Positions 1 to 64,000 of a DNA stretch of 64,000 nt are shown here, in pieces (position 1 is the stretch's first letter; every line of letters starts with the position of its first letter). The notes beneath the pieces are model-generated. The model was given only the letters and a program-made list of their open reading frames with translations. It was not told the origin of the DNA and did not search any database. The stretch comes from Rhabdophis nuchalis (lineage: Eukaryota > Chordata > Lepidosauria > Squamata > Natricidae), in contig CM077643.1 of NCBI GenBank assembly GCA_039707465.1, positions 68,247,105 through 68,311,104 of the forward strand, in the 5' to 3' direction. The position numbers and the translations under genes are program-made.

Positions 1-573
1 CTGCAGTCATGTGACCTGGAGTTAATCACTCCTGCAGTGGTGGCCATTTTTAACCTTGTGACTTCCTTTTATCATTTGGGGTTATGACAGGCAATTTCCA
101 GAAGCCCATACGGTCGGCTGTCGTCCCCCTCCCCCCCCCCCCCCCCGGTCACATGGCTAAACAAGATCCAGGGATTTTGCAGCTGGCACCAATTTTGTTT
201 CTCATTCTGTTGTGTGGAGGAGGGGAATTGAGTTTTATGGTTGCTTTTAAAATATTCTGTTTAGTTACTGTATAGTATTGTTTGTTTGAAAGCACTCTGA
301 AAACTGCTTTGCTTCTTTTTAAGTACTGCACTTTGCAAGCTATTGTGTTTGTAAGTACAGTATTTGCAAAGATAAATCCCTCCCTTCCACTTTGGGCGCC
401 TTCCTGAGAGACTTGCAGGGAAGAGCTGATCAGTGGCAGCAATGTTGTCCCCCCCCCCCCCCCAGGCTGAACACTGACAGCAAACCATATCAATCATTAG
501 CACCAGTCAGTGATATTTGTAATGCATTTTTAAATGTTCAGTTGGCTGAATTTCATGTTTAATAAATGAAGTA
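1..573. other. AT-rich non-coding DNA with two poly-C tracts
   Basis: No gene or recognisable transposon is seen here. Two long C runs stand out, at about 125-146 (one interrupting T) and 449-463. They open the reading frames that cross them, so the short frames here encode homopolymer proline or glycine and are not believable genes. Confidence 0.6.
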
Positions 574-621
574 AATGCATATATACATACAGACATACAG
601 ACATACATACGTACATACAAC
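574..621. repeat. ACAT/ACAG tetranucleotide microsatellite
   Basis: An imperfect tract of ACAT units with a few ACAG variants. No transposon tail could be recognised beside it. Confidence 0.8.
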
Positions 622-2773
622 AAATCCTGTGACTAAAACTATCCAAAATCCTGCACCATCCCTAACTAATTAGCCAGGATACTCCATGGAATCATGCCTG
701 AGCATCCTCTCTAAAGATTTCCAGCATTTCTGGCCTCATATAAGGCTTTTTTGCTTAAAGAAAGCCTTATATGAGAATAGCTGAAGCTCAAAATGTTTGC
801 AAGCTGTTTCCAGGCCATGACAACCTTCAGAACAAAATGCAAAGCAAGATGACCAAATATTAAAATGAAACAGTTTCTTTGGGAGTAAACATGAAAGATG
901 TATCCCCACCACCAGTGTTCTTTGTATATGAAGCATAATGCTCTTGTGTCTCTGAATCTTAGAAGAAATGTGATTATAACATAGAATGCTGTTTTGCAGA
1001 CTGGCAGCAATTAATAGTCAGAAGAACAGCCACAAGAAGGCACCAGATGTGAGGAAGCACATGGTTTTTCTGTCAAATTAGCATCAACATTTAGTGGGCT
1101 TTTATTATCAATGGAAAATGAATTCTATTATATTTATGGACCACAAATATCTGCTTGCTCCCTCTCTTTTCATGTCTACTTTCTTTTACTTGTCCTTTTG
1201 TTTGATGCATGTTTGTATGAGTGTTGCTAAGGCTGGGTAAGTGTACTCCCTGCACACATACTAACCTGAGAATTAGTCATAATTTCAACTTCACCCATGA
1301 GCCTGATGGTGTTATAGTCACACACCCCTATACTATTTAGTTCCAGAATCCTCCAGATTGGCAAATACAATACAGATATATCTATATGTTTCTGAATAAC
1401 ACTACAAAAGATGAGCATTACTTTACTCTCAAGGTAATAAAATTCCAAACTCAATAGATCTACTCAAGCCCTGGACTGTTTCATAATTGACCTGAGCATC
1501 TTAGAATCTGTTCCTACTGACCAAAAAACACCCCTCTCAAAAACAATGTTTGTCTGGATATTTTGTGGTGCTTCTGGATAAAAATGTTTCTGCAATGTGA
1601 AAACTAATCAGCTATTTATTTTTGGTTACACAGTCTAACCAGAGGGATTGTGCAATGTTCTATTATGTTTCTGTGTCATACCACACTTCACTAGCTTTTT
1701 ATTTTAGCCAAGATTAATCTTGGATATTCAAGGATTAAAAGAGACACCAATGGTTTGGGAATTTTAATACAGATGCAGAACTCGAAGGGAAGATACAAGA
1801 GTGCTATTCTTCTCATGCCTCTGATTAAAATGTGGAATTCTTTGAAAAAGAGAAGTCCAAGTAAATGTTTTCAGCCAGGACTTTGTGCTAAATTCTTGAC
1901 TTATGTTCTTTGTGGTTCAGCATTTCATTGTCTCATGCTCTTACCTTTCCGAACAAGGTACAAAATTTGGTATTCAAGTTGCAGCCTTTGTTTTATAGAT
2001 GAGATTGTGTTTTAGAAGTTACCTTGGTGAAGCCTGCGTGTGAGTGAGCCACAGAAGCAGAGTATGAGGACCTGTTGAGAATAATAAAGGCTGCTCTAAA
2101 GAAAGGCAGAAGGAAGGTTGAAGAATAGGATCAAGGGAAACAGCTGTAATGATATGTGAGAATGACCTTGAGGGACAAAAAGAAGACATGTAGTTCTAGA
2201 GAGAAAAAATCTGACAAGAGGAAAGAGTCTATAGTTTCTTAATGGTCACAGAACAAAAAATTAAGAAGAGCCACCCACATTGATCAGGCTGTAAAAAGAA
2301 ATGGGTAGATTTGCAATTTCAGATTTGTAAGATTAATATCAGGTAAACCATACAGGAAATACAATCAGATGAGCTAATCTTACCTTATTGTAAGGCTACA
2401 TTAACAGAATCTTGCAAGTCTGAAGGACTGAAAATATAAACTCCCGGATCCTGTCCATTTACTTTATCCACTATTTTCCCTTTCTATTCTCTTCAACTTT
2501 GCCAAGTATAATCATATTTTCTGACTGAACCCTTGCTTGCATCAGATGCCCTAAATATGCGATTTTCTTCTTGCTGATCTTTGCCTTTGTAACAATGAAA
2601 TTTTATTTAGCCCAAATGGCTAAATAAAGGTTATTTTTGTAGTTCACAGTACTCCTAGCAACCATCCTCAGATCCATAATTTGAAATAATCAATCTTCTT
2701 TCTTACTCTTCATGTTTATCTTGCTCTTTCTTAGCAAACACACAACCACTGGAAATACATAACTTTTCTGATA
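622..2773. other. Unique-looking non-coding DNA, no gene seen
   Basis: Both strands carry only short frames without protein-like composition. I see no inverted repeat, poly-A tail or LINE motif. It could be old intron or intergenic sequence. Confidence 0.5.
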
Positions 2774-3194
2774 CTGTTTTTATTTATTTTTTATTTTTTT
2801 ATTTTATTCGATTTATATACCGCCCTATTTTCCCTGGGGGGGGGGACTCAGGGCGGTGCACAGAAAGATAAAAACCCAACAACACATACAAAATATAAAA
2901 GACAATTAAATTATTAGATCTGTGCTAAAATTTAGATAATATAAAAGTTAAAACCGGTAAATATCAAAATTTAAAATTATACCCTTAGTCTATGTCAGGC
3001 CGGCTAGATGAAAGAAATGTGCTTTTAACATCTGACGGAAGAAGCGTAGGTCCGTGATGGTATGGATATCGGGGGGCAGGTCGTTCCAGAGGGCCGGGCC
3101 CGCCACAGAGAAGGCCCTTCTCCTGGGAGTCACCAGCCGGCATTGACAGGCTGACGGCACCCTGAGGAGGCCCACTCTGGGAGCGGACAGTCAA
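2774..3194 (-). mobile_element. L2-type LINE, 3' end fragment
   Basis: Read on the minus strand, this encodes the C-terminal end of an L2-clade ORF2: GLLRVPSACQC, then an AGPALWNDLPPD-type segment and DLRFFRQMLKAHFF. The same peptide pattern recurs at 12.1 kb and 35.6 kb. After the stop comes a 3' UTR with the conserved block around CCGCCCTGAGTCCC (2820-2855) and an A/T-rich tail at 2774-2815. It is 5'-truncated and frameshifted (two overlapping minus frames). A C run inflates one side of the CCGCCC block. This is a dead copy. Confidence 0.85.
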
Positions 3195-4223
3195 TAATTA
3201 CTAAACAAAGGTTCAATTTGGATATTTTAAATTTTAAAAGATTTTATTTCTAGGACTTGTTCTTATGTTTCCTCAACTGGAGGTTTTGTTTATGCAATAC
3301 AACATATTATTGTCTTATTTGTTTGCATTATTTGTTATGTTATTTGGGGGAAATGATGTGAATGTATTGTATGCTTTGTATTCCAAAAAAAAAGGAGAAA
3401 AGTTTCACCTCTACTGCAGAAATACATTAAATTCATGCTTTTAAAAAAAAGTGTAATATGTTAATTGCTACTTTTTCATGTGAACTGGCTAAATTTAGGC
3501 TATATCCTTCAAAAGATGTTCAGTATTTAATTATGGGTAAATTATTTATTTTTAGCTAAAAGGGAAAACCATTTAGGTGCTTAAGTCATATCAGTCCTGC
3601 TGAATGACCATGTTAATCAATTAACCTTTATTTTTTCAGTTTGGGTCTGATTCTTCTGAAACAGTAAATGTATTGGAAAAAGTTTCTGATCAGACAATTT
3701 ATTTCTGTAGACAGGTATAGAAAGAATATATCCTACATAGATACTGTTAATTTGCAAAACTTTGAATACAGAGTTGAATAATCCTAGTTAAACAAATCAG
3801 GTTTTTTGTGTTTTGAGGATGAGTCTAATTAATAAAAATATCCCTTTTGATGTTATTCATAAAAAATCAGTGAATGGTGAAAATTTGAATGCTGTATAGG
3901 TAATATATATAAGGGGACTCTTGACATATGTAATGTGGGCTTGTTCTATGTCCTGTTTTAATAATTACATTACTGTTAATAAGATCTAAGCAATTAAGTA
4001 TAAATGGTTAATGTGGTGTTGAATTACATAGCACAATCTGGAATTTATCAGTGTATGAAATGTTCAGACTTACTGAATTTGTAATATAATGGCAAAGATC
4101 TTTCTGCTTTGTCAGGAAGCAGCTATCATTTTGTTTCTGGGACTCTAACCTGAACAAATATTTTCACTCAGCCTTTAACTGAGGAATTTTATTTTGTCTG
4201 GGCAAGGTTTAAATTGTATTTTA
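3195..4223. other. Non-coding AT-rich DNA, nothing recognised
   Basis: No reading frame, inverted repeat or repeat family could be supported in this interval. Confidence 0.5.
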
Positions 4224-4247
4224 AACACACACACACACACACACACA
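4224..4247. repeat. CA dinucleotide microsatellite
   Basis: Eleven to twelve uninterrupted CA units. Confidence 0.9.
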
Positions 4248-4623
4248 TGTCCTTTTTTATTGTTGTTATTTTGCTGTTTTATTAGTTTATTGTTGTTGAA
4301 AAGCCGTGGGCGAAATACAAATATTGATAAACAAAATCTTGCTAGATATTTTTACCATTCAGAAATGTTCTTCTGCCTAAGTTTTGCTTAGGACTAATGA
4401 ATAAGGTAGAATCAAACTGAGAAAAAAAATATGCAACCTACTTTTTTTCTCCCTCGGGAATATACTTTTTAAAAAAAAATCTAATTTGTCACCATAATAA
4501 TAAAAAAATCAGGAAGAATACAACATCAGAGATGGTTGGTTCATGAAATGATAAAAAGCAGAATAAATAATGGAGCCAGTAACTATGCAAAACATGCCTT
4601 CTTGAGTGTCTGTATACTTGTTT

Positions 4624-4785
4624 AGAATAGAATAGAGCTGGAAGGGACCTTGGAGGTCTCCTAGTCCAAGCCGCTGCTCAAGCATACCATTTTAGACAAG
4701 TGGCTGTCCAGCCTCTTCTTAAAACCCTCCAGTTATGAAGCTTGAATAATTTCTGAAGGCAAGTGTTCCACTGGTTAATTGTTAT
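4624..4785 (-). mobile_element. CR1 LINE 3' end with AATAG tail
   Basis: Minus-strand CR1 3' end. An AATAG repeat at 4625-4635 abuts the block that reads GGTCCCTTCCAGCTCTATT on the minus strand. Upstream in element sense are remnants of the ORF2 C-terminus and the 3' UTR (the GACTAGGAGACCTCCAAGG block). The same 3' block recurs at 7.86, 26.2, 36.8, 46.3 and 51.8 kb. Only about 160 bp remain. Confidence 0.8.
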
Positions 4786-4789
4786 CACT

Positions 4790-6568
4790 GATTTTCATCA
4801 GCCTTTTCAAAACAAGCAGATTGGAGGGCAAGGAAGATCTCCTTGGAATGCTATTCTAAAAGCCTACTTGCTCATGTAGATTCCTGCAGGGAACATGGAA
4901 CAAGCCTCCCCCTCCCCCCTTTTGAATAAAGTTTATAAAGGAAATACATGAGTTTCATAAACTTTATATAAAGTCTTGGTAAATGTTATTATTATTATTA
5001 AACTTCATATCAATTTTTTTGCAAATGTTCTTATTAAAAGAGGCGTCATCATGGAGGTCTCAACAACAGAACCTTTCATAGCTAAGATGATTGGAGCTGG
5101 AGGGCGGAGTGAAGACGTTCCTGCCTTTTGTGGAAGCTCAGGGCATTAAGCAGATTTGACTTCAGATCCAATCAGGAAGTGAATTGATGCCTTCTTCCTG
5201 TCAATCAGTTCATATTGCCTCTGGATAGTTTTTAATTGTACAGGTCTTGGATTCTTCTCTTTGCACACTAGCACTATTGCCTGATGGAGGAAGAATACTT
5301 TCACTCTTGGATTTGAAACAACATCTCGTAATACATACTTTCTTTAGTCTAAAATGAAGAAGTAGAAAAAAAAACCTGTTTGGATGAGATAAAATGCAGC
5401 ATACAAATCTCAGCTGTTCTGGAACCTGGAGCTTCTCTTAGCTGCTTTAGTCATCACACTTTAACGAATTGTGAACTCAATGTGGGATATTGAAACACAT
5501 AGTGCTATAAATGCTTTCATTGTAGCATACTACCTAAGTAATCTATATACATGCCGAGCTTCTGTATAGCATGCACTCTTACAAATGTTCAAATGCTTAA
5601 AGGCACTTTATGTGCTAGCAATTATTATGTTGCCCAACCTGATGGTGTCCAACTTATGGGAATCTGTTCTGAGCATTTTTGTCATCAGTACCACCCCTTT
5701 TGCAAGAAAATTCTGAAGAAAATGTCAAGCTGTGACCATTACTCTATGATACAAGGGAGGGAAAGTGCACTTCTATACAGGCTTAAGAAATTCAATAAAC
5801 TTTAAGTGAAACTGTGCTTGGTGGTATTTTACACATTCCTGCAGAGGCAAGAAACTGAGTTCTTGATTAGAATCTGGTTTGCAAATAGAGCATTATACAC
5901 AATATGGAGGATGGAAGAACATTTGTTTTTAGTACGGTACCCAAAGGGGATGATATTAAAGTAAAAGAAGACGATGATATAATACATTTTCAAGGCTATA
6001 AGCTGATGATTCATTTGTGCTTCACATGCATTGTTGGGAAATATCCAATTGCAAAATAAATATATGAAGGAAGAATGATTTCTTTGAAAGTATTGTTTAT
6101 TCAAAAACAAATGCATCGACTGAAATTACCTAGTAACATATTGGAATAATGGATTTAAATATCTGCTGTTCCTATTAAGGACATTTTTCTTGTACTCTAA
6201 CATGTTTTACTTCATAGATTCAACACATAAAGTTGTATGTATTCATTGGTGAATGGTGCTTCCTTTCTTTTATCATGGTTATAATGAATTTGTAATAGGA
6301 TTAACAATGGAAATTATATCTTCCATGAGATGGTAATATGCAGAAAATCATTAAAAGTTTAGTAGAGACCCTCTTTCTTAACTGGAAGTATATAGTCTTT
6401 CATTTAATTATGAAAGTTATAATGCTCTTTATTTTTTATTTATGCTGTTTCCCCCCCTCTTTTAATTGTATGCCTCTTTAAATTCTTAAGGTGTTGGATG
6501 GTCTCAACATTTTTATCAATTTCTGGTGTTTATTGATAAAACATTCCATGTAGTTGCATACATATATC
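4790..6568. other. Non-coding interval, no gene seen
   Basis: Short unrelated frames only. The GC is slightly higher at 5040-5350 but I could not assign that stretch to any family. Confidence 0.45.
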
Positions 6569-6652
6569 TATATATTTGGTGTATTTCAACATCTTACAAA
6601 TTAAATTTTATACAAAGAGGCAATAAAATTTAAATCAATGTGGCCTGTACTT
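6569..6652 (+). repeat. Unassigned repeat, copy 1 (partner at 7955-8040)
   Basis: This stretch matches 7955-8040 in the same orientation with roughly 85 percent identity by eye. Shared blocks include CATCTTACAAATTAAATTTT and AAATCAATGTGGC. No TIR, tRNA box or LINE motif identifies the family. Confidence 0.65.
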
Positions 6653-6892
6653 TTTCTTTGCATAATATACTTTTTGTAAAGGGAGACTTCTAATTGGCAA
6701 TTCCTAGTCTAAATTTCTAATTTTCCTTTGTGCTTTTTAGGAAGTTAGAAAAAAGATAAGTGTTGGATTCAATGATCAGCAATATATCCTTAAATTAAAG
6801 TGAATCTTGCAATTACTAAACCAGTCATACTGGATGGAATTAATATGTATAGAGTGAAAAATATATATATACAGATATTTGTTATCACTAAA

Positions 6893-7314
6893 GTCACAGT
6901 TTTTCCTCAAGGCAGAGTAAAAATCAAAACACTAAGTGAGGCCGAGGCTTTTATTAAAAAACATTCCCCCCAGCTGGGAGGTGAAGACGGGGGAACGGAG
7001 GGAGCGATGGCCCCACCCGGGGACAGGGAAGAGGAGTCAATTGCAAAAAGACTCAGATCGCAAAAATGAGTTTATTTGAAATACTATTGTAATTGTTGAT
7101 ACAAGATAAAATGGCAAAAAAAAAAGATGATTGAATATATAGACTATACAATGTAATCTTTTTATATGTTTATCCTTTACCTTTAAAATTGTAAACTTAT
7201 GAAGTTTTGGGAAAGCTGCCATCAACGGCAGGGAAGCTACCAAAATGTTACCTTTACCCTACACCTTTTTCCCTTGAAAATTTTTTAAAAACCAATAAAC
7301 TACTTTTTCAAAAA
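6893..7314 (+). mobile_element. L1-like ORF1-only element, 5'-truncated 3' fragment
   Basis: The frame ending at 7069 finishes with GRVKIKTLSEAEAFIKKHS and a short charged tail ending AKRLRSQK. This closely parallels the end of the intact ORF1 at 48155-49003 (GRVRIKTVAEAEAFLKKHS, then AKRLRSKK). After the stop there are only about 235 bases before AACCAATAAAC and a terminal A run near 7305-7314. ORF2 is therefore absent, as in the 47-kb copy. The 5' break falls in the ORF1 C-terminal domain. No clear target duplication was found. Confidence 0.75.
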
Positions 7315-7802
7315 AAAGAAAGAAATCTTTCTTGCAAGAAATGGATTATCTTCTTTTTAGTTCATGGTTTCTGGTTTTAGGTCTCATTCAAGCCATTTGT
7401 GAATTTGCTTATCCAACTTTAGTTTACTTCTTTCCCTTCTCTTCCTCTCACAATTTTGGTTCCAATGTTTGCCTTTATTTTGTATTGCATTTCATTTTTA
7501 AAATCATATCTTAAGAGAATGGTTTTTCCCCCCAGTGGTTGTTGTTCCTAAGTTATTCTCTGGAGTTCATTTCTTCCTTCTGCAAATCAGTCATAGGCTA
7601 GATTCTTTTTTGTTTGGTTGTTTTTTCTCATTCTGTAAAGTTGTAAATTACTACTTTAAAATTTGGGAGTTTTAAAAATGCTGCAGAAGCAGCCTATAAA
7701 CATATTGTGTGTGTGTGTGTGTTTTTCTCTGTATATCATAGTATTGTATTAGTATAGTGTAAAGCATTCAGAGTCACTTTGTTGAATTGGGAAGCTAAAG
7801 CT

Positions 7803-7925
7803 TGAATGAATGAATGAATGAATGAATGAATGAATGAATGAATGAATGAATGCAGAGTAATAAGAGTTGGAAGGGACTTTGGAGGTCTTCTAATCCAACC
7901 CTCTTCACAAGCAGGAGACCCTAAA
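7803..7925 (-). mobile_element. CR1 LINE 3' end with GAAT microsatellite tail
   Basis: About twelve GAAT units (7803-7851) adjoin the CR1 3' terminal block, whose plus-strand text is GTTGGAAGGGACTTTGGAGG. This is the minus-strand 3' end of a short, 5'-truncated copy. Confidence 0.8.
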
Positions 7926-7954
7926 ATGTAATTTGGCAAGGCTTCCATATTTTT

Positions 7955-8040
7955 ATCATATTTGGTGTATCTCATCATCTTACAAATTAAATTTTATACC
8001 AAAAGGCAATAACAATTTTGAAATCAATGTGGCTTGTGTA
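7955..8040 (+). repeat. Unassigned repeat, copy 2 (partner at 6569-6652)
   Basis: Second member of the local pair described at 6569. The sequence between the two copies is unrelated, so this is either a dispersed family or an old local duplication. Confidence 0.65.
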
Positions 8041-10468
8041 TCCTCCAAACCAATCAAGAATGCCACATGTTGGAAATGAAAGCTCAGAAGGAAGGAACTG
8101 TAATCAGAACAATGAATATGGAATGAGCATCAGCAGACTAGGAATTACTAAAGACAACACTGGGAAAAGTATAAAATGTTTTGTTTGTGGACTAATTAAA
8201 ATAGATGCCCTCTTCTTTTTTTGTCACAGTTGTAAGAATACCAGCTAAGGAGTCACAAGGGAACTGTTTATTTGCTTCCCCTCCAAGCCACCCAGCTGTT
8301 CTTTCATTTGTGGTCTTTGGGCTAATTACATAATGTCCCTAATTTATACCTACTGGTAAATCAGATCAGAGCATTACCTGGAGGGCATGCTCTAATTAGA
8401 AGAATTTCAGAACAAATTGTTTAAAGAGCTTGTTTGGTATGATTAAATGGAAGTGATGGCCTCTCCGTGTTTCTTTTTAAGGCCATAAACACTTATTTTA
8501 TGCCAAAAAATCTGCATATTGTAATAGTTGTGTTTCCATCTGAGAAACTCTGTTGAAAATCTGAGTGATTCTTAAAGGCAATGGTAGAGAACAAAATATT
8601 TCTCTCTTGTTCTCTCCTCCACCCTCTCTCTGAAAACACAGAAAGACGAATCTGGTTGTCCTAAGTGACATATACTTTATGGAGCTGCCTAAATTCTGAC
8701 CACTACAGTGAAACAGTTCTGCAACAGGGAAGAGCAAGACCTTTGACTTTATGCCTCAAATTGTGATAGTTTCCTAGCATTCACTTCGATAAACATGTCT
8801 CTTGCACATGCCTATAATTGAAGTATGCTACCTGAATGCATGGAATGGATTCTGCTATAGCACATAATATATAAATATGTCTTCTTTATTACCTGAATTA
8901 AATGTGAAAGCTTTCATGGCCTTTTGATCACACCTAGGGAAATTTCACTATGTGAGTCTAATCAAATCCATGGAAATTCCCCATGTGAATAATAAGTTCC
9001 TTATAGAATTCTCCTCTGTTCCCATTTCTCCCTTTCTAATATTAGATTGAAACCTGTGGCTAGAAAAAAAAAGCATATGATTAATTCTGATTTTTTGAGA
9101 AAAGCTTGAGTAAAGTCAAGTGTCTTGAGAGTCCTGAGGAAAGGAGAAAACCCATGCATTGCTAGGTCTGGCTCACTGAAGTTTTCCAGCTACAATAGGT
9201 TTCTGTGGGCTGGTGGGCATAGATTTCCCCCATTCCCTGAGGCACCTCTGCATGATTAACACCCTGTGGTGTTGCTTAACAACTGCAATGTGGAAAGCTC
9301 AGATTGTGGTCATTGAGGAAGATAATCATGTGGGTGTCTCATTTAACAACTACAATGACTTACAATAAAAAATTGGGCTGTGAATCAAAGGCAATCTACT
9401 GAGTCATATGACAAAATGTGATAGTAACCCAAATAGTTACAATCCTGTGTATTATTTGAGTTTAAAAATCAGTTTTCCTGTGGTAATGATACAGCAGCCT
9501 ATTTCTATGGCTTGGTTTTAATTACTGCAGTGAATCATAGTAACTCAACCCCAAGCCTGTCATTAAAACACCACTGTGCTGAAAAGACAGTAGATTCAGC
9601 ATAAATTCACATCTTAGTACAAACTATTCCAAACTATTTTTCAATAAACAGGAATAAGGCAGGCCACAGTTACTATCCTGTATTTGGTTACAATTATGCA
9701 CTTGACACAGAGTTGCTATGAAAGCTTTTTATTTGTGGTTGAGGAAATAACAGCAGACAAGGAATAAAAACCATAACAGAGCCTTTGAAAAATGTTGCCT
9801 GAGTGGTTTCTCTTTTAACAGAAAGACTAGTCAAAATCCATATCAAAGTTTAAAGATCCAGGCCAGGGTTGTTAGACAATTCAGAGGTCAGAATTTCGTA
9901 TCACTAATAAAGGATCAGGGGTCAGGGCTGCCTCTTAAATCAAGCTGCCATTGCTTGTCAAGGAACCTTATAGAATATCTTTGCTCTTCATTTTACTCAC
10001 TGGGTTTGGGTCTAGATGGCCTTACATCATCATCATCTGACTGTTGCAGCTGTGTTTGATTATTTGCAAGTGATCCCTAACTTTGTGTTTCCTGAGGCTG
10101 GGATTTTACAATGTATATGTTCAAGGCTCTTTGTAGGAGTGATCATCTGAATCCTGTCCTATGATAGTTACTTAGTAAGTGAACTAAGATAACATACAGT
10201 AATTTGGCATGGAAGTTTAACAAAGGAAAGAGGAGAAAGAAAGGAGCCAAGGTGGTGACTGATCTTGACTCCTGTTGAATGTCCATTAGCTGCTTGCTGA
10301 TTTGGGTGACGATATGTAAGGAATTCCACTTCAGAGAATGTTTCAGAAAACAGATTGGCAGAGAAAATATATTAACTAGGATTGGTGGAGGAACTCAAAG
10401 GGGAACAGTTTTCTTTCTTCTGGTCATTTGAAGAACACAGAAATGGAAAAAATCACTGCCATCTGCAT
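8041..10468. other. Non-coding interval; possible conserved element near 8276-8420
   Basis: No gene is seen. The stretch 8276-8420 has mixed base composition, homeodomain-like TAATTA cores (GGGCTAATTACATAATG and CTCTAATTAGAAG) and no repeat signature. That is the look of a conserved non-coding element, but this is an impression only. The rest is AT-rich and unassigned. Confidence 0.25.
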
Positions 10469-10712
10469 CAGGGGTGAAATTCAGCAGGTTCTAACAGATT
10501 CTGGAGAACCGATAGTGGAAATTTTGAGTAGTTCAGAGAACTGACAAATGTCAACTCTGGCTGACCCCAGAGTGGGGTGGTAATGGAGATTTTGCACTAT
10601 CCTTCCTCCAAGAGTGGGGAGAGAATTGAGATTTTGCAGTATCCTTCCCCTGCCATGCTCACCAAGCCACACCCACAGAACTAGTAGTAAAAAAACATAA
10701 CTTTCACCACTA
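10469..10712 (-). mobile_element. hAT-type MITE, AGGTGGTATTCAGCAGG family, copy 1
   Basis: It begins CAGGGGTGAAATTCAGCAGG and ends near TTTCACCACTA, a degraded CAGTGGTG-type terminal inverted repeat. Internal blocks (GGAGAACCGATAGTGG, GATTTTGCA repeated, AGTAGTAAAAA) match the copies at 38.7, 52.6 and 55.2 kb. No transposase frame is present. The target duplication is no longer clear because the right end is mutated. Confidence 0.7.
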
Positions 10713-11399
10713 ACCCTGATTCCCTCCCCTTACTAATATACTATATATATTAGTATTAATGTATGCATGCAATAATGCATGTATATATGTATGTATGACA
10801 AGGTAAACTTATCCAGCCACTAGTTTATGGGGAAAATGAAGTATTATTACATTGGATTCTGTGCAAGAATAGGAATACCAATAAAATCTCAGAATATAAA
10901 AAAGCCAAAAGGTAGAGATGGTAGGTGAATCAGTGTGGCATAAAAGAGCTAGCTTTTCTTGGACTGGATTTCAGAGCCTCCCAATAGACTCTGTTCCTAG
11001 ACCCCTGTGGAATAAAAAAGTTCCCATATATTTCAGGAGTAGAGCTATGCAGATTCTGCAAAAGGAACGATTCTGATCTCTGCCCCAAAGAGAAGGAAAC
11101 GACAGTGTCAGTGACATTAATTTCACATAGGACTTAAACCCGAGACCTGTATTCTTTGCCCTCTTTATTAATAAAGGTGATAAATACACATTACTTTTTT
11201 CAGTTTGTATCAAACTAGGTAGGATAGCTGATAACCTAGGAGACAGAAATGAAATTGAAAAGCTTAATAGATAGGAAAGCAAGTTAGATGTAACAAAGAA
11301 ATGGAACACAGACCCTGCAGATTCTTCACATGGGAAACATCCAGGTAAAGAATGTCAGTTACTACTTTTACTTGTCAAAAATGTCTTGGAATAGTCACT

Positions 11400-11640
11400 G
11401 ATTACAAATTGATTGCTCAGCAGGGTGATGTAGCTGTAAAGAAAACCATCACAATTTTAAGCCCCATCGATAAAGTACAGTTTCAAAATTACAAGGAAGC
11501 AAATGTCCCATTTTTATTCTGCATCAGTTAGACTCCTCTTGCATACTGGGTTTTGTTCTGAGTACCGTGTTTTAAGGAGTCGGACAAGTTGCAACAAATT
11601 CTGACAAGAGCAAGCTCGATTTTCTGTGGATCATAAAAAA
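11400..11640 (+). mobile_element. Possible CR1 ORF2 remnant
   Basis: One frame reads AVKKTITIL, later LGFVLSTVF, in the order expected for the region before the CR1 ORF2 C-terminus. Stops and frameshifts are frequent and the match is weak. It could be chance. Confidence 0.3.
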
Positions 11641-11728
11641 AACTTATATAAAGAGAAATGGAAGGAACAAGGAATCTATAATCCTAAGAAGATAAAGAGT
11701 GAGTGTATTTGGGGAGGGGGATATAATA

Positions 11729-11893
11729 CAGAGGTGGGTTGCTCCTGGTTCGGCCCAGATCAGGTGAACTGGTAGTAACGTTGGCAGGAGGCTCCGCCCA
11801 CCCACCCAGAGGTTTCTACGCATGCACAGAACTGTCATGCGTGTGCATGAGTGTGCATGAATCGGTAGTAAAAAAATTGGCAACCGCCCACTG
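11729..11893. mobile_element. hAT-type MITE with perfect 8-bp target duplication
   Basis: A 165-bp element starts CAGAGGTGGGTTGCT and ends GGCAACCGCCCACTG, an imperfect inverted repeat. The 8-bp duplication ATATAATA flanks it exactly (11721-11728 and 11894-11901). CAG termini and an 8-bp duplication are hAT hallmarks. It contains the AATCGGTAGTAAAAAA block also found in the longer MITE family. Non-autonomous. Confidence 0.85.
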
Positions 11894-12089
11894 ATATAAT
11901 AGTAAAAGTGTTTACTGTAAAAAGAATTTATCTCTAGTTCTCCTGGGGGAGGGGGAAGTAGTGAAGCCCTTCATTAAATACACTCTTGGCAGATAGACAA
12001 CCATCGGTGGTCTGGATTGCCTAAAATTTGAATTCCTGCAATGAAGAAAGATTAGCCCTTTGCTAAACTAAGGTGCTTGTGATTGTCAG

Positions 12090-12640
12090 GCAAGGCGAGC
12101 TGCATTGGCTTCCTGTGGCCTTTCGGGTGCGCTTCAAGGTTTTGACGACCATCTTTAAAGCGCTCCATGGCTCGGGGCCTAGTTATATGCGAGACCGCCT
12201 CCTGCCCCATACATCCCTTAGACCGATACGCTCCCACAGAGAGGGCCTTCTCAGGGTGCCGTCGGCCGGACAATGCCGACTGGCGACACCCGGGGGAAGA
12301 GCCTTCTCTGTGGCGGGCCCAGCCCTTTGGAACGACCTACCCCCTGAATTACGCACCATCACCGACCTCCGCCTCTTCCGCCAATGTCTAAAGACATACC
12401 TCTTCCAACAAGCCGGCCTAGCCTAACCTCCCACGGGGACTTTTAGAAAGTTTTAAATTGGGTTTTTTATAATTTGGTTTTTTAGCATAGGATCAGGTTA
12501 ATTTAATATATATTTTAAATAATGTATTTATTTTGTGTACTTTGTATATTTTTAAATTTCCTGTGCGCCGCCCTGGGTCCTCTGTGGAGAAGGGCGGGAT
12601 ATAAATATAAATAAAATAAAATAAATAAATAAATAAGGGG
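12090..12640 (+). mobile_element. L2-type LINE, 3' end fragment
   Basis: An open frame (12073-12426) carries the ORF2 C-terminus: LHWLPVAFRVRFKVL, PHTSLRPIRSHREGLLRVP, FSVAGPALWNDLPPELRTI and LFRQCLKTYLF. The 3' UTR follows with GCCGCCCTGGGTCC (about 12567-12580) and a tail of AAATA/AAAT units to 12638. It is 5'-truncated by about 80 percent but undamaged over these roughly 110 codons, so it is a fairly young copy. Confidence 0.9.
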
Positions 12641-12649
12641 TGGGAATGG

Positions 12650-13410
12650 GAGGGGAAGAATATCATTTCTGTTCAAATTTAAGAATTAAAATGTAATTTA
12701 TCAATTATATGAGTTTTAAAAAAATCAAATTGCTGTTGCTATATATAGCAAGGCTGCCCAACATTACAAAGAGCCTGCAAGGGGTAGTGCATGAAGTCTT
12801 GCAGTAGGACTAGGAATCACATCCTGAAATTTACCTTAAGAGAAGCACACTAGTTGACTTGGGGCTTTTCACATTTGCACAGCCCAACTTAACAAAGAGA
12901 GATGCTGCTTTGAGGTTAAAATAAAGAGAGATCCCCATGTTTCTTATCCTGAGCTTTTTTGTGTGAAGGAGAAGGGAAGGTGGGATATATGTCTTAGAAA
13001 GAGGCACTAAATAAATACAATCCAATTCACCTGCCTGGTGAATCTCACTGAAATAATGTTGGTTTTATAAACTTAGTCTTCATCCTTCCAGTTAACTGCT
13101 CAATTCAAACAAGTGAAGTTTATATCACTTAAATGGAGATTTGACCTGGTCTGAAGTGAAGGTTTTATAGCTCCTTAACTCTCAGGGCCTATAAAGTGAT
13201 CAGAATTTGGAACTATTCCTCAATAAAATGAAATAAACTGGCTGGTTTTGGGGTTGTTGTTTTTTTTTTTTTTTAAATCATGGGTTCTTAATCAATGCTA
13301 TGTCTCTCATTAAACATTTTCCCAAAACTTGCTGTATAAATTTGTGTTGATGGCTTTAACAGCTGGAGGCTTACCAAGAAGATACATTTTTATCTATTTT
13401 GTTCACTGAA
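12650..13410. other. Non-coding interval, nothing recognised
   Basis: AT-rich sequence with one T homopolymer near 13259-13274. No gene, TIR or LINE motif is seen. Confidence 0.5.

Positions 13411-13467
<57 letters not shown>
13411..13467. repeat. GATA microsatellite (about 14 units)
   Basis: An uninterrupted run of GATA units. A second, much longer one lies at 55600-55750. Confidence 0.95.
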
Positions 13468-13767
13468 ACTAACGTAACTGCATTTTTAGAACAAGCACAG
13501 AGTTGAATTCTAGCCATAGATTTAAAAATGTTCAGTCATTTCACATACTTGGGAGTGTAATGCTCACATCATTACCTGACGACTAATGCTAGAGCAAGTG
13601 TTGATGTGCAGGTGTGAACAGTTCATCACACATTATGCTGAAATACATAATGCTCAACCACTGGAACTGTTCCAGGATATTTGAATTTAAGCAGATTGAA
13701 GTCTGCTGTTGTAATTTAGTTTTACTTGTATGATTTTAGTCTTCTCATTATTCCTTGTTCTTTAAAG

Positions 13768-13875
13768 CAGGGGTCTCCAACCTTTGCAACTTTAAGTCTG
13801 AAGGACTTTGCTGGCTGGAGAAGTCTGGGAGCTGAAGTCCTTCAGACTTAAAGTTGAAAAGGTTGGAGACCCCTG
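13768..13875. mobile_element. Fold-back hAT MITE, copy 1
   Basis: A nearly perfect palindrome with termini CAGGGGTCTCCAACCTTTGC and its complement, meeting at a short centre around GCTGGCTGGAG. The flanking 8 bases are CTTTAAAG (13760-13767) and CTTTAAAC (13876-13883), a 7/8 target duplication that fits hAT. It has no coding capacity. Two sister copies are at 20618 and 41280. This copy is 27 bp shorter than they are. Confidence 0.88.
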
Positions 13876-15022
13876 CTTTAAACTAACCCCACACTTCTGT
13901 TTTATTGTACTTTATGGTTTTAAAATTATACTGAATTTATACTGTGCACAAATACCTTAGGAAATAACTTGGAAGAATTCGATCCTGAAAGCTAAAATCT
14001 ACAATTATTTTAAATAAAAGGATAATGCAAATCACTATCATAGAAGCCTCTCATGTCAGAACTTCTGAAGTTTTCTGTACTCTCCCAGGACCAAGCTAGG
14101 AGGCATAGATGTGGACAGAGAAATCTTTGTGTCTCTGCATTTTTTAAATCCCAAGCAAAGGTGGTGGTGCTTTAACAGTCACATAAATTCAATGGGCAGA
14201 CTTTTTAGAGTAAAAACTTTATCTCAAGTTTTTAAGGTGGAACCATGAATGAATGAACATAATCAGGCTAATTATAATAATGTGGATCCTTGATGGTTTA
14301 TAAAGTTATAACATTGTAATTTTGATTTTTGTAATAATAAATAGGGTTCTGTAAAAGGAACGTCAAAGTGTGTGAAATTGCAATCAGACTTCCCAAATAG
14401 TGCAATAGCATAATGTTTCATCCTTGCAGTGTTTTGACTCTCCAGAACAGCACAGCAGACTCACTTCTGCTAGAGGCTATTTTGCCATGTATCCTATTAA
14501 AGTCATCCTATTAAGTGTTCTTGAGGTCTGGCATGTTGTAATTGATTACAAATTGCCTACAACACACAGGCCAAAATAAAATTAGAAGAAGCAATTCCAA
14601 AAAGTAAGCTTGCAAATTTATTACCATAAATATAAAATTATATATCCAGGTCTCATAACCTTTATATAAGTAGGATTCATATACAAGTACTTAGCAGACA
14701 CTTAGAATAAAATCCAGATGACAAATATTCACATTAGTTTCATTGGTAATGATAGAGAATTTTGTATGCAGAGTGTGAATCCTTGCAGCATTTCTTTTGG
14801 TGGATGATAGTGTAGTGTGCAGCTGGGAAATCACAAATTGGTTTGCTAGAGTTACAAAGTTATTGCATTTTTAGTCTTCTAAACTAATGGGAGATAAAAA
14901 CACAAACACTAACAGCACAGAAATGCATGGTATATGTGATAAAAATAAATATGGGAATAAAAACAGCATTTTTATTAACTCTTAAACCATAAATATGTAG
15001 ACCAAAAAGTCTAGACTAGCAA

Positions 15023-16130
15023 AATTTCACTGAGGAAAAAAAAAGGCACTGGACAAAAATAGCATGGTTTCATAAAGAACTCTCAGATAAAGTGAGAGAT
15101 AGAAAGGACAATAATGAAAATGGAAATATAGACACATAACTAAGACAGAATACCAGCAAATAGCCCAAATCAGCAAAGATGAAGTCAGGAAAGTTAAGGC
15201 ACAGAATGAACTAAGATTTGCAACAAATGTCAGAAACAATAAAAAATATTTCAATATATAAAAAACAAGGCAAAAAAGAGTAAATGATCAGATGGGAGAA
15301 GATGGTAAGGAGCAGAAAGCAAGCAGAACAGCTTAATTCATTCTTTGCATCTCTATATGAGTTCAAATCAACAGTACCAGAGGAATTACATCCCGGAGCT
15401 GGTAGATGGGATCTCAAAATCACTGAACCAAATCTTTCAAAGATCCTGGAGCACCAAGGAATTACCAGAGGACTGGATTCTTCAAAAAAGAGGGGGCCAA
15501 ATGGATCCAGGAAACTACACATCAATCATCCTGACATGAATACTTGGGAATATCTTGGAAAAGAGAATCAAGCAACAGATCTGTGAACACTTAGAAACAA
15601 GCACAGCTATTACTAGAAGCCAACATTGGTTTAAAAAAAAACACATATCACGCCAAACAAATCTTATTGCACTCTTTGACATGACTAAATTAGTGGATCA
15701 GGGAAAGACTGTGGTCATAGTTTATTTAGACTTCAATAAGGAATTCTGCAAAATAGACTACAGTGTACTTCTTGATAAGCTAGGGATGAGAGATAGACAG
15801 CATCACCACCAGATGGATTTGTATTTGACTGACCATACTCAACATGGAATCCTTAATGGAATTATATCTATATGGCGGGAAGCATACAACTTCCCAAACT
15901 TCTGTCTTAGGCCCAGTACTTTCTAACATCTTCATGATTTTGATAAGATAATAGAAAAGGAACTCATCAAATTTGCAGACAACACCAAGCAGGGCCAACA
16001 CTATAAGCTAGGGTTAAAACCCAGAAAGCTTAACAGACGTGAAAACTGGGCCTTATCAAACAAAATGCAATTCAGTGGTAAGAAAAATGAAGTTTTTACT
16101 TAGACAAGAAAACCCAAATGCACAGGTATA
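15023..16130 (+). pseudogene. Eroded CR1 LINE ORF2 (reverse transcriptase region)
   Basis: Fragments in shifting frames follow the CR1 ORF2 order. First comes KELRDKVRDRK-like text near 15075, then AEQLNSFFASLYE near 15330. The RT section at 15555-15926 has EKRIKQQICEHLE, RSQHWFKKK, QTNLIALFD and VVIVYLDFNKEF, the last corresponding to the YLDFSKAFD motif of CR1-clade RTs. Several stops and indels interrupt it. The catalytic YADD region and the 3' end are not recognisable. An old, dead copy. Confidence 0.75.
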
Positions 16131-16289
16131 GAAAAGGCGGTATCTGGATCAACCACAGTAACTGTGAGAGGGATCTATAAGTCCTAGTCTTAATCACTTA
16201 AGTATCAATAGAGGGATCATATCAAGATAATTAAAGCATTAGTACTTCTTTATATTGCACTGAAATCATGTCTTTTAAAATGTTATTCT

Positions 16290-16425
16290 AATTATTCATT
16301 TAATGTAAATCTTTTTTTTAAAAATGTATGAACATACAGAAGATTTCAAATTCAATCAAGAATATAAATGTGTTACAAAATTTGTAAAAACCAATAAAAA
16401 TGTTGTTCAAAAAAAAGAATATAAA
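16290..16425 (+). mobile_element. Possible L1-type 3' terminus
   Basis: The segment ends TGTAAAAACCAATAAAAATG, then TTGTTC and an A run at about 16412-16419. This resembles the last 40 bases of the two L1-like elements at 7.3 and 49.3 kb (AACCAATAAA, then TTTTTCAA). No coding remnant is visible, so the call rests on this terminal block alone. Confidence 0.35.
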
Positions 16426-17004
16426 TGAGCTGCTCTTACTCTTCCTGTCTCATGTCAACTTCACTAGGTAGATTGGTGTAGAAATCAACCTCATGGGAAA
16501 GCTAAATCTGCTTGTACTGAGACTGACTATAATAGAATTCCCTTCTGAATTAGGAGGGCATCTTCTTGAGCACTTCTGAATGTTATTTTGTTCTGGATTA
16601 AAAAATGATATTTTAACCTCTTTTATAAAGGCAACAGAATCTCATAATAATGCTAGGTGGAACTTATTTCATTTTTAGTTTGAAATCTTTCATGCATACA
16701 ATGATTCCCCCAAAAGCTCTATCTGTCTATTCATCTTATCTATTTAAGAGTGACTATGAAAATATTAGTCAAAAGAAAATACCTCTATCCACTTTCCTTT
16801 TCTGAAAAAAAAAGAATGGAACTAAACCGTTGCCCAAAATAAATCTTCAAAGCACAATTCTAGTATACAGATATTTCTCTTTCAAGCTTACAGAATATCA
16901 AAATTAAATACGATGTGTTTATTTAGGTGAATTCTGTTAGGTCAGTTTACTTGTTTAGTATGAATAACTACAGTGGATGATAATTTACTCTACGGCATAG
17001 GTAC

Positions 17005-17085
17005 TGATGGTAAATTTATTTATTTATTTAACGAATTACACAAATTTATATGGCTGTCCAACTCACAAGTTGACTCTGCATGGCT
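17005..17085 (-). mobile_element. Possible L2-type 3' tail fragment
   Basis: A TTTATTTATTTA run followed by a diverged block resembling GGCCGCCCAACTCACAAG, then GTTGACTCTG. This matches the general layout of minus-strand L2 3' tails in the window. Confidence 0.35.
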
Positions 17086-17337
17086 TAAATACTAAATGGT
17101 TTGGACTAGCTGCCTTCAGATATATACTTTCATTATCTACAGTGGTCATACTGAAAAGAAGTAATGAGAAAGGTAGCCCAGCAAATGGGCTCTAAACTAG
17201 CAGGTGCTGAGTTGGAGGAAGATTCTCTATTTCACCAAGACTACTGTGGAATGGGATGGGGACGAGGAGAATGGTTTTACATGGAGTTGATAATGTGAGG
17301 ACGATAAAATGGGGAAGCTGATCAATGTTGAAGAATG

Positions 17338-17573
17338 ACTATGGAGATTTTCAGTCACCCAGGTCATGGTTGTCCCAAAGGTGCTTTATTTAAAGAGGCA
17401 ACTGGACTTTCTGTTTTTTTTTTGAAGACGTTTCACTTCTCATCCAAGAAGCTTCTTCAGCTCTTGGATGAGAAGCAAAACAGCTTTGAAGAAGCTTCTT
17501 GGATGAGAAGCAAAATGTCTTCAAAGAAGAATCAGAAACTCCAGTTGCCTCTTGAAATAAAGCACCTTTGGGA
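17338..17573. mobile_element. Fold-back Penelope-like derived element, copy 1
   Basis: The left arm (minus sense, to about 17463) and right arm (plus sense) are inverted copies. Both contain GGATGAGAAG, the GTCTTCAAAG-type block and CAGTTGCCTCTT, and each runs to the GCACCTTTGGGAC end. The left arm extends about 35 bases further (GACCTGGGTGACTG on the minus strand). A 15-bp target duplication with two mismatches flanks it: CAATGTTGAAGAATG (17323-17337) and CAATGCCGAAGAATG (17574-17588). It carries a hammerhead-like motif in each arm. Assignment to Penelope rests on the shared motif with the 28-31 kb loci. Confidence 0.7.
17423..17463 (-). ncRNA. Hammerhead-like motif in fold-back element (left arm)
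   Basis: On the minus strand: GAG, CUGAAGA, one extra A, helix II GCUUCU / AGAAGU with a 6-base loop, then GAAACGUC and UUC. The last helix pair is G-U here. The right arm (17485-17522) has lost C3 and G12. Activity is doubtful because of the extra base after A9. Confidence 0.45.
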
Positions 17574-18264
17574 CAATGCCGAAGAATGTTATTTGTTCCA
17601 TAATTACTATTTCCTAAACTTCTTTTGTGGGTGGCTAGGATCATTTACAACTCAGGCTTAACTCATATAAGGTTAGTACTATTGAACCAAGATATTTCAA
17701 TATCCAGACCAATTAGTTTTGATGCAGATTCAGAAATTCAGTCAAAGCTTTGCCTGTGGTAATTGCAACGCAAATTACTTTCATCAATGTGATTTTTAAA
17801 TACACATTCTTTTGTTCTTCTGAATAAGACTATCAGATTTCAAACCCTGTCATGTATAACAGAACCTTCATCTGGGATTTTAAGTTAACTCAAATGAGAA
17901 ATAGAACGTTTTGGACTTTTGTTCATGGTGCAATTGTATCTGGAAACTGAAATTTCTCAGAAAGTGAGTTATGCTTAGATCTGTCTTAATGAAGAAGGAA
18001 CAATAGGAGTTGGGAACAAGAGGGAGAGAAGAAGGATATCAAATTATGAATGAAGATGTAAGCATATTTTATTAGGAATGTAATTGATGAGAAATAGGGT
18101 TCATGCAGTTGAAATGCACTTCCAGACTATTTCATATTTTCAAATTCAATTACTCTGATTGCTAAATGTATGAACCTGAATATTGAATTATCCACATTCC
18201 ATGGAGCTAATATGTGCCAACATGCCTAATACAAATTTAAAAACTGAGACTCCCTTATTTAGAA

Positions 18265-18366
18265 TGATGCACACTGTCTGATCTTACAGGCATACAGTAC
18301 AGTATTACTACATAAGGAAGTACATACCAATAAACAATAGTGTTGAACTGCCAATATTCTTTCAAT
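18265..18366 (+). repeat. Unassigned 100-bp repeat, copy 1 (partner at 21356-21456)
   Basis: Matches 21356-21456 in the same orientation across about 100 bases with roughly 15 differences. Shared blocks are CTGTCTGATCTTA, ATTACTACATAAGGAAGT and GTTGAACTGCCAATATT. No class can be assigned. Confidence 0.75.
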
Positions 18367-18695
18367 GAGATCTAAATAAAGTTAACTTGATATTATTTTT
18401 TTACCTTACCTAGTAATGCCATTCAAGGGAGAAGTGAGCTCCAAAATGTAGAGAGATTAAAGACGAAAGAAACTCCCCTTTCTAAAAAAAAAAAAATTAA
18501 GCTGTAGCTAGCAGGACAGAAAACATTCCATTCTAAAACCAAGAATGGGTGAGCTAACTCTCCATATGTGCGTATAAGATATTTCAAATGTCAACTTATT
18601 ATGCCCTGATATTTACTTATTATTCAGATTTATACACCCACCCATCTCATGTACAGATAGCTTACATGCAAAATAGAAATAAAAATACAACAATT

Positions 18696-19580
18696 TACCG
18701 TATTTGTTGGAGCATAAGACGCACATTTTTCCTCTAAAAAGAGGCTGAAAATCTGGGTGCGCCTTATACATTGAATACAGCATTTTTTGCCTCATGGAAC
18801 CCCGCCCCCTTCACCAAACTGGCTGTGCAAAGCCTTATGAAAGCTTCCACAGAGTGCCTGGGGACTAGGGAGGGCAGAAATTAGTCTCAAACTGGTCGTT
18901 TGCCCCCCCCCCCCCTCCAGCTCCCAGCAGCACTCTATAAGCCTCCATAGGGCTATGCATGCAATTTATTTGACACAAAAATGGCTCGTTTTCACGATAA
19001 ATGGGCCATTTTTCTGCTCATTTTTGATCCCCCAACCCCAGGAGCACTCTGCAAGCCCCCCCCAAGGCTAGTCATGCTTTTTATTTCAAACAAAAAGCCC
19101 CGTTTTCATGGATAAATGGGCCATTTGGGGGAGGTTTGCAGAGTACAAAAGAGTTTTTTTCCTGCTCTTTAATTGTTTCTGTGCCAGCAGAAACAAAGTT
19201 TTAAGGTTTGTCAGCAATTTCCTTCTCCAGGACATTGATAAATACATCTGGAAACATCAACCTACCTATCTACTCTCTCTCTCTTTCTCTCTATCCTTCT
19301 ACCTACCTACCTACCTACCTACCTACTTACCTACCTACCTACACACACACTCTCTCCCTACCTATCTACTGTATTTCTCTCTCTCTATTCTCTCTCTCTC
19401 TATTCCTTTATCTACCTACCTACCTACACTCTCTCTCTCCCTACCTACCTACTGTATTTCTCTTTATTTCTCTCTCTCTTTATCCCTTTATCTATCTACC
19501 TACTTTTTTTGTAATTTGCCTCTTCAAAACCTTGGTGCGTCTTATACTCCAGTGCATCTTATATTCAGTAAAATATGATA
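18696..19580. mobile_element. DNA transposon-like element with terminal inverted repeats
   Basis: The left end reads TACCGTATTTGTTGGAGCAT followed by AAGACGCAC. The right end carries GTGCGTCTTATACTCC and finishes AAATATGATA. These are complementary over about 30 bases, with a partial internal repeat of the right terminus. The interior is non-coding: poly-C at 18903-18916, GGGCCATTT blocks repeated near 19005 and 19120, and a large CTAC/CT microsatellite. No target duplication could be fixed, so the superfamily is open. Confidence 0.6.
19262..19505. repeat. Compound CTAC / CT / CA microsatellite
   Basis: Alternating CTAC and CTCT tracts, themselves repeated three times with the block CTACTGTATTTCTCT. 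The two long plus-strand frames across it (Leu/Ser/Thr/Tyr-rich) are products of the repeat and not genes. Confidence 0.9.
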
Positions 19581-19789
19581 ATAACAAGAAAAATAATGTA
19601 AGACCATATTTTAAAAAATAATACAAATAAAACCCTCAGCTAAAGTAATCTTATTCTTCAAAATAATCAGTCTAACCACTGAAGTGGCTCCACCACACAC
19701 ACATACACACATAAGAGTCCCCTTGCCGGTCGGTAAAGCTGTTTCTTCCAGGCCTTGGGAAAAAAAACCCAGCTGAATGAAGGTCTGGG

Positions 19790-20059
19790 GAGACCATGTT
19801 CCACAAATAAGTCATCCTAGGTGACAGGCTGTGAAAGTTGGACCATAAGAAAGGCTGAGCACCAAAGTATTGAGGACTTTGAATTATGGTGCTGGAGAAG
19901 ACTCCTCCTAGTCCCTTGGACTGCAAGATAATCAAAGCACTGAAGCAGTAAACAAGAGCTTAAATGGACTCCAGATGATGGTAGAGGACAGGAAGGCCTA
20001 GAGAAACATTGTCCATGGGGGTCGCGATGGGTTGGACACAGCTTTGCAACTAACAACAA
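19790..20059 (+). mobile_element. Bov-B LINE, 3' end fragment
   Basis: Remnants of the Bov-B RT C-terminus are readable: the block GTGCTGGAGAAGACTCC, then AGTCCCTTGGACTGCAAG. The characteristic 3' end follows: GGGTCGCGATGGGTTGGACA, then CTTTGCAACTAACAAC. Frames are broken. Bov-B is widespread in squamates, which fits the other repeats. Confidence 0.8.
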
Positions 20060-20617
20060 AGCTGACAGGACCTACAACATGCCCCTCCTGCCAAATCTGA
20101 TGGGATATGTAGGTGTAATTAAGTAACCTGTTCCTATACTATAAAAAGTTCTATTGGTCATTAATAGTACCTTCAGCCAAATCCAGAAGCAATCTGCATC
20201 TAATACCAGTTGCAGAGTAGAGTTGTAAGGTGCACAGTTCTAGAATCACACTTAACTGTCAACCCAATCATATTTTGAAGCAGCTGAAACTTCATATATT
20301 CTAATATCATACATGAAGCTAGGAAGCATTAATTGCTGCAGCTTGCTTCAAGTTTCCTCCTGCTCCACAAAACTAGTGCAAAATGTGAAGCAGTGTGCAT
20401 ATTCTGTCTTCAATATGGAAGACTAGGCAGATGGTGACCAGGTTCAGAGAAAGGTCTGAATGAGTTCTGGCAAGAACTCTAGATTCTGCAATGTACGGAA
20501 TGTTTCCCCACTCAAAATTCTGTTCTTAAATTTGTTCCTCCATCATCTCTGTTATGACTTGCCTGAGTGTACCGGTTTACAGAACTACTTTGAAAACCAA
20601 GAAGGCATTGTCTAAAA

Positions 20618-20752
20618 CAGGGGTCCCCAATCTTTGCAACTTTAAGTCTGAAGGACTTCAGCTCCCAGAATTCTCCAGCCAGCTTTGCTGGCTGGAGAAT
20701 TCTGGGAGCTGAAGTCCTTCAGCCTTAAAGTTGCAAAGGTTGGGGACCCCTG
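20618..20752. mobile_element. Fold-back hAT MITE, copy 2, perfect target duplication
   Basis: A 135-bp palindrome beginning CAGGGGTCCCCAATCTTTGC and ending with its complement. The 8-bp duplication GTCTAAAA is exact on both sides (20610-20617 and 20753-20760). The arms differ at a handful of bases. It is one of the youngest insertions of this family here. Confidence 0.93.
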
Positions 20753-20760
20753 GTCTAAAA

Positions 20761-22840
20761 GATATCTATATATCTAACTGAATCTAACTCTTCCATCTTT
20801 GAACTAAATTTCAACTATATATGGAGGGTACAACTATCCCATATTTTATTGTACACTGCCTACAGTTCCTTTGTGAGAAGTTTTGTGAAATTCAAAATGT
20901 GATACATAAAATAATAAAATTAAATATGCTAGATTTGTCTAAGGGCTACATTCCCAAATCCATTAGAAAAATCCTGTGTATATTTGGAACACTTCACAGT
21001 ATGGTATGGAGTTGAAAATGTTTGCTCTTATGCAGATTCCTGCAATCTTTTTCTCAGGAGAGAAATCTGAAAGGACCACATTCAGAAGTTTGGATGTGTA
21101 TGTCAGCCCTAAGAGGACTGATAACATGCTAATGTGTACTTCACGATGCATGTACAACAGCTGCTAACTAATGTTCCTCCATTGCCTACTGAAGTTGAAA
21201 TTTCAGGAGCTGAGACCCCTAAGAGTGGAGTGCAAGGACAGCACATAGCTCTCTCAGCAAAAAGGAAGTGACTCAGTAAGGAAATTAAACAAAGAGCTAT
21301 CTAATACTGCGGAAGCAGATGGATTGCTTCAGAAACTTTAGGAGTGGCAACTTTTGATGCAAACTGTCTGATCTTAGAGGCAGACAGTACAATATTACTA
21401 CATAAGGAAGTCCAGACAAATAAACAACAGGGTTGAACTGCCAATATTTTTCAATGTTGAAAAATAGTGAATGGCTTCCAGAGCAAACACTCTCACTGAT
21501 TTACAATATGTCTTTATTGAACTGAAGAGGAAGTCAGTGATTCATCACTTGAACTGTCCTTCAAAATGCTTGTCATATGTGTTCCTTAAAATTGCTTCTA
21601 ATTGTGGAAAAATGTACAGTGTTAAAGAAAACTATTGTTCCCGTAACTATGTTTGCTGATGTCAATGGCAATATAAGAAAGGCTCTCTCTCTTTTTTTTA
21701 AGTTGGGAAGATTGGTGAATAATAATTCTTCAATTGCTGATCACCGCCCCAAAATATTTCCTTTCACTCATAATGTCCCAATCTTTCACATATGTGCCCC
21801 AATGTAATCCAATCTCTACTTTCAATGAGTAATGGAGTAAGGTAGATGTTAAAAGTTTTGGAAACATTTACAAAAGGAAAATCCCTGAGGTAACGTTTTC
21901 CTCATCTTCTGGCCAAAGACCAGGCTGGGAAAGGATTAAGTTGTAATCCAAAAATGTTTTAAGTGAGAAATGGACACCACAAATTTTATGGTTTTATAGC
22001 TGAAATTTAAAAAGTACCTTAAAAGTACCATAGGAAACTGATAACTGAATGATTTCTAGTTCATCTCTCCAATATGCTGACTGGCTTCTTAGTGCCCAGT
22101 AAGGATTCTCAGCCATTGAACTAAGAAGAAGGGCAATCTTGTTTATTTATACACAAAACATTTTTCATTAAACAGTGATCACTTTTCTTCCTAGAAATAC
22201 TTTGGGACTTAAATGGTTTTAAAAAATCTTCTGTTGTTTTAACAGATTTGCTATTGTTGTAGGCTTTTTTGGAATTTTACTCTCTTCCTTTAATCTTCTT
22301 ACTGTCCTTATATTTTAATATATTTAAATTATTATTATAAAGAGGTTTTATTTGCCACCATCAGTTCAATTTGTGAAAAATTAATAGGATGTTTGAAACA
22401 ATCAGATACTGAAAGGATGTACAAACATGTGTTGATAAAATGGGATTGGGCCAAGCTCAGGAGTAGGCCTGAAATGACCTGACATTAGTTTTGCTCACAC
22501 GTTAAGCTTCCTTCCAGTGGTGCTCCTGTTGCTACTGTCATTCATTGGCCCTTTCTGTAATATTTTCAGTGGAAATAAAACTGTTATTTGGTTCCAATAT
22601 TGATATGCAGAGCACCATATTAGATTCTATAGAATGTAATGCCCAGTGTTAACTTTGGTTGAAGCTATACATCAGCTGAACATCTTTCAAAAGTGTTACA
22701 AATCACAGAGTAAAAATATCTAGGTAGAAGAGTTGGTGAATAGGGCAATAGTAGCAGATACTTTGCCCAATTGCAGCAGTGAAAAGCAGGGTGAAGGCCG
22801 GTGATTTCTGAGGTTTCTCAAATAATAGTATGGCACTGTG
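20761..22840. other. Non-coding interval holding one repeat copy
   Basis: Apart from the repeat at 21356-21456, which pairs with 18265-18366, I see no gene or element. The frames of 60-76 codons overlap on both strands and show no domain. Confidence 0.45.
21356..21456 (+). repeat. Unassigned 100-bp repeat, copy 2
   Basis: Partner of 18265-18366, about 3.1 kb away in direct orientation. Confidence 0.75.
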
Positions 22841-22844
22841 TATG

Positions 22845-23042
22845 TACCTTTCAGTCAGTGTTGACTCCTGGAGACTGCTTGGATTAGCCTGTAGCTGCCT
22901 TGGCAACATTTTTGGAATGGTTTGCCATTGTTTTCTTCCTAAACTTGAGAGAAAGTCACTAGTCAATGTTTTTTTGTGTCCAAGGAAGAATTGGAACTCA
23001 AAATCTCCTGATTCCTTAACCACTGCACCAAATTGGTTTCCA
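22845..23042 (-). mobile_element. tRNA-derived SINE, minus strand
   Basis: On the minus strand the head has an A-box-like TGGTGCAGTGG (23020-23030) and a B-box-like GAGTTCCAATTC (22988-22999). The body on the plus strand reads GTGTTGACTCCTGGAGACTG and TGGTTTGCCATTG, a pattern I recognise from dispersed squamate SINEs. It is diverged, with no clear target duplication or tail. Confidence 0.65.
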
Positions 23043-23044
23043 AA

Positions 23045-26000
23045 CAGATATGAGATTGAAAGATCACTAAAGCCTAACCTGCAAAACTACTACTCCGGTA
23101 TTCAAATAAAAACCCATGCTGATTACTGATTTTCATTCACAGATCCCTGAGGCACCCTATTTAGATTGAAAAATATAGACAGAATCCTACAGAAGTCAAA
23201 GCAGTGGAGTAGCTATCATGTCCCTATAAGACCAGAGGTCCCCAAACATCCACTTTATGGCTTCACTCTTTCAACAAATCTGATTCCACAGGTCCCCCAT
23301 GGGGAAATCACTCGGCTGCCTTATAATGAAGTTTCACCCCTTAAAATTCTAAGGGTTTGCTATTCCTTGAAAATGTCTTTTGAGAATGAATTTAAAAAGA
23401 TTTACAAAGTAATTACAGAATTAGTCTCAAAAAAAAACAACCCAGCTAATTTGGATATAGACTGAATTCATTGCCAATATAAAGGCTGTGGAAGCAACTC
23501 CTCTGTAGCCTTCAGAGTCACTTTTCTGTCTTTCAATCAGCTGAAGACCGCACTCTAAAATTTTCTGCAGCACTATATATAACTTTGTAGGTACATGTGG
23601 CAATAGGGCAAAATAAGTAAGTTAGACTTCAGTAGTTTGCCAGGGACATAAAAAGTCTACTTGTGGGTCTGGCTTTCCACACTGACAGGAATTATAAAGT
23701 GTGACTGCTGCTCTGAATTCTTTATGATTAATAAGCTTCTATTAGCACATGAAGGACTAATTCTGGCAGCTATTCTATGCTTGTGCAGTGAAATTTCACT
23801 GCTTCACAGTATGCCTCTAGGGCTACACTATCCTGACATAACTGAGCCTTTGGTTGGGAAAGAAGAATAGTTCAAGGATTTATATAGTGTGCTAGAGAGA
23901 AAGGTGCTCCCCAAATGGAATGACAGAGATTATAAAACCATAATTGCTACTGATTGAAGGTGATGGAACAGGAGAAGATTGTACAAAGTGATCAGGTCCT
24001 TGTCTCAGGCCAGATGAGGATTGGCTTGTTTATAGATAGACCTGAGCTACAAGTAAATTAGTCAAGTCACCAAAGGGGTTTAACCATACCAAAGGTTAAA
24101 GCATGATATTGTGACTTGCATTGTGTGACTAAGCCGGTAAAGGTTTAAATTATTTATTTACTCTTTCATTAAAAACATTTTTAAAAGAAGAATTTTCCCC
24201 TTCTCTGCAAAATTCATATATTGATAAATCAACATTGCTTATGATTTCTCAAATTCCCTATTCATTCTCCTCATTTTTGAAGTGTGTAACATTTAATGGC
24301 TTTGCATATTCAATACTTTACAATGAAAAATCAAGAAATACTGCCCAAATTTTCATGAATCAGTTCCAATACATCACTTGTTATTTACTGGAGCTTATAT
24401 TTTTCCTTCTTACAGTGCAGAGATTAAAATAGTAAACAATACAACAAAATAACACAATGAAAACCATAAAAACCATAAAAGAGGAGAAAAATGTTCTTCC
24501 TTGGCCATCAAGGAATAAACAAACATCCAGATTCAATCCAGAATGGGTGGTCCCAATTTAGACCCAATTGATTTAAAAGCTTAGTTTCCTAGCATAATCT
24601 TAAATTAAGAAAAGATGGCACCATTATCTAATTTTGTCTTGTGCAAGTTTTTAACAATCACAAGTCATTTGTGGAGGATCAGACTATTATTATGGAATTA
24701 GTTTTCTGATGCACAATGAATAACAAAGCTAGGAGTGTCTTCTTTTGAATCAACTATCCATCTCCCAAGCACAACATCAGCTTATTTTTCCACATGAAAA
24801 GAATGTCTGGTTAGATAAACACTAGGGCAGTGCATACTTGAAAAATGACTCAGAAGACCTTTGGTCCTTGCCTAAGTGCTACACCTTTCTGCTATTTATT
24901 AAAAAAGCATGACAAGAAAGAGAGAGAGATGCTACTGTTTAAAGAGTTGCATTAACTTTAATGAATGGATCCCTTAAAGCAGTCAGTGTTTTAATGAATA
25001 GGAGTGGTGATGTACTTGCATTCACATGTGGCCTGGGGCACTTCATTTTTCCAGCAAGCAGAGCCTCATTAACCAACTTCTCTGACGTGCTTGCATGCCA
25101 ATGGCAGGTTGTCCAGGGCAAGACTCAGAGCTGTCTCATTGCTCTGCAGCAGGAGCAGACAAGATTTCCATGTGTTGGCCCTCAGACCCTTGCAGGGGAT
25201 TGCTTACCTCAATGTGTAAATGAAACCATTGTGCCAAATCAATCAAGTAACAAGCAAGAGGTGTCTGTTTCTGGGTAATGTTAGTCTAGGAGTTTCGGTC
25301 ATGGTTTTCAAATGAACCACAACATGAAAACACAGACAAGCCAATGCAGCCAAAACAATTACATCTGTGACTCATTCATAGAATCACATCCAGTCACCCA
25401 ATTAAGTATCATCTTTTGAACCGCTGACTTCAGTAGTCTTCCTTAGCTTGGGTTATATTTTGCTAGAATTTGTATGTCAACTTTTTATATGCTTTAAGTG
25501 TTTTTCCATTTAAGTTTGTTTAACATCTCTGTGGCTATCTGGTTGCCTCTTTTGTTAAAAAAATATGAAATACTTGAGAAAACAGATTTAATGTCTGTTT
25601 CTTACTTGACTAAATTTTCTGAGACTTTCTGAAGCTTCAGTTAGCTTTATCTGAATGCAATGACATTGCCATCATCATCATTACCATCATCAACATCAAC
25701 TACAAAACTTTAATACAGTCTTAAAACTGATAATTAGAATCTGATACCACAATTTTCTTCGGAGTGTGTCTCAGTTTCTTCCTCTCTTTTATTTCCCACA
25801 TTCAAGCAGGATAACAAATCTTTTCACAGGATCTACAGATATGCTTAAATGGGCCTGTATGGGCTTGCAGGAGCTAATTTTAAATTTTCTGGAATTTTGC
25901 AAGCTGGTTGAAAGCAAAGCTGAGCCACAATTGCTGGCACACCCAATAACTATTGGGTAGTTAATGGTACTTTGTGCCAGTGGCAATGTAGTCAGAAGTG

Positions 26001-26172
26001 TTAATGCCTGGAGACACTGGATTTTTTTCCCCAGAGAGCCAGCTTTAAACATATCCCAGCACACCATTAAGTCCATGTTTGCTTAGCTTAGAATAATGTA
26101 GAAGACACAACTATATCAAAAATGATAAAAATGGTGCCTATATTTATGGTCTATATATACAGTATGTAGATG
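23045..26172. other. Non-coding interval; mixed-GC block at 24960-25280
   Basis: No supported gene. The plus frame 24961-25278 (105 codons) is opposed by a 60-codon minus frame and has no domain or repeat match. The block is richer in GC than its surroundings and repeat-free, so it might be a conserved non-coding element or an exon. The sequence alone does not decide this. Confidence 0.25.
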
Positions 26173-26345
26173 TATACATTACAATACAATACAATAGAAT
26201 AGCAGAGTTGAAAGGGATCTTGTAGGTCTTCTAGTCCAACCCCCCGCGTGGGCAGGAACCTTATACCATTTCAGACAAATGTCTATCTAACATCTTCTTA
26301 AAGACTTCCAGGGTTCATTCACAAGTGTTAAGTGTGAACTTGGCT
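26173..26345 (-). mobile_element. CR1 LINE 3' end with AATAC/AATAG tail
   Basis: An AATAC repeat and one AATAG unit (26178-26200) abut the CR1 3' block (plus-strand text AGCAGAGTTGAAAGGGATC, then GGTCTTCTAGTCCAACCCC). Diverged ORF2 C-terminal sequence follows to about 26345. Minus-strand, 5'-truncated. Confidence 0.8.
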
Positions 26346-27117
26346 ACTTTTAACCCATGAGACTTGTGACCCTCTTAGTCCCAGTTTTGCGGGCCTGAAA
26401 AATGCCAATTATAATTATTGAAATATGGCAGCACAGCTACTTATGTTTATAATTTGTAGCACAAATAAGCTTATTCAACCCCCTTAAAGTCTTTCCAGCC
26501 ATCCCTGTATTCAAACAGATGATTGCATTTCTGCATCATTCTCAGGTACATTGTCTATCTGCTCTACACATGAACTGGTATAATAATCTCATCATTTCAA
26601 ATGGTAAATTAAATTATGGACTGGACAAAAATAATAACTTGAGCCAGGCACATAGAGAGTGGAAAGAAGACTCCTAGTGTCTCGACTTAGGAGAGTTATA
26701 ATCTCCAGATAAAGAGCACAAAGTTTGAACAGTTATGGAACTGAGGTCTGGTTGAACCAAAACAAAACTAATTCTGAGTAATAAAAATAAACCATAGGGA
26801 GATTTTTGGTTATTTGATTATTATGACATATTTTTATCAAGCCAGAGCCAGACTGCTAAGAAGAAAACAGTTTTACTGTAGCTAACCAAGTTTGTCTCAC
26901 TCTGGTCTCCTGGATGACTATTGAAACACTGATATTTTGAAAAGAAAAGAATGTTTGCTAATGATTTCAAATTATTCCAGATAGCAAAGTCAAAGAAGGA
27001 TTACCAAAGTCAAAAAAGGTTCAGAAACACTTTTCAGAGAAAATAAATGGGATTTAAAACAGCAGACTGCAATTTTTAAAGCAAAGAAATCCAAAGTGAA
27101 CTATGTTGAAAAATCCG

Positions 27118-27179
27118 ATTGATTAATGGGATCTGAGCTGACATTGCAATTGATTAATGGGATCGGAGCTTACACTGAG
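27118..27179 (+). repeat. Two-copy tandem duplication, 31-bp unit
   Basis: ATTGATTAATGGGATCTGAG and ATTGATTAATGGGATCGGAG start 31 bases apart. The two units differ at a few positions. The surrounding 26350-28030 is AT-rich with no gene or transposon I can support. Confidence 0.7.
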
Positions 27180-28033
27180 TGACCAGAAAAGGGCTCTTCA
27201 AATCATAGTGGGCAACTTGATGAAAATGCTGTGATTGCTTAGAGTTGCCATAAAAAACACAATTTCTGTACTTAGGAAGACAACTGTCACTACAATAATA
27301 TTCCTCTACAAATTAATAAAAAGACCATTCTTGGAGAGCACATAGTTCCATCTCTTAGAAAAAGAAGTAAAACTAGCTAGGAAGAATAGCAACAATAAAT
27401 ATGAATATTTTACAAAGGCCCAACTTCTCATTTCCAATTATCCCAATAAGATTTGTAGACTGCATTAAATAGGTAGCAAAGACAAATAATTATATGGGTT
27501 ATATAATTAATAATAAAAGTCCAAAGATTTGGCTTAAGGTTTTACAATATCAAGAAAAACAAGACAAATTAGCAAATAACAAATTTAAAATTCTGTTCTC
27601 AAACTATCAAACTGAGATTTACACACTAGATTCTATTACTTTACAACTAGTGTTCCATGGAAGGAGTAGGAAATAACACAGACTTATCCACTACATACCT
27701 TATATACTATACAGACTTATCATCTAATGTCCCAGTATTATTTCATAAGAATAAATATTACCCATCTCAATAAAAGAGACAATGGGATAATAATAACAGG
27801 TTTTTAAAGATTTTACGGTTATAAAATAAAGAAGAAGATAATCTAAAGAAATCAAAATTCTTAATAAAAATAATATATTAAAAAAGGAGGAAAACAAAAT
27901 GACCTTTTGGTGACTATTTTTTAGGGATGCTCAATTCTTTTTCATTGATAAATAAGGTATCTTTATACTACATAACTTTGTCATATTTTTAGTAACAAAT
28001 ATACAACAGTGTATGCAAAGATATTGTATAACT

Positions 28034-28247
28034 CAGTGATTCCCAAACTGTTTTTGGCCATGCCCTACCTAAGCATCTCTAAAATCCCCCTGTGGCATAT
28101 AATTCTTATTTTACTCAAAAAGTGAACTCTACTCACACATAGGAAGCCTAAAAGACCATTAACCTAGTTTAAACAAGGTTCAAATTGCCCCCATTAAAAA
28201 TCAAAGTGCCCCCCTGTGGGGTGTGAGCACCACATTGGGAACCACTG
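28034..28247. mobile_element. hAT MITE (Charlie-like termini)
   Basis: It begins CAGTGATTCCCAAACTG and ends ATTGGGAACCACTG, an inverted repeat of the Charlie type. Flanks are GTATAACT (28026-28033) and GTATAATT (28248-28255), a 7/8 target duplication. Internal blocks of CCCCC near both ends (ATCCCCCTGTGG and GCCCCCCTGTGG) suggest further subterminal repeats. Non-coding. Confidence 0.85.
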
Positions 28248-28382
28248 GTATAATTGGTATATTGACTAGAATTGTAGATCTCTAGAATATGCATATAATC
28301 GAAAGAGAATGTCACCTGCAAAGGTCTCATTCAATAAATGGGAAATTATTTGTGATATATTACGATAAATAATATCATATAA

Positions 28383-28415
28383 TGTGTGTTAGTATTATGA
28401 GCTGATCAATAAATT
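28383..28415 (-). mobile_element. 3' remnant of the hammerhead SINE
   Basis: The plus-strand text GAGCTGATCAATAAATTA, preceded by TGTGTGTTAG, matches the 3' end of the SINE copies at 30036 and 30367 (GAGCTGATCAATAAATAAAT after a GT-rich tail). Only about 30 bases survive before the microsatellite. Confidence 0.5.
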
Positions 28416-28444
28416 ATATACATATACATATACATATACATACA

Positions 28445-28480
<36 letters not shown>
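28416..28480. repeat. TATACA / ACAT microsatellite
   Basis: Lies directly beside the left arm of the Penelope-like fold-back and probably marks its insertion point. Confidence 0.9.
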
Positions 28481-28550
28481 TGTTTTCTGAGGTTTTCGCG
28501 GGTGTTTGTATGTAGTCTTTGGTTGTTCGGGTTTTCTCCCGCGTAGAATT

Positions 28551-28610
28551 GGAAGTATCTTCACGACGTTTCGATGAAATCTCATTCATCATCTTCAGGC
28601 TGGTGCTTCC
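28551..28610 (-). ncRNA. Hammerhead-like motif, Penelope left arm
   Basis: Mirror copy of the motif at 29645-29704. On the minus strand: GGAAG, CACCAGC, CUGAAGA, U, helix II GAUGAA / UUCAUC with loop UGAGAU, GAAACGUC, then GUGAAGAUA and CUUCC closing distal stem I. Confidence 0.55.
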
Positions 28611-29410
28611 GGCTTGGTGCTTCCAGGAGCAATGTGAGATCTCAGCCGGTTCCTCTTTTTAACTGCCAGTGGGGGTGTGACCTGATTGGGTGGGAGCTTG
28701 GCTGCATTCTGATTGGGTGGAGGTGTGTTCTGATTGGTAGGGGGTTTGGCTGTGCTCTGATTGGATGGGAGTTTGGCTGTGCTCTGATTGGATGGGGGCG
28801 TGTTCTGTTTGGGTGGGGGCCTGGTTGTGCTTGTGTTAGTCTGAGTGGCAGAGGAATTTGACCTGGTGAGCTGCATTGCTGTTGCTTGGCTTCGCGTTTG
28901 TGGTCGTACCACATCTCCGTGGTGGGCATCAGTTTGCTTCATGTATGGATTGGAGGGGTTTAAAGTGGCTAATAATGCAGCTTTGGTCTGGCTTCTGGTT
29001 TGTGGTCGGGCTTCTGATTTGTGGTCATCATCGGTGTGGGTTTGGGTTTGCTTTTTGCGTGGATGTGTGATAGTGACATCCTGTGTGGTTTTCGTGAGTA
29101 TGGGTCTGGTATCATTCTTTGCGTTAGGGACTCGTTTGTCAGTGAGGGCAGGTTTCCAAATGGCTGGTAGGCGGGAGGTATCATCTCGTTTATTCATGCT
29201 GTGTGGCCGCTTTTCTATCTCAATAGCTTCTCTGATTATTCTGTTGTTATAGTGTTCAATTTTGGCAATAGTTCTGGTCTTTTTAAAGTCTATATCATGT
29301 CCTGTGGCTTTGAAGTGTTGCTGATTCTGTCTGTGGTGCCTTTTATGTATGGGAGGAGGGCTTTGCCAAGCAACAGCAATGCAGCTCACCAGGTCAAATT
29401 CCTCTGCCAC
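28595..29410 (-). pseudogene. Penelope-like endonuclease C-terminal fragment (271-codon open frame)
   Basis: After about 30 residues the frame reads HFKATGHDIDFKKTRTI, KIEHYNNRIIREAIEIEK and LPAIWKPAL. This is the C-terminal half of the Penelope GIY-YIG endonuclease, including the REAIEI segment with its conserved glutamate. The catalytic GIY/YIG strands upstream are missing. The first 15 residues come from the antisense of the right arm, so the start codon is artificial. The remainder is basic and low complexity, with PxNQ repeats encoded by the CCAATCAG array. It stays open for 271 codons but cannot encode a working protein. Confidence 0.75.
28682..28812 (-). promoter_or_regulatory. Array of six CCAAT-type boxes, left arm
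   Basis: CTGATTGG (plus text; CCAATCAG on the minus strand) occurs at 28682, 28709, 28730, 28757 and 28784, with a CTGTTTGG variant at 28805. Spacings are 27, 21, 27, 27 and 21. CCAATCA is the NF-Y consensus. The array lies about 70-130 bases upstream of the hammerhead-like motif in element sense. Confidence 0.45.
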
Positions 29411-29442
29411 TCAGACTAACACAAGCACAACCAGGCCCCCAC

Positions 29443-29573
29443 CCAAACAGAACATGCCCCCATCCAATCAGAGCACAGCCAAACTCCCATCCAATCAGAG
29501 CACAGCCAAACCCCCTACCAATCAGAACACACCTCCACCCAATCAGAATGCAGCCAAGCTCCCACCCAATCAG
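29443..29573 (+). promoter_or_regulatory. Array of six CCAAT-type boxes, right arm
   Basis: CCAATCAG occurs at 29464, 29491, 29518, 29539 and 29566, preceded by CCAAACAG at 29443. Spacings are 21, 27, 27, 21 and 27, all multiples of three, so the same repeat also encodes PxNQ peptides. It could be an NF-Y-type promoter array, or simply a coding minisatellite. Confidence 0.45.
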
Positions 29574-29644
29574 GTCACACCCCCACTGGCAGTTAAAAAG
29601 AGGAACCGGCTGAGATCTCACATTGCTCCTGGAAGCACCAAGCC

Positions 29645-29704
29645 GGAAGCACCAGCCTGAAGATGATGAATGAGATTTCATCGAAACGTCGTGAAGATAC
29701 TTCC
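29645..29704 (+). ncRNA. Hammerhead-like motif, Penelope right arm
   Basis: In order: GGAAG (29645-29649); C2.1/G1.1 and G2.2/U1.2 pairs; CUGAAGA (29657-29663); an extra U; helix II GAUGAA / UUCAUC with loop UGAGAU; GAAA (29683-29686); a minimal stem III A-C/G-U; predicted cleavage after C29690; and CUUCC (29700-29704) closing distal stem I. CUGANGA and GAAA are the hammerhead core. The one extra base between A9 and helix II departs from the consensus, so activity is uncertain. Confidence 0.55.
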
Positions 29705-29844
29705 AATTCTACGCGGGAGAAAACCCGAACAACCAAAGACCTACATACAAACACCCGCGAAAACCTCAGAAAACATATATATCAAGTGTTTATGTCAGAG
29801 CACCTGGTATGCCCAAATATGGGAGAGAGGGAGCATACTGCTGC

Positions 29845-29990
29845 CCAACTCATGATTTAATGGTTAAGGCAACTGCCTGATATTTAAACAGCCTGAGTTT
29901 GAATCACAGTAAGGGTATGGCTATCTGATGAGAGCTAAATAGCTCAAAATAGATCTAAAATAGTCTCCCTTTATTTATTATCTATCAGCA
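29845..29990 (+). mobile_element. tRNA-Arg-like SINE with hammerhead, copy 1
   Basis: The head has a diverged A box (TGATTTAATGG, 29853-29863) and B box (AGTTTGAATCA, 29896-29906), arranged as in a tRNA-Arg gene (AATGGTTAAGGC D-arm). The hammerhead follows at 29911-29970, then a TTTATTTATTATCTATCAGC tail. It faces copy 2 in inverted orientation across a GT-rich spacer (30004-30034). Mutations in both boxes and the ribozyme core suggest it is older than copy 2. Confidence 0.65.
29911..29970 (+). ncRNA. Hammerhead ribozyme, degraded core
   Basis: AAGGG pairs with CCCUU at the outer end. Stem I is GGCUAU (29919-29924) / AUAGUC (29960-29965). The core CUGAUGA (29925-29931) is intact. Helix II is GAGCUA / UAGCUC with an AA loop. 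G12 is changed to A (AAAA at 29946-29949) and U16.1 is A, so stem III and catalysis should be lost. The first stem I pair (U-A here, G-C in copy 2) is a compensatory change. Confidence 0.7.
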
Positions 29991-30064
29991 CAAATGCAAC
30001 ACTATATATGTGTGTGTGTGCGTGTGTGCGTGTTAGGTTTTTGAGCTGATCAATAAATAAATTA

Positions 30065-30120
30065 GGGAGACTAGTATAGATCTATTTCGAACTTTTTATC
30101 TCTCATCAGCTAGCCATACC
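30065..30120 (-). ncRNA. Hammerhead ribozyme, type I, intact core
   Basis: Minus strand: outer pairing GGG / CCC; stem I GGCUAG / CUAGUC (30110-30115 with 30069-30074); core CUGAUGA (30103-30109); helix II GAG / UUC (reduced from GAGCU / AGCUC by two substitutions); GAAA (30085-30088); stem III AUA / UAU with a GAUC loop; and A17, with predicted cleavage between 30075 and 30074. All invariant core positions (C3, U4, G5, A6, G8, A9, G12, A13, A14, A15.1, U16.1) are present. Copy 3 preserves the better AGCUC strand. Confidence 0.78.
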
Positions 30121-30127
30121 CTTAATG

Positions 30128-30182
30128 GGATTTGAACCGGAGCTGTATTACATATTAGGCAGAAGCCTTAGCCATTATGCCA
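30128..30182 (-). promoter_or_regulatory. Internal pol III promoter (A and B boxes)
   Basis: TGGCATAATGG and GGTTCAAATCC on the minus strand, at the spacing of a tRNA gene type 2 promoter. These are the clearest such boxes among the copies here. Confidence 0.6.
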
Positions 30183-30261
30183 CCAGGTTCTCTTCCTGAT
30201 CAGCTGAGACAGGAGGATAAGTATATACTTGTGTCACAACACCCTGTTAAGCCCCAATTAA

Positions 30262-30313
30262 GGGAGGAAGCATACTGCTTTCCTTTTCTGCCTTTCGGCT
30301 CATCACCAGAGAC
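30262..30313 (-). ncRNA. Second, degenerate hammerhead-like hairpin
   Basis: Minus strand: GG, UGAUGA (30300-30305), a perfect GCC-GAAA-GGC hairpin (30290-30299), one extra A, then GAAAA and a hairpin AGGAA(A)GC / GCUUCCU. The arrangement matches a hammerhead but C3 is G. It belongs to the unassigned sequence upstream of SINE copy 2, and a piece of the same hairpin recurs near 29831-29845. Confidence 0.3.
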
Positions 30314-30366
30314 CATCTAGACAGAAAGCTATGAGTTCTGTTGTGTACTTTTTTTTATATGCGTGT

Positions 30367-30432
30367 AAGGTTTTTGAGCTGATCAATAAATAAATCAGGG
30401 AGACTAGTATAGATCTATTTCGAGCTTTTTAT
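30367..30432 (-). mobile_element. tRNA-Arg-like SINE, copy 3 (5'-truncated inside the ribozyme)
   Basis: Contains the SINE 3' end on the minus strand: the helix II 3' strand AGCUC, GAAA, stem III AUAGAUCUAU, A17, stem I CUAGUC, then CTGATTTATTTATTGATCAG. It stops within the helix II loop, so CUGAUGA is missing. It shows the unmutated helix II strand. Confidence 0.7.
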
Positions 30433-30449
30433 TTATGTGTAATATCCAA

Positions 30450-31260
30450 TGGATTCAAAAGAAAAACAATTACCAACCTAATCCAAAAAGAGACACACCC
30501 CTAGAGCCAAGACACAGAACAGGAAAATTGCATTGCCCTCCTCCCTTACATCAAAGGCTCCACAGGCAAAATCAGCAAGATTCTCCACAAGCACAATATC
30601 AAGACAGCCTTCAACACTGACCAAAAAATAACCAATATCCTAAGGAATCCCAAAGACAAGATCCAGCTAGAAAACCAAGGAGTCTACAAAATTTCATGTA
30701 AAATCTGCCCTGCAACTTACATAGGACAAACTAATAGAAGAATAAATGCATGCATCGCAGAACATAAAAACTCAGTAAAAAAAATCTTAAAACCTCATCT
30801 CTCTATCAACACTTCAAAGCTACAGGACATGATATTGACTTTGAAGGAACTAAATTGATCTCCAAAGCTGAACAGCTCAACAGGAGAATAATCAGAGAAG
30901 CCATTGAAATAGAGAAACAACCTAACAATATGAACAAATGTGATGACACCTCCTGCCTACCAGACATCTGGAAACAAGCACTGGCCAACAGACGAGCCCC
31001 ACCCACTACCCAAGCCGTTGAAATACAAAATAAAGAGAAACATACAAATAGGATCAATCAGCATCAATCTACCAATCATGATACAGCTGCACAGCCAATC
31101 AACCCACTCACAACAACAGAGTCAGCACTCCCCCTCCCACCAAGATTTAAAGAAGGGCGGCACCTATGCAGCCACAGACTGAAGCCTGAAGATGGCAAGT
31201 GAGACCTTGCCAAAACGTTGCAAAGACAATTTCATTCTTACACAGGAAAACACACGAATA
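30450..31260 (+). pseudogene. Penelope-like element: GIY-YIG endonuclease region and terminus
   Basis: Pieces in shifted plus frames read CIALLPYIKGSTGKISKIL, TAFNTDQKITNIL, NQGVYKISC, then TYIGQTNRRI and AEHKNSV. This is the RT-endonuclease linker and the GIY-YIG core (GVYKI and YIGQT with the catalytic arginine region). It continues HDIDFEGTKLI, NRRIIREAIEIEK and LPDIWKQAL. The RT domain is not present. Several frameshifts break it. Downstream are two CCAATCA boxes (31072, 31095), a hammerhead-like motif and the TACACAGGAAAACAC terminus. It is related to but clearly distinct from the element at 28481. Confidence 0.8.
31184..31222 (+). ncRNA. Hammerhead-like motif, second Penelope locus
   Basis: GC, CUGAAGA (31186-31192), an extra U, helix II GGCAAG / CUUGCC with loop UGAGAC, then AAAAC-GUU-GC. 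Helix II sequence is unrelated to that of the 28-kb locus but fully paired. G12 is mutated to A and the cleavage base is U. The extra base after A9 is shared with the other families. Confidence 0.45.
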
Positions 31261-31338
31261 CAACAAGACCAGCATATATATATATTTATATATATATTTA
31301 TATGCTTGTGTTACAACATATATTTATATATATTTGTA

Positions 31339-31424
31339 TTTTCATAGATTTTCACGGGTCTAGGCATGCTGGTCTTGTTGTATTCAGGTGTTTTCCCGTG
31401 TAAGAATGAGATTGTCTTTGCAAC
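31339..31424 (-). mobile_element. Inverted terminal piece of the second Penelope element
   Basis: On the minus strand it starts GTTGCAAAGACAATC and runs through TTACACGGGAAAACACC to AACAAGACCAGCAT, matching 31217-31276 in inverted orientation and extending about 25 bases beyond (CCTAGACCCGTG). A TA-rich spacer (31277-31338) separates the arms. The copy begins within three bases of the predicted ribozyme cleavage site. Confidence 0.7.
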
Positions 31425-31433
31425 AAAACCAGC

Positions 31434-31462
31434 ATACACACACACACACACACACACACACA
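31434..31462. repeat. CA microsatellite
   Basis: About fourteen CA units immediately after the inverted Penelope piece. Confidence 0.9.
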
Positions 31463-32383
31463 AATATAAGAAGAGAAAGACATCGTGATCTCTGGAACTT
31501 AAAATATATTATCCATTAGTTTTCGTTAGCCTCTACTAACATTGTCAGAGTGTAAAAACTGTGATATTTGTGATATTTGATAAATACAAATACACACACA
31601 CGTGTGGCAATCACCATAAAAGGAAATTTTAGTCCTTGGTTTTTCTCAGAATATTAGAAAATGAAAGTAGAATGGGTATATTCCATATTTTTATTATAAC
31701 TTTATATATTTATAACTGAATATATTTGCTTTAAGAGGAACATTAAAATCATGTATTCGTTTGCTTTAGAAAAGTGGATAATTATTAAGCAATGAAATGT
31801 AATCAGTCAAGGGAATCAAGGCCTTCTATGCTACTGTTGGCATCTAGAAAGAACATCACAACAACATCATCCACGGTTCAAGAGCAACTGCTTTGTCCCA
31901 CTCAAGCAGAAAGAAGTAGGAACTTTGTAACTAAGAGCAAGCTTTGTAAGAACTGATCTGGCTTTTTGCTCTTCCTCTCTTCCAGTGTCCCTTCTTTTTA
32001 TATCATTTCATCTATAATGTAAATCTGAAAATGCTCCTCTCCTTTGATTGATGTTAACAAAACATTTGGAGATTTTATTTGGTTGAAAAGCAGGATAACT
32101 GTCTTAAATAAGGACGTGCCTTAAGGATGTTCCAGACTTTTATCTAACTTGTTCACTTACAGCTTTGGCTCCGTAAACTCATATTCTCTTTCCATCTGTG
32201 GATCTCTTCTGGTGACTTATGTAGGGGGGGAAAGTGCCAACATTCTTGTCTTGTATCTTGAATCACTTACTTCTTTATCTTTCTGTCCCAGGAATGCGCA
32301 ATTTAATTAACCATATCAGACATAAAGGGGGGGAAATGACATTATTCTAGCAGGAGGAGTTTGTAAGGGAGAAGAAAATGATA
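31463..32383. other. Non-coding interval, nothing recognised
   Basis: AT-rich, without frames or repeat motifs that I can assign. It ends at the TA dinucleotide bordering the mariner terminus. Confidence 0.5.
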
Positions 32384-32385
32384 TA

Positions 32386-33170
32386 CGAGGGTGATTCAAT
32401 AAATAAGGTGAATTTTTCTGTATAAGGACTTTTAATACAGATAAAAGCTTACTTTTTTGTGTGTGTGTTTTACTACTTTTTCACATGGATTTAATTTCTT
32501 ATGCAGATTACAAAAAAACCTTGAGAGTTTTACCGATTAACAAAGATGGCCGACCAAGAAGCATGCTCCAGGATTGAACAGCTGTCAGATATCAAGCTTT
32601 TGGTTGCTGAAGGGTGCAAACCCGTTGAAAGTCATAGGAGAATGTCAACTGTGTATGGTGCCACATGTTTCAGCAAAACAAATGTCTACAAGTGGGCTAC
32701 ATTGTTTAAAGAAGGACGGAGCAGTGTTGAGGATGAAGGCAGGCCTGGGAGGCCTACAGAAGTGAGGTCTCCTGAGGTGATCGAATCAGTCAATGACCTC
32801 ATTCAGTCTGACAGAAGGGTGACAGTATATGACATTGCAAGGACTTTGAGCTTATCTGTTGGGACAGCACACAAAAATGTCCATGATGACCTTGGCTACT
32901 CGAAGGTCAGCTGCAGGTGACAACGCAAGGCCTCACACAGCAGCCCAAACGGTGCAGACCATCAACGAGCTGGGCTGGGAACTGCTCCCTCATCCCCCTT
33001 ATAGCCCAGACCTTGCCCCTTCAGACTTTCACCTGTTTGGTCCCTTGAAAGCGTTCACGAGAGGCACGAAGTTTGAAAGTGACGATGAAGTCAAAAGTGT
33101 TGTGAGTGATTGGTTGAGACATCAGTCTAAATATTTTTATGCTGACCAGGCTACCGAGCGTTCCATCAGC
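32386..33170 (+). mobile_element. Mariner DNA transposon, internally deleted and 3'-truncated
   Basis: The 5' terminal inverted repeat starts CGAGGGTGATTCAATAAATA after a TA target site (32384-32385). A 160-base leader precedes the transposase start at 32546. No 3' inverted repeat is found: transposase sequence runs straight into L2 sequence at about 33165-33174, and no mariner remainder was seen after the L2 end near 36026. Mariner members with this CGAGGGTG start are common in animals. Confidence 0.8.
32546..33170 (+). pseudogene. Mariner transposase pseudogene (first catalytic Asp deleted)
   Basis: The first frame (32546-32920) gives the N-terminal helix-turn-helix domains, with KWATLFKEGRSSVEDEGRPG and DDLGYSKVSCR. 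The sequence then jumps, with a frame change near 32918, to GDNARPHTAAQTVQTINELG, LPHPPYSPDLAPSDFHLFG and KYFYADQ. The two retained aspartates (DNARPH and PSDFH) are separated by 34 residues, the DD34D spacing. The segment holding the first aspartate, about 120 residues in related proteins, is missing. The junction has short GCTGCAG/GTG-like microhomology. It cannot encode an active enzyme. Confidence 0.88.
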
Positions 33171-34176
33171 CGCGGGGGGGGGGGGTGTGGCGGTCATTGT
33201 CAGGGATGGTCTTGAGCCGCGAGAGACCACTGTGCCTCAGACAGCCGGTTTTGAGTCCCTCTGTGTGAAGTGGGGCCATGGGAGGCAGTTGGGCTTGCTG
33301 CTTATTTACTTGGCTCCCCGCTATGTAACAGCAGCCCTGCCCGAGCTCCTCGAGAGGATCGCCGAGGTGTCAGTTGATATGCCCAGGCTATTAGTCATGG
33401 GGGACTTCAACCTGCCATTGGCGGGCGAGACTTCCGAAGTAGCTTGGGAGTTCATGGCCTCCATGACGGCCATGGACCTGACCCAAGTAACTCAGAGTCC
33501 CACTCACGAGGGAGGACACACACTGGATCTAATTTTTGTCTCTGGCCAGTGGATGAGTGATCGAGGAAGAGGGGATCTAGCCATCATACCCCTGTCATGG
33601 TCCGATCACTCGTTACTCCGGCTCGACTTTCCCACCGCTACACCCCACCGCGGGGAGGCGGAACCAGAGATTCCTAGATGGTTCCACCCCAGGCGCCTGA
33701 TGGACCCGGAGAGGTTTCAAAGGGAGCTTGGGCCATTACCTGCGACCTTGACCCGCGGCTCGACTGAGGACCTAGTGGCCGCATGGAATATTGCGGCCGT
33801 GGGGGCCTTGGACCGAGTTGCGCCCTTGCGGGCTCTCATGCGGTGCCGACTCTCCCAGGCACCTTGGTTCTCCGAGGAGCTGAGGGTGATGAAATGCTGC
33901 ATGAGACGCCTAGAGAGCAGGTGGAGATCCACACGGGCCGAATCTGACCGAACACAGGTAAGAGCCCACTTAAGGACTTACCTTGTGGCGCTGAAAGCGG
34001 CCAAACGTAATTATTGTGCCGCTCTCATCGCATCCGCAGATAACCGCCCTGCCGCCCTGTTTGGGGTGACCCGCTCCCTCCTTCAACAGAGGCCGCGGGA
34101 AGCCCCTCTACAGGGTAGAGCAGAGGAATTTGGAGAGTATCTGCAGGATAAAATCGCTCAGATCCGGAGCGATTGA
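33171..34176 (+). pseudogene. L2 ORF2 endonuclease domain (APE type)
   Basis: The open frame has GVAVIVRDGLEPR, LLVMGDFNLPLAG (the GDFN motif), HTLDLIFVSG and SWSDHSLLRLDF (the SDH catalytic motif), followed by a long linker ending KIAQIRSD. APE endonuclease nicks the target to prime reverse transcription. The frame ends at TGA 34174-34176 through a one-base shift. The correct continuation (TATENTLGGLPEAG) is in the next frame. Confidence 0.85.
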
Positions 34177-34177
34177 C

Positions 34178-35810
34178 TGCCACCGAAAATACTCTAGGGG
34201 GATTACCTGAAGCAGGTCTTGAGACAGTTTTATGGGGGGAGTTTGACTCTGTTACTCCTGATGACATGGACAGGTTGATGAGATGACTAAAGGCCACCAC
34301 ATGTTTATTGGACCCATGTCCCTCCTGGCTTGTACTGGCATCCTGGGAGGTCACACGAGGCTGGCTCCAGGAAATAGTGAGGGCATCTTTGAGTGAGGGG
34401 TTCTGGCTGGCTGCTTTGAAAGAGGCGGTGGTGAGACCCCTCCTCAAGAAGCCTTCCCTGGACCCAGCGTTGTTGGTAAATTATCATCCAGTCTCCAACC
34501 TTCACTTTCTGGCGAAGGTTGTAGAGAGTGTGGTGGCACAGCAGTTCCCTCGTCACCTGGAGGAAAGTGATTATCTGGACCCACGCCAGATCGGTTTCTG
34601 ACCTGGGCACAGCACCAAAACGGCATTGGTTGCATTGGTAGATGATCTCTGGAGGGCCAGGGATAGGGGCTGTTCCTCTATCCTGGTCCTATTAGACCTC
34701 TCAGCGGCTTTTGATACCATTGACCATGGTATCCTACTGCACCGACTGGAGGGGTTGGGGGTGGGAGGCACTGTTTTGTGGTGGTTTGCCTCCTACCTCT
34801 CCGGTTGGTCGCAATTTGTGTTGGTAGGGGGGCAGAGGTCGACCTCAAGGCCCCTCATATGTGGGGTACCTCAGGGGTCGGTCCTCCCGCCACTCCTGTT
34901 CAACACCTATATGAAGCCGCTGGGTGAGATCATCCGTGGTTTTGGGGTAGAGTACCACCAGTACGCTGATGACACCCAGTTCTACATCTCTACCCCAAAC
35001 CACCCCAATGATGCCATTGAGGTGATGTCCCAGTGCCTGGAGGTCGTACGGGCCTGGATGGGGAGTAACAAACTCAGACTCAACCCGTCCAAGACCGAGT
35101 GGCTGTGGTTTCCGATGTCCCGGTACAGTCAGCTCATTCCAACACTGACCATTGGGGGCTAGTCATTGGCCCCCGTGGAAAGGGCACATAACCTAGGCAT
35201 CCTCCTGGATCTCCTGCTGTCCATGGATGACCATGTGATGGCCGTGGCCAGGGGGGCTTTTTTCCAGCTTCACCTGGTTCGTCAGCTACGGCCCTTACTT
35301 GACCGGGATGCCCTTCGCACAGTGACTCATGCTCTCGTGACATCCCGTCTGGACTATGGAAATGCTCTCTATATGGGGCTCCCCTTGAGGTGCACCCGAA
35401 GGCTACAGTTAGTGCAGAACCCGGCCGCGCGGGGGATCTTGGGAGCCTCACCACATTCCCATGTAACACCTCTTCTGCGCGAGCTGCACTGGCTGCCTGT
35501 GGTCTTTCGGGTGTGCTTCAAGGTGTTGATCATCATCTTTAAAGTGCTCCATGGCACGGGTCCTAGTTATTTGCGAGACCGCCTCCTACCCCATACATCC
35601 CTCCGACCGATCCGCTCCCACAGAGAGGGTCTGCTCCGGGTGCCAACAGCTGGGCAATGCCGGCTCACGATGCCCGGGGGAAGGGCCTTCCCTGTGGCGG
35701 GCCCTGCCCTCTGGAACGATCTACCCCCCGATTTTAGGAATATCACAGACCTCCGCCTCTTCTGTCAACAACTAAAAACACACTTTTTTCGCTTAGCTGG
35801 CCTGGCTTAA
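34178..35810 (+). pseudogene. L2 ORF2 reverse transcriptase and C-terminus
   Basis: One frame carries the whole RT with three in-frame stops: TGA 34284-34286, TGA 34599-34601 and TAG 35160-35162. Motifs in order are SEGFWLAALKEAVVRPLLKK, VLLDLSAAFDTIDHGILLHR, GVPQGSVLPPLLF, YHQYADDTQFY (YADD at 34962-34973), LNPSKTEWLWF, LDYGNALYMGLP, RELHWLPVVFRVCFKVL, GPALWNDLPPDF and LFCQQLKTHFF. With the upstream shift, four lesions over about 880 codons make this inactive but young. Confidence 0.9.
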
Positions 35811-36029
35811 TCTTTCGAGTCCATCTACTGGTTTTAAATTGAATTAGATTTTATTGCTGTTTTAATTGGTTTTAGCACAGGTTGGGTTAATTTAATAAGT
35901 TTTTAATATTTATGTATTTATTATCGGTATTTATGTATATGCGTGGTTTTAATTTTTTCTGTGCACCGCCCCGAGTCCCTTTTTGGGAGAGTAGACAAAT
36001 TTAATAAAATGAAAATGAAAATTCAGTTC

Positions 36030-36694
36030 ATTTGGCTAGTTTAGTTTCCCAAACAAACTTCCAAAAACTTCTTATACATCTTTCTGCACATTTTTCCTAG
36101 AGTATACATTTTGCAAATAATGTTCACTCACACAGTGCAATTTTATACACCCATCCATAAGAAAAAGAAGACAAAATAGAGATTGCACGCTTATTCAGAG
36201 TTGTTAACTACAGAGAAAAAGTAAGAAAGTACTTTTGGATATTGCTGGCTTTAGATCTAAGTATGTACATGGATAGTTCAGACTAAATAAATCTGCACTT
36301 GGATGCAATTTGAGCAACTTTCTTACCACATTATATCTAATGGTAAAAATGCAATTTAAGTTTTGCTTTGTTATGATGAAATTGCAATAAGCTATACAAT
36401 CTATTTCTATTAATTTCTATATTCTATATATATATATGACGAGGATCTTAAATTTCAGACAATCTCCATCAGAAAGAAATGTGGCATGAACACATACTCA
36501 CATACTCTCTCAGACACCCAATTTCTGCAAGAATCTCTCCCTTATCAACTTGTCATTGCCAAATGCAGCAGAAGTCAGTGTTGGAACTTTCCTCTCCCAA
36601 CATGTGTGTGCATGTATATATGTGTGTGTACATGCATATATGTATGTATGTGCATGTTGTGAATGCAGAATCACATTGTGACTGTGCAGAAGTT
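36030..36694. other. Non-coding interval, short TA/TG tracts
   Basis: No gene is seen. Short TATATA (36424-36437) and TGTATATATG-like repeats (36600-36660) occur just before the CR1 end. Confidence 0.5.
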
Positions 36695-36862
36695 GTGAAT
36701 GCCCCAACACTGGAAGTCTTTAAAAAGTTGTTAGATAGCCTTTGTCTGAAATGGTATAAGGTTCCTGCCCACGTAGGGGGTTGGACTAGAAGACCTACAA
36801 GGTCCCTTCCAACTCTGCTATTGTATTGTATTGTATTGTATTGTATTGTATTGTATTGTATG
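36695..36862 (+). mobile_element. CR1 LINE 3' end with TTGTA tail
   Basis: Plus-strand CR1 with the ORF2 end (VVNAPTLEVFKKLLDSL), the 3' UTR block GGGTTGGACTAGAAGACC and TCCCTTCCAACTCTGC, then eight TTGTA-type units (36823-36861). It is 5'-truncated. Confidence 0.88.
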
Positions 36863-38234
36863 TATCTCAATTTAGAACAAATGGGGAGCAAGCCATGCTT
36901 TAATAGATCCATGCTAGCTGAACATTTTGAGAATTGAAGTCAACATTTTAAAGGTGTAGAGCCAAATTGAGAAATAATCTTCTTCAGAATGTTCTCAATG
37001 CATTTTTATGAACATTTTCCCCCTTCATTTTTGTGAGTATTTTTTTTCAATGTACACATTTTCATGCTTTTTATTCTTTGAGCCATTCTGGAAAAAAAAT
37101 AATACAAAAAGTGCACTAATGATGTCCATTGCTTTTGGAAACCTTAGTATTCGGAACCCCAAATTTGGTGTATCAGTCCATATATTTGGAAGGACTACGG
37201 TATATTTCCTTTCTGTCCTTATTGGGGAAGCCATTCCTGGAAGATCGATAAGGAAATACATTCTCCATGAAAAGGTTTTAGAGAAGGGACTGAAGTACCA
37301 TTTAGTGTGGATCTTGGCAGCTGTACATTGGGGGGGGGGGGTTACTTTGCATTAAATTAAAGCTATTTGTCATTCCTCTATCTTCACTTAGGTTCTTTGT
37401 GAAGCTGTGATCTCCTGGAGTTTATTGTTCTATTAAGAAAACCTTTGCCATTTGCCTTCCAATCTTTAAACAAGTAGCAACTGCTTACATACATTAAAAA
37501 CCTGTACACTTATCTACCCTCAGAGAAAAATGATCATTTGAGTATATTAAAATAAACAAGTAGGTACTTGTTTGACATAACCACCCTGGAGCCATGCTGG
37601 AAACTAATACATGATATCATGAGCCGTTTATTTTTCATACCTCTCTCTTCTCACTGTTGTATATTCCATTTATGGCCCTTGATATTAAATTGCACAAAGT
37701 ATTAAAAACAGCGCTCTGCAGCCCACAGGCCTCTTCCGCCATATGGTGGATGATGGAAACAGCCTACATGTGGTATTCATTTCAAGTATATTTCAGTTGC
37801 TGATTCGTGGTTACTGTCATCCATTCAAGATAACAAACACAAAATTACGGAAAGGAATGTGGTATAGAAAAGTAGTTTGGGTTTATGCACTGAACACGTC
37901 TTTCCTATCTGGAACTGAAATTCAGCACACAAAAATCCCTTTCATGTCAAGAGGGGAGAGTAGTTATGATCCTATCACCTAGGATCTGCTAATAGTAAAT
38001 GTCAGGGCCAAGCAATTCATTTGCTCTGACAGCCTGGTTCAGTAGACTTTGAAGCTCTCTTCTACAGCGAAATGCATTCTGAAATACAAAAAGTATGCAG
38101 AATAAAAGATAGATAGATATACTCTTCTAATGAAGAGGACAAGAGGATCATCCTTGAAAAGAGGGAATAATCTTGAAGATAAAATTGACAGAGATCTCAA
38201 AAAGAATGATTTAAAAAAGTATATCTCTTTTCCA

Positions 38235-38236
<2 letters not shown>
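36863..38236. other. Non-coding interval, nothing recognised
   Basis: Contains a poly-G tract (37330-37340). Overlapping frames of about 75-115 codons on both strands at 37008-37355 show no domain. Confidence 0.45.

Positions 38237-38313
<77 letters not shown>
38237..38313. repeat. CT dinucleotide microsatellite, about 37 units
   Basis: Uninterrupted CT for about 75 bases, the longest pure dinucleotide tract in the window. Confidence 0.95.
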
Positions 38314-38315
<2 letters not shown>

Positions 38316-38745
38316 ACTATTCATACAATATCCTTTTCTTCTGACAATGGAACTGGGTTGAAATGTATATTAAACAAAGATGAATACAGGCCTGGGACAG
38401 AAGGATGGATTTATGATGTTTGGTATGGAATACTAAGTTTTGTTGTTAAGTAATGCATTTATCACTAATATAAAACAAACCCCCTCCCTTTATTTTCCTT
38501 AAGCAGCAAGCCGCTTATAGCTCACCAAATATATACCAAGATTCTTTCTTTGAGTTTTTTTATATTTTCCTTGCAATCAACAGCAATCATATTAGTTGCA
38601 TCCTTCTATTTTATATTCTGCATAGTACCATCATCTAGCATTTCTTCTGACCATCCTAGGAAGTAAAAAACAAACAAACCCCAAACCCCATCCTGTATTT
38701 GCCACAAATAAAAAAAGCAATGCCATGTATTTTGAGAGACATTTC

Positions 38746-39023
38746 CATAGGTGGTATTCAGCAGGTTCAGACCAGTTCTGGAGAACCGGTAGTGGAAATT
38801 TTGAGTAGTTTGGGGAACTGGTAAATACCACCTCTGACTGGCCCTTCCCCCATCTATTCTCTGCCTCCCAAGTCTTAGCTGATCAGGAGGGAATGGGGAT
38901 TTTGCAGTAACCTTCCCTGGAGTGGGGAGGGAATGGAGATTTTACACTATCCTTCCCCTGCCATGCCCACCAAGTCGCGCCCACAGAACCAGTAGTAAAA
39001 AAATAATAATAATCCCACCACTC
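38746..39023 (-). mobile_element. hAT-type MITE, AGGTGGTATTCAGCAGG family, copy 2
   Basis: Left end AGGTGGTATTCAGCAGG, right end AATCCCACCACT. Internal blocks GGAGAACCGGTAGTGG, GGGATTTTGCAGTAACC and CCAGTAGTAAAAAA are shared with the copies at 10.5, 52.6 and 55.2 kb. Flanks GACATTTC and GATAGTTC agree at 6 of 8 bases, a decayed target duplication. Next to it is a short GGGA microsatellite (39041-39064). Confidence 0.8.
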
Positions 39024-39064
39024 GATAGTTCCTTTTCCTGGGAGGGAGGGAGGGAGGGAGGGAG

Positions 39065-40667
39065 TGTTGAAAATGCTACTAAAATTATGTGCTTATAAAA
39101 TTTTGGATTTATAAGCTTTGTATACCTTTTGTTTCAGTTATTTCTAAAAGTGCATACTGGAGGGATGGGTGATTTATTATTTTAAAAACTTTATTTTCTT
39201 TTTAATTCTTGCTTTTGTTTATGTTAATATTATCACAGGTTACCTAGAGTCACCTGTTGCTAGGAATAAGCATTATTAATCTAATACCCTCCCCCCTTTA
39301 AAAAAAACCTATCCCTAAGAAGACAGCAATGGATATAAAAAGTGAACATTGTTTTCACTTTTCTAAAAGACCCAACACTCTTCTGCCTTTTTCTACTGTT
39401 CTGATGGGACCATTTTGTTCTTCATGTTCTGTGGCTGTAATTACTGTTTACTAGACAGGAGCATGGAGGTGAGATAAATGATTATTTCCTTCTGCGAGCT
39501 TTGGTAGAATGAGATACCCTGTTGTTGACTAGTTTCTCCATCTCATCTCTATTCCCTTTAGGCAGGGAGTGGGAGAATAAACAAAGGACTCTCTCAGCAA
39601 ATTCAGTTGTGACTAGGCAGTAGTAGTAAAACAATTCTTTTTAAGTCAAAGGAGTGGTTTCCTGGCACCCCTAATAAATATTTAATTTCATCCTTGTGCA
39701 GGCATAGTTTGCAAAGCCTCAAATGGTATGAGATGAAATCCTAGCCAAACTCCTTTAAATCTCTGTAGCCAGTCCTTACGCACTGATGCCAGGGACATAA
39801 ATTACCCTCCCTTTTCTAGGCTTGCAAAATTCATAATACATAACAGTTGCTGCTCTGTTCCTATCTCCAAACATAACAACCTGGCAGCATGGCAGATTTT
39901 TCCTCGGTTATCTTGAATGTTCACTCTGACCCACTTTACCTCTTACTCCTGTTCAGAAAATGCTGTCACCATCATTTGCTCAACTTCCCAGATTGAAACA
40001 ATAAATGTGAAATTATACTGCTGGCTGCCTGGATGGTGTGGTAACATCTCCTACCAAAGTCATGCATGGCCTTGATGGCATTTATAAGAAGCCCTTATTT
40101 GACCTGGGAGATTTCCACAGTCTTGTGTTTTTACATTATTCCTTATAGTATATTGTATGTCAAATTGAGAATCTAAAAAAGTTACAAAACTGCAAAAATA
40201 AAAATGCACAATAGGACGTAATTTAAAACCATAGAACTTAAAAGCTATATTACAAAGAGAAATAGCAATTTATTATTATTATTATATTTAAAGCAACACA
40301 TCCATTTGGGGTTGGTTTTTTTTACATTACTCTTATTACACTGCTGGCTATTATCTTCACACAAAACTTGATAAATTTCAAGGGGGAAAAAGGAAAAGGA
40401 AATTTTTTAAAAATGATCCAATTCAGAAACGGAACTTCTCAAAGTATCAGGAATTTAAAATGTAGATATTAACAGTACAATATAGTGAGAGATAGAGGTG
40501 AACTCTGGACTAGGATAGTTATGGGGGAGAAAACCAACCCATTCAGGCAAATAAATGGTCATCATCTTAAGATTGGATGTTCTGATTCTGCAGTCAGAGT
40601 GGGTTATTTTGTTTTCATAGGAGACACACACACACCCTCTCTATGTGGGTGTATCTCTGTGATGGCG
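39065..40667. other. Non-coding interval; possible conserved block 39660-40110
   Basis: No gene is seen. The 39660-40110 stretch has even base composition, no repeat signature and few long homopolymers, so it may be evolutionarily constrained. This is an impression only. Confidence 0.2.
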
Positions 40668-40884
40668 ATGGAAGTATAGTTTCAATAGAATGGGAGGTTT
40701 GAGGTGAATGCTGGCCTGAAGGGTGATGAGGCAGATAAAAGATATATCTGAGACCTGTCTACTCTAAAGGATCTTACTGGGTCACAGACACCCTTGTAAA
40801 CATCACCTTGAGTGCAAGAAGGATAAGAGAAATAAATAGGACATGTACAAGTTTTCTTTGATCACAATACCATCATTGCAATGA
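40668..40884 (+). repeat. Unassigned 215-bp repeat, copy 1 (partner at 49840-50055)
   Basis: About 90 percent identical to 49840-50055 in direct orientation, starting near GGAAGTATAGTTTCAAT and ending CCATCATTG(C/T)AATG. Both copies are preceded by CT/GT-rich simple sequence. No TIR, pol III box or LINE motif was found. Confidence 0.8.
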
Positions 40885-41279
40885 GCTTTCCCTAAATAAG
40901 TTTAGAAAATTTTGTTATCCATCTTGAAATATGATTTTAAAGACAGTTGTAAAAAAATATTGTTGTTTTTTTTAAACCAAATTCGTGGAGCTATTCAACT
41001 TTCTATAAATGGTAACAATAGAAAAAAATCCTGTTAAAATACTGAATCAGATGGAATGAACTGATAAAAGCAATAAAACTAAAAAGAACAAAGCCCATTA
41101 ATGTGTGATAACTAAAGGAAACCACACTCCATCCTTTAACTTGGGGGAAAAACAGGTCTGAAAGGCTTGCTGAAAGGATGGCAAGTTGAAAGCAGCACAA
41201 AATTCTGGGGGAGGGGGGTACAATTGCAAAGAGAAGTTGCACAAAAGACAGGGCATACTTCCTGGAAGACATTAGAATT

Positions 41280-41414
41280 CAGGGGTCTCCAACCTTTGCA
41301 ACTTTAAGTCTGAAGGACTTCAGCTCCCAGAATTCTCCAGCCAGCAAAGCTGGCTGGAGAAGTCTGGGAACTGAAGTCCTTCAGACTTAAAGTTGCAAAG
41401 GTTGGAGACCCCTG
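41280..41414. mobile_element. Fold-back hAT MITE, copy 3
   Basis: A 135-bp near-perfect palindrome with CAGGGGTCTCCAACCTTTGC termini and GCCAGCAAAGCTGGC at the centre. CATTAGA occurs on both sides (41271-41277 and 41415-41421), consistent with a target duplication if two extra bases (TT) lie before the left end. Confidence 0.88.
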
Positions 41415-41524
41415 CATTAGATGACTGGTTTCAAAGTTGGAACCCAAAGGACATCCACTCTGTGGAATCTTGTAGAGAGGGCAGAAACAAAGGGAAAAAA
41501 GATGCTCCTGATGCCATGAAGAAA

Positions 41525-41830
41525 TGAATAGAATAGAATAGAATAGAATAGAATAGAATGGAATGGAATGGAATGAAACGGAACTGAACGGGACAAAATA
41601 GAATAATTTTATTGGCCAAGTGTGATTAGACACATAAGGAATTTGTCTCTGGGGCATAGGCTCTTATGAATATGCAAAAAAAGAAGTAATCATAATAGCA
41701 AAAGATAATAATCATAGAGAGTAGATGAGAAGATAAAAGTTGTGCCCTGAATTGCAACTGTAAATCTATTGGATGCTCAGATAGCAAATGTATTACATGT
41801 GTGTACAGAGGCATGACCATAACTGGGTAT
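41525..41830 (-). mobile_element. AATAG/AATGG microsatellite with minus-strand retroelement tail
   Basis: AATAG units grade into AATGG units (41525-41580), then the plus-strand text AATTTTATTGGCCAAGTGTG and ACATAAGGAATTTGTCTCTGG. This block is common beside AATAG repeats in snake DNA as I recall it. No coding remnant is visible. The family is uncertain. Confidence 0.45.
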
Positions 41831-42706
41831 GCAGCTGAATGATGGCCCACTTCTAGTTTCTGGATGGTCTTCAGATGCATCCCCATGTACATCTTATTGC
41901 GATAATCTACATATTAAAGAATGAATGACTATGAGAAGAAAATACGGATTCAACTAAGGTGCTATTGGCACACTATAGTAATGGTGAAAAGGCCATTTTG
42001 GCCACAATGCCATCTTCTTTTCAAGTAGGATGTTGATCCAGGAGGTTCCCTATATTTCACACTAGTTCTATTTGGGGAAACTTAACCACATTCAGAAATT
42101 TTCCAGATAGTGGGTAAAACAAAAAGTCACTGCTACTCCATCATGTCAGGATTGAGTCTAAGACTGTTTCCTTCCATCCATACCTTTACAGGTATTGGGA
42201 TATGCTTGATAGCATTGTTTGTCAGCCCAGAGATGACTTTTATCAATGCAGCCATGGTATTAGAACACTGTGTCAGCAGATGAGCTTACTTAGCAATTTT
42301 ATGTACATAAGAAATACGAGAGGAGAGAATGTCAAACCCTCTGGCTCATCACAGATAAAGGAGCAACGATGACTAGAACTGGGCTGAGAGAAAGGAAGAC
42401 AACCACTGTGGACTCTCCTCCCCGCCCCCAGGCCTCAAAGATGTTTAAATGTAAGTCCATAGTTAACAAATGAAGTTCAACATATTATATCAATCTAATA
42501 ACACAATAAATTTATCTTATTTTATATTCTAGTGTTGTATCATTCTTCTCCCCCGCCCTGCTCTTCCTTCTTACACACAGATTCATACATCCCTACACCC
42601 CATCTAGAATTACTTTATTTAGTGGAGTACATATGCTTATGAAAGCTCTTGTCACAGCAAACAAGATACACATCTGGTATTTTACCGGTGAACATTGACT
42701 TTGATA

Positions 42707-43408
42707 CAGAGGCGTAGCGTGGGGGGTGCAGGGGGTGCCGGCCGCACCGGGCGCAACATCTGGGGGGGCGCGCTCGCACCGCGCACCCCGCCTGCCTCAG
42801 GCCGGCCTCCCGCCCCAGCCCCGTCCCGCCGCCGCCGCCGCCCCGACAAAGTTTTGACACTCGCGGGAAGGGAGGCAGAGGCGCCACGGAGCTTTCCCTC
42901 CTGCGGCATCGAGGGAGCGCGGAAAGGCGGGAAAAGGCCAGGCGGCGCCGAACGGGGAAGCCTGGGCGGAGGCGGCGGAGAGAGCCCGGGTGGAAGTCGC
43001 TCGCTCCGGCGGCCGGAGGGGTCCCCTACTCAGCCCACCCGGGGAGGGTCGAGAATGCGAGCGAGGGGCCGGGAAGGAGGAGGAGGCGGAGGAGGAGCTC
43101 CCGCTGCAAATTGATACCCCGGCCGAGCAGGCGGAGGGGGGAGGAGGAACCCCCCCCGCCAGACACCCCCTTCCGCTCCTCATCCCCCTACACCCCCACC
43201 CTTTCCCCCGGGACCCTCCAGCGCCGCGCCCCCTCCCCGCGCAGGGCGTCCCCTCCCGCTCCTCCCCCGCCCCCGATGCGCGCACTTTTCCTTCTCTTCC
43301 CACTTTTATTGTGGTTTGAAAGCGGAGCGAGGGACTATCTGGGGGAGGGTTAGGGGGCGCAAATTACTTGCCTTGCCCCGGGTGCTGATAACCCACGCTA
43401 CGCCACTG
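42707..43408. mobile_element. hAT non-autonomous element with GC-rich, CpG-dense cargo
   Basis: Termini are CAGAGGCGTAGCGTGGG and CCCACGCTACGCCACTG, an inverted repeat with one mismatch. The 8-bp duplication CTTTGATA is exact (42699-42706 and 43409-43416). The 702-bp interior is very GC- and CpG-rich inside AT-rich DNA, with GCCGCC and GGAGGCGGA repeats and poly-C tracts. Overlapping frames on both strands (for example 42797-43303 minus, 168 codons) are low complexity (Pro/Arg/Gly/Ser), lack domains and most likely reflect GC content. No transposase is present. The interior could be a captured CpG island or 5' exon. Confidence 0.9.
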
Positions 43409-43416
43409 CTTTGATA

Positions 43417-44246
43417 ACCATGCACTTAATCTCCACCTAGCAGAAACGAACTTTGGAAAGATAGGTTGACATTGTTAGAGCAAAATAACAAATATACAGC
43501 TTCTGTCAAGCTTGTGGCTATCTTTAACTTACTATAATTCCCTCCCACCACTCTAAGACACACAATGGGAGAGGAGAAACAATAATGAAAGAATTCTAAT
43601 GACAGAGTTGGGGAAACTCATGGCATTTCCTTAAGAAGATTTACTAGGATCTGTGTGGGGACAAGGCCAATGGAAGCAGATTAAAAAACAAAAAACAAAG
43701 TGGCCTAGGTAAGAAATGACAGTTGGCAACTGTCTCTCCCTCATGGTTGTACACATCATTTATACTTACCACCACTTTTTGTTGTTGTTTTATGGAGGGA
43801 GGTTTTTTTTACCTGGATCAAACAAACATTCTTTTGGCTTGTATTCTCCTCCCTTTTAATCTCTTGCTTTGGATAACATAGTTAGAGGAAGGATACTGAG
43901 ATATCTGAAAGCCATTGTTAAATTTCATTTGGCTTAATAGAGTATTTATTAATTTATGTCTGTTGTTTTTGTCCCATGATTCAATCTTGACTCATGGCAT
44001 CTGCTTGTGCAAGTCCTGGAAGATTTTTGGGAAGATTTTTTCCAGAAGTGATTTGCCCTTGCCTTCTTCCGGGAGTTGAGAGTGTGTGACTAGCCTGTAA
44101 TTCACCATATTTTTGTTTCTACCAGATGCCCAGGGTTTCTCAAGCTGTAGGGTGTACCTTCCTTGGTGAGCTGTAGGCAGATTCCAGGGGACATGTGGAG
44201 ACCCATTTAATTTCATTGTTGCAAAAAAAAAATCTTTTCCAAATGT
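43417..44246. other. Non-coding interval with a possible degraded SINE
   Basis: The 43975-44130 stretch loosely resembles the SINE body at 22845-23042 (GGAAGATTTTT, GAAGTGATTTGCCCTTGCC) but no tRNA head can be read. Otherwise nothing was recognised. Confidence 0.25.
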
Positions 44247-44451
44247 CTGGAAACCTCCACATGGAGATTCTTACTCATCCAGGTCATGGTTGTCCCAAAG
44301 GTGCTTTTCTCAAGAGGCAACTGGACTTTCTGTTTTTTCTTTGAAGATATTTCACTTCTCATCCAAGGAGCATCTTCAGTTTTTGGATGAGAAGAGAAAT
44401 GTCTTCAAAGAAAAACCAGAAAGTTGCCTCTTGAAAAACCACTTTTGGGAC
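44247..44451. mobile_element. Fold-back Penelope-like derived element, copy 2
   Basis: Same architecture as 17338 and 50452. The left arm is in minus sense to about 44379, the right arm in plus sense, with GGATGAGAAG, GTCTTCAAAG and TTGCCTCTTGA shared. The left arm again extends further. Flanks ATCTTTTCCAAA (44232-44243) and ATCTTTTCAAA (44452-44462) form a probable 11-12 bp target duplication. Hammerhead-like cores are degraded in both arms. Confidence 0.65.
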
Positions 44452-44462
44452 ATCTTTTCAAA

Positions 44463-46243
44463 CATTTCATTGCATTGATTTCATTGTTCATTAGCATTAA
44501 TATTGGTGTTTGGTATTTTGGGGAAAATATTTAAATTTAGATTATACTAAAGGGAGATGTGATAGCAAAATGTTTAAGACCCATGCTTTAACCACTATAG
44601 CAAAATAGTTCTCAACAAAGGTACATCTACTATGCATTTGTGATTTCTTTTTCAACTAACATTCAAAATGGCTGCCATTGTTTTGCACTACAGAGATTTG
44701 GAAGGATTGCTGAGTACTTTGGCAGATAACTATAAGTGCTAAAGACACACCATTGGAACAATCATCTAAAGTTAAGCATTTTAATGCCCCTTTGAGATCA
44801 ATGAAAGGAATTTCTTATCTTGAAATAGATGGGGATTAAATAAGCTTAATTTTAGCTAAATTCAACCCAGGGTAAATACTCAGTATTTTTGAGTGTGTTT
44901 CATTATAGATGATCAAAGACCCACATGGAAGACACATAATTCATGTAAGTCTTTGATGGCATAAACTCACCCAAGGCCTTTAAATGTGACGCCTTGGTAA
45001 ACTCTTGTTTGTAGCCTCTTCTTAAGCAATCTTTTAGGCAGTACTCCAGTATAGATGAGGTTTTATTGGATACTAACTCAAAATCAACAAACGAAAGAGA
45101 ATGAATTAAATTGTCTTCTTACAAGTTGACACAGAAGCAACTAGGTAGGTCCCACATGGGCACGGAATCAAATGCCTTTTAAGAGGCACATCCTCTTTCT
45201 TCTGTAGCCTACAGTGATTATAGTCTCGGTTTTCTATTGGATTCAGTCCCAGGCCTCCCTTGCTAGGATATCAAGAACTGGCAAACTTTCTGCTGCCTGA
45301 TTATGTTTCACTGTGGAGAAGTGCCACATCCTATGCTCACACTCAAACCTTTTTTGGGTTGTTGTTTTTGAAATCCAATTTTGGGGTTAAAAAACAGTAG
45401 ATCCCAACAGGCTTTTGTCAAGCAAATTCTGTTGAGGTGGGAACTAATAATTTAGGAAGTCATTCTGGGATATGAAAAAGCCTAGTGTTAATGACACTCT
45501 GAGTAAAAGGAACAAAGACTAATTCCTCTGATTTGGAAGCGTCTGGTTTGTTTTTAATCCACCTTTTGGTTTTTTAATACATTCTGCCACTAAGAAGGTA
45601 GGCTCTGTGCAATGTTCACATCATATTTTTTTTTCATCAGTAACAGATTCTGGGCAACCAGCTTCCTTCCGGCTCAGACCCAGTTTATGCAAGCAACAGA
45701 AGTACTTCCAGCTTTAGCACTCAAGAGATCTGCTAAGATATTTGGCCCCCAAGAACTATTGCCTATCCCAAAACATTGTTTCATTCCTAATAAATTGACG
45801 CTGAAACTCATTTGGAAGACATCAACAACTACAGAGGATTGCTGTAAATGCCCATGCATAATATATGCGTTTGGAGAGGGGTTGGGCAGGGCAAATAGAG
45901 ACAGTAGAAATTAATGAAAAGTGAATCTCTTCCTTGCATCATGGGGTCCCTTCTTATATAACGCAGAATCTATGTAATGGACAATGAAATTTCTACCAGT
46001 AGTGGCATATAGAACTCTGGTTTGCACAAAGCATACTTGTTGTATTCTGATGAAAAAGTCTAGGCATCAAATAGGTTTTGAGCATCATTGCACAGTAAGT
46101 TTCTCGTCTCTTTTTCAGACATATATAATCTCAAACATCAAAAACAGTTTTAATCAAAAACAAATGTACATCTGAACAATCTATATTAATGAAAGCTGGT
46201 GATTCTGTCCAGTTTGAACAAAGCTCAGATGTTGTGGCTTCAT
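44463..46243. other. Non-coding interval, nothing recognised
   Basis: Frames up to 100 codons (45612-45914) are opposed by minus frames and show no domain. No repeat family was identified. Confidence 0.45.
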
Positions 46244-46246
46244 TTT

Positions 46247-46293
<47 letters not shown>

Positions 46294-46615
46294 TATAATA
46301 GAGCTGAAAGGGACCCTGAAAGTCTTCTAGTCCAACCTCCTGCTCAAATAGGAGACTATCTACTAATTCAGACAAGTGGATGTCCAGTCACTTCTTAAAA
46401 ACCTCCAGTGACGAAGCACCTACAACTTCAGAAGGTAAGCTGTTCCAATGGTTAATTGTCCTCATTGTTAGGAAGTTTCTCCTTAATTCCAGGTTGCTTC
46501 TCTCCTTGATTAGTTTCCACTCATTGTTTCTTGCCTTGCCTTCTAGTACTTTGGAAAATAAATTTATCTCCTCTTCTTTGTGGCCAGGCCTCAAGTACTG
46601 GAATACTGCTATCAT
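46244..46615 (-). mobile_element. CR1 LINE 3' end with AATC tail, ORF2 C-terminus open
   Basis: Twelve AATC units (46246-46292) abut the CR1 3' block. The minus frame then reads MIAVFQYLRPGHKEEEINLF, ERSNLELRRNFLTMR, NHWNSLPSEVVGASSLEVF with the stop after FKK. No disabling change occurs in these 75 codons. 5'-truncated. Confidence 0.9.
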
Positions 46616-47279
46616 TCAATGGTACAATGGATGGTAAAGTGTAAATGTCTTGCATTCTACATTACCCACTACCCAACATTTCAAGTGAAAAATGTACAGT
46701 TATAACTATGCTTCAGTTTATTTGCAAACAGTATGTATGTAAAAAAATATTAAAGTGTGATCCTTGTTTCCAGCAGAAGCTTCTTATTTTTTTTCTTGTT
46801 TCTTTTGGTTTTGGGGAGGGGGGGGGTGTTGCCACTGTATTTTGAAGACTATTTAGAACATCTTTTGAAGGGACAAAGGATATAAAGTATTATAGGCTGA
46901 TCTGCAAATGTTACAGTAGTTAATACTGTACTCTTAGTCTTTGCTGTGCATGTAAACAAAGCAAAGCATTTTTCTCTGCTATATATAAGCAAGAAGGGTG
47001 GGTGTCTGTGTGTATCTGTGTGTGTCTCTGTGTGTGTGTGCATGCATGCCCACGTGCATATGCAATCTACACATATAATTACCTAATCACCAAAGTAAAA
47101 ATGTGTCTTCAGCCACCTTGGGGATATTGCATTGCTTGACCAATCATCTAGAAAAAGCACAGAATGAAAAGTGTCATCATGGGAGCCATCTGACAGGTGT
47201 TGCTTCATTGAAAGGCACATTAAAATAAATGGACTTGCACTCTGCTTTATATAACTTTGGTAATTAACAATGTAGCAAG

Positions 47280-48154
47280 GACTTCCGGTATCCGGCTCCA
47301 GCGGAGACGGGCGAGCCTAGGGCTCGCTCGCCGCTTTGTTGCCTTTTCTGCCCCCCCAGGGGGGCGAAACTCTCCGGTTACCGGAGGTTTCCCGCAGGGT
47401 CGGCTCAGAGGGAGCGGCCCTCGTCACGGCGGTGGGGAGGGCGCTCCTCTCTGCGACCTAGGAGGAGAGGAACATGCTAGCGGGGGTTTTTTCCTTCCCC
47501 AACGGCTGTCGGTGCCATTCGCTTTAATGGAGAGGGCTGAACGGAGAGATCGGGCGGATCGCCGAGGCTTCAGCTGCGAGAGAGAGTGAGTTTAAAAGAA
47601 CACCTTTTTTTCCTTGCTGCCAGCCAGGCTGAACGGACTGGGAGGGGGGTGTTTAATTTTAAAAAAAAACCCCTCGGATTTAAGCGGCACGTTAAAATGG
47701 CTTCTCTGCAAAGAGAAAGCGGAAACTTTCACTCCGGATGGTCTTTAACAAGGGAAAGTGGATTGTGACTTTCTGCAACATTGTTTCTAGGTCTGGCTGA
47801 GCTTAAAAAATTTCTTTTTTTTTTGCTACTCTCTCCCTCTGGCTGCGAGATGGGCGGTGGAAGTGGCTTCACTTTGTCCCTTGCCTGACTATTTCAACTA
47901 AGGAAAATTTCCAGCGTCTCTTTGAAAGCAGGACTCTCTCTGGATTTTTGAAATTTTTTTTCTTTTGATGGATTTGTGACTTCTTCTCTGGAATACCTTC
48001 GTTATTATTATTTGCTGATTTGGGAAATTGTGTCTCTTTTGGTTTCTGAATGGTTTGCAACTTCACAGCCCTGAACTGAACTGAGCTCCTGGTTTGCCCC
48101 ACCAGCCCCACCCGGAAAACGCCATCTTGGTGGCAGTGACTCTAACTTTTAACC
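47280..48154 (+). promoter_or_regulatory. 5' UTR / probable internal promoter of the ORF1-only element
   Basis: A GC-rich leader of about 875 bases runs from the insertion boundary to the ORF1 start. It is CpG-dense over the first 300 bases and T-rich near 47800-48000. L1 5' UTRs hold an internal pol II promoter, and a complete leader fits an insertion from a full-length transcript. A 110-codon Arg/Gly-rich frame at 47257-47589 is not a convincing gene. Confidence 0.55.
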
Positions 48155-49003
48155 ATGGCACAAGAAGCAGCACTTGTAAATTTGGAACAAAGGATGGCTT
48201 CTCTTGAAACTTCTATGCAAACTTTGATATTAGAAATAAAGGCCCAGAGGGCTGAAAATAGTACTTTTAAAAAGGAACTATTGGATACCCGGAAGCAAGT
48301 GTTGGAGAATACACAGAAGAATGAAGAATTGGAAGGAGGGCTGGAGGGGGCTAAGGGAGAGATTAAAAATGTTTCTAATGAGGTGGGGGAAATAAATGGG
48401 CATGTGTCTAGGATAGATATGGAAAGAATGACATATTTTTTGAGATTTCAGAATGTTCTTGAGGAATCTGGTGAATGCCTACCTGATCTTATGAGTACAA
48501 TTTTAGCAGACTATTTACAAAAACCTAAGGATGAGATCAGGGGGGACATTGACCTAGCCTATAGAATTAATTCTGCATATGCCAGGATGAATGAAGTGCC
48601 TAGAGAGATACATGTGAAATTTGTTAGAAGGTCAACCAGAGAGGAAATCCTGAAATTGCAGAGAGAAAGTCCATTAATTTACCAACTAAAAACGGTCACT
48701 ATCTTGAAGCAGATTCCTAGAAAGATTCGAGATGCAAGACGGAAATTTTCCTTCTTGTCTAAAACATTGTTTGATCACGGGATTTGGTTCAAGTGGGTGA
48801 CACCCGAAGGGATGCTGGTGTTCTGGGAAGGAGGAAGAGTGAGGATTAAAACAGTTGCTGAGGCGGAAGCCTTTCTTAAAAAACATTCCTCTGCCCTGGG
48901 GGAAGATCCAGGGGGGACGGAGGGGGTCACGGCCCCGCCCGCGGGGGGCCAGGGGGGAGAGAAAGAAGATACAATAGCCAAAAGACTTAGATCAAAAAAA
49001 TAA
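48155..49003 (+). CDS. L1 ORF1p-like RNA-binding protein (282 aa), intact
   Basis: ORF1p is the trimeric RNA-binding chaperone that packages L1 RNA in cytoplasmic particles. Residues about 8-85 form a leucine/glutamate-rich coiled coil. An RRM follows, with YFLRFQNVLEESGE near residue 90, DIDLAYRINSAYARMN and REIHVKFVRRSTREEILKL. The C-terminal domain has LKQIPRKIRDARRKFSFL, FKWVTPEGMLVFW and a basic KRLRSKK end. The length is slightly under typical L1 ORF1p. The start at 48155 lies in a good Kozak context (AACCATGG) and the frame has no stop. It may have been expressed recently. Being a transposon gene, it is not a host locus. Confidence 0.88.
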   Translation: MAQEAALVNLEQRMASLETSMQTLILEIKAQRAENSTFKKELLDTRKQVLENTQKNEELEGGLEGAKGEIKNVSNEVGEINGHVSRIDMERMTYFLRFQNVLEESGECLPDLMSTILADYLQKPKDEIRGDIDLAYRINSAYARMNEVPREIHVKFVRRSTREEILKLQRESPLIYQLKTVTILKQIPRKIRDARRKFSFLSKTLFDHGIWFKWVTPEGMLVFWEGGRVRIKTVAEAEAFLKKHSSALGEDPGGTEGVTAPPAGGQGGEKEDTIAKRLRSKK

Positions 49004-49680
49004 CTTTGCCTTGATTTTTCTTGAACAATTTTGTATAATATTTCTATCCGGACTTTTTGTAAATGTCTGACAGCATGGAAGGGAGAATTTAGGTAAATGT
49101 ACTTGCTTTCATCTTGTAGTGGTATGGAAAATGTTTTCTATGTTAACTTTTTTTTAATGTGTATTTTGAGGTCTCGGAAGGTCCGACGACTCTGACGTGA
49201 ATGCTCTCAAAATTTCTTTCTAACCATTACCCTATCCTGTTAAAAAATGTAAAACCAATAAAACTTTTTCAATAAAAACAAAAAAAAAAAAAAAAACAAT
49301 GTAGCAAGAATTGATAAGAAGTGAACCCAAATTTCTTTTTTCCCCTTTTCTGCTCATTTGGAGTGCAGTAGATAATTCTCAGGCTTATGGGACCATATTA
49401 GGCACATTGGCACAATCAGTGGCTTTCACTGCAATAATTTAATTAGTGTTGAAAAAACTGGCTGTCAATTAAAGCAAAAACAAAAAAAAATAAAACCTCA
49501 ATCCTATGAAATCATTTAATTTATATTGGAAGTCCTGACTTTAATACCACAGGATGGTGCACTGTAAATCCTGTACTCTAAATATTGCACATTTTGTTTT
49601 GGACATTGTATATATGTTGCTTGTTTGGCAGGGGAAGAAAATGAATCCCTTTCAAAATATTGTTGTATTGGCATTCATTG

Positions 49681-49838
49681 TTGGGTCTCTCCCTCTCCCT
49701 CCTTCTCTCTCTTTGTCTCTCTCTCTCTCTCTGTGTTTGTCTCTCTGTCTGTCTCTCTGACTCTCTCTATCTCTGCCTCTGTCTCTCTCTTTGTGTCTCT
49801 CTGTCTCTCTGTGTCTCTCTGTGTGTGTCTCTCTCTCA
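49681..49838. repeat. CT/GTCT pyrimidine-rich microsatellite
   Basis: A compound of CTCT, GTCT and GTGTCT units. Four long Leu/Ser/Val or Arg/Glu frames overlap it and are artefacts of the repeat. Confidence 0.9.
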
Positions 49839-49839
49839 T

Positions 49840-50055
49840 GCTGATAGAAGTATAGTTTCAATGGAATGGGAAGTTTGAGGTGAGTGTTGGCATGAACGGT
49901 GATGAAGCAAATAAAAGATATATCTGAGACCTGTCTGAAGGATCTTACTGGGTCACAGACACCCTTATAAACTTCATCCTGAGCACAAGAAGGATAGGAG
50001 AAATAAATAGGACATGTACAAGATTTCTTTGATCACAATACCATCATTGTAATGG
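49840..50055 (+). repeat. Unassigned 215-bp repeat, copy 2
   Basis: Partner of 40668-40884, about 9.2 kb away. The two differ by roughly 10 percent including a 6-base gap after GACCTGTCT. Confidence 0.8.
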
Positions 50056-50451
50056 GGTCTTTTAATGCCAGAGTAAGTAGAAAACATAACATGGAATGTA
50101 TTATTCTTGCATGGCATAGGTCCATATAATAACATTATACATTCAAGTTACATATTATAAAATAAATATTTATTTATTAACATTGGTAAACATGTTCACT
50201 ATCTAGGAGTTAAGTTTACAATGATGGAAAAAATAGAAGGAAAGAGAAGAAGAGGAAAAGCAACAGCAGTGAGGATGGATTCAATTACGGTGGTTATGTT
50301 TTCCCTCTTGGAAGCTCTGAAAGACCAGCCTGGGGACAAGACACTCCTGGAGAAAATGTATGTAGCCGCTAAGAATCAGAAAGACTAGATGGTACATATT
50401 AAATGATCATTATCTACTCTCACGGACTTATACAAATATTTCAGGGTTATG

Positions 50452-50710
50452 TCTTTGGATATTCTCAGTCATCCAGGTCATGTTTATCTCAAAGGTCCTT
50501 TTTCAAGAGCCAACTGGGATTTCTGGTTTTTCTTTGAAGATGTTTTGCTTCTCATTCAAGAAGCATCCAGTTCTGACAGGATGGTGGGGAATAGAAAGAT
50601 TGGAAGTAGAGAATCACATCAGAGCTGAAGAAGCTTCTTGTATGAGAAGCGAAACGTCTTCAAAGAAAAACCAGAATGTCCAGCTGCCTCTTGAAAAAGC
50701 ACCTTTGGGA
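50452..50710. mobile_element. Fold-back Penelope-like derived element, copy 3
   Basis: Delimited by an exact 13-bp target duplication, TTTCAGGGTTATG (50439-50451 and 50711-50723). The left arm (minus sense) carries CTTTTTCAAGAG, TTTGAAGATG and TTCTCATTCAAGAAG. The right arm (plus sense) carries the best-preserved hammerhead-like motif of this family and ends GCACCTTTGGGA. A central unpaired spacer of about 55 bases contains GATGGTGGGGAATAG. No coding capacity. Confidence 0.8.
50622..50661 (+). ncRNA. Hammerhead-like motif in fold-back element, copy 3
   Basis: Stem I GAG / UUC; CUGAAGA (50625-50631); an extra A; helix II GCUUCU / AGAAGC with loop UGUAUG; GAAA; and ACGU minimal stem III with predicted cleavage after C50658. 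All core bases are present apart from the extra base. This helix II sequence is a third, unrelated, fully paired version. Confidence 0.55.
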
Positions 50711-51349
50711 TTTCAGGGTTATGAACTGTAAACATATTTTCCAGTGGGAGCCTTTGATTCTTCTGAAACAATTATATATCAGTCAAATAATTCAGTCAAA
50801 TTAAATTTATACAATTGTTTAATTTTCCATGACCTGCATTTTTTGACTCGTGAGGGGGACAAAAATTCAACTGATTAGAATGTTAGTTCTAATGTCAATA
50901 TTTCTCAGCCATGTCATGGGTTTGAAATTAATTCCTCTTTGTAAATAATTATAGCAAATATATATTTATTACTCTGACAAACAAAATAAGTAGCAAGTTA
51001 GGAAAACAAGCAGAGATTATTTTTTCCCTTCCAGCCTGGGATATTTAGCTTCTAAGATAACAGTTTGTTTTACTGACTGACCTGAAGAGCTGAGGAGTGG
51101 GCAATATTTCCAGCCCTTGACCCCCAGAGTGGAGGTTGCTGTTCCTGCCAGAAAAGAGACAGCTTGCTGTCTGAAGGGCATATGAGTAAACAGAGCAGAG
51201 TCCCACAGAACTCGTGGGAAAGAAAACACAAATGTTTAAAAACCTGGCGCTTGGCAATGTGAGATCCATTTTCTTAGCTGCAGATTAGAAAAAAGTGATG
51301 GTAAATTAGAAACACTTTCTTCCCATATGTAAAATAGGAATGCAACATC

Positions 51350-51840
51350 ATCTGGTTGCCACGATGGAGAAAAGATGTGGAGACGCTAGAAAGAGTGCAG
51401 AGAAGAGCAACAAAGATGATTAGGGGACTGGAGGCTAAAACATATGAAGAACAGTTGCAGGAACTGGGTATGTCTAGTTTAATGAAAAGAAGGATTAGGG
51501 GAGATATGATAGCAGTGTTCCAATATCTCAGAGGCTGCCACAAAGAAGAGGGAGTCAAACTATTCTCCAAAGCACCTGAGGGCAGAACAAGAAGCAATGG
51601 GTAGAAACTAATCAAGGAGAGAAGCAACTTAGAACTGAGGAGAAATTTCCTGACAGTTAGAATAATCAATCAATGGAACAGCTTGCCTCCAGAGGTTGTG
51701 AATGCCCCAACACTGCAAGTCTTTAAGAAGATGTTGGATAGCCATTTGTCTGAAAGGTATAGGGCTTCCTGCCTAGGCAGGGGGTTGGACTAGAAGACTT
51801 CCAGGTCCCTTCCAACTCTGCAATTGTATTATATTGTACT
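51350..51840 (+). mobile_element. CR1 LINE 3' end with ORF2 C-terminus
   Basis: The frame begins WRKDVETLERVQRRATKMIR and continues YEEQLQELGMSSLMKRRIRG, DMIAVFQYLRGCHKEEG, one stop at 51602-51604, then RNFLTVRIINQWNSLPPEV and PTLQVFKKMLDSHLSERY. The 3' UTR ends CCCTTCCAACTCTGCAATTG with a short TATTG-type tail at 51825-51840. Nearly intact over 140 codons. Confidence 0.92.
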
Positions 51841-52572
51841 CTTATCTTAAAAACAAATAATTCAGAATAACGATCCAAAAATCTCACTTCTTCAGGTCCT
51901 TCCTTCCTTCCTCTTCTCTCCCTCCCTCCCTCCCTCCCCCTTCCCTCCCTCAAAAACAGCAGAATAACATTTGTCTCTGAATAGACATGTGCCATTTACA
52001 TACTTATATAGTGACTACACAGCTTTAGAATTTATGTGACAATTATTTTCATGAGACTTTAAACTTTGCTGTCATAATTACCAGGATAACATAGCTAATG
52101 CCATGACAATATTGAAATGTTATTATTTAATGTTTCATTAAATTTAAATTCATTAAACTAAAATAAAAATTATTTAAGTCTTCCTGCTTTCATAATTTTT
52201 AAAAGAATCTTCAGAATAAATTTCTTTATCTTTCAATTATCTGGGTTGGGGTGATCAAAATGTACCATGACAATGTTGTGTTAATAAGAAGTATGAGATC
52301 CATGGCAACAAAACGTGAATAAAGGAAGAAAAAGAACAAACGAGCAACAGGCAACTTCTGAGTGAAATAAGGAACCAAAAGCGAAGCCAAATACTTGGCT
52401 AGCCATGGAGAAAGTATTATTAATTACAAAAATATTAATAACAATATTGTTTTCTATAAATAATAATTAATATTTATATATCAATACTTAAAATTTAAAT
52501 ATTTACATAATAATCTAAATGAACATGATATAAATATTGTCACAAATACAACTGTGCAGTTATGCCTCCAGG
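51841..52572. other. Non-coding interval with a CCTT/CCCT tract
   Basis: A pyrimidine-rich microsatellite lies at 51895-51952. The rest is AT-rich with no recognised element. Confidence 0.55.
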
Positions 52573-52899
52573 CAGTGGTGGAATTCAAAATTATTTTACT
52601 ACCGGTTCTATGGGTGTGGCTTTGTGGGTGTGGTGTGGCTTTGTGGGCGTGACTTTGTGGGCATGGCAGGGGAAGGATACTGCAAAATCCCCACTCCTGG
52701 GGGAAAGTTACTGCAAAATCCCCATTCCCTCCCCACCCCACTAACCTGATTTCCAGCTCCATTCGCCTGTTCAGGGCAACAAAAGATCAGCTGAGAGGCA
52801 GCATGGATGGGGCCAGCCTATTTGCTGGTTCTCTGAACTACTCAAAATTTCCACTACTGGTTCTCCAGAACCTGCAGAACTGGCTGAATACTACCTCTG
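52573..52899 (+). mobile_element. hAT-type MITE, AGGTGGTATTCAGCAGG family, copy 3
   Basis: Starts CAGTGGTGGAATTCAAA and ends GAATACTACCTCTG. Internally it has TACTACCGGTTCTATGGG, a run of GTGGGTGTGGCTTTG-type repeats, two CTGCAAAATCCCCA blocks and CTACTGGTTCTCCAGAACC. Flanks CCTCCAGG and TCTCCAGA agree at 6 of 8 bases. Opposite orientation to copies 1, 2 and 4. Confidence 0.82.
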
Positions 52900-53525
52900 T
52901 CTCCAGAGTAGGGCAAATTACAAATTGACTTAATAAAAATTGCCTATGTTATAAATAAACATTCATTCTTACAAATCACTATTACATTGGCATTTCTAAA
53001 ATGATAGAAAACACAAGCCAGAGAATTTTGATTTACTGAGGTAAGATGGTATTTTTTTAAGTTCATTTCTAGTACAAAATTTACAAAATCAAATGAGATA
53101 GAAGCAACTTTTTTTTAAAAAAAAATTTAAACAGTGGAACTGACATATTCATCCATTATTGCAGTGGACTTGGAGAATTTAGACTTTAGGATTTGAATAT
53201 CTGTTTGTTCAACCATATTTGTGGTTCTGAAATTGAGGTTGTGACCTCTTTTTTCTATTGACAGGCTCTTCAGGCACCCTGAGTGCTTTTAAACAGAAAA
53301 AAAAATCAATAAAATATTTTAAATGAAGGAATATGTTTTACAACATGCTTTTTCCATTGGAAATGGTTGCATTTGTTGAGTTTTAACTGATGTACCTGGT
53401 GGTAGTTTCATTTCAACAAATTTAGCATTTTTTTCCTGTAAGAAAGACAGAAACAATTTGAACGATTCTTTGTAATGTATATGGGAAAAAACAATATGGT
53501 CATAATCTTCTATCTTCTCTGCTTA
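52900..53525. other. Non-coding interval, nothing recognised
   Basis: AT-rich sequence without gene or repeat signature. Confidence 0.5.
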
Positions 53526-53822
53526 TGCATGGTGGCTCAGCGGTTTAGACCCTGGGCTTGTTGGTTGGAAAGCTGGTAGCCCAGGTTCAAGATCCGGATG
53601 CCATGCAAGGGGCTCCCATCTTCACCCCAGCTCCTGCCAAACTAGCAGTTTGAAAGTCTACAAGTGTGAGTAAATAAATAGGTACCATTTCAGCAGGAAG
53701 GTAACAGCACTCCTGATGTAATGCAGGCCACATGATGGTGGAAATGACTGCAGGCAGCGCTGAACTCAATGGCCTTGAATCAGAAATGAACCCTGCCCCC
53801 TATAGTTCACAACAACTTGTGA
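53526..53822 (+). mobile_element. Sauria-type tRNA-derived SINE
   Basis: The head has A box TGGCTCAGCGG (53533-53543) and B box GGTTCAAGATCC (53584-53595). The body contains CTCCTGCCAAACTAGCAGTT, CAGGAAGGTAACAGC, GCCACATGATGG and AACCCTGCCCCCTA, which I recognise from the Sauria SINE of squamates. The Bov-B-like 3' tail is missing or lost. Pol III-transcribed when active. Confidence 0.8.
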
Positions 53823-54374
53823 AGTAAAATCTGCACCTTCTCTGAGTAAATATAAGAGAATTGCTGTTTTAGTCTTTTGTAAGGCATTTCCAAAGTTTGA
53901 GATACTAAGATATGCAAGGATGATCTGATATTTTAAAAAACCATGACATTTAAGTGAGCATATGGAAGCACAGGAAAAGGTATTGAAAAAGTGAATTAAT
54001 TAGACAATAATCTTGAACAGGAAAACTTTTTAAATAAATGCTCATTCAGTTAAAAAGTATGTTAAAAAGACAGCAATCAATCACGTTGATTTGTGAGAAA
54101 TATATGAGACATGATAAATTGCACAGCTTCCTTAACTTTTTTGCCCATTCAGATTTCCATTTATGGTCAGAAAACTGCTCTAGCTAATCAAAAATACAAT
54201 AGATTTGTTGAAGATCACTTTTCATACGTTTATATATAGAATGTAAAGAGATTATATTATGGGGAGAACCCTTTTAATAAATGCTTAAATTTTTAAAAAA
54301 AATATTCACCAAACCTATAGATCCGGTAGGTTCAGACGATTTATAACTTTTACCAAATAAACATTTCTTTCTAC
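53823..54374. other. Non-coding interval, nothing recognised
   Basis: AT-rich sequence without supported features. Confidence 0.5.
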
Positions 54375-54376
54375 TA

Positions 54377-54644
54377 CAGTAGAACCTCTGGTCACAAACA
54401 CTTCTGACCACGACCAAATCGGGTACTGACCAAAAAATCCACTAAATGTTTCCCTCTGGCCGCAAATACATCCTCGGGTGGCAATGAAACAAACACCATG
54501 GTGATTTCCCCTGCCACGGCGATTTTCCCTTCTGCACCATTTTTTTAATGCGCATGCACAGTCAGTCTTGCTTCCAGTCACAACCAAATTGGGTTGTGAC
54601 CAAAGTCCTGGAATGGATTACAGTCATGACTAAAGGTTCCCCTG
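54377..54644. mobile_element. Tigger/pogo-like MITE
   Basis: The left end CAGTAGAACCTCTGGTCA and the right end, read in complement as CAGGGGAACCTTTAGTCA, form an inverted repeat. TA dinucleotides flank both sides (54375-54376, 54645-54646), as expected for Tc1/mariner-pogo elements. The 268-bp interior carries inverted GACC(A)AAATC blocks and no transposase. Confidence 0.75.
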
Positions 54645-54978
54645 TACCTATATTATAGATAAGTTAGAATCTAAGTTAGTGTGCTATATTAGAATATAAG
54701 GAACTATGGCTATATCGGACAGGTCCAACATAACCAGCATTAATTTTCCACCACCGTCTAACCCATTGGTCTTTAAACTAGTTTTTCTGTCTCCTTTCCT
54801 ACTTCTGGTCTTTTTAGCTTTTTTCTATTCTCCACCCATCAGCCATTCCACTGATTGCTTCAGCACATTTCCCTGTTGTCTATTATTCCCCTCAGGAAGA
54901 GGGGGCGGTCTAGAAATCTAATAAAGTAAATAAACAAATAATTCTTCTACACATTCATCCAGTACAAAGCTGTTTCAA

Positions 54979-55200
54979 AGATTTATTTATTTTATTTTAT
55001 TTATCATATTTATATACCACCCTATCTCCCCAAAGGGACTCAGGGCGGCGCACAGGAACAATAAAAACAGTACATACAAAAACAATTTAAAATAGATTAA
55101 ATTTAAAGGTCTGTGCTAAAATTTTAGTTAAAACCTTATTAAGATCAATTAAAACTATACCATTAAAGCTATGCCAAAACCAATAAAAGAGTTGGTTTTA
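54979..55200 (-). mobile_element. L2-type LINE, 3' UTR fragment
   Basis: TTTATTTATTTTATTTTATT followed by plus-strand ATATACCACCCTATCTCCCC and GGGACTCAGGGCGGCGCACAG, the L2 3' end in minus orientation. The 3' UTR continues with GTCTGTGCTAAAATTTTAG, matching the copy at 2.9 kb. The coding region is absent. Confidence 0.82.
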
Positions 55201-55243
55201 ATGTGATTGATCTTTCTCCTACTCAGCAAGGTCCTCTCTAAAT

Positions 55244-55550
55244 CAGAGGTGGTATTCAGCAGGTTCTGACCAGTTCTGGAAAACTGGTAGTAGAAATTTT
55301 GAGTAGTTTGGAGAACCAGTAAATACCACTTCTGACTGGCCCCACCCCCATGTATTCTCTGCCTTATGAGTCACAGCTGATTGAGAGGAAATGGGATTTT
55401 GCAGTAACCTTCCCCTGGAGTGGGTGGGAATTGAGATTTTACAATATCCTTCCCCTGCCTCACCCACCAAGCAATGCCCAACAAGCCACACCATGCCCAA
55501 CAAGCCACTCCCACAGAACTGGTAGTAAAAATTTTGGAATCCCACCACTG
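55244..55550 (-). mobile_element. hAT-type MITE, AGGTGGTATTCAGCAGG family, copy 4
   Basis: Begins CAGAGGTGGTATTCAGCAGG and ends TTGGAATCCCACCACTG. The flanks CTCTAAAT (55236-55243) and GTCTAAAT (55551-55558) are a 7/8 target duplication. Best-delimited member of its family at 307 bp. It sits 44 bases from an L2 end. Confidence 0.9.
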
Positions 55551-55599
55551 GTCTAAATATATAGAAGTTATTATTATTGCTTAAATCATTGTGATAGTG

Positions 55600-55610
55600 G
55601 ATAGATAGAT

Positions 55611-55661
<51 letters not shown>

Positions 55662-55672
55662 GATAGATAGAT

Positions 55673-55737
<65 letters not shown>

Positions 55738-55750
55738 GTGATAGATGATA
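55600..55750. repeat. Long GATA microsatellite, about 36 units
   Basis: GATA units with two GATGATA interruptions. GATA arrays (Bkm) are a classic snake satellite. The minus frame of isoleucine/tyrosine/serine repeats across it is an artefact. Confidence 0.95.
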
Positions 55751-55751
55751 G

Positions 55752-56807
55752 CTACACCTAGACAGGTCGACAGACAGATAAAATGTTAAAAAAAATTTAA
55801 ACAGCAATATTCTGTCTAGATTACAAATGTTAGCATTGATTTAATGATGCTAGCATATTGATGAGTGGATGGATGGAATAATAGAATATAACCAGAAATA
55901 ACAAGAATATGCTTGTTGTTTTTTAAAAGGAGATAAAATCATAGTATTCTTTAGGCAATGCTATTTGGTTTCAAATTAGCAATGAATTTGTGATTATTAT
56001 CAACAGCCCAATATAGTGACAGGAATAAAGTCTCTGTGATCCTGCTACAGAGATCTGTTCAAACGTTAGTCTGAAAACATTGCCTCTGGTTAGCAATCTG
56101 ACCACGTATCGTACTTGGTATCTCTTACCCGCTTTTGGAACAGAACAGAGTATATCATTTGGAAGAACAAAAATTCCTCAAACCAGTTTCATCCCCTGCA
56201 GACAAAACCACAGGAGGCAGCATATATAGTTGTTATAAAAAGAAAAAAGAAGAAGAATTAGACTAATATATAGCCATAATGCATTTAAGCAATTTTGGAA
56301 ATGACAAAATAGGAATGAAACAATGCATCATCATTTGTGAAGTTGAGCTTTTAATTGGTTTGCTTATGCCTTAGTTCCTCTCCTATTCCCCTCAATCACA
56401 AAGTAATTGTTAATGACCTAATCTTTTAAAAAAACTGCTGAGGTTGTTTTTGGTTTTTTTTTTGGTAAAAGTGAGTAATTGTTCCCTTTCAACCATCATC
56501 TTTTTGAAACTTGCACAGTAGAGGAAAGGGAAGATGGAGAAAAAGTTTGTCTCTTTGCAGCAATAAAAATTGCTTGCATTCAGCCTGAGTTCTCTCATCC
56601 ACACCCTGTACTTCCTCTAAGTAAAAGTTGAGATTTTCTTCTAATTCCTTTTCCTGTCTGGTTCAACTGCAGTTAAAAGGTCAGGAAATCAAAGAATTGT
56701 GAACGTTAACTTTTCAAAAGGGAAACTGCTTTGAGAATTGCTTAATTCTCTGAGGGAAAGGTTTGGCCTCCTACACATTGAAGTGATTCCAATTCCCTCC
56801 CCTTCCC

Positions 56808-56871
<64 letters not shown>

Positions 56872-57861
56872 CCCCCCCACTCCTCTCTCATAACTTTAAA
56901 AATATTTTTAAGCAATAAAAATAAAAATTAATAGAAACTAATATTTAGAATGAAAGAATAAAGTAAAAAAGGGGATAAAGCCAAAAGGGAGGAAGGAAGG
57001 AAGGAAAGAGAAAAAAGAAAGAGAAAGAAAGAGCAGTTATAATTATAAATGTAAATTAACCTATTGTTCTATGGTTTTAGCATAAGTTTCATTCTCTACT
57101 ATTTTTTCATTATCTATTTTTCTAGTAATCAAAACTATGTGCCATAAGTTCATTTTTTTCTGTTCCATGTAAATAGTCCAAAAGGGTTTCCATTAGGCAT
57201 TAAAATTAGTTAATATCTTTTCTCTGTCCATTTAGCTTCCTCAACAAACTTAACAACTTTATTATCCATTTCTCCATGCTGGTCTTTCCACATGCACCAC
57301 ACATGGTAAAAATTCCCTCCCATTGTTCAAAATTCCAGGACAAATAAAAATAAAAAATGGTTTAGCTCTAGAACCAGTTTTATAGCTTTTTAAAACATTT
57401 ATTTCTCTAGTTACAAACAGAAAGAAGTAAAAAATGAAACAAAACAAAAATTCGCTTGTACAGAATGATCCATCAAGAAACTTTCACTACAGGCTCACAA
57501 ACCAGAATATCACATAATAGTGCTGTCTTCTGAGTTCTGCATAATGCTTTTCAACCATTAGTAAATTTGTACTTTTTATTTAAGTATGGGAGTAAAGATG
57601 GGGGTTATATATATATATATATATATATTTAAAGGAGATTAGTCATTGTTTGATTGTTTTCTTCCTCCCAGCACTCCTACAAACATTCCTAAGTGCTATC
57701 TGAAACAGACTCATCAATCGAGTAGAATCTAATTTGTAGATAAGCAATTTAATACTCTCCAGATGTTTGGGATAATTTCTACAAACTCTTAAGGATGAAC
57801 AATGTTGTACTGTCTCATGAGAAACAGCACAAGAATGCCTACCCTCACCTAATTGAATGGC
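55752..57861. other. Non-coding interval with several microsatellites
   Basis: Holds a GTCT/CT/poly-C tract (56809-56880), a GGAA/GAAA purine tract (56990-57035) and a TA tract (57605-57630). No gene or transposon was recognised. Confidence 0.6.
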
Positions 57862-58251
57862 TGTAACACCTCCCTGTTGCAGGAAATAACGAGGCTTGGA
57901 CTTCTCAGAATCAGGGAAAGTTTATTATGGCTGCTAGGTTCAGAAAGCTAGTCAAAGGCAGCATGTAACTTCTGAACAGTGTTCTGATAACAAACACATA
58001 TTCTTATACCTTGACAAAGACAACATCACCTGGAAATACAACTCATCTCTGATTGGTTAAGCTCCTTATTGCTAGGTAGAGAAGCATGCAGGAAACACTG
58101 GTTTCATTCTGACTTATGTGGTTAAGCCCTATGTCTGACTTGCAAGGGACTTGGACTTCCAACTAACTCGATCTACTTACAAGCAGGTGTTTGTGGTTTG
58201 ACACTTGAATTTCCTGAGTTTGTGTTTCCTGTCTCAAAGATGTACCTTACA
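57862..58251 (-). mobile_element. Solo LTR (endogenous retrovirus-like), minus strand
   Basis: The 390-bp unit has TGTAA and TTACA at its ends. Read on the minus strand it shows a CCAATCAG box (58049-58056), a TATA-like TATAAGAA (58001-58008) about 40 bases later, and AATAAA (57921-57926) about 75 bases after that, then a GGGAGGTGTTACA end. That is the order of an LTR promoter and polyadenylation signal. No internal retroviral genes adjoin it and the flanking 4-6 bases do not match. The call is moderately supported. Confidence 0.55.
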
Positions 58252-60439
58252 AAGCGTAAAAATAAAAATGACTAAAGATCATCTAGTCTGACCCTGACTC
58301 ATTTCACTCTTATGTCTAAAAATCGCTTTATGCCCTGCCTCATCCCTACTTACTATCAAAAGATATTAACTAAATAAAGGTTTCCAGTTTCAGCATCAAC
58401 TAACATCTCATTCAACCTGTCACACCTGGTCATATAGGTGGCAGGTGTGTTCATGTAGGATTGTTGATTTTTAAAAATTTTTTTGCTTTATTCAGCACAC
58501 ACCCTAATGTAAAGAATTACATTTTATTTATTTATTTATAATTTTTATGCTGCCCATCTCCCTTGTAAGTTGACTCTGGGTGGTTTCTGGGCCATTACCA
58601 CATAAGGGATGTAAAATTCTAAATAATCACTAAATGGGGCCAGAAAGAAAGCATTCTTTGCTGCCAACTTGTACTCACTTAGACCAGTCTTTTTTTTTTT
58701 TGAGTTATTGAGACTGGGAAACACTGGTCTAAACCTCTGCATCTTAAAACTAGCTACCTAGAAGAATGAAAGAAGTTGCCTACGATTATGATTGGCTCAA
58801 TAAATTTATTGCCCTTATTAATCAGTTTGAAAATGTATTGAGCCACCCATCTTAAATGTATTACTCTGGATGGTTAATAGGCAGCTGCAAAAAAGAAAAA
58901 GAAAAGAAATCCATGACCAAACAAGTTAAAAATAAACCTGGACAATAAAAGATTAAGTTACCATTTACATACAAACTTATAAAATAGACATGTTCATTGG
59001 ACAGGCCTAATGCATGCATTAACAGCCTGGAAGTTAAGAGGGTCAGGGTACTCAAAAGTGCAGATATCTCTGCATTCCGGATCAAAAACACTCAGATCAA
59101 TTCTGAGTGTTCTTCAAGACCAGCTTCATATAGAGTGCATTTATATAGAGTGTATATAGAGTAATTCAACCGGGAAGTAATTTAGGCAGAACTGTCAGAG
59201 AGAGACTGCCAGAGCCAAGGGGAAGAGTCAAGCATGGAATTAATTTAGAGTCTCTATGTAGTCACAACAAAACAAAGTTGAACCCCTCTCCCCCTTGAAT
59301 ATACTTATTATACAACCTCATCTAGTTTTACAGAGTTGCAAACTGCTAGTTTGAGAAGATTCCTGTGTGTATAGGCTTATTTATTTGTGCAAATCTTATT
59401 GTTTGTACTCGACAAGAAATGACAGTAGGCAGGGCCTCTCAGTTCAGGAATGAAAACAACTGATGCACAAGGGGAATCTGTACAAAAGATCTCTGAGAGT
59501 ATGTTCCTTGATCAGGAGCTATGAGTGCAGGAAGACTCCCAGACTGTGCACCAACTTAGTCTCTATCAAGAATTAAAGATGACAAATCATCAGATACGGG
59601 GGTGGGGGGTCTAAATTCAAAATCAGTTAGATGGGCCAACAACTGGAGAAAGATTGAATGTGCCCAGGAGGTGATGAACAAGACATTTAAACTTTGGATA
59701 TGTAACATGAAGGGATAATGGGCTACATTATTATAGCCTACATTATACAAACACATATAGTTGAATTTCAGCTCGTCCTTCCCCATTCACGTACTTATGG
59801 CTTCCAAGAACTGGGTAAGTACCTTGATAGCACTGCTTGTTCAGCCAGGGATGGAAACTTACTGCCAAGGAGCATTGGCATGTTGACAAAATTATACCCT
59901 GTGATCATGGACGACCTCACCTAGTGGCTTCATGTAGATATTAAAAAGGAGTGGGAGAAAATTGAGTTCTAAAAGAAGGATTTAGATTTTTTTTCTTGAA
60001 TATGAATACCTTTTCTGGTATGTTATCAATTTTGAGTTATTTGACCAATGAAGGTCACTTAGATAGTACGTAAGGTGATGTTCTTTAGAAAGCATCCCAA
60101 AAATAAAAAATCTCAGTTTCCACTTTACTCCAGATACCATATAAGGACAAAGATTATTTATAGAATTTTGCTTCTAACACTTTCAATATTGAGAATTACA
60201 GTCATGTAGAATTATAAATGATTTCAATACTTAAATATTGTCCTTGTTCTTCTCTTCAGTGTGAATGACATCAATTACATACCTTACAAGGAAAGAAATC
60301 TTGACAAAACTTCATGGGACAACCCATAATTAACTTAATGAGTTTGCTTCCTATGAATTTTAAGCTGGCCCAGTACATAAAAGGGCAGACCATTTGGTGG
60401 TTTATGACTTTTATGTCCTCTAATGTAGGATATCTGGCA
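58252..60439. other. Non-coding interval with a possible L2 tail at 58519-58590
   Basis: At 58519-58590 a TTTATTTATTTA run precedes plus-strand CTGCCCATCTCCCTTG and GACTCTGGGTGG, resembling a minus-strand L2 3' end. A similar trace occurs at 58830-58880. The rest is unassigned. Confidence 0.35.
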
Positions 60440-60660
60440 GGAGATTGGATTCATGTACCAATTTGACCCTAGTCATAACAGTTAGATTTAGATCATGCAG
60501 CTTCTTGATCATTAACATCTATTTACCTTGCCAGAGTCTGAAGGGTAAGTTCAGAGAGTATAGGATTAGCCTGGAATCCAACTTAATGAGGCTTGACCCT
60601 GAAGCATTAGTACTTGTAGTCATGGAATTTAATATACAAATGGAATCACATGGTACTTGA
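60440..60660 (+). pseudogene. Possible LINE endonuclease remnant
   Basis: The frame reads FLIINIYLPCQSLKGKF and LDPEALVLVVMEFNIQM, in the order of the NVYLP and GDFN motifs of APE endonucleases. The glycine-aspartate of GDFN is replaced. Short and degraded, so the match could be coincidental. Confidence 0.35.
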
Positions 60661-61387
60661 TACATATATTTGATATGGGAGCTATTTAACAGTTATGTAG
60701 TGCAAGTGATAAAAGCAGTGACTTCCTGACATGGCAATTAAAAGTGATATAACTTTGCACGGTTTTAGCTACTCAAATAATGTGTGATTTGGATCTTACC
60801 ATCCCAAATGAGTATAATTTTCAATTATACATTATTTTGTGTCTTTATAATACTGTTTACTGTGGGATGTTGGTCTGATAGGAACCAACGCATCTTAATA
60901 TGGTATCTGTGGGACTGCTTTCTCTCAGCAGTTTTGCCTAGTCAGTAACACCATGCAATACGTCACATTGGATACAAAGCTTGGGAAGCATGAATCTACA
61001 TGTATAAGTGCTGTAAGTAGTAATACTTAGACACAAAACCATATAGTGCTTTATACATTGTAAGTAGAACCTTGAATTATATATGCAGACAAATATAACT
61101 AGTATCCTCAAGGACAGACCACTTAAAGTGATTTACAGTTATTCTGTTAAGGATGTGAATGCTATCTTCAGAAAACCCTATCCTTGGTTAGACCACAACT
61201 GGGGCATTAGCCAAGTTGGGCAAAGAACTTCCTGACCACCTGAAATCATGGCCATCTGGTTTTCTTGAAGGCACATTAGGTTCAGGAACCTGCTCTTTCA
61301 GGAAGAGCATAACCCCCAGAAGAGTCAAAGTTTGTATCATTCAGAACCAGTTGGCACACTATCTTGCATTGTTGGATCTGAACAGGT
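60661..61387. other. Non-coding interval, nothing recognised
   Basis: No gene or repeat could be supported. Confidence 0.5.
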
Positions 61388-61985
61388 TAAGAACATAAGA
61401 ACATAAGAACAGCCTTGCTGGAACAGGCCACAGCCCATCCAGTCCAGCATTCTGTCTCACACAGTGGCTCACCATTTGCTTCAGGGTATTCCCAAGCAGA
61501 TGTCTTCACCTGCTTATGATTCCCTGCAAATGGCATTGAGAAATATCCTGCCTATCTCTCCATCCCAGAGGCTGTCCTTAGGCATCCATAATGATAGCCA
61601 TTGATATCCTTGTTCTCCATGAACTTGTCTAATCATTTCTTAAAGGTGTCGAGGCTGACAGCTGTCACCACTTCTTCTGGCAGGGAGTTCCATAGACCAG
61701 TGATCCTCTGGGTGAAAAAGTACTTCCTCTTATTTGTTTGAGGTCTAGCTATCAAAAGTTTCATGGAGTGCCCCCTAGTTCTAGTGTTGTGCGATAGGGA
61801 AAACAGTTTTTCCTTTTCTACTTTGTCCACACCGTGCATGATTTTATAGACTTCAATCAGGTCACCTCTCAGGCGCCATCGTTCTAGAGTGAAGAGGCCC
61901 AGCCGTTGCAGCCTCAGATGGTAAGGAAGGTGTTCCAGCCCCCTAATCAGGTTCTCCCTATTCAAGCCTTGAAGAGCCTCCACAC
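61388..61985 (-). mobile_element. CR1 LINE 3' end, older subfamily with ACATAAGA tail
   Basis: The tail has the units GAACATAA (61391-61408). The minus frame 61633-61983 reads LIRGLEHLPYHLRLQRLGLF, TLERWRLRGDLIEVYKIMHG, KYFFTQRITGLWNSLPEEVV and SLDTFKK with a stop. The frame is intact for 116 codons. The protein differs clearly from the AATAG-tailed CR1 copies (GDLIEVYKIM against GDMIAVFQYL), so it is a separate subfamily. Confidence 0.9.
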
Positions 61986-64000
61986 ACTACCTTGGGACTT
62001 CTACCACATCTAGCTAAGGTGGAGGGTGGGTTTCATCAAGCACATTAATAGATATAAGATGATAGTTGTCCAGTATTGTTAGATCTAAGGCCCTTGAGTA
62101 AGAAGAAGGCCCACAAAGATATATTAACTATATACCAGATCCAACTCCTGATACTCTCCCTTGTCACTTAAACATGCAGGTAGGAACAGGGTTAAGTTCA
62201 CAAGTGACAAAGTTCATCTGGCAAGAGAATCTTCTCTTCCTCCTTGAGGTCACAGGCTAAATTCCTCGCTCCAAATCCATATATCTTTCTTAGATGTTCC
62301 TCTATCACCTCATTCAATCTTTCCCATTCAACTTCCAAACTGGAGTGAATATATTTTAAATACAAATATTAAAAGCAACTGCAGATACATATGTGATTAT
62401 CTTCTAATCAAATCTATAGACTTTTACATATCAAAACCCCTAAATATTTTGTCATCTATGTGATTTAAATATTCATGTATAATACTGTGAATAACTGTGA
62501 TTATTGAACCTTGTAGTACAGACTATTTAAAACTGTAGAAGCAGACATTCTTTCAATATTAAGTTTGAACAGTAGAAAAATGCAACTTATCTTATGTAAG
62601 AGGAATTGCCCTTTATCTAGACAGTTATCTTTTACTACATTGAGGGGGGAAATAGCTAAAGTATGTTTACTACCCTCAGATATTATGTATGGCATCAGCT
62701 TCACTACAGATCATGTGAAGCTGGAGTATAATGCACACTATTGATCTTGAATGGTTTCCAAGTTGTTTCTGCATTCCTAGCCTTGATCTTACAGATGTTA
62801 GATGTTATTATGTAAGAAAAGGAGTAAGAAAAATCAATATATTTCCTAGTGTTTCATCTATCTTTCCCAAGCTCAGATATTTCTGGCTGTAACTACTATT
62901 CATATAAAATTATTTATAAACTAGAGTTATGACAATGTTTTTTGAGAAAATATGTTACTAACCCTATCTAGATATTAAAAAACTCAATTTTCTGATTAAA
63001 TAATTAGTTGAATCAAGTACTCACCTTTCATATATGAGGGTAATGAATAACTAAACTATCAGTACTTTTAATAGGCTGTAGTGATTCTGAAATAAAAAGA
63101 ATTTATCAGTGAGTGTCTGCATGTATTTTTGTAAAGATAAGCAGAAAGAGGAAACTATACAATATAGCCTTTTGTTAACATTCTCAAAGCAACCTTAGTA
63201 GACTAGACTAATAGTTCCAACATTTTCATTTCATCCAAGTGGAAGAGAAGGCCATAGGCAACAGATGAAAGACAATGAGTTGATTTTGATTTCCAACTTC
63301 CTCAATCATTTTTTGTGCTTATATTATTACCTACATGAAGTGCCTGGCTTTCAGCAGACAAAAAATTGGGACATTTGTAGTTCTTATGTCCCAAAAGGGG
63401 ACTGTGACAATAACTATTCTTGTCTGTTTAATCTTCAGCAATGTTTCATGTGGGTGGGTTCAGAACATGACAAAGTGAGGAAGATTTCCTTTCTCTGCCC
63501 CTTTGCTCTCATACTGATTTTGTAAAAGAAGATCAGATAATGTCATGTAGGCAGAGAACAGATCTCTTGTGTGAAATGTACCTAGAATCTCTTTTGCTTC
63601 TGTAAGACTTAGAGGGACAGGATTTTAAATTATACCTGTCCTGACCTCAGGCATCATTTGATATCAATTTTGAGTAGTCTCTGCTAGATGCACACTGTGG
63701 AAGCAATTAAGTTATATCAAAACCTAGAGGGATATTAATTTCTTCATTTCACAGAGCACAATACCACTTCTATAACATATTATTAATCACATTATTATCA
63801 CGATTTTCTAAAAATTACAAATAAATAAAGAAATGAGCGTGCCTGCTTTTTAAAATATAAACTTTAAAGGAACAACTTTTAAAAAAAATCAAGGTCTGTA
63901 TTTTAGGTTTATGGTCCTGTGTGAATGGGATAATTGTAATGATTAAAAAGCAACTGGGGTAATGTTCAGTTGATAATGGCTATTGTTTTATATATCTAAT
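61986..64000. other. Non-coding interval to the window end
   Basis: AT-rich DNA with short frames only. No transposon termini, pol III boxes or coding signals were recognised. Confidence 0.45.

Follow-up and report, generated by a model that had tools for sequence, protein, structure and literature searches.

The best fit among known systems for the repeat described here appears to be the metazoan non-LTR retrozyme, in this case in a sauropsid. According to the available sections of PMC7229834, axolotl retrozymes (331 and 353 nt; 330/350-bp units) and newt satellite hammerheads form tandem units of 330 to 350 bp, contain a type I hammerhead whose helix III is very short and whose palindromic tetraloop favours dimers, are low in GC and present in very many copies, and share their genomes with Penelope elements, as is also the case here. 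The same sections place those forms in amphibians and demonstrate circular RNA, whereas the present repeat is from a sauropsid, has a head with A and B boxes, and is described from DNA sequence. A word search of the main text of that report returned none of 'reptil', 'lizard', 'snake', or 'SINE'. As far as the available part of PMC7761336 goes, metazoan retrozymes have no conserved motif that betrays an autonomous mover.

Like those retrozymes, the repeat has a conserved type I hammerhead, non-coding tandems in the range of about 150 to 450 bp, and a GC content below 50%. The first-pass annotation of this locus had named the schistosome Sm-alpha repeats and the retrozymes as parallels, and the retrozymes were the closer of the two. 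SMalpha carries a pol III promoter. In the portion of PMC8490949 available, SMalpha and W36.2 are SINE-like repeats with a type I hammerhead, as here (W36.2_W001 is 335 bp), and their host is a flatworm; they are likened to the present repeat by description only. Poseidon of Anolis resembles it in the placing of the hammerhead, upstream of an AC-rich site at which reverse transcription starts, in tandem or partial-tandem copies, and in the extension of both strands (PMC11167929). In the Anolis Penelope, the enzyme cleaves the two strands of the target and extends each of them, its cDNA starts internally at an AC-rich stem loop downstream of the hammerhead, and the hammerhead is dispensable for insertion in vitro (PMC11167929). 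Penelope-like elements encode a reverse transcriptase and an endonuclease (PMC11167929), whereas the stop-free frames listed for the units of lineages B and D of the present repeat reach at most 64 residues, indicating that these units are non-coding.

Two further groups were compared. Amniote hammerheads in print are intronic and 3′-UTR ones, in the available parts of PMC6155905 and PMC7761336. The intronic HH9 is of type I, as here, and is described in the parts of PMC6155905 and PMC3088659 available as a conserved single-locus type, in contrast to the multicopy repeat reported here. In the host genome, HH9 gave one match over gathering (88.7 bits, C1:378970325-378970406, plus strand; 58 of 145,076 candidates scored), and it was found in none of 14 control genomes. 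Beta-keratin (PF02422), a family that marks sauropsids as HH9 marks amniotes, had 31 matches in the host genome, each on contig C20, and was likewise absent from the controls. The Sauria/Squam1, Squam2, and Squam3 SINEs are squamate, have a promoter-like head, and in some cases yield tandem arrays, according to the excerpts of PMC10702118, PMC13295347, and PMC10058329. Active Squam1 is described there as about 360 bp with an (ACCTTT)n end, whereas the present repeat ends in AACACACA or GTTGTGACACAA. Identity with Sauria/Squam1 was rejected because the length and the 3′ end differ, the two being set apart by comparison with these published descriptions only. Among the literature matches listed, there was no such reptile element and no amniote retrozyme, and the surveys PubMed 20705646, 21081661, and 20651741 may mention one; six sequence strings of the element had no match in the literature text searched.

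The locus lies in a window of 64,000 nucleotides of Rhabdophis nuchalis DNA, the whole stretch that was analysed, and its features are collected in Table 1. The core, stem I, stem III, AUA triplet, and cleavage position of copy 2 all read as the first-pass annotation had claimed (minus strand, 30115-30069), with CUGAUGA, GAA, stem III AUA/UAU closed by the loop GAUC, stem I GGCUAG/CUAGUC, and predicted cleavage between 30075 and 30074 of the minus strand. Stem II is weak and has a mismatch in GAGAU/AGUUC. In copy 1, the first pair of stem I is U-A rather than G-C, as proposed, and the core itself is broken because A replaces both G12 and U16.1; its A and B boxes appear degenerate by eye. The promoter-like head is not common to all three copies, as had been thought, since copy 3 is truncated at its 5′ side inside stem II. 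Nor are copies 2 and 3 separate insertions: the 333 bases between their cleavage sites make up one repeat unit, and these bases recur in the fetched loci. A profile built from the three copies recovers all of them (E values of 9.4e-52, 1.1e-49, and 8.6e-19), and the next match has an E value of 0.35.

TABLE 1 Positions, in the window, of the retrozyme copies and of the adjoining Penelope-like pair
Feature	Position	Strand	Remark
Tandem 1.2-mer of the retrozyme unit (copies 3 and 2, single piece)	30027..30432	-	One alignment, unit positions 309-714
Full 333-nt unit, flanked by two predicted cleavage sites	30075..30407	-	
Type I hammerhead of copy 2, intact core, stem II with one mismatch	30069..30115	-	
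Copy 2 hammerhead extended past the internal loop UAU/U to the outer part of stem I, AGGG/CCCU	30064..30122	-	
Copy 3, first hammerhead in the 1.2-mer, 3′ part only (truncated inside stem II)	30402..30432	-	
A box-like TGGCATAATGG (unit 226)	30172..30182	-	Motif only
B box-like GGTTCAAATCC (unit 270)	30128..30138	-	Motif only
Tail, cleavage site to first preferred 3′ end (unit about 48)	30027..30074	-	
Second preferred 3′ end, position within the unit (unit 172-187)	30221..30236	-	
Copy 1, subfamily A-like, head degenerate	29845..30003	+	
Copy 1 hammerhead with broken core: A in place of G12 (29946) and of U16.1 (29958)	29919..29965	+	
Fragment of the second half of the unit, head to head with copy 1	29785..29847	-	90% to L058, 92% to L052
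Penelope-like 3′ region, first of inverted pair	28462..28874	-	5′ part reaches about 29365, near where the pair meets (by reading)
Penelope-like 3′ region, second of inverted pair	29381..29795	+	98.6% to the first over 415

Genome-wide, the repeat is present in thousands of copies of one tandem-forming unit of 333 to 347 nt. The unit, 333 nt in the window, consists of the promoter-like head, the type I hammerhead, an AC-rich end, and further bases. For lineages A and B, a 20-base anchor had 5,781 genome matches, and its reversed form had none. The unit of lineage D aligns with that of the window round the whole circle at 66%, and its arrays contained seven units of 346 and four of 347 bases, all 11 of them 98.3 to 100% alike. 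Of the 7,924 matches to the D anchor, the first 100 contained 19 same-strand steps of 336 to 347 bases. The GC content of the units is 0.408 and 0.419, and their circular folds are unremarkable (z of -1.3 and -0.4). Because the unit is 333 to 347 nt long and tandem, the element is better named a retrozyme with a promoter-like head. It is probably a non-autonomous, non-coding retrozyme family with an internal A/B box head and a type I hammerhead, moved by Penelope elements.

The insertions were analysed in 107 aligned pieces from 48 stretches, the window included; L032, which overlaps L031, was left out here and from the junction counts. A 20-base anchor located in the hammerhead had served to select loci L024 to L071, and its bases are consequently fixed in the anchor copies. 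The predicted cleavage site was spanned by 87 of the 107 pieces, and within 3 bases of it 2 pieces began and none ended. Twelve pieces were at least one unit long, and 7 contained two cleavage sites.

Several trends were seen among the junctions. First, the 3′ ends were concentrated at two places, with 51 of the 107 at unit positions 30 to 57 and 21 at 170 to 190, compared to uniform expectations of 9 and 7; the remaining 35 stopped at neither. Second, a simple-repeat run was present within 60 bases of 34 of the 72 preferred ends with full flanks, compared to 241 of 5,000 random places. Third, opposite-strand neighbours separated by a gap of 30 or less were more often head to head (26) than tail to tail (8; p of 0.003). 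The same was true for lineage D, with 11 versus 2 among the first 100 of 7,924 matches (p of 0.02), and the A/B anchor matches listed showed no significant excess (5 versus 2, p of 0.45; 99 of 100 listed places counted; the other, C1:40401943, has no close neighbour). Such a pair is found in the window, where 29847-29785 (minus) and copy 1 are head to head. Finally, the same 5′-to-5′ arrangement was found for Penelope-like 3′ regions, both in the window, where the pair lies next to the retrozyme copies (Table 1), and in locus L024 (2795-2639 minus/2796-2917 plus, and 2520-2383 minus/2516-2563 plus). Single Penelope-like matches were found in L053 and L058.

Penelope-like elements appear to occur in the same genome as the retrozyme. 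A broken Penelope-like coding stretch in the window (30505-31202, plus) contains GVYKI..YIGQT, which we take to be a GIY-YIG motif. Positions 30505 to 30858 matched two GIY-YIG-named proteins of the lizard Phrynocephalus forsythii, one at 75% across 50% of the query and the other at 83% across 44%; a Wolbachia bin protein had the best E value (57% over 77%), and the Pfam GIY-YIG match to the coding stretch was below the cut-off (E of 0.059). The Penelope-like 3′ regions also contain a minimal hammerhead-like sequence of the Penelope type, AUGAUGA...CGAAACGUC with A for C3, in a predicted fold at 29645-29720 (plus) and 28612-28537 (minus).

Because the insertion signature of the retrozyme matches that of the Penelope-like pairs and the Anolis biochemistry, Penelope machinery is likely to be what moves it, the signature being observed and the enzyme deduced. 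It is rather unlikely that another enzyme, from a LINE of the CR1, L1, or RTE type, does so and that the Penelope elements are bystanders. The 3′ ends of the retrozyme and of the Penelope elements have little common sequence by eye, and LINE endonuclease and reverse transcriptase remains are found within the window, both of which agree with a LINE mover. However, the internal AC-rich ends and the 5′-to-5′ pairs fit what is described for the Anolis Penelope (PMC11167929), and the Penelope-like pairs of the window and L024 are arranged in the same way.

The promoter-like head raises the question of whether the repeat is instead a tRNA-derived SINE, as the first-pass label 'tRNA-Arg-like SINE' implied, in which a hammerhead happens to be present, which is copied by a LINE from a linear pol III transcript that begins with the head, and in which the ribozyme has a side role. 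The A and B box motifs are present, as that label requires, and lie at the usual spacing (44 and 45 bases in the units of B and D, motif only). Fourteen of the 107 pieces begin at unit positions 205 to 235, where the head starts, and the commonest 3′ end is just beyond the hammerhead, as would be expected of a SINE. The tRNA part of the label was not confirmed: ARAGORN recognised no tRNA in the window or at 10 loci, and Rfam none at an E of 1 or less in 20 loci, searches that a diverged tRNA could escape. Moreover, the head-starting pieces are a minority, and four of them (L025, L027, L030, and L038) have flanks in common and appear to be duplicates of a single insertion, whereas 32 of the 107 pieces continue upstream of the head. 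The latter count also bears out the proposal that the head and the hammerhead belong to one repeat rather than to two joined by chance. The pieces with two cleavage sites and the arrays of 346- and 347-base units are likewise at odds with a linear SINE, which we regard as improbable. T runs numbered 6 in the aligned pieces compared to 223 A runs. The scarcity of T runs was considered as a sign of pol III transcription and dropped, since the Markov null for having no TTTT is 0.57 for B and 0.55 for D.

The check proposed in the first-pass annotation, whether genome copies keep the core and the stem pairing, was made in the host genome, and the hammerhead withstood it. An exact pattern of 35 places covering the core, stem II, and stem III, with stem I excluded and one pair each of stems II and III left free, had 13,089 matches, and the reversed control had none. 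Forms that differ by CpG decay at 11.1/12 were fewer, with 3,798 matches for T-G (U at 11.1) and 2,023 for C-A (A at G12). The mismatched A-C combination in stem III had just 35 matches, although the pair was free in the pattern, and two A-C forms of stem II occurred among 100 listed places of the C-A 11.1/12 form. By eye, U at 11.1 looks inherited in one large subfamily, and activity may therefore not have been needed there.

Covariation was analysed in an alignment of 65 distinct rows. A set of 100 nhmmer matches was reduced to 93 by removal of cut and duplicate ones and to 71 that were nearly whole, and the 61 distinct rows among these were joined by 4 from L072 and L073. By regular expression, the core was intact in 33 of 45 rows holding the anchor and in 16 of 26 rows without it. 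In the alignment, 93.2% of the cells pair, and the covariation score was 0.165 compared to 0.033 to 0.081 in slid versions, with none of 500 shuffles as high. Changes on both sides were found in 6 pairs across all four helices (31 cells), such that stems I, II, and III all have compensatory changes. Only a handful of lineages carry them (C, D, and copies like copy 1 and L052), and they therefore represent few events. Two other measures were weak: the pairs changed on both sides numbered 6 versus 3.7 in shuffles (49 of 500 as high, and 8 in one slid version), and the further pair types 19 versus 17.8 (159 of 500 as high).

These data also bear on whether the repeat is a satellite spread by unequal exchange, in which the hammerhead is a relic of an older retroelement. 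Array units 98.3 to 100% alike could be obtained by exchange alone, and many cores are broken, as a relic would be. Against this, 72 of the 107 pieces end at the two preferred sites and just 7 have two cleavage sites, the intact matches outnumber both CpG-decay forms, and both sides of stem pairs have changed in lineages. A satellite is thus very improbable. A chance look-alike in one repeat copy, with which Rfam scores under gathering would agree, is refuted by the genome counts (13,089 versus 0 reversed) and by the strict hammerhead descriptor, whose sole match in the window was copy 2 and which gave 1 match in 200 first-order Markov simulations of it.

As for these Rfam scores, HH9 aligns end to end with copy 2 at 21.2 bits (E of 0.0033 for 181 bases) and matches copy 1 at 14.0 bits (E of 0.67), both below gathering, and the whole window had no Rfam match above gathering. 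HH9 or Hammerhead_1 accounted for 17 of the 83 Rfam matches at an E of 1 or less (20 of the first 28 loci), the best with 33.2 bits and none over gathering; most of the others were to microRNA models.

Stem III is short, and its sequence, AUAGAUCUAU, is perfectly palindromic, being its own reverse complement; for this reason we propose that cutting would occur mostly as dimers. For the three-copy consensus, the predicted dimer fold is a double hammerhead with a shared stem III of 10 pairs, at -45.6 kcal/mol compared to -35.6 kcal/mol for two monomers. The dimers of subfamilies B and C behave likewise, in energy and in hammerhead pairing, and the minimum-energy folds of the monomers and the dimer fold of subfamily D differ from the full hammerhead. 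In the full fold of copy 2, the tail AUCAGCU (30050-30044, minus) may pair with the core AGCUGAU (30111-30105, minus), which could hold the ribozyme off.

For the Penelope-moved retrozyme, we infer cleavage, dimer action, circles, polymerase III transcription, and Penelope mobilisation as the steps of its cycle. Tandem or inserted units would be transcribed, probably by RNA polymerase III, and the hammerheads would cut the multimeric RNA to unit-length pieces, mostly as dimers, as their predicted structure suggests. A host ligase may then close the circles, as in published retrozymes. A Penelope-like reverse transcriptase with a GIY-YIG endonuclease could prime cDNA at the AC-rich internal sites of RNA that is either circular or uncut, using each of the two strands of a target that is AT-rich or a microsatellite. 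Such a process would leave the signature that was observed, that is, copies crossing the cleavage site, two favoured 3′ ends, and frequent 5′-to-5′ inverted pairs.

According to these results, a sauropsid genome harbours a hammerhead element that is multicopy and forms near-identical arrays, and the insertion signature of this element points to Penelope elements as the mover. If this is true, the long-missing partner of the metazoan retrozymes would be named, and a head of the polymerase III type would link retrozymes to SINEs. If true, the mobile elements that gave the amniote intronic hammerheads would also have in this element a relative of the present day. The reading in full, an amniote retrozyme of 333 to 347 nt that is promoter-headed, cuts as a dimer, borrows the Penelope machinery, as its 5′-to-5′ insertions suggest, and is related to the source of the intronic hammerheads, might well be right and is put forward tentatively.

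Searches beyond the host yielded little. Scans of viral collections gave 4 and 17 matches, with at best a 14-base BLAST match to the copies, and further such scans gave none; a scan of genome contigs gave 2 bacterial pattern matches, and no candidate came from predicted-protein searches, in which the queries were a sense frame over the D hammerhead and an antisense frame from unit B. One IMG/VR contig (L009, plus strand) has two hammerhead-like motifs, at 843-900 and 1140-1198, about 300 bases apart.

Other sequences were noted in the window. At 28386-28414 (minus), 29 bases resemble the retrozyme tail at 90% and adjoin a microsatellite and a Penelope-like end. LINE remains occupy several frames at 33118-35810 (plus), with endonuclease and reverse transcriptase matches (Pfam PF03372 and PF00078). 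The stretch at 32525-33215 (plus), where Pfam gave weak helix-turn-helix matches only, presumably represents the remains of a Mariner-like transposase. Finally, a GC-rich stretch at 42600-43500 (0.498 over 42001-44000) contains, by reading, what may be a first exon that codes for a signal peptide.
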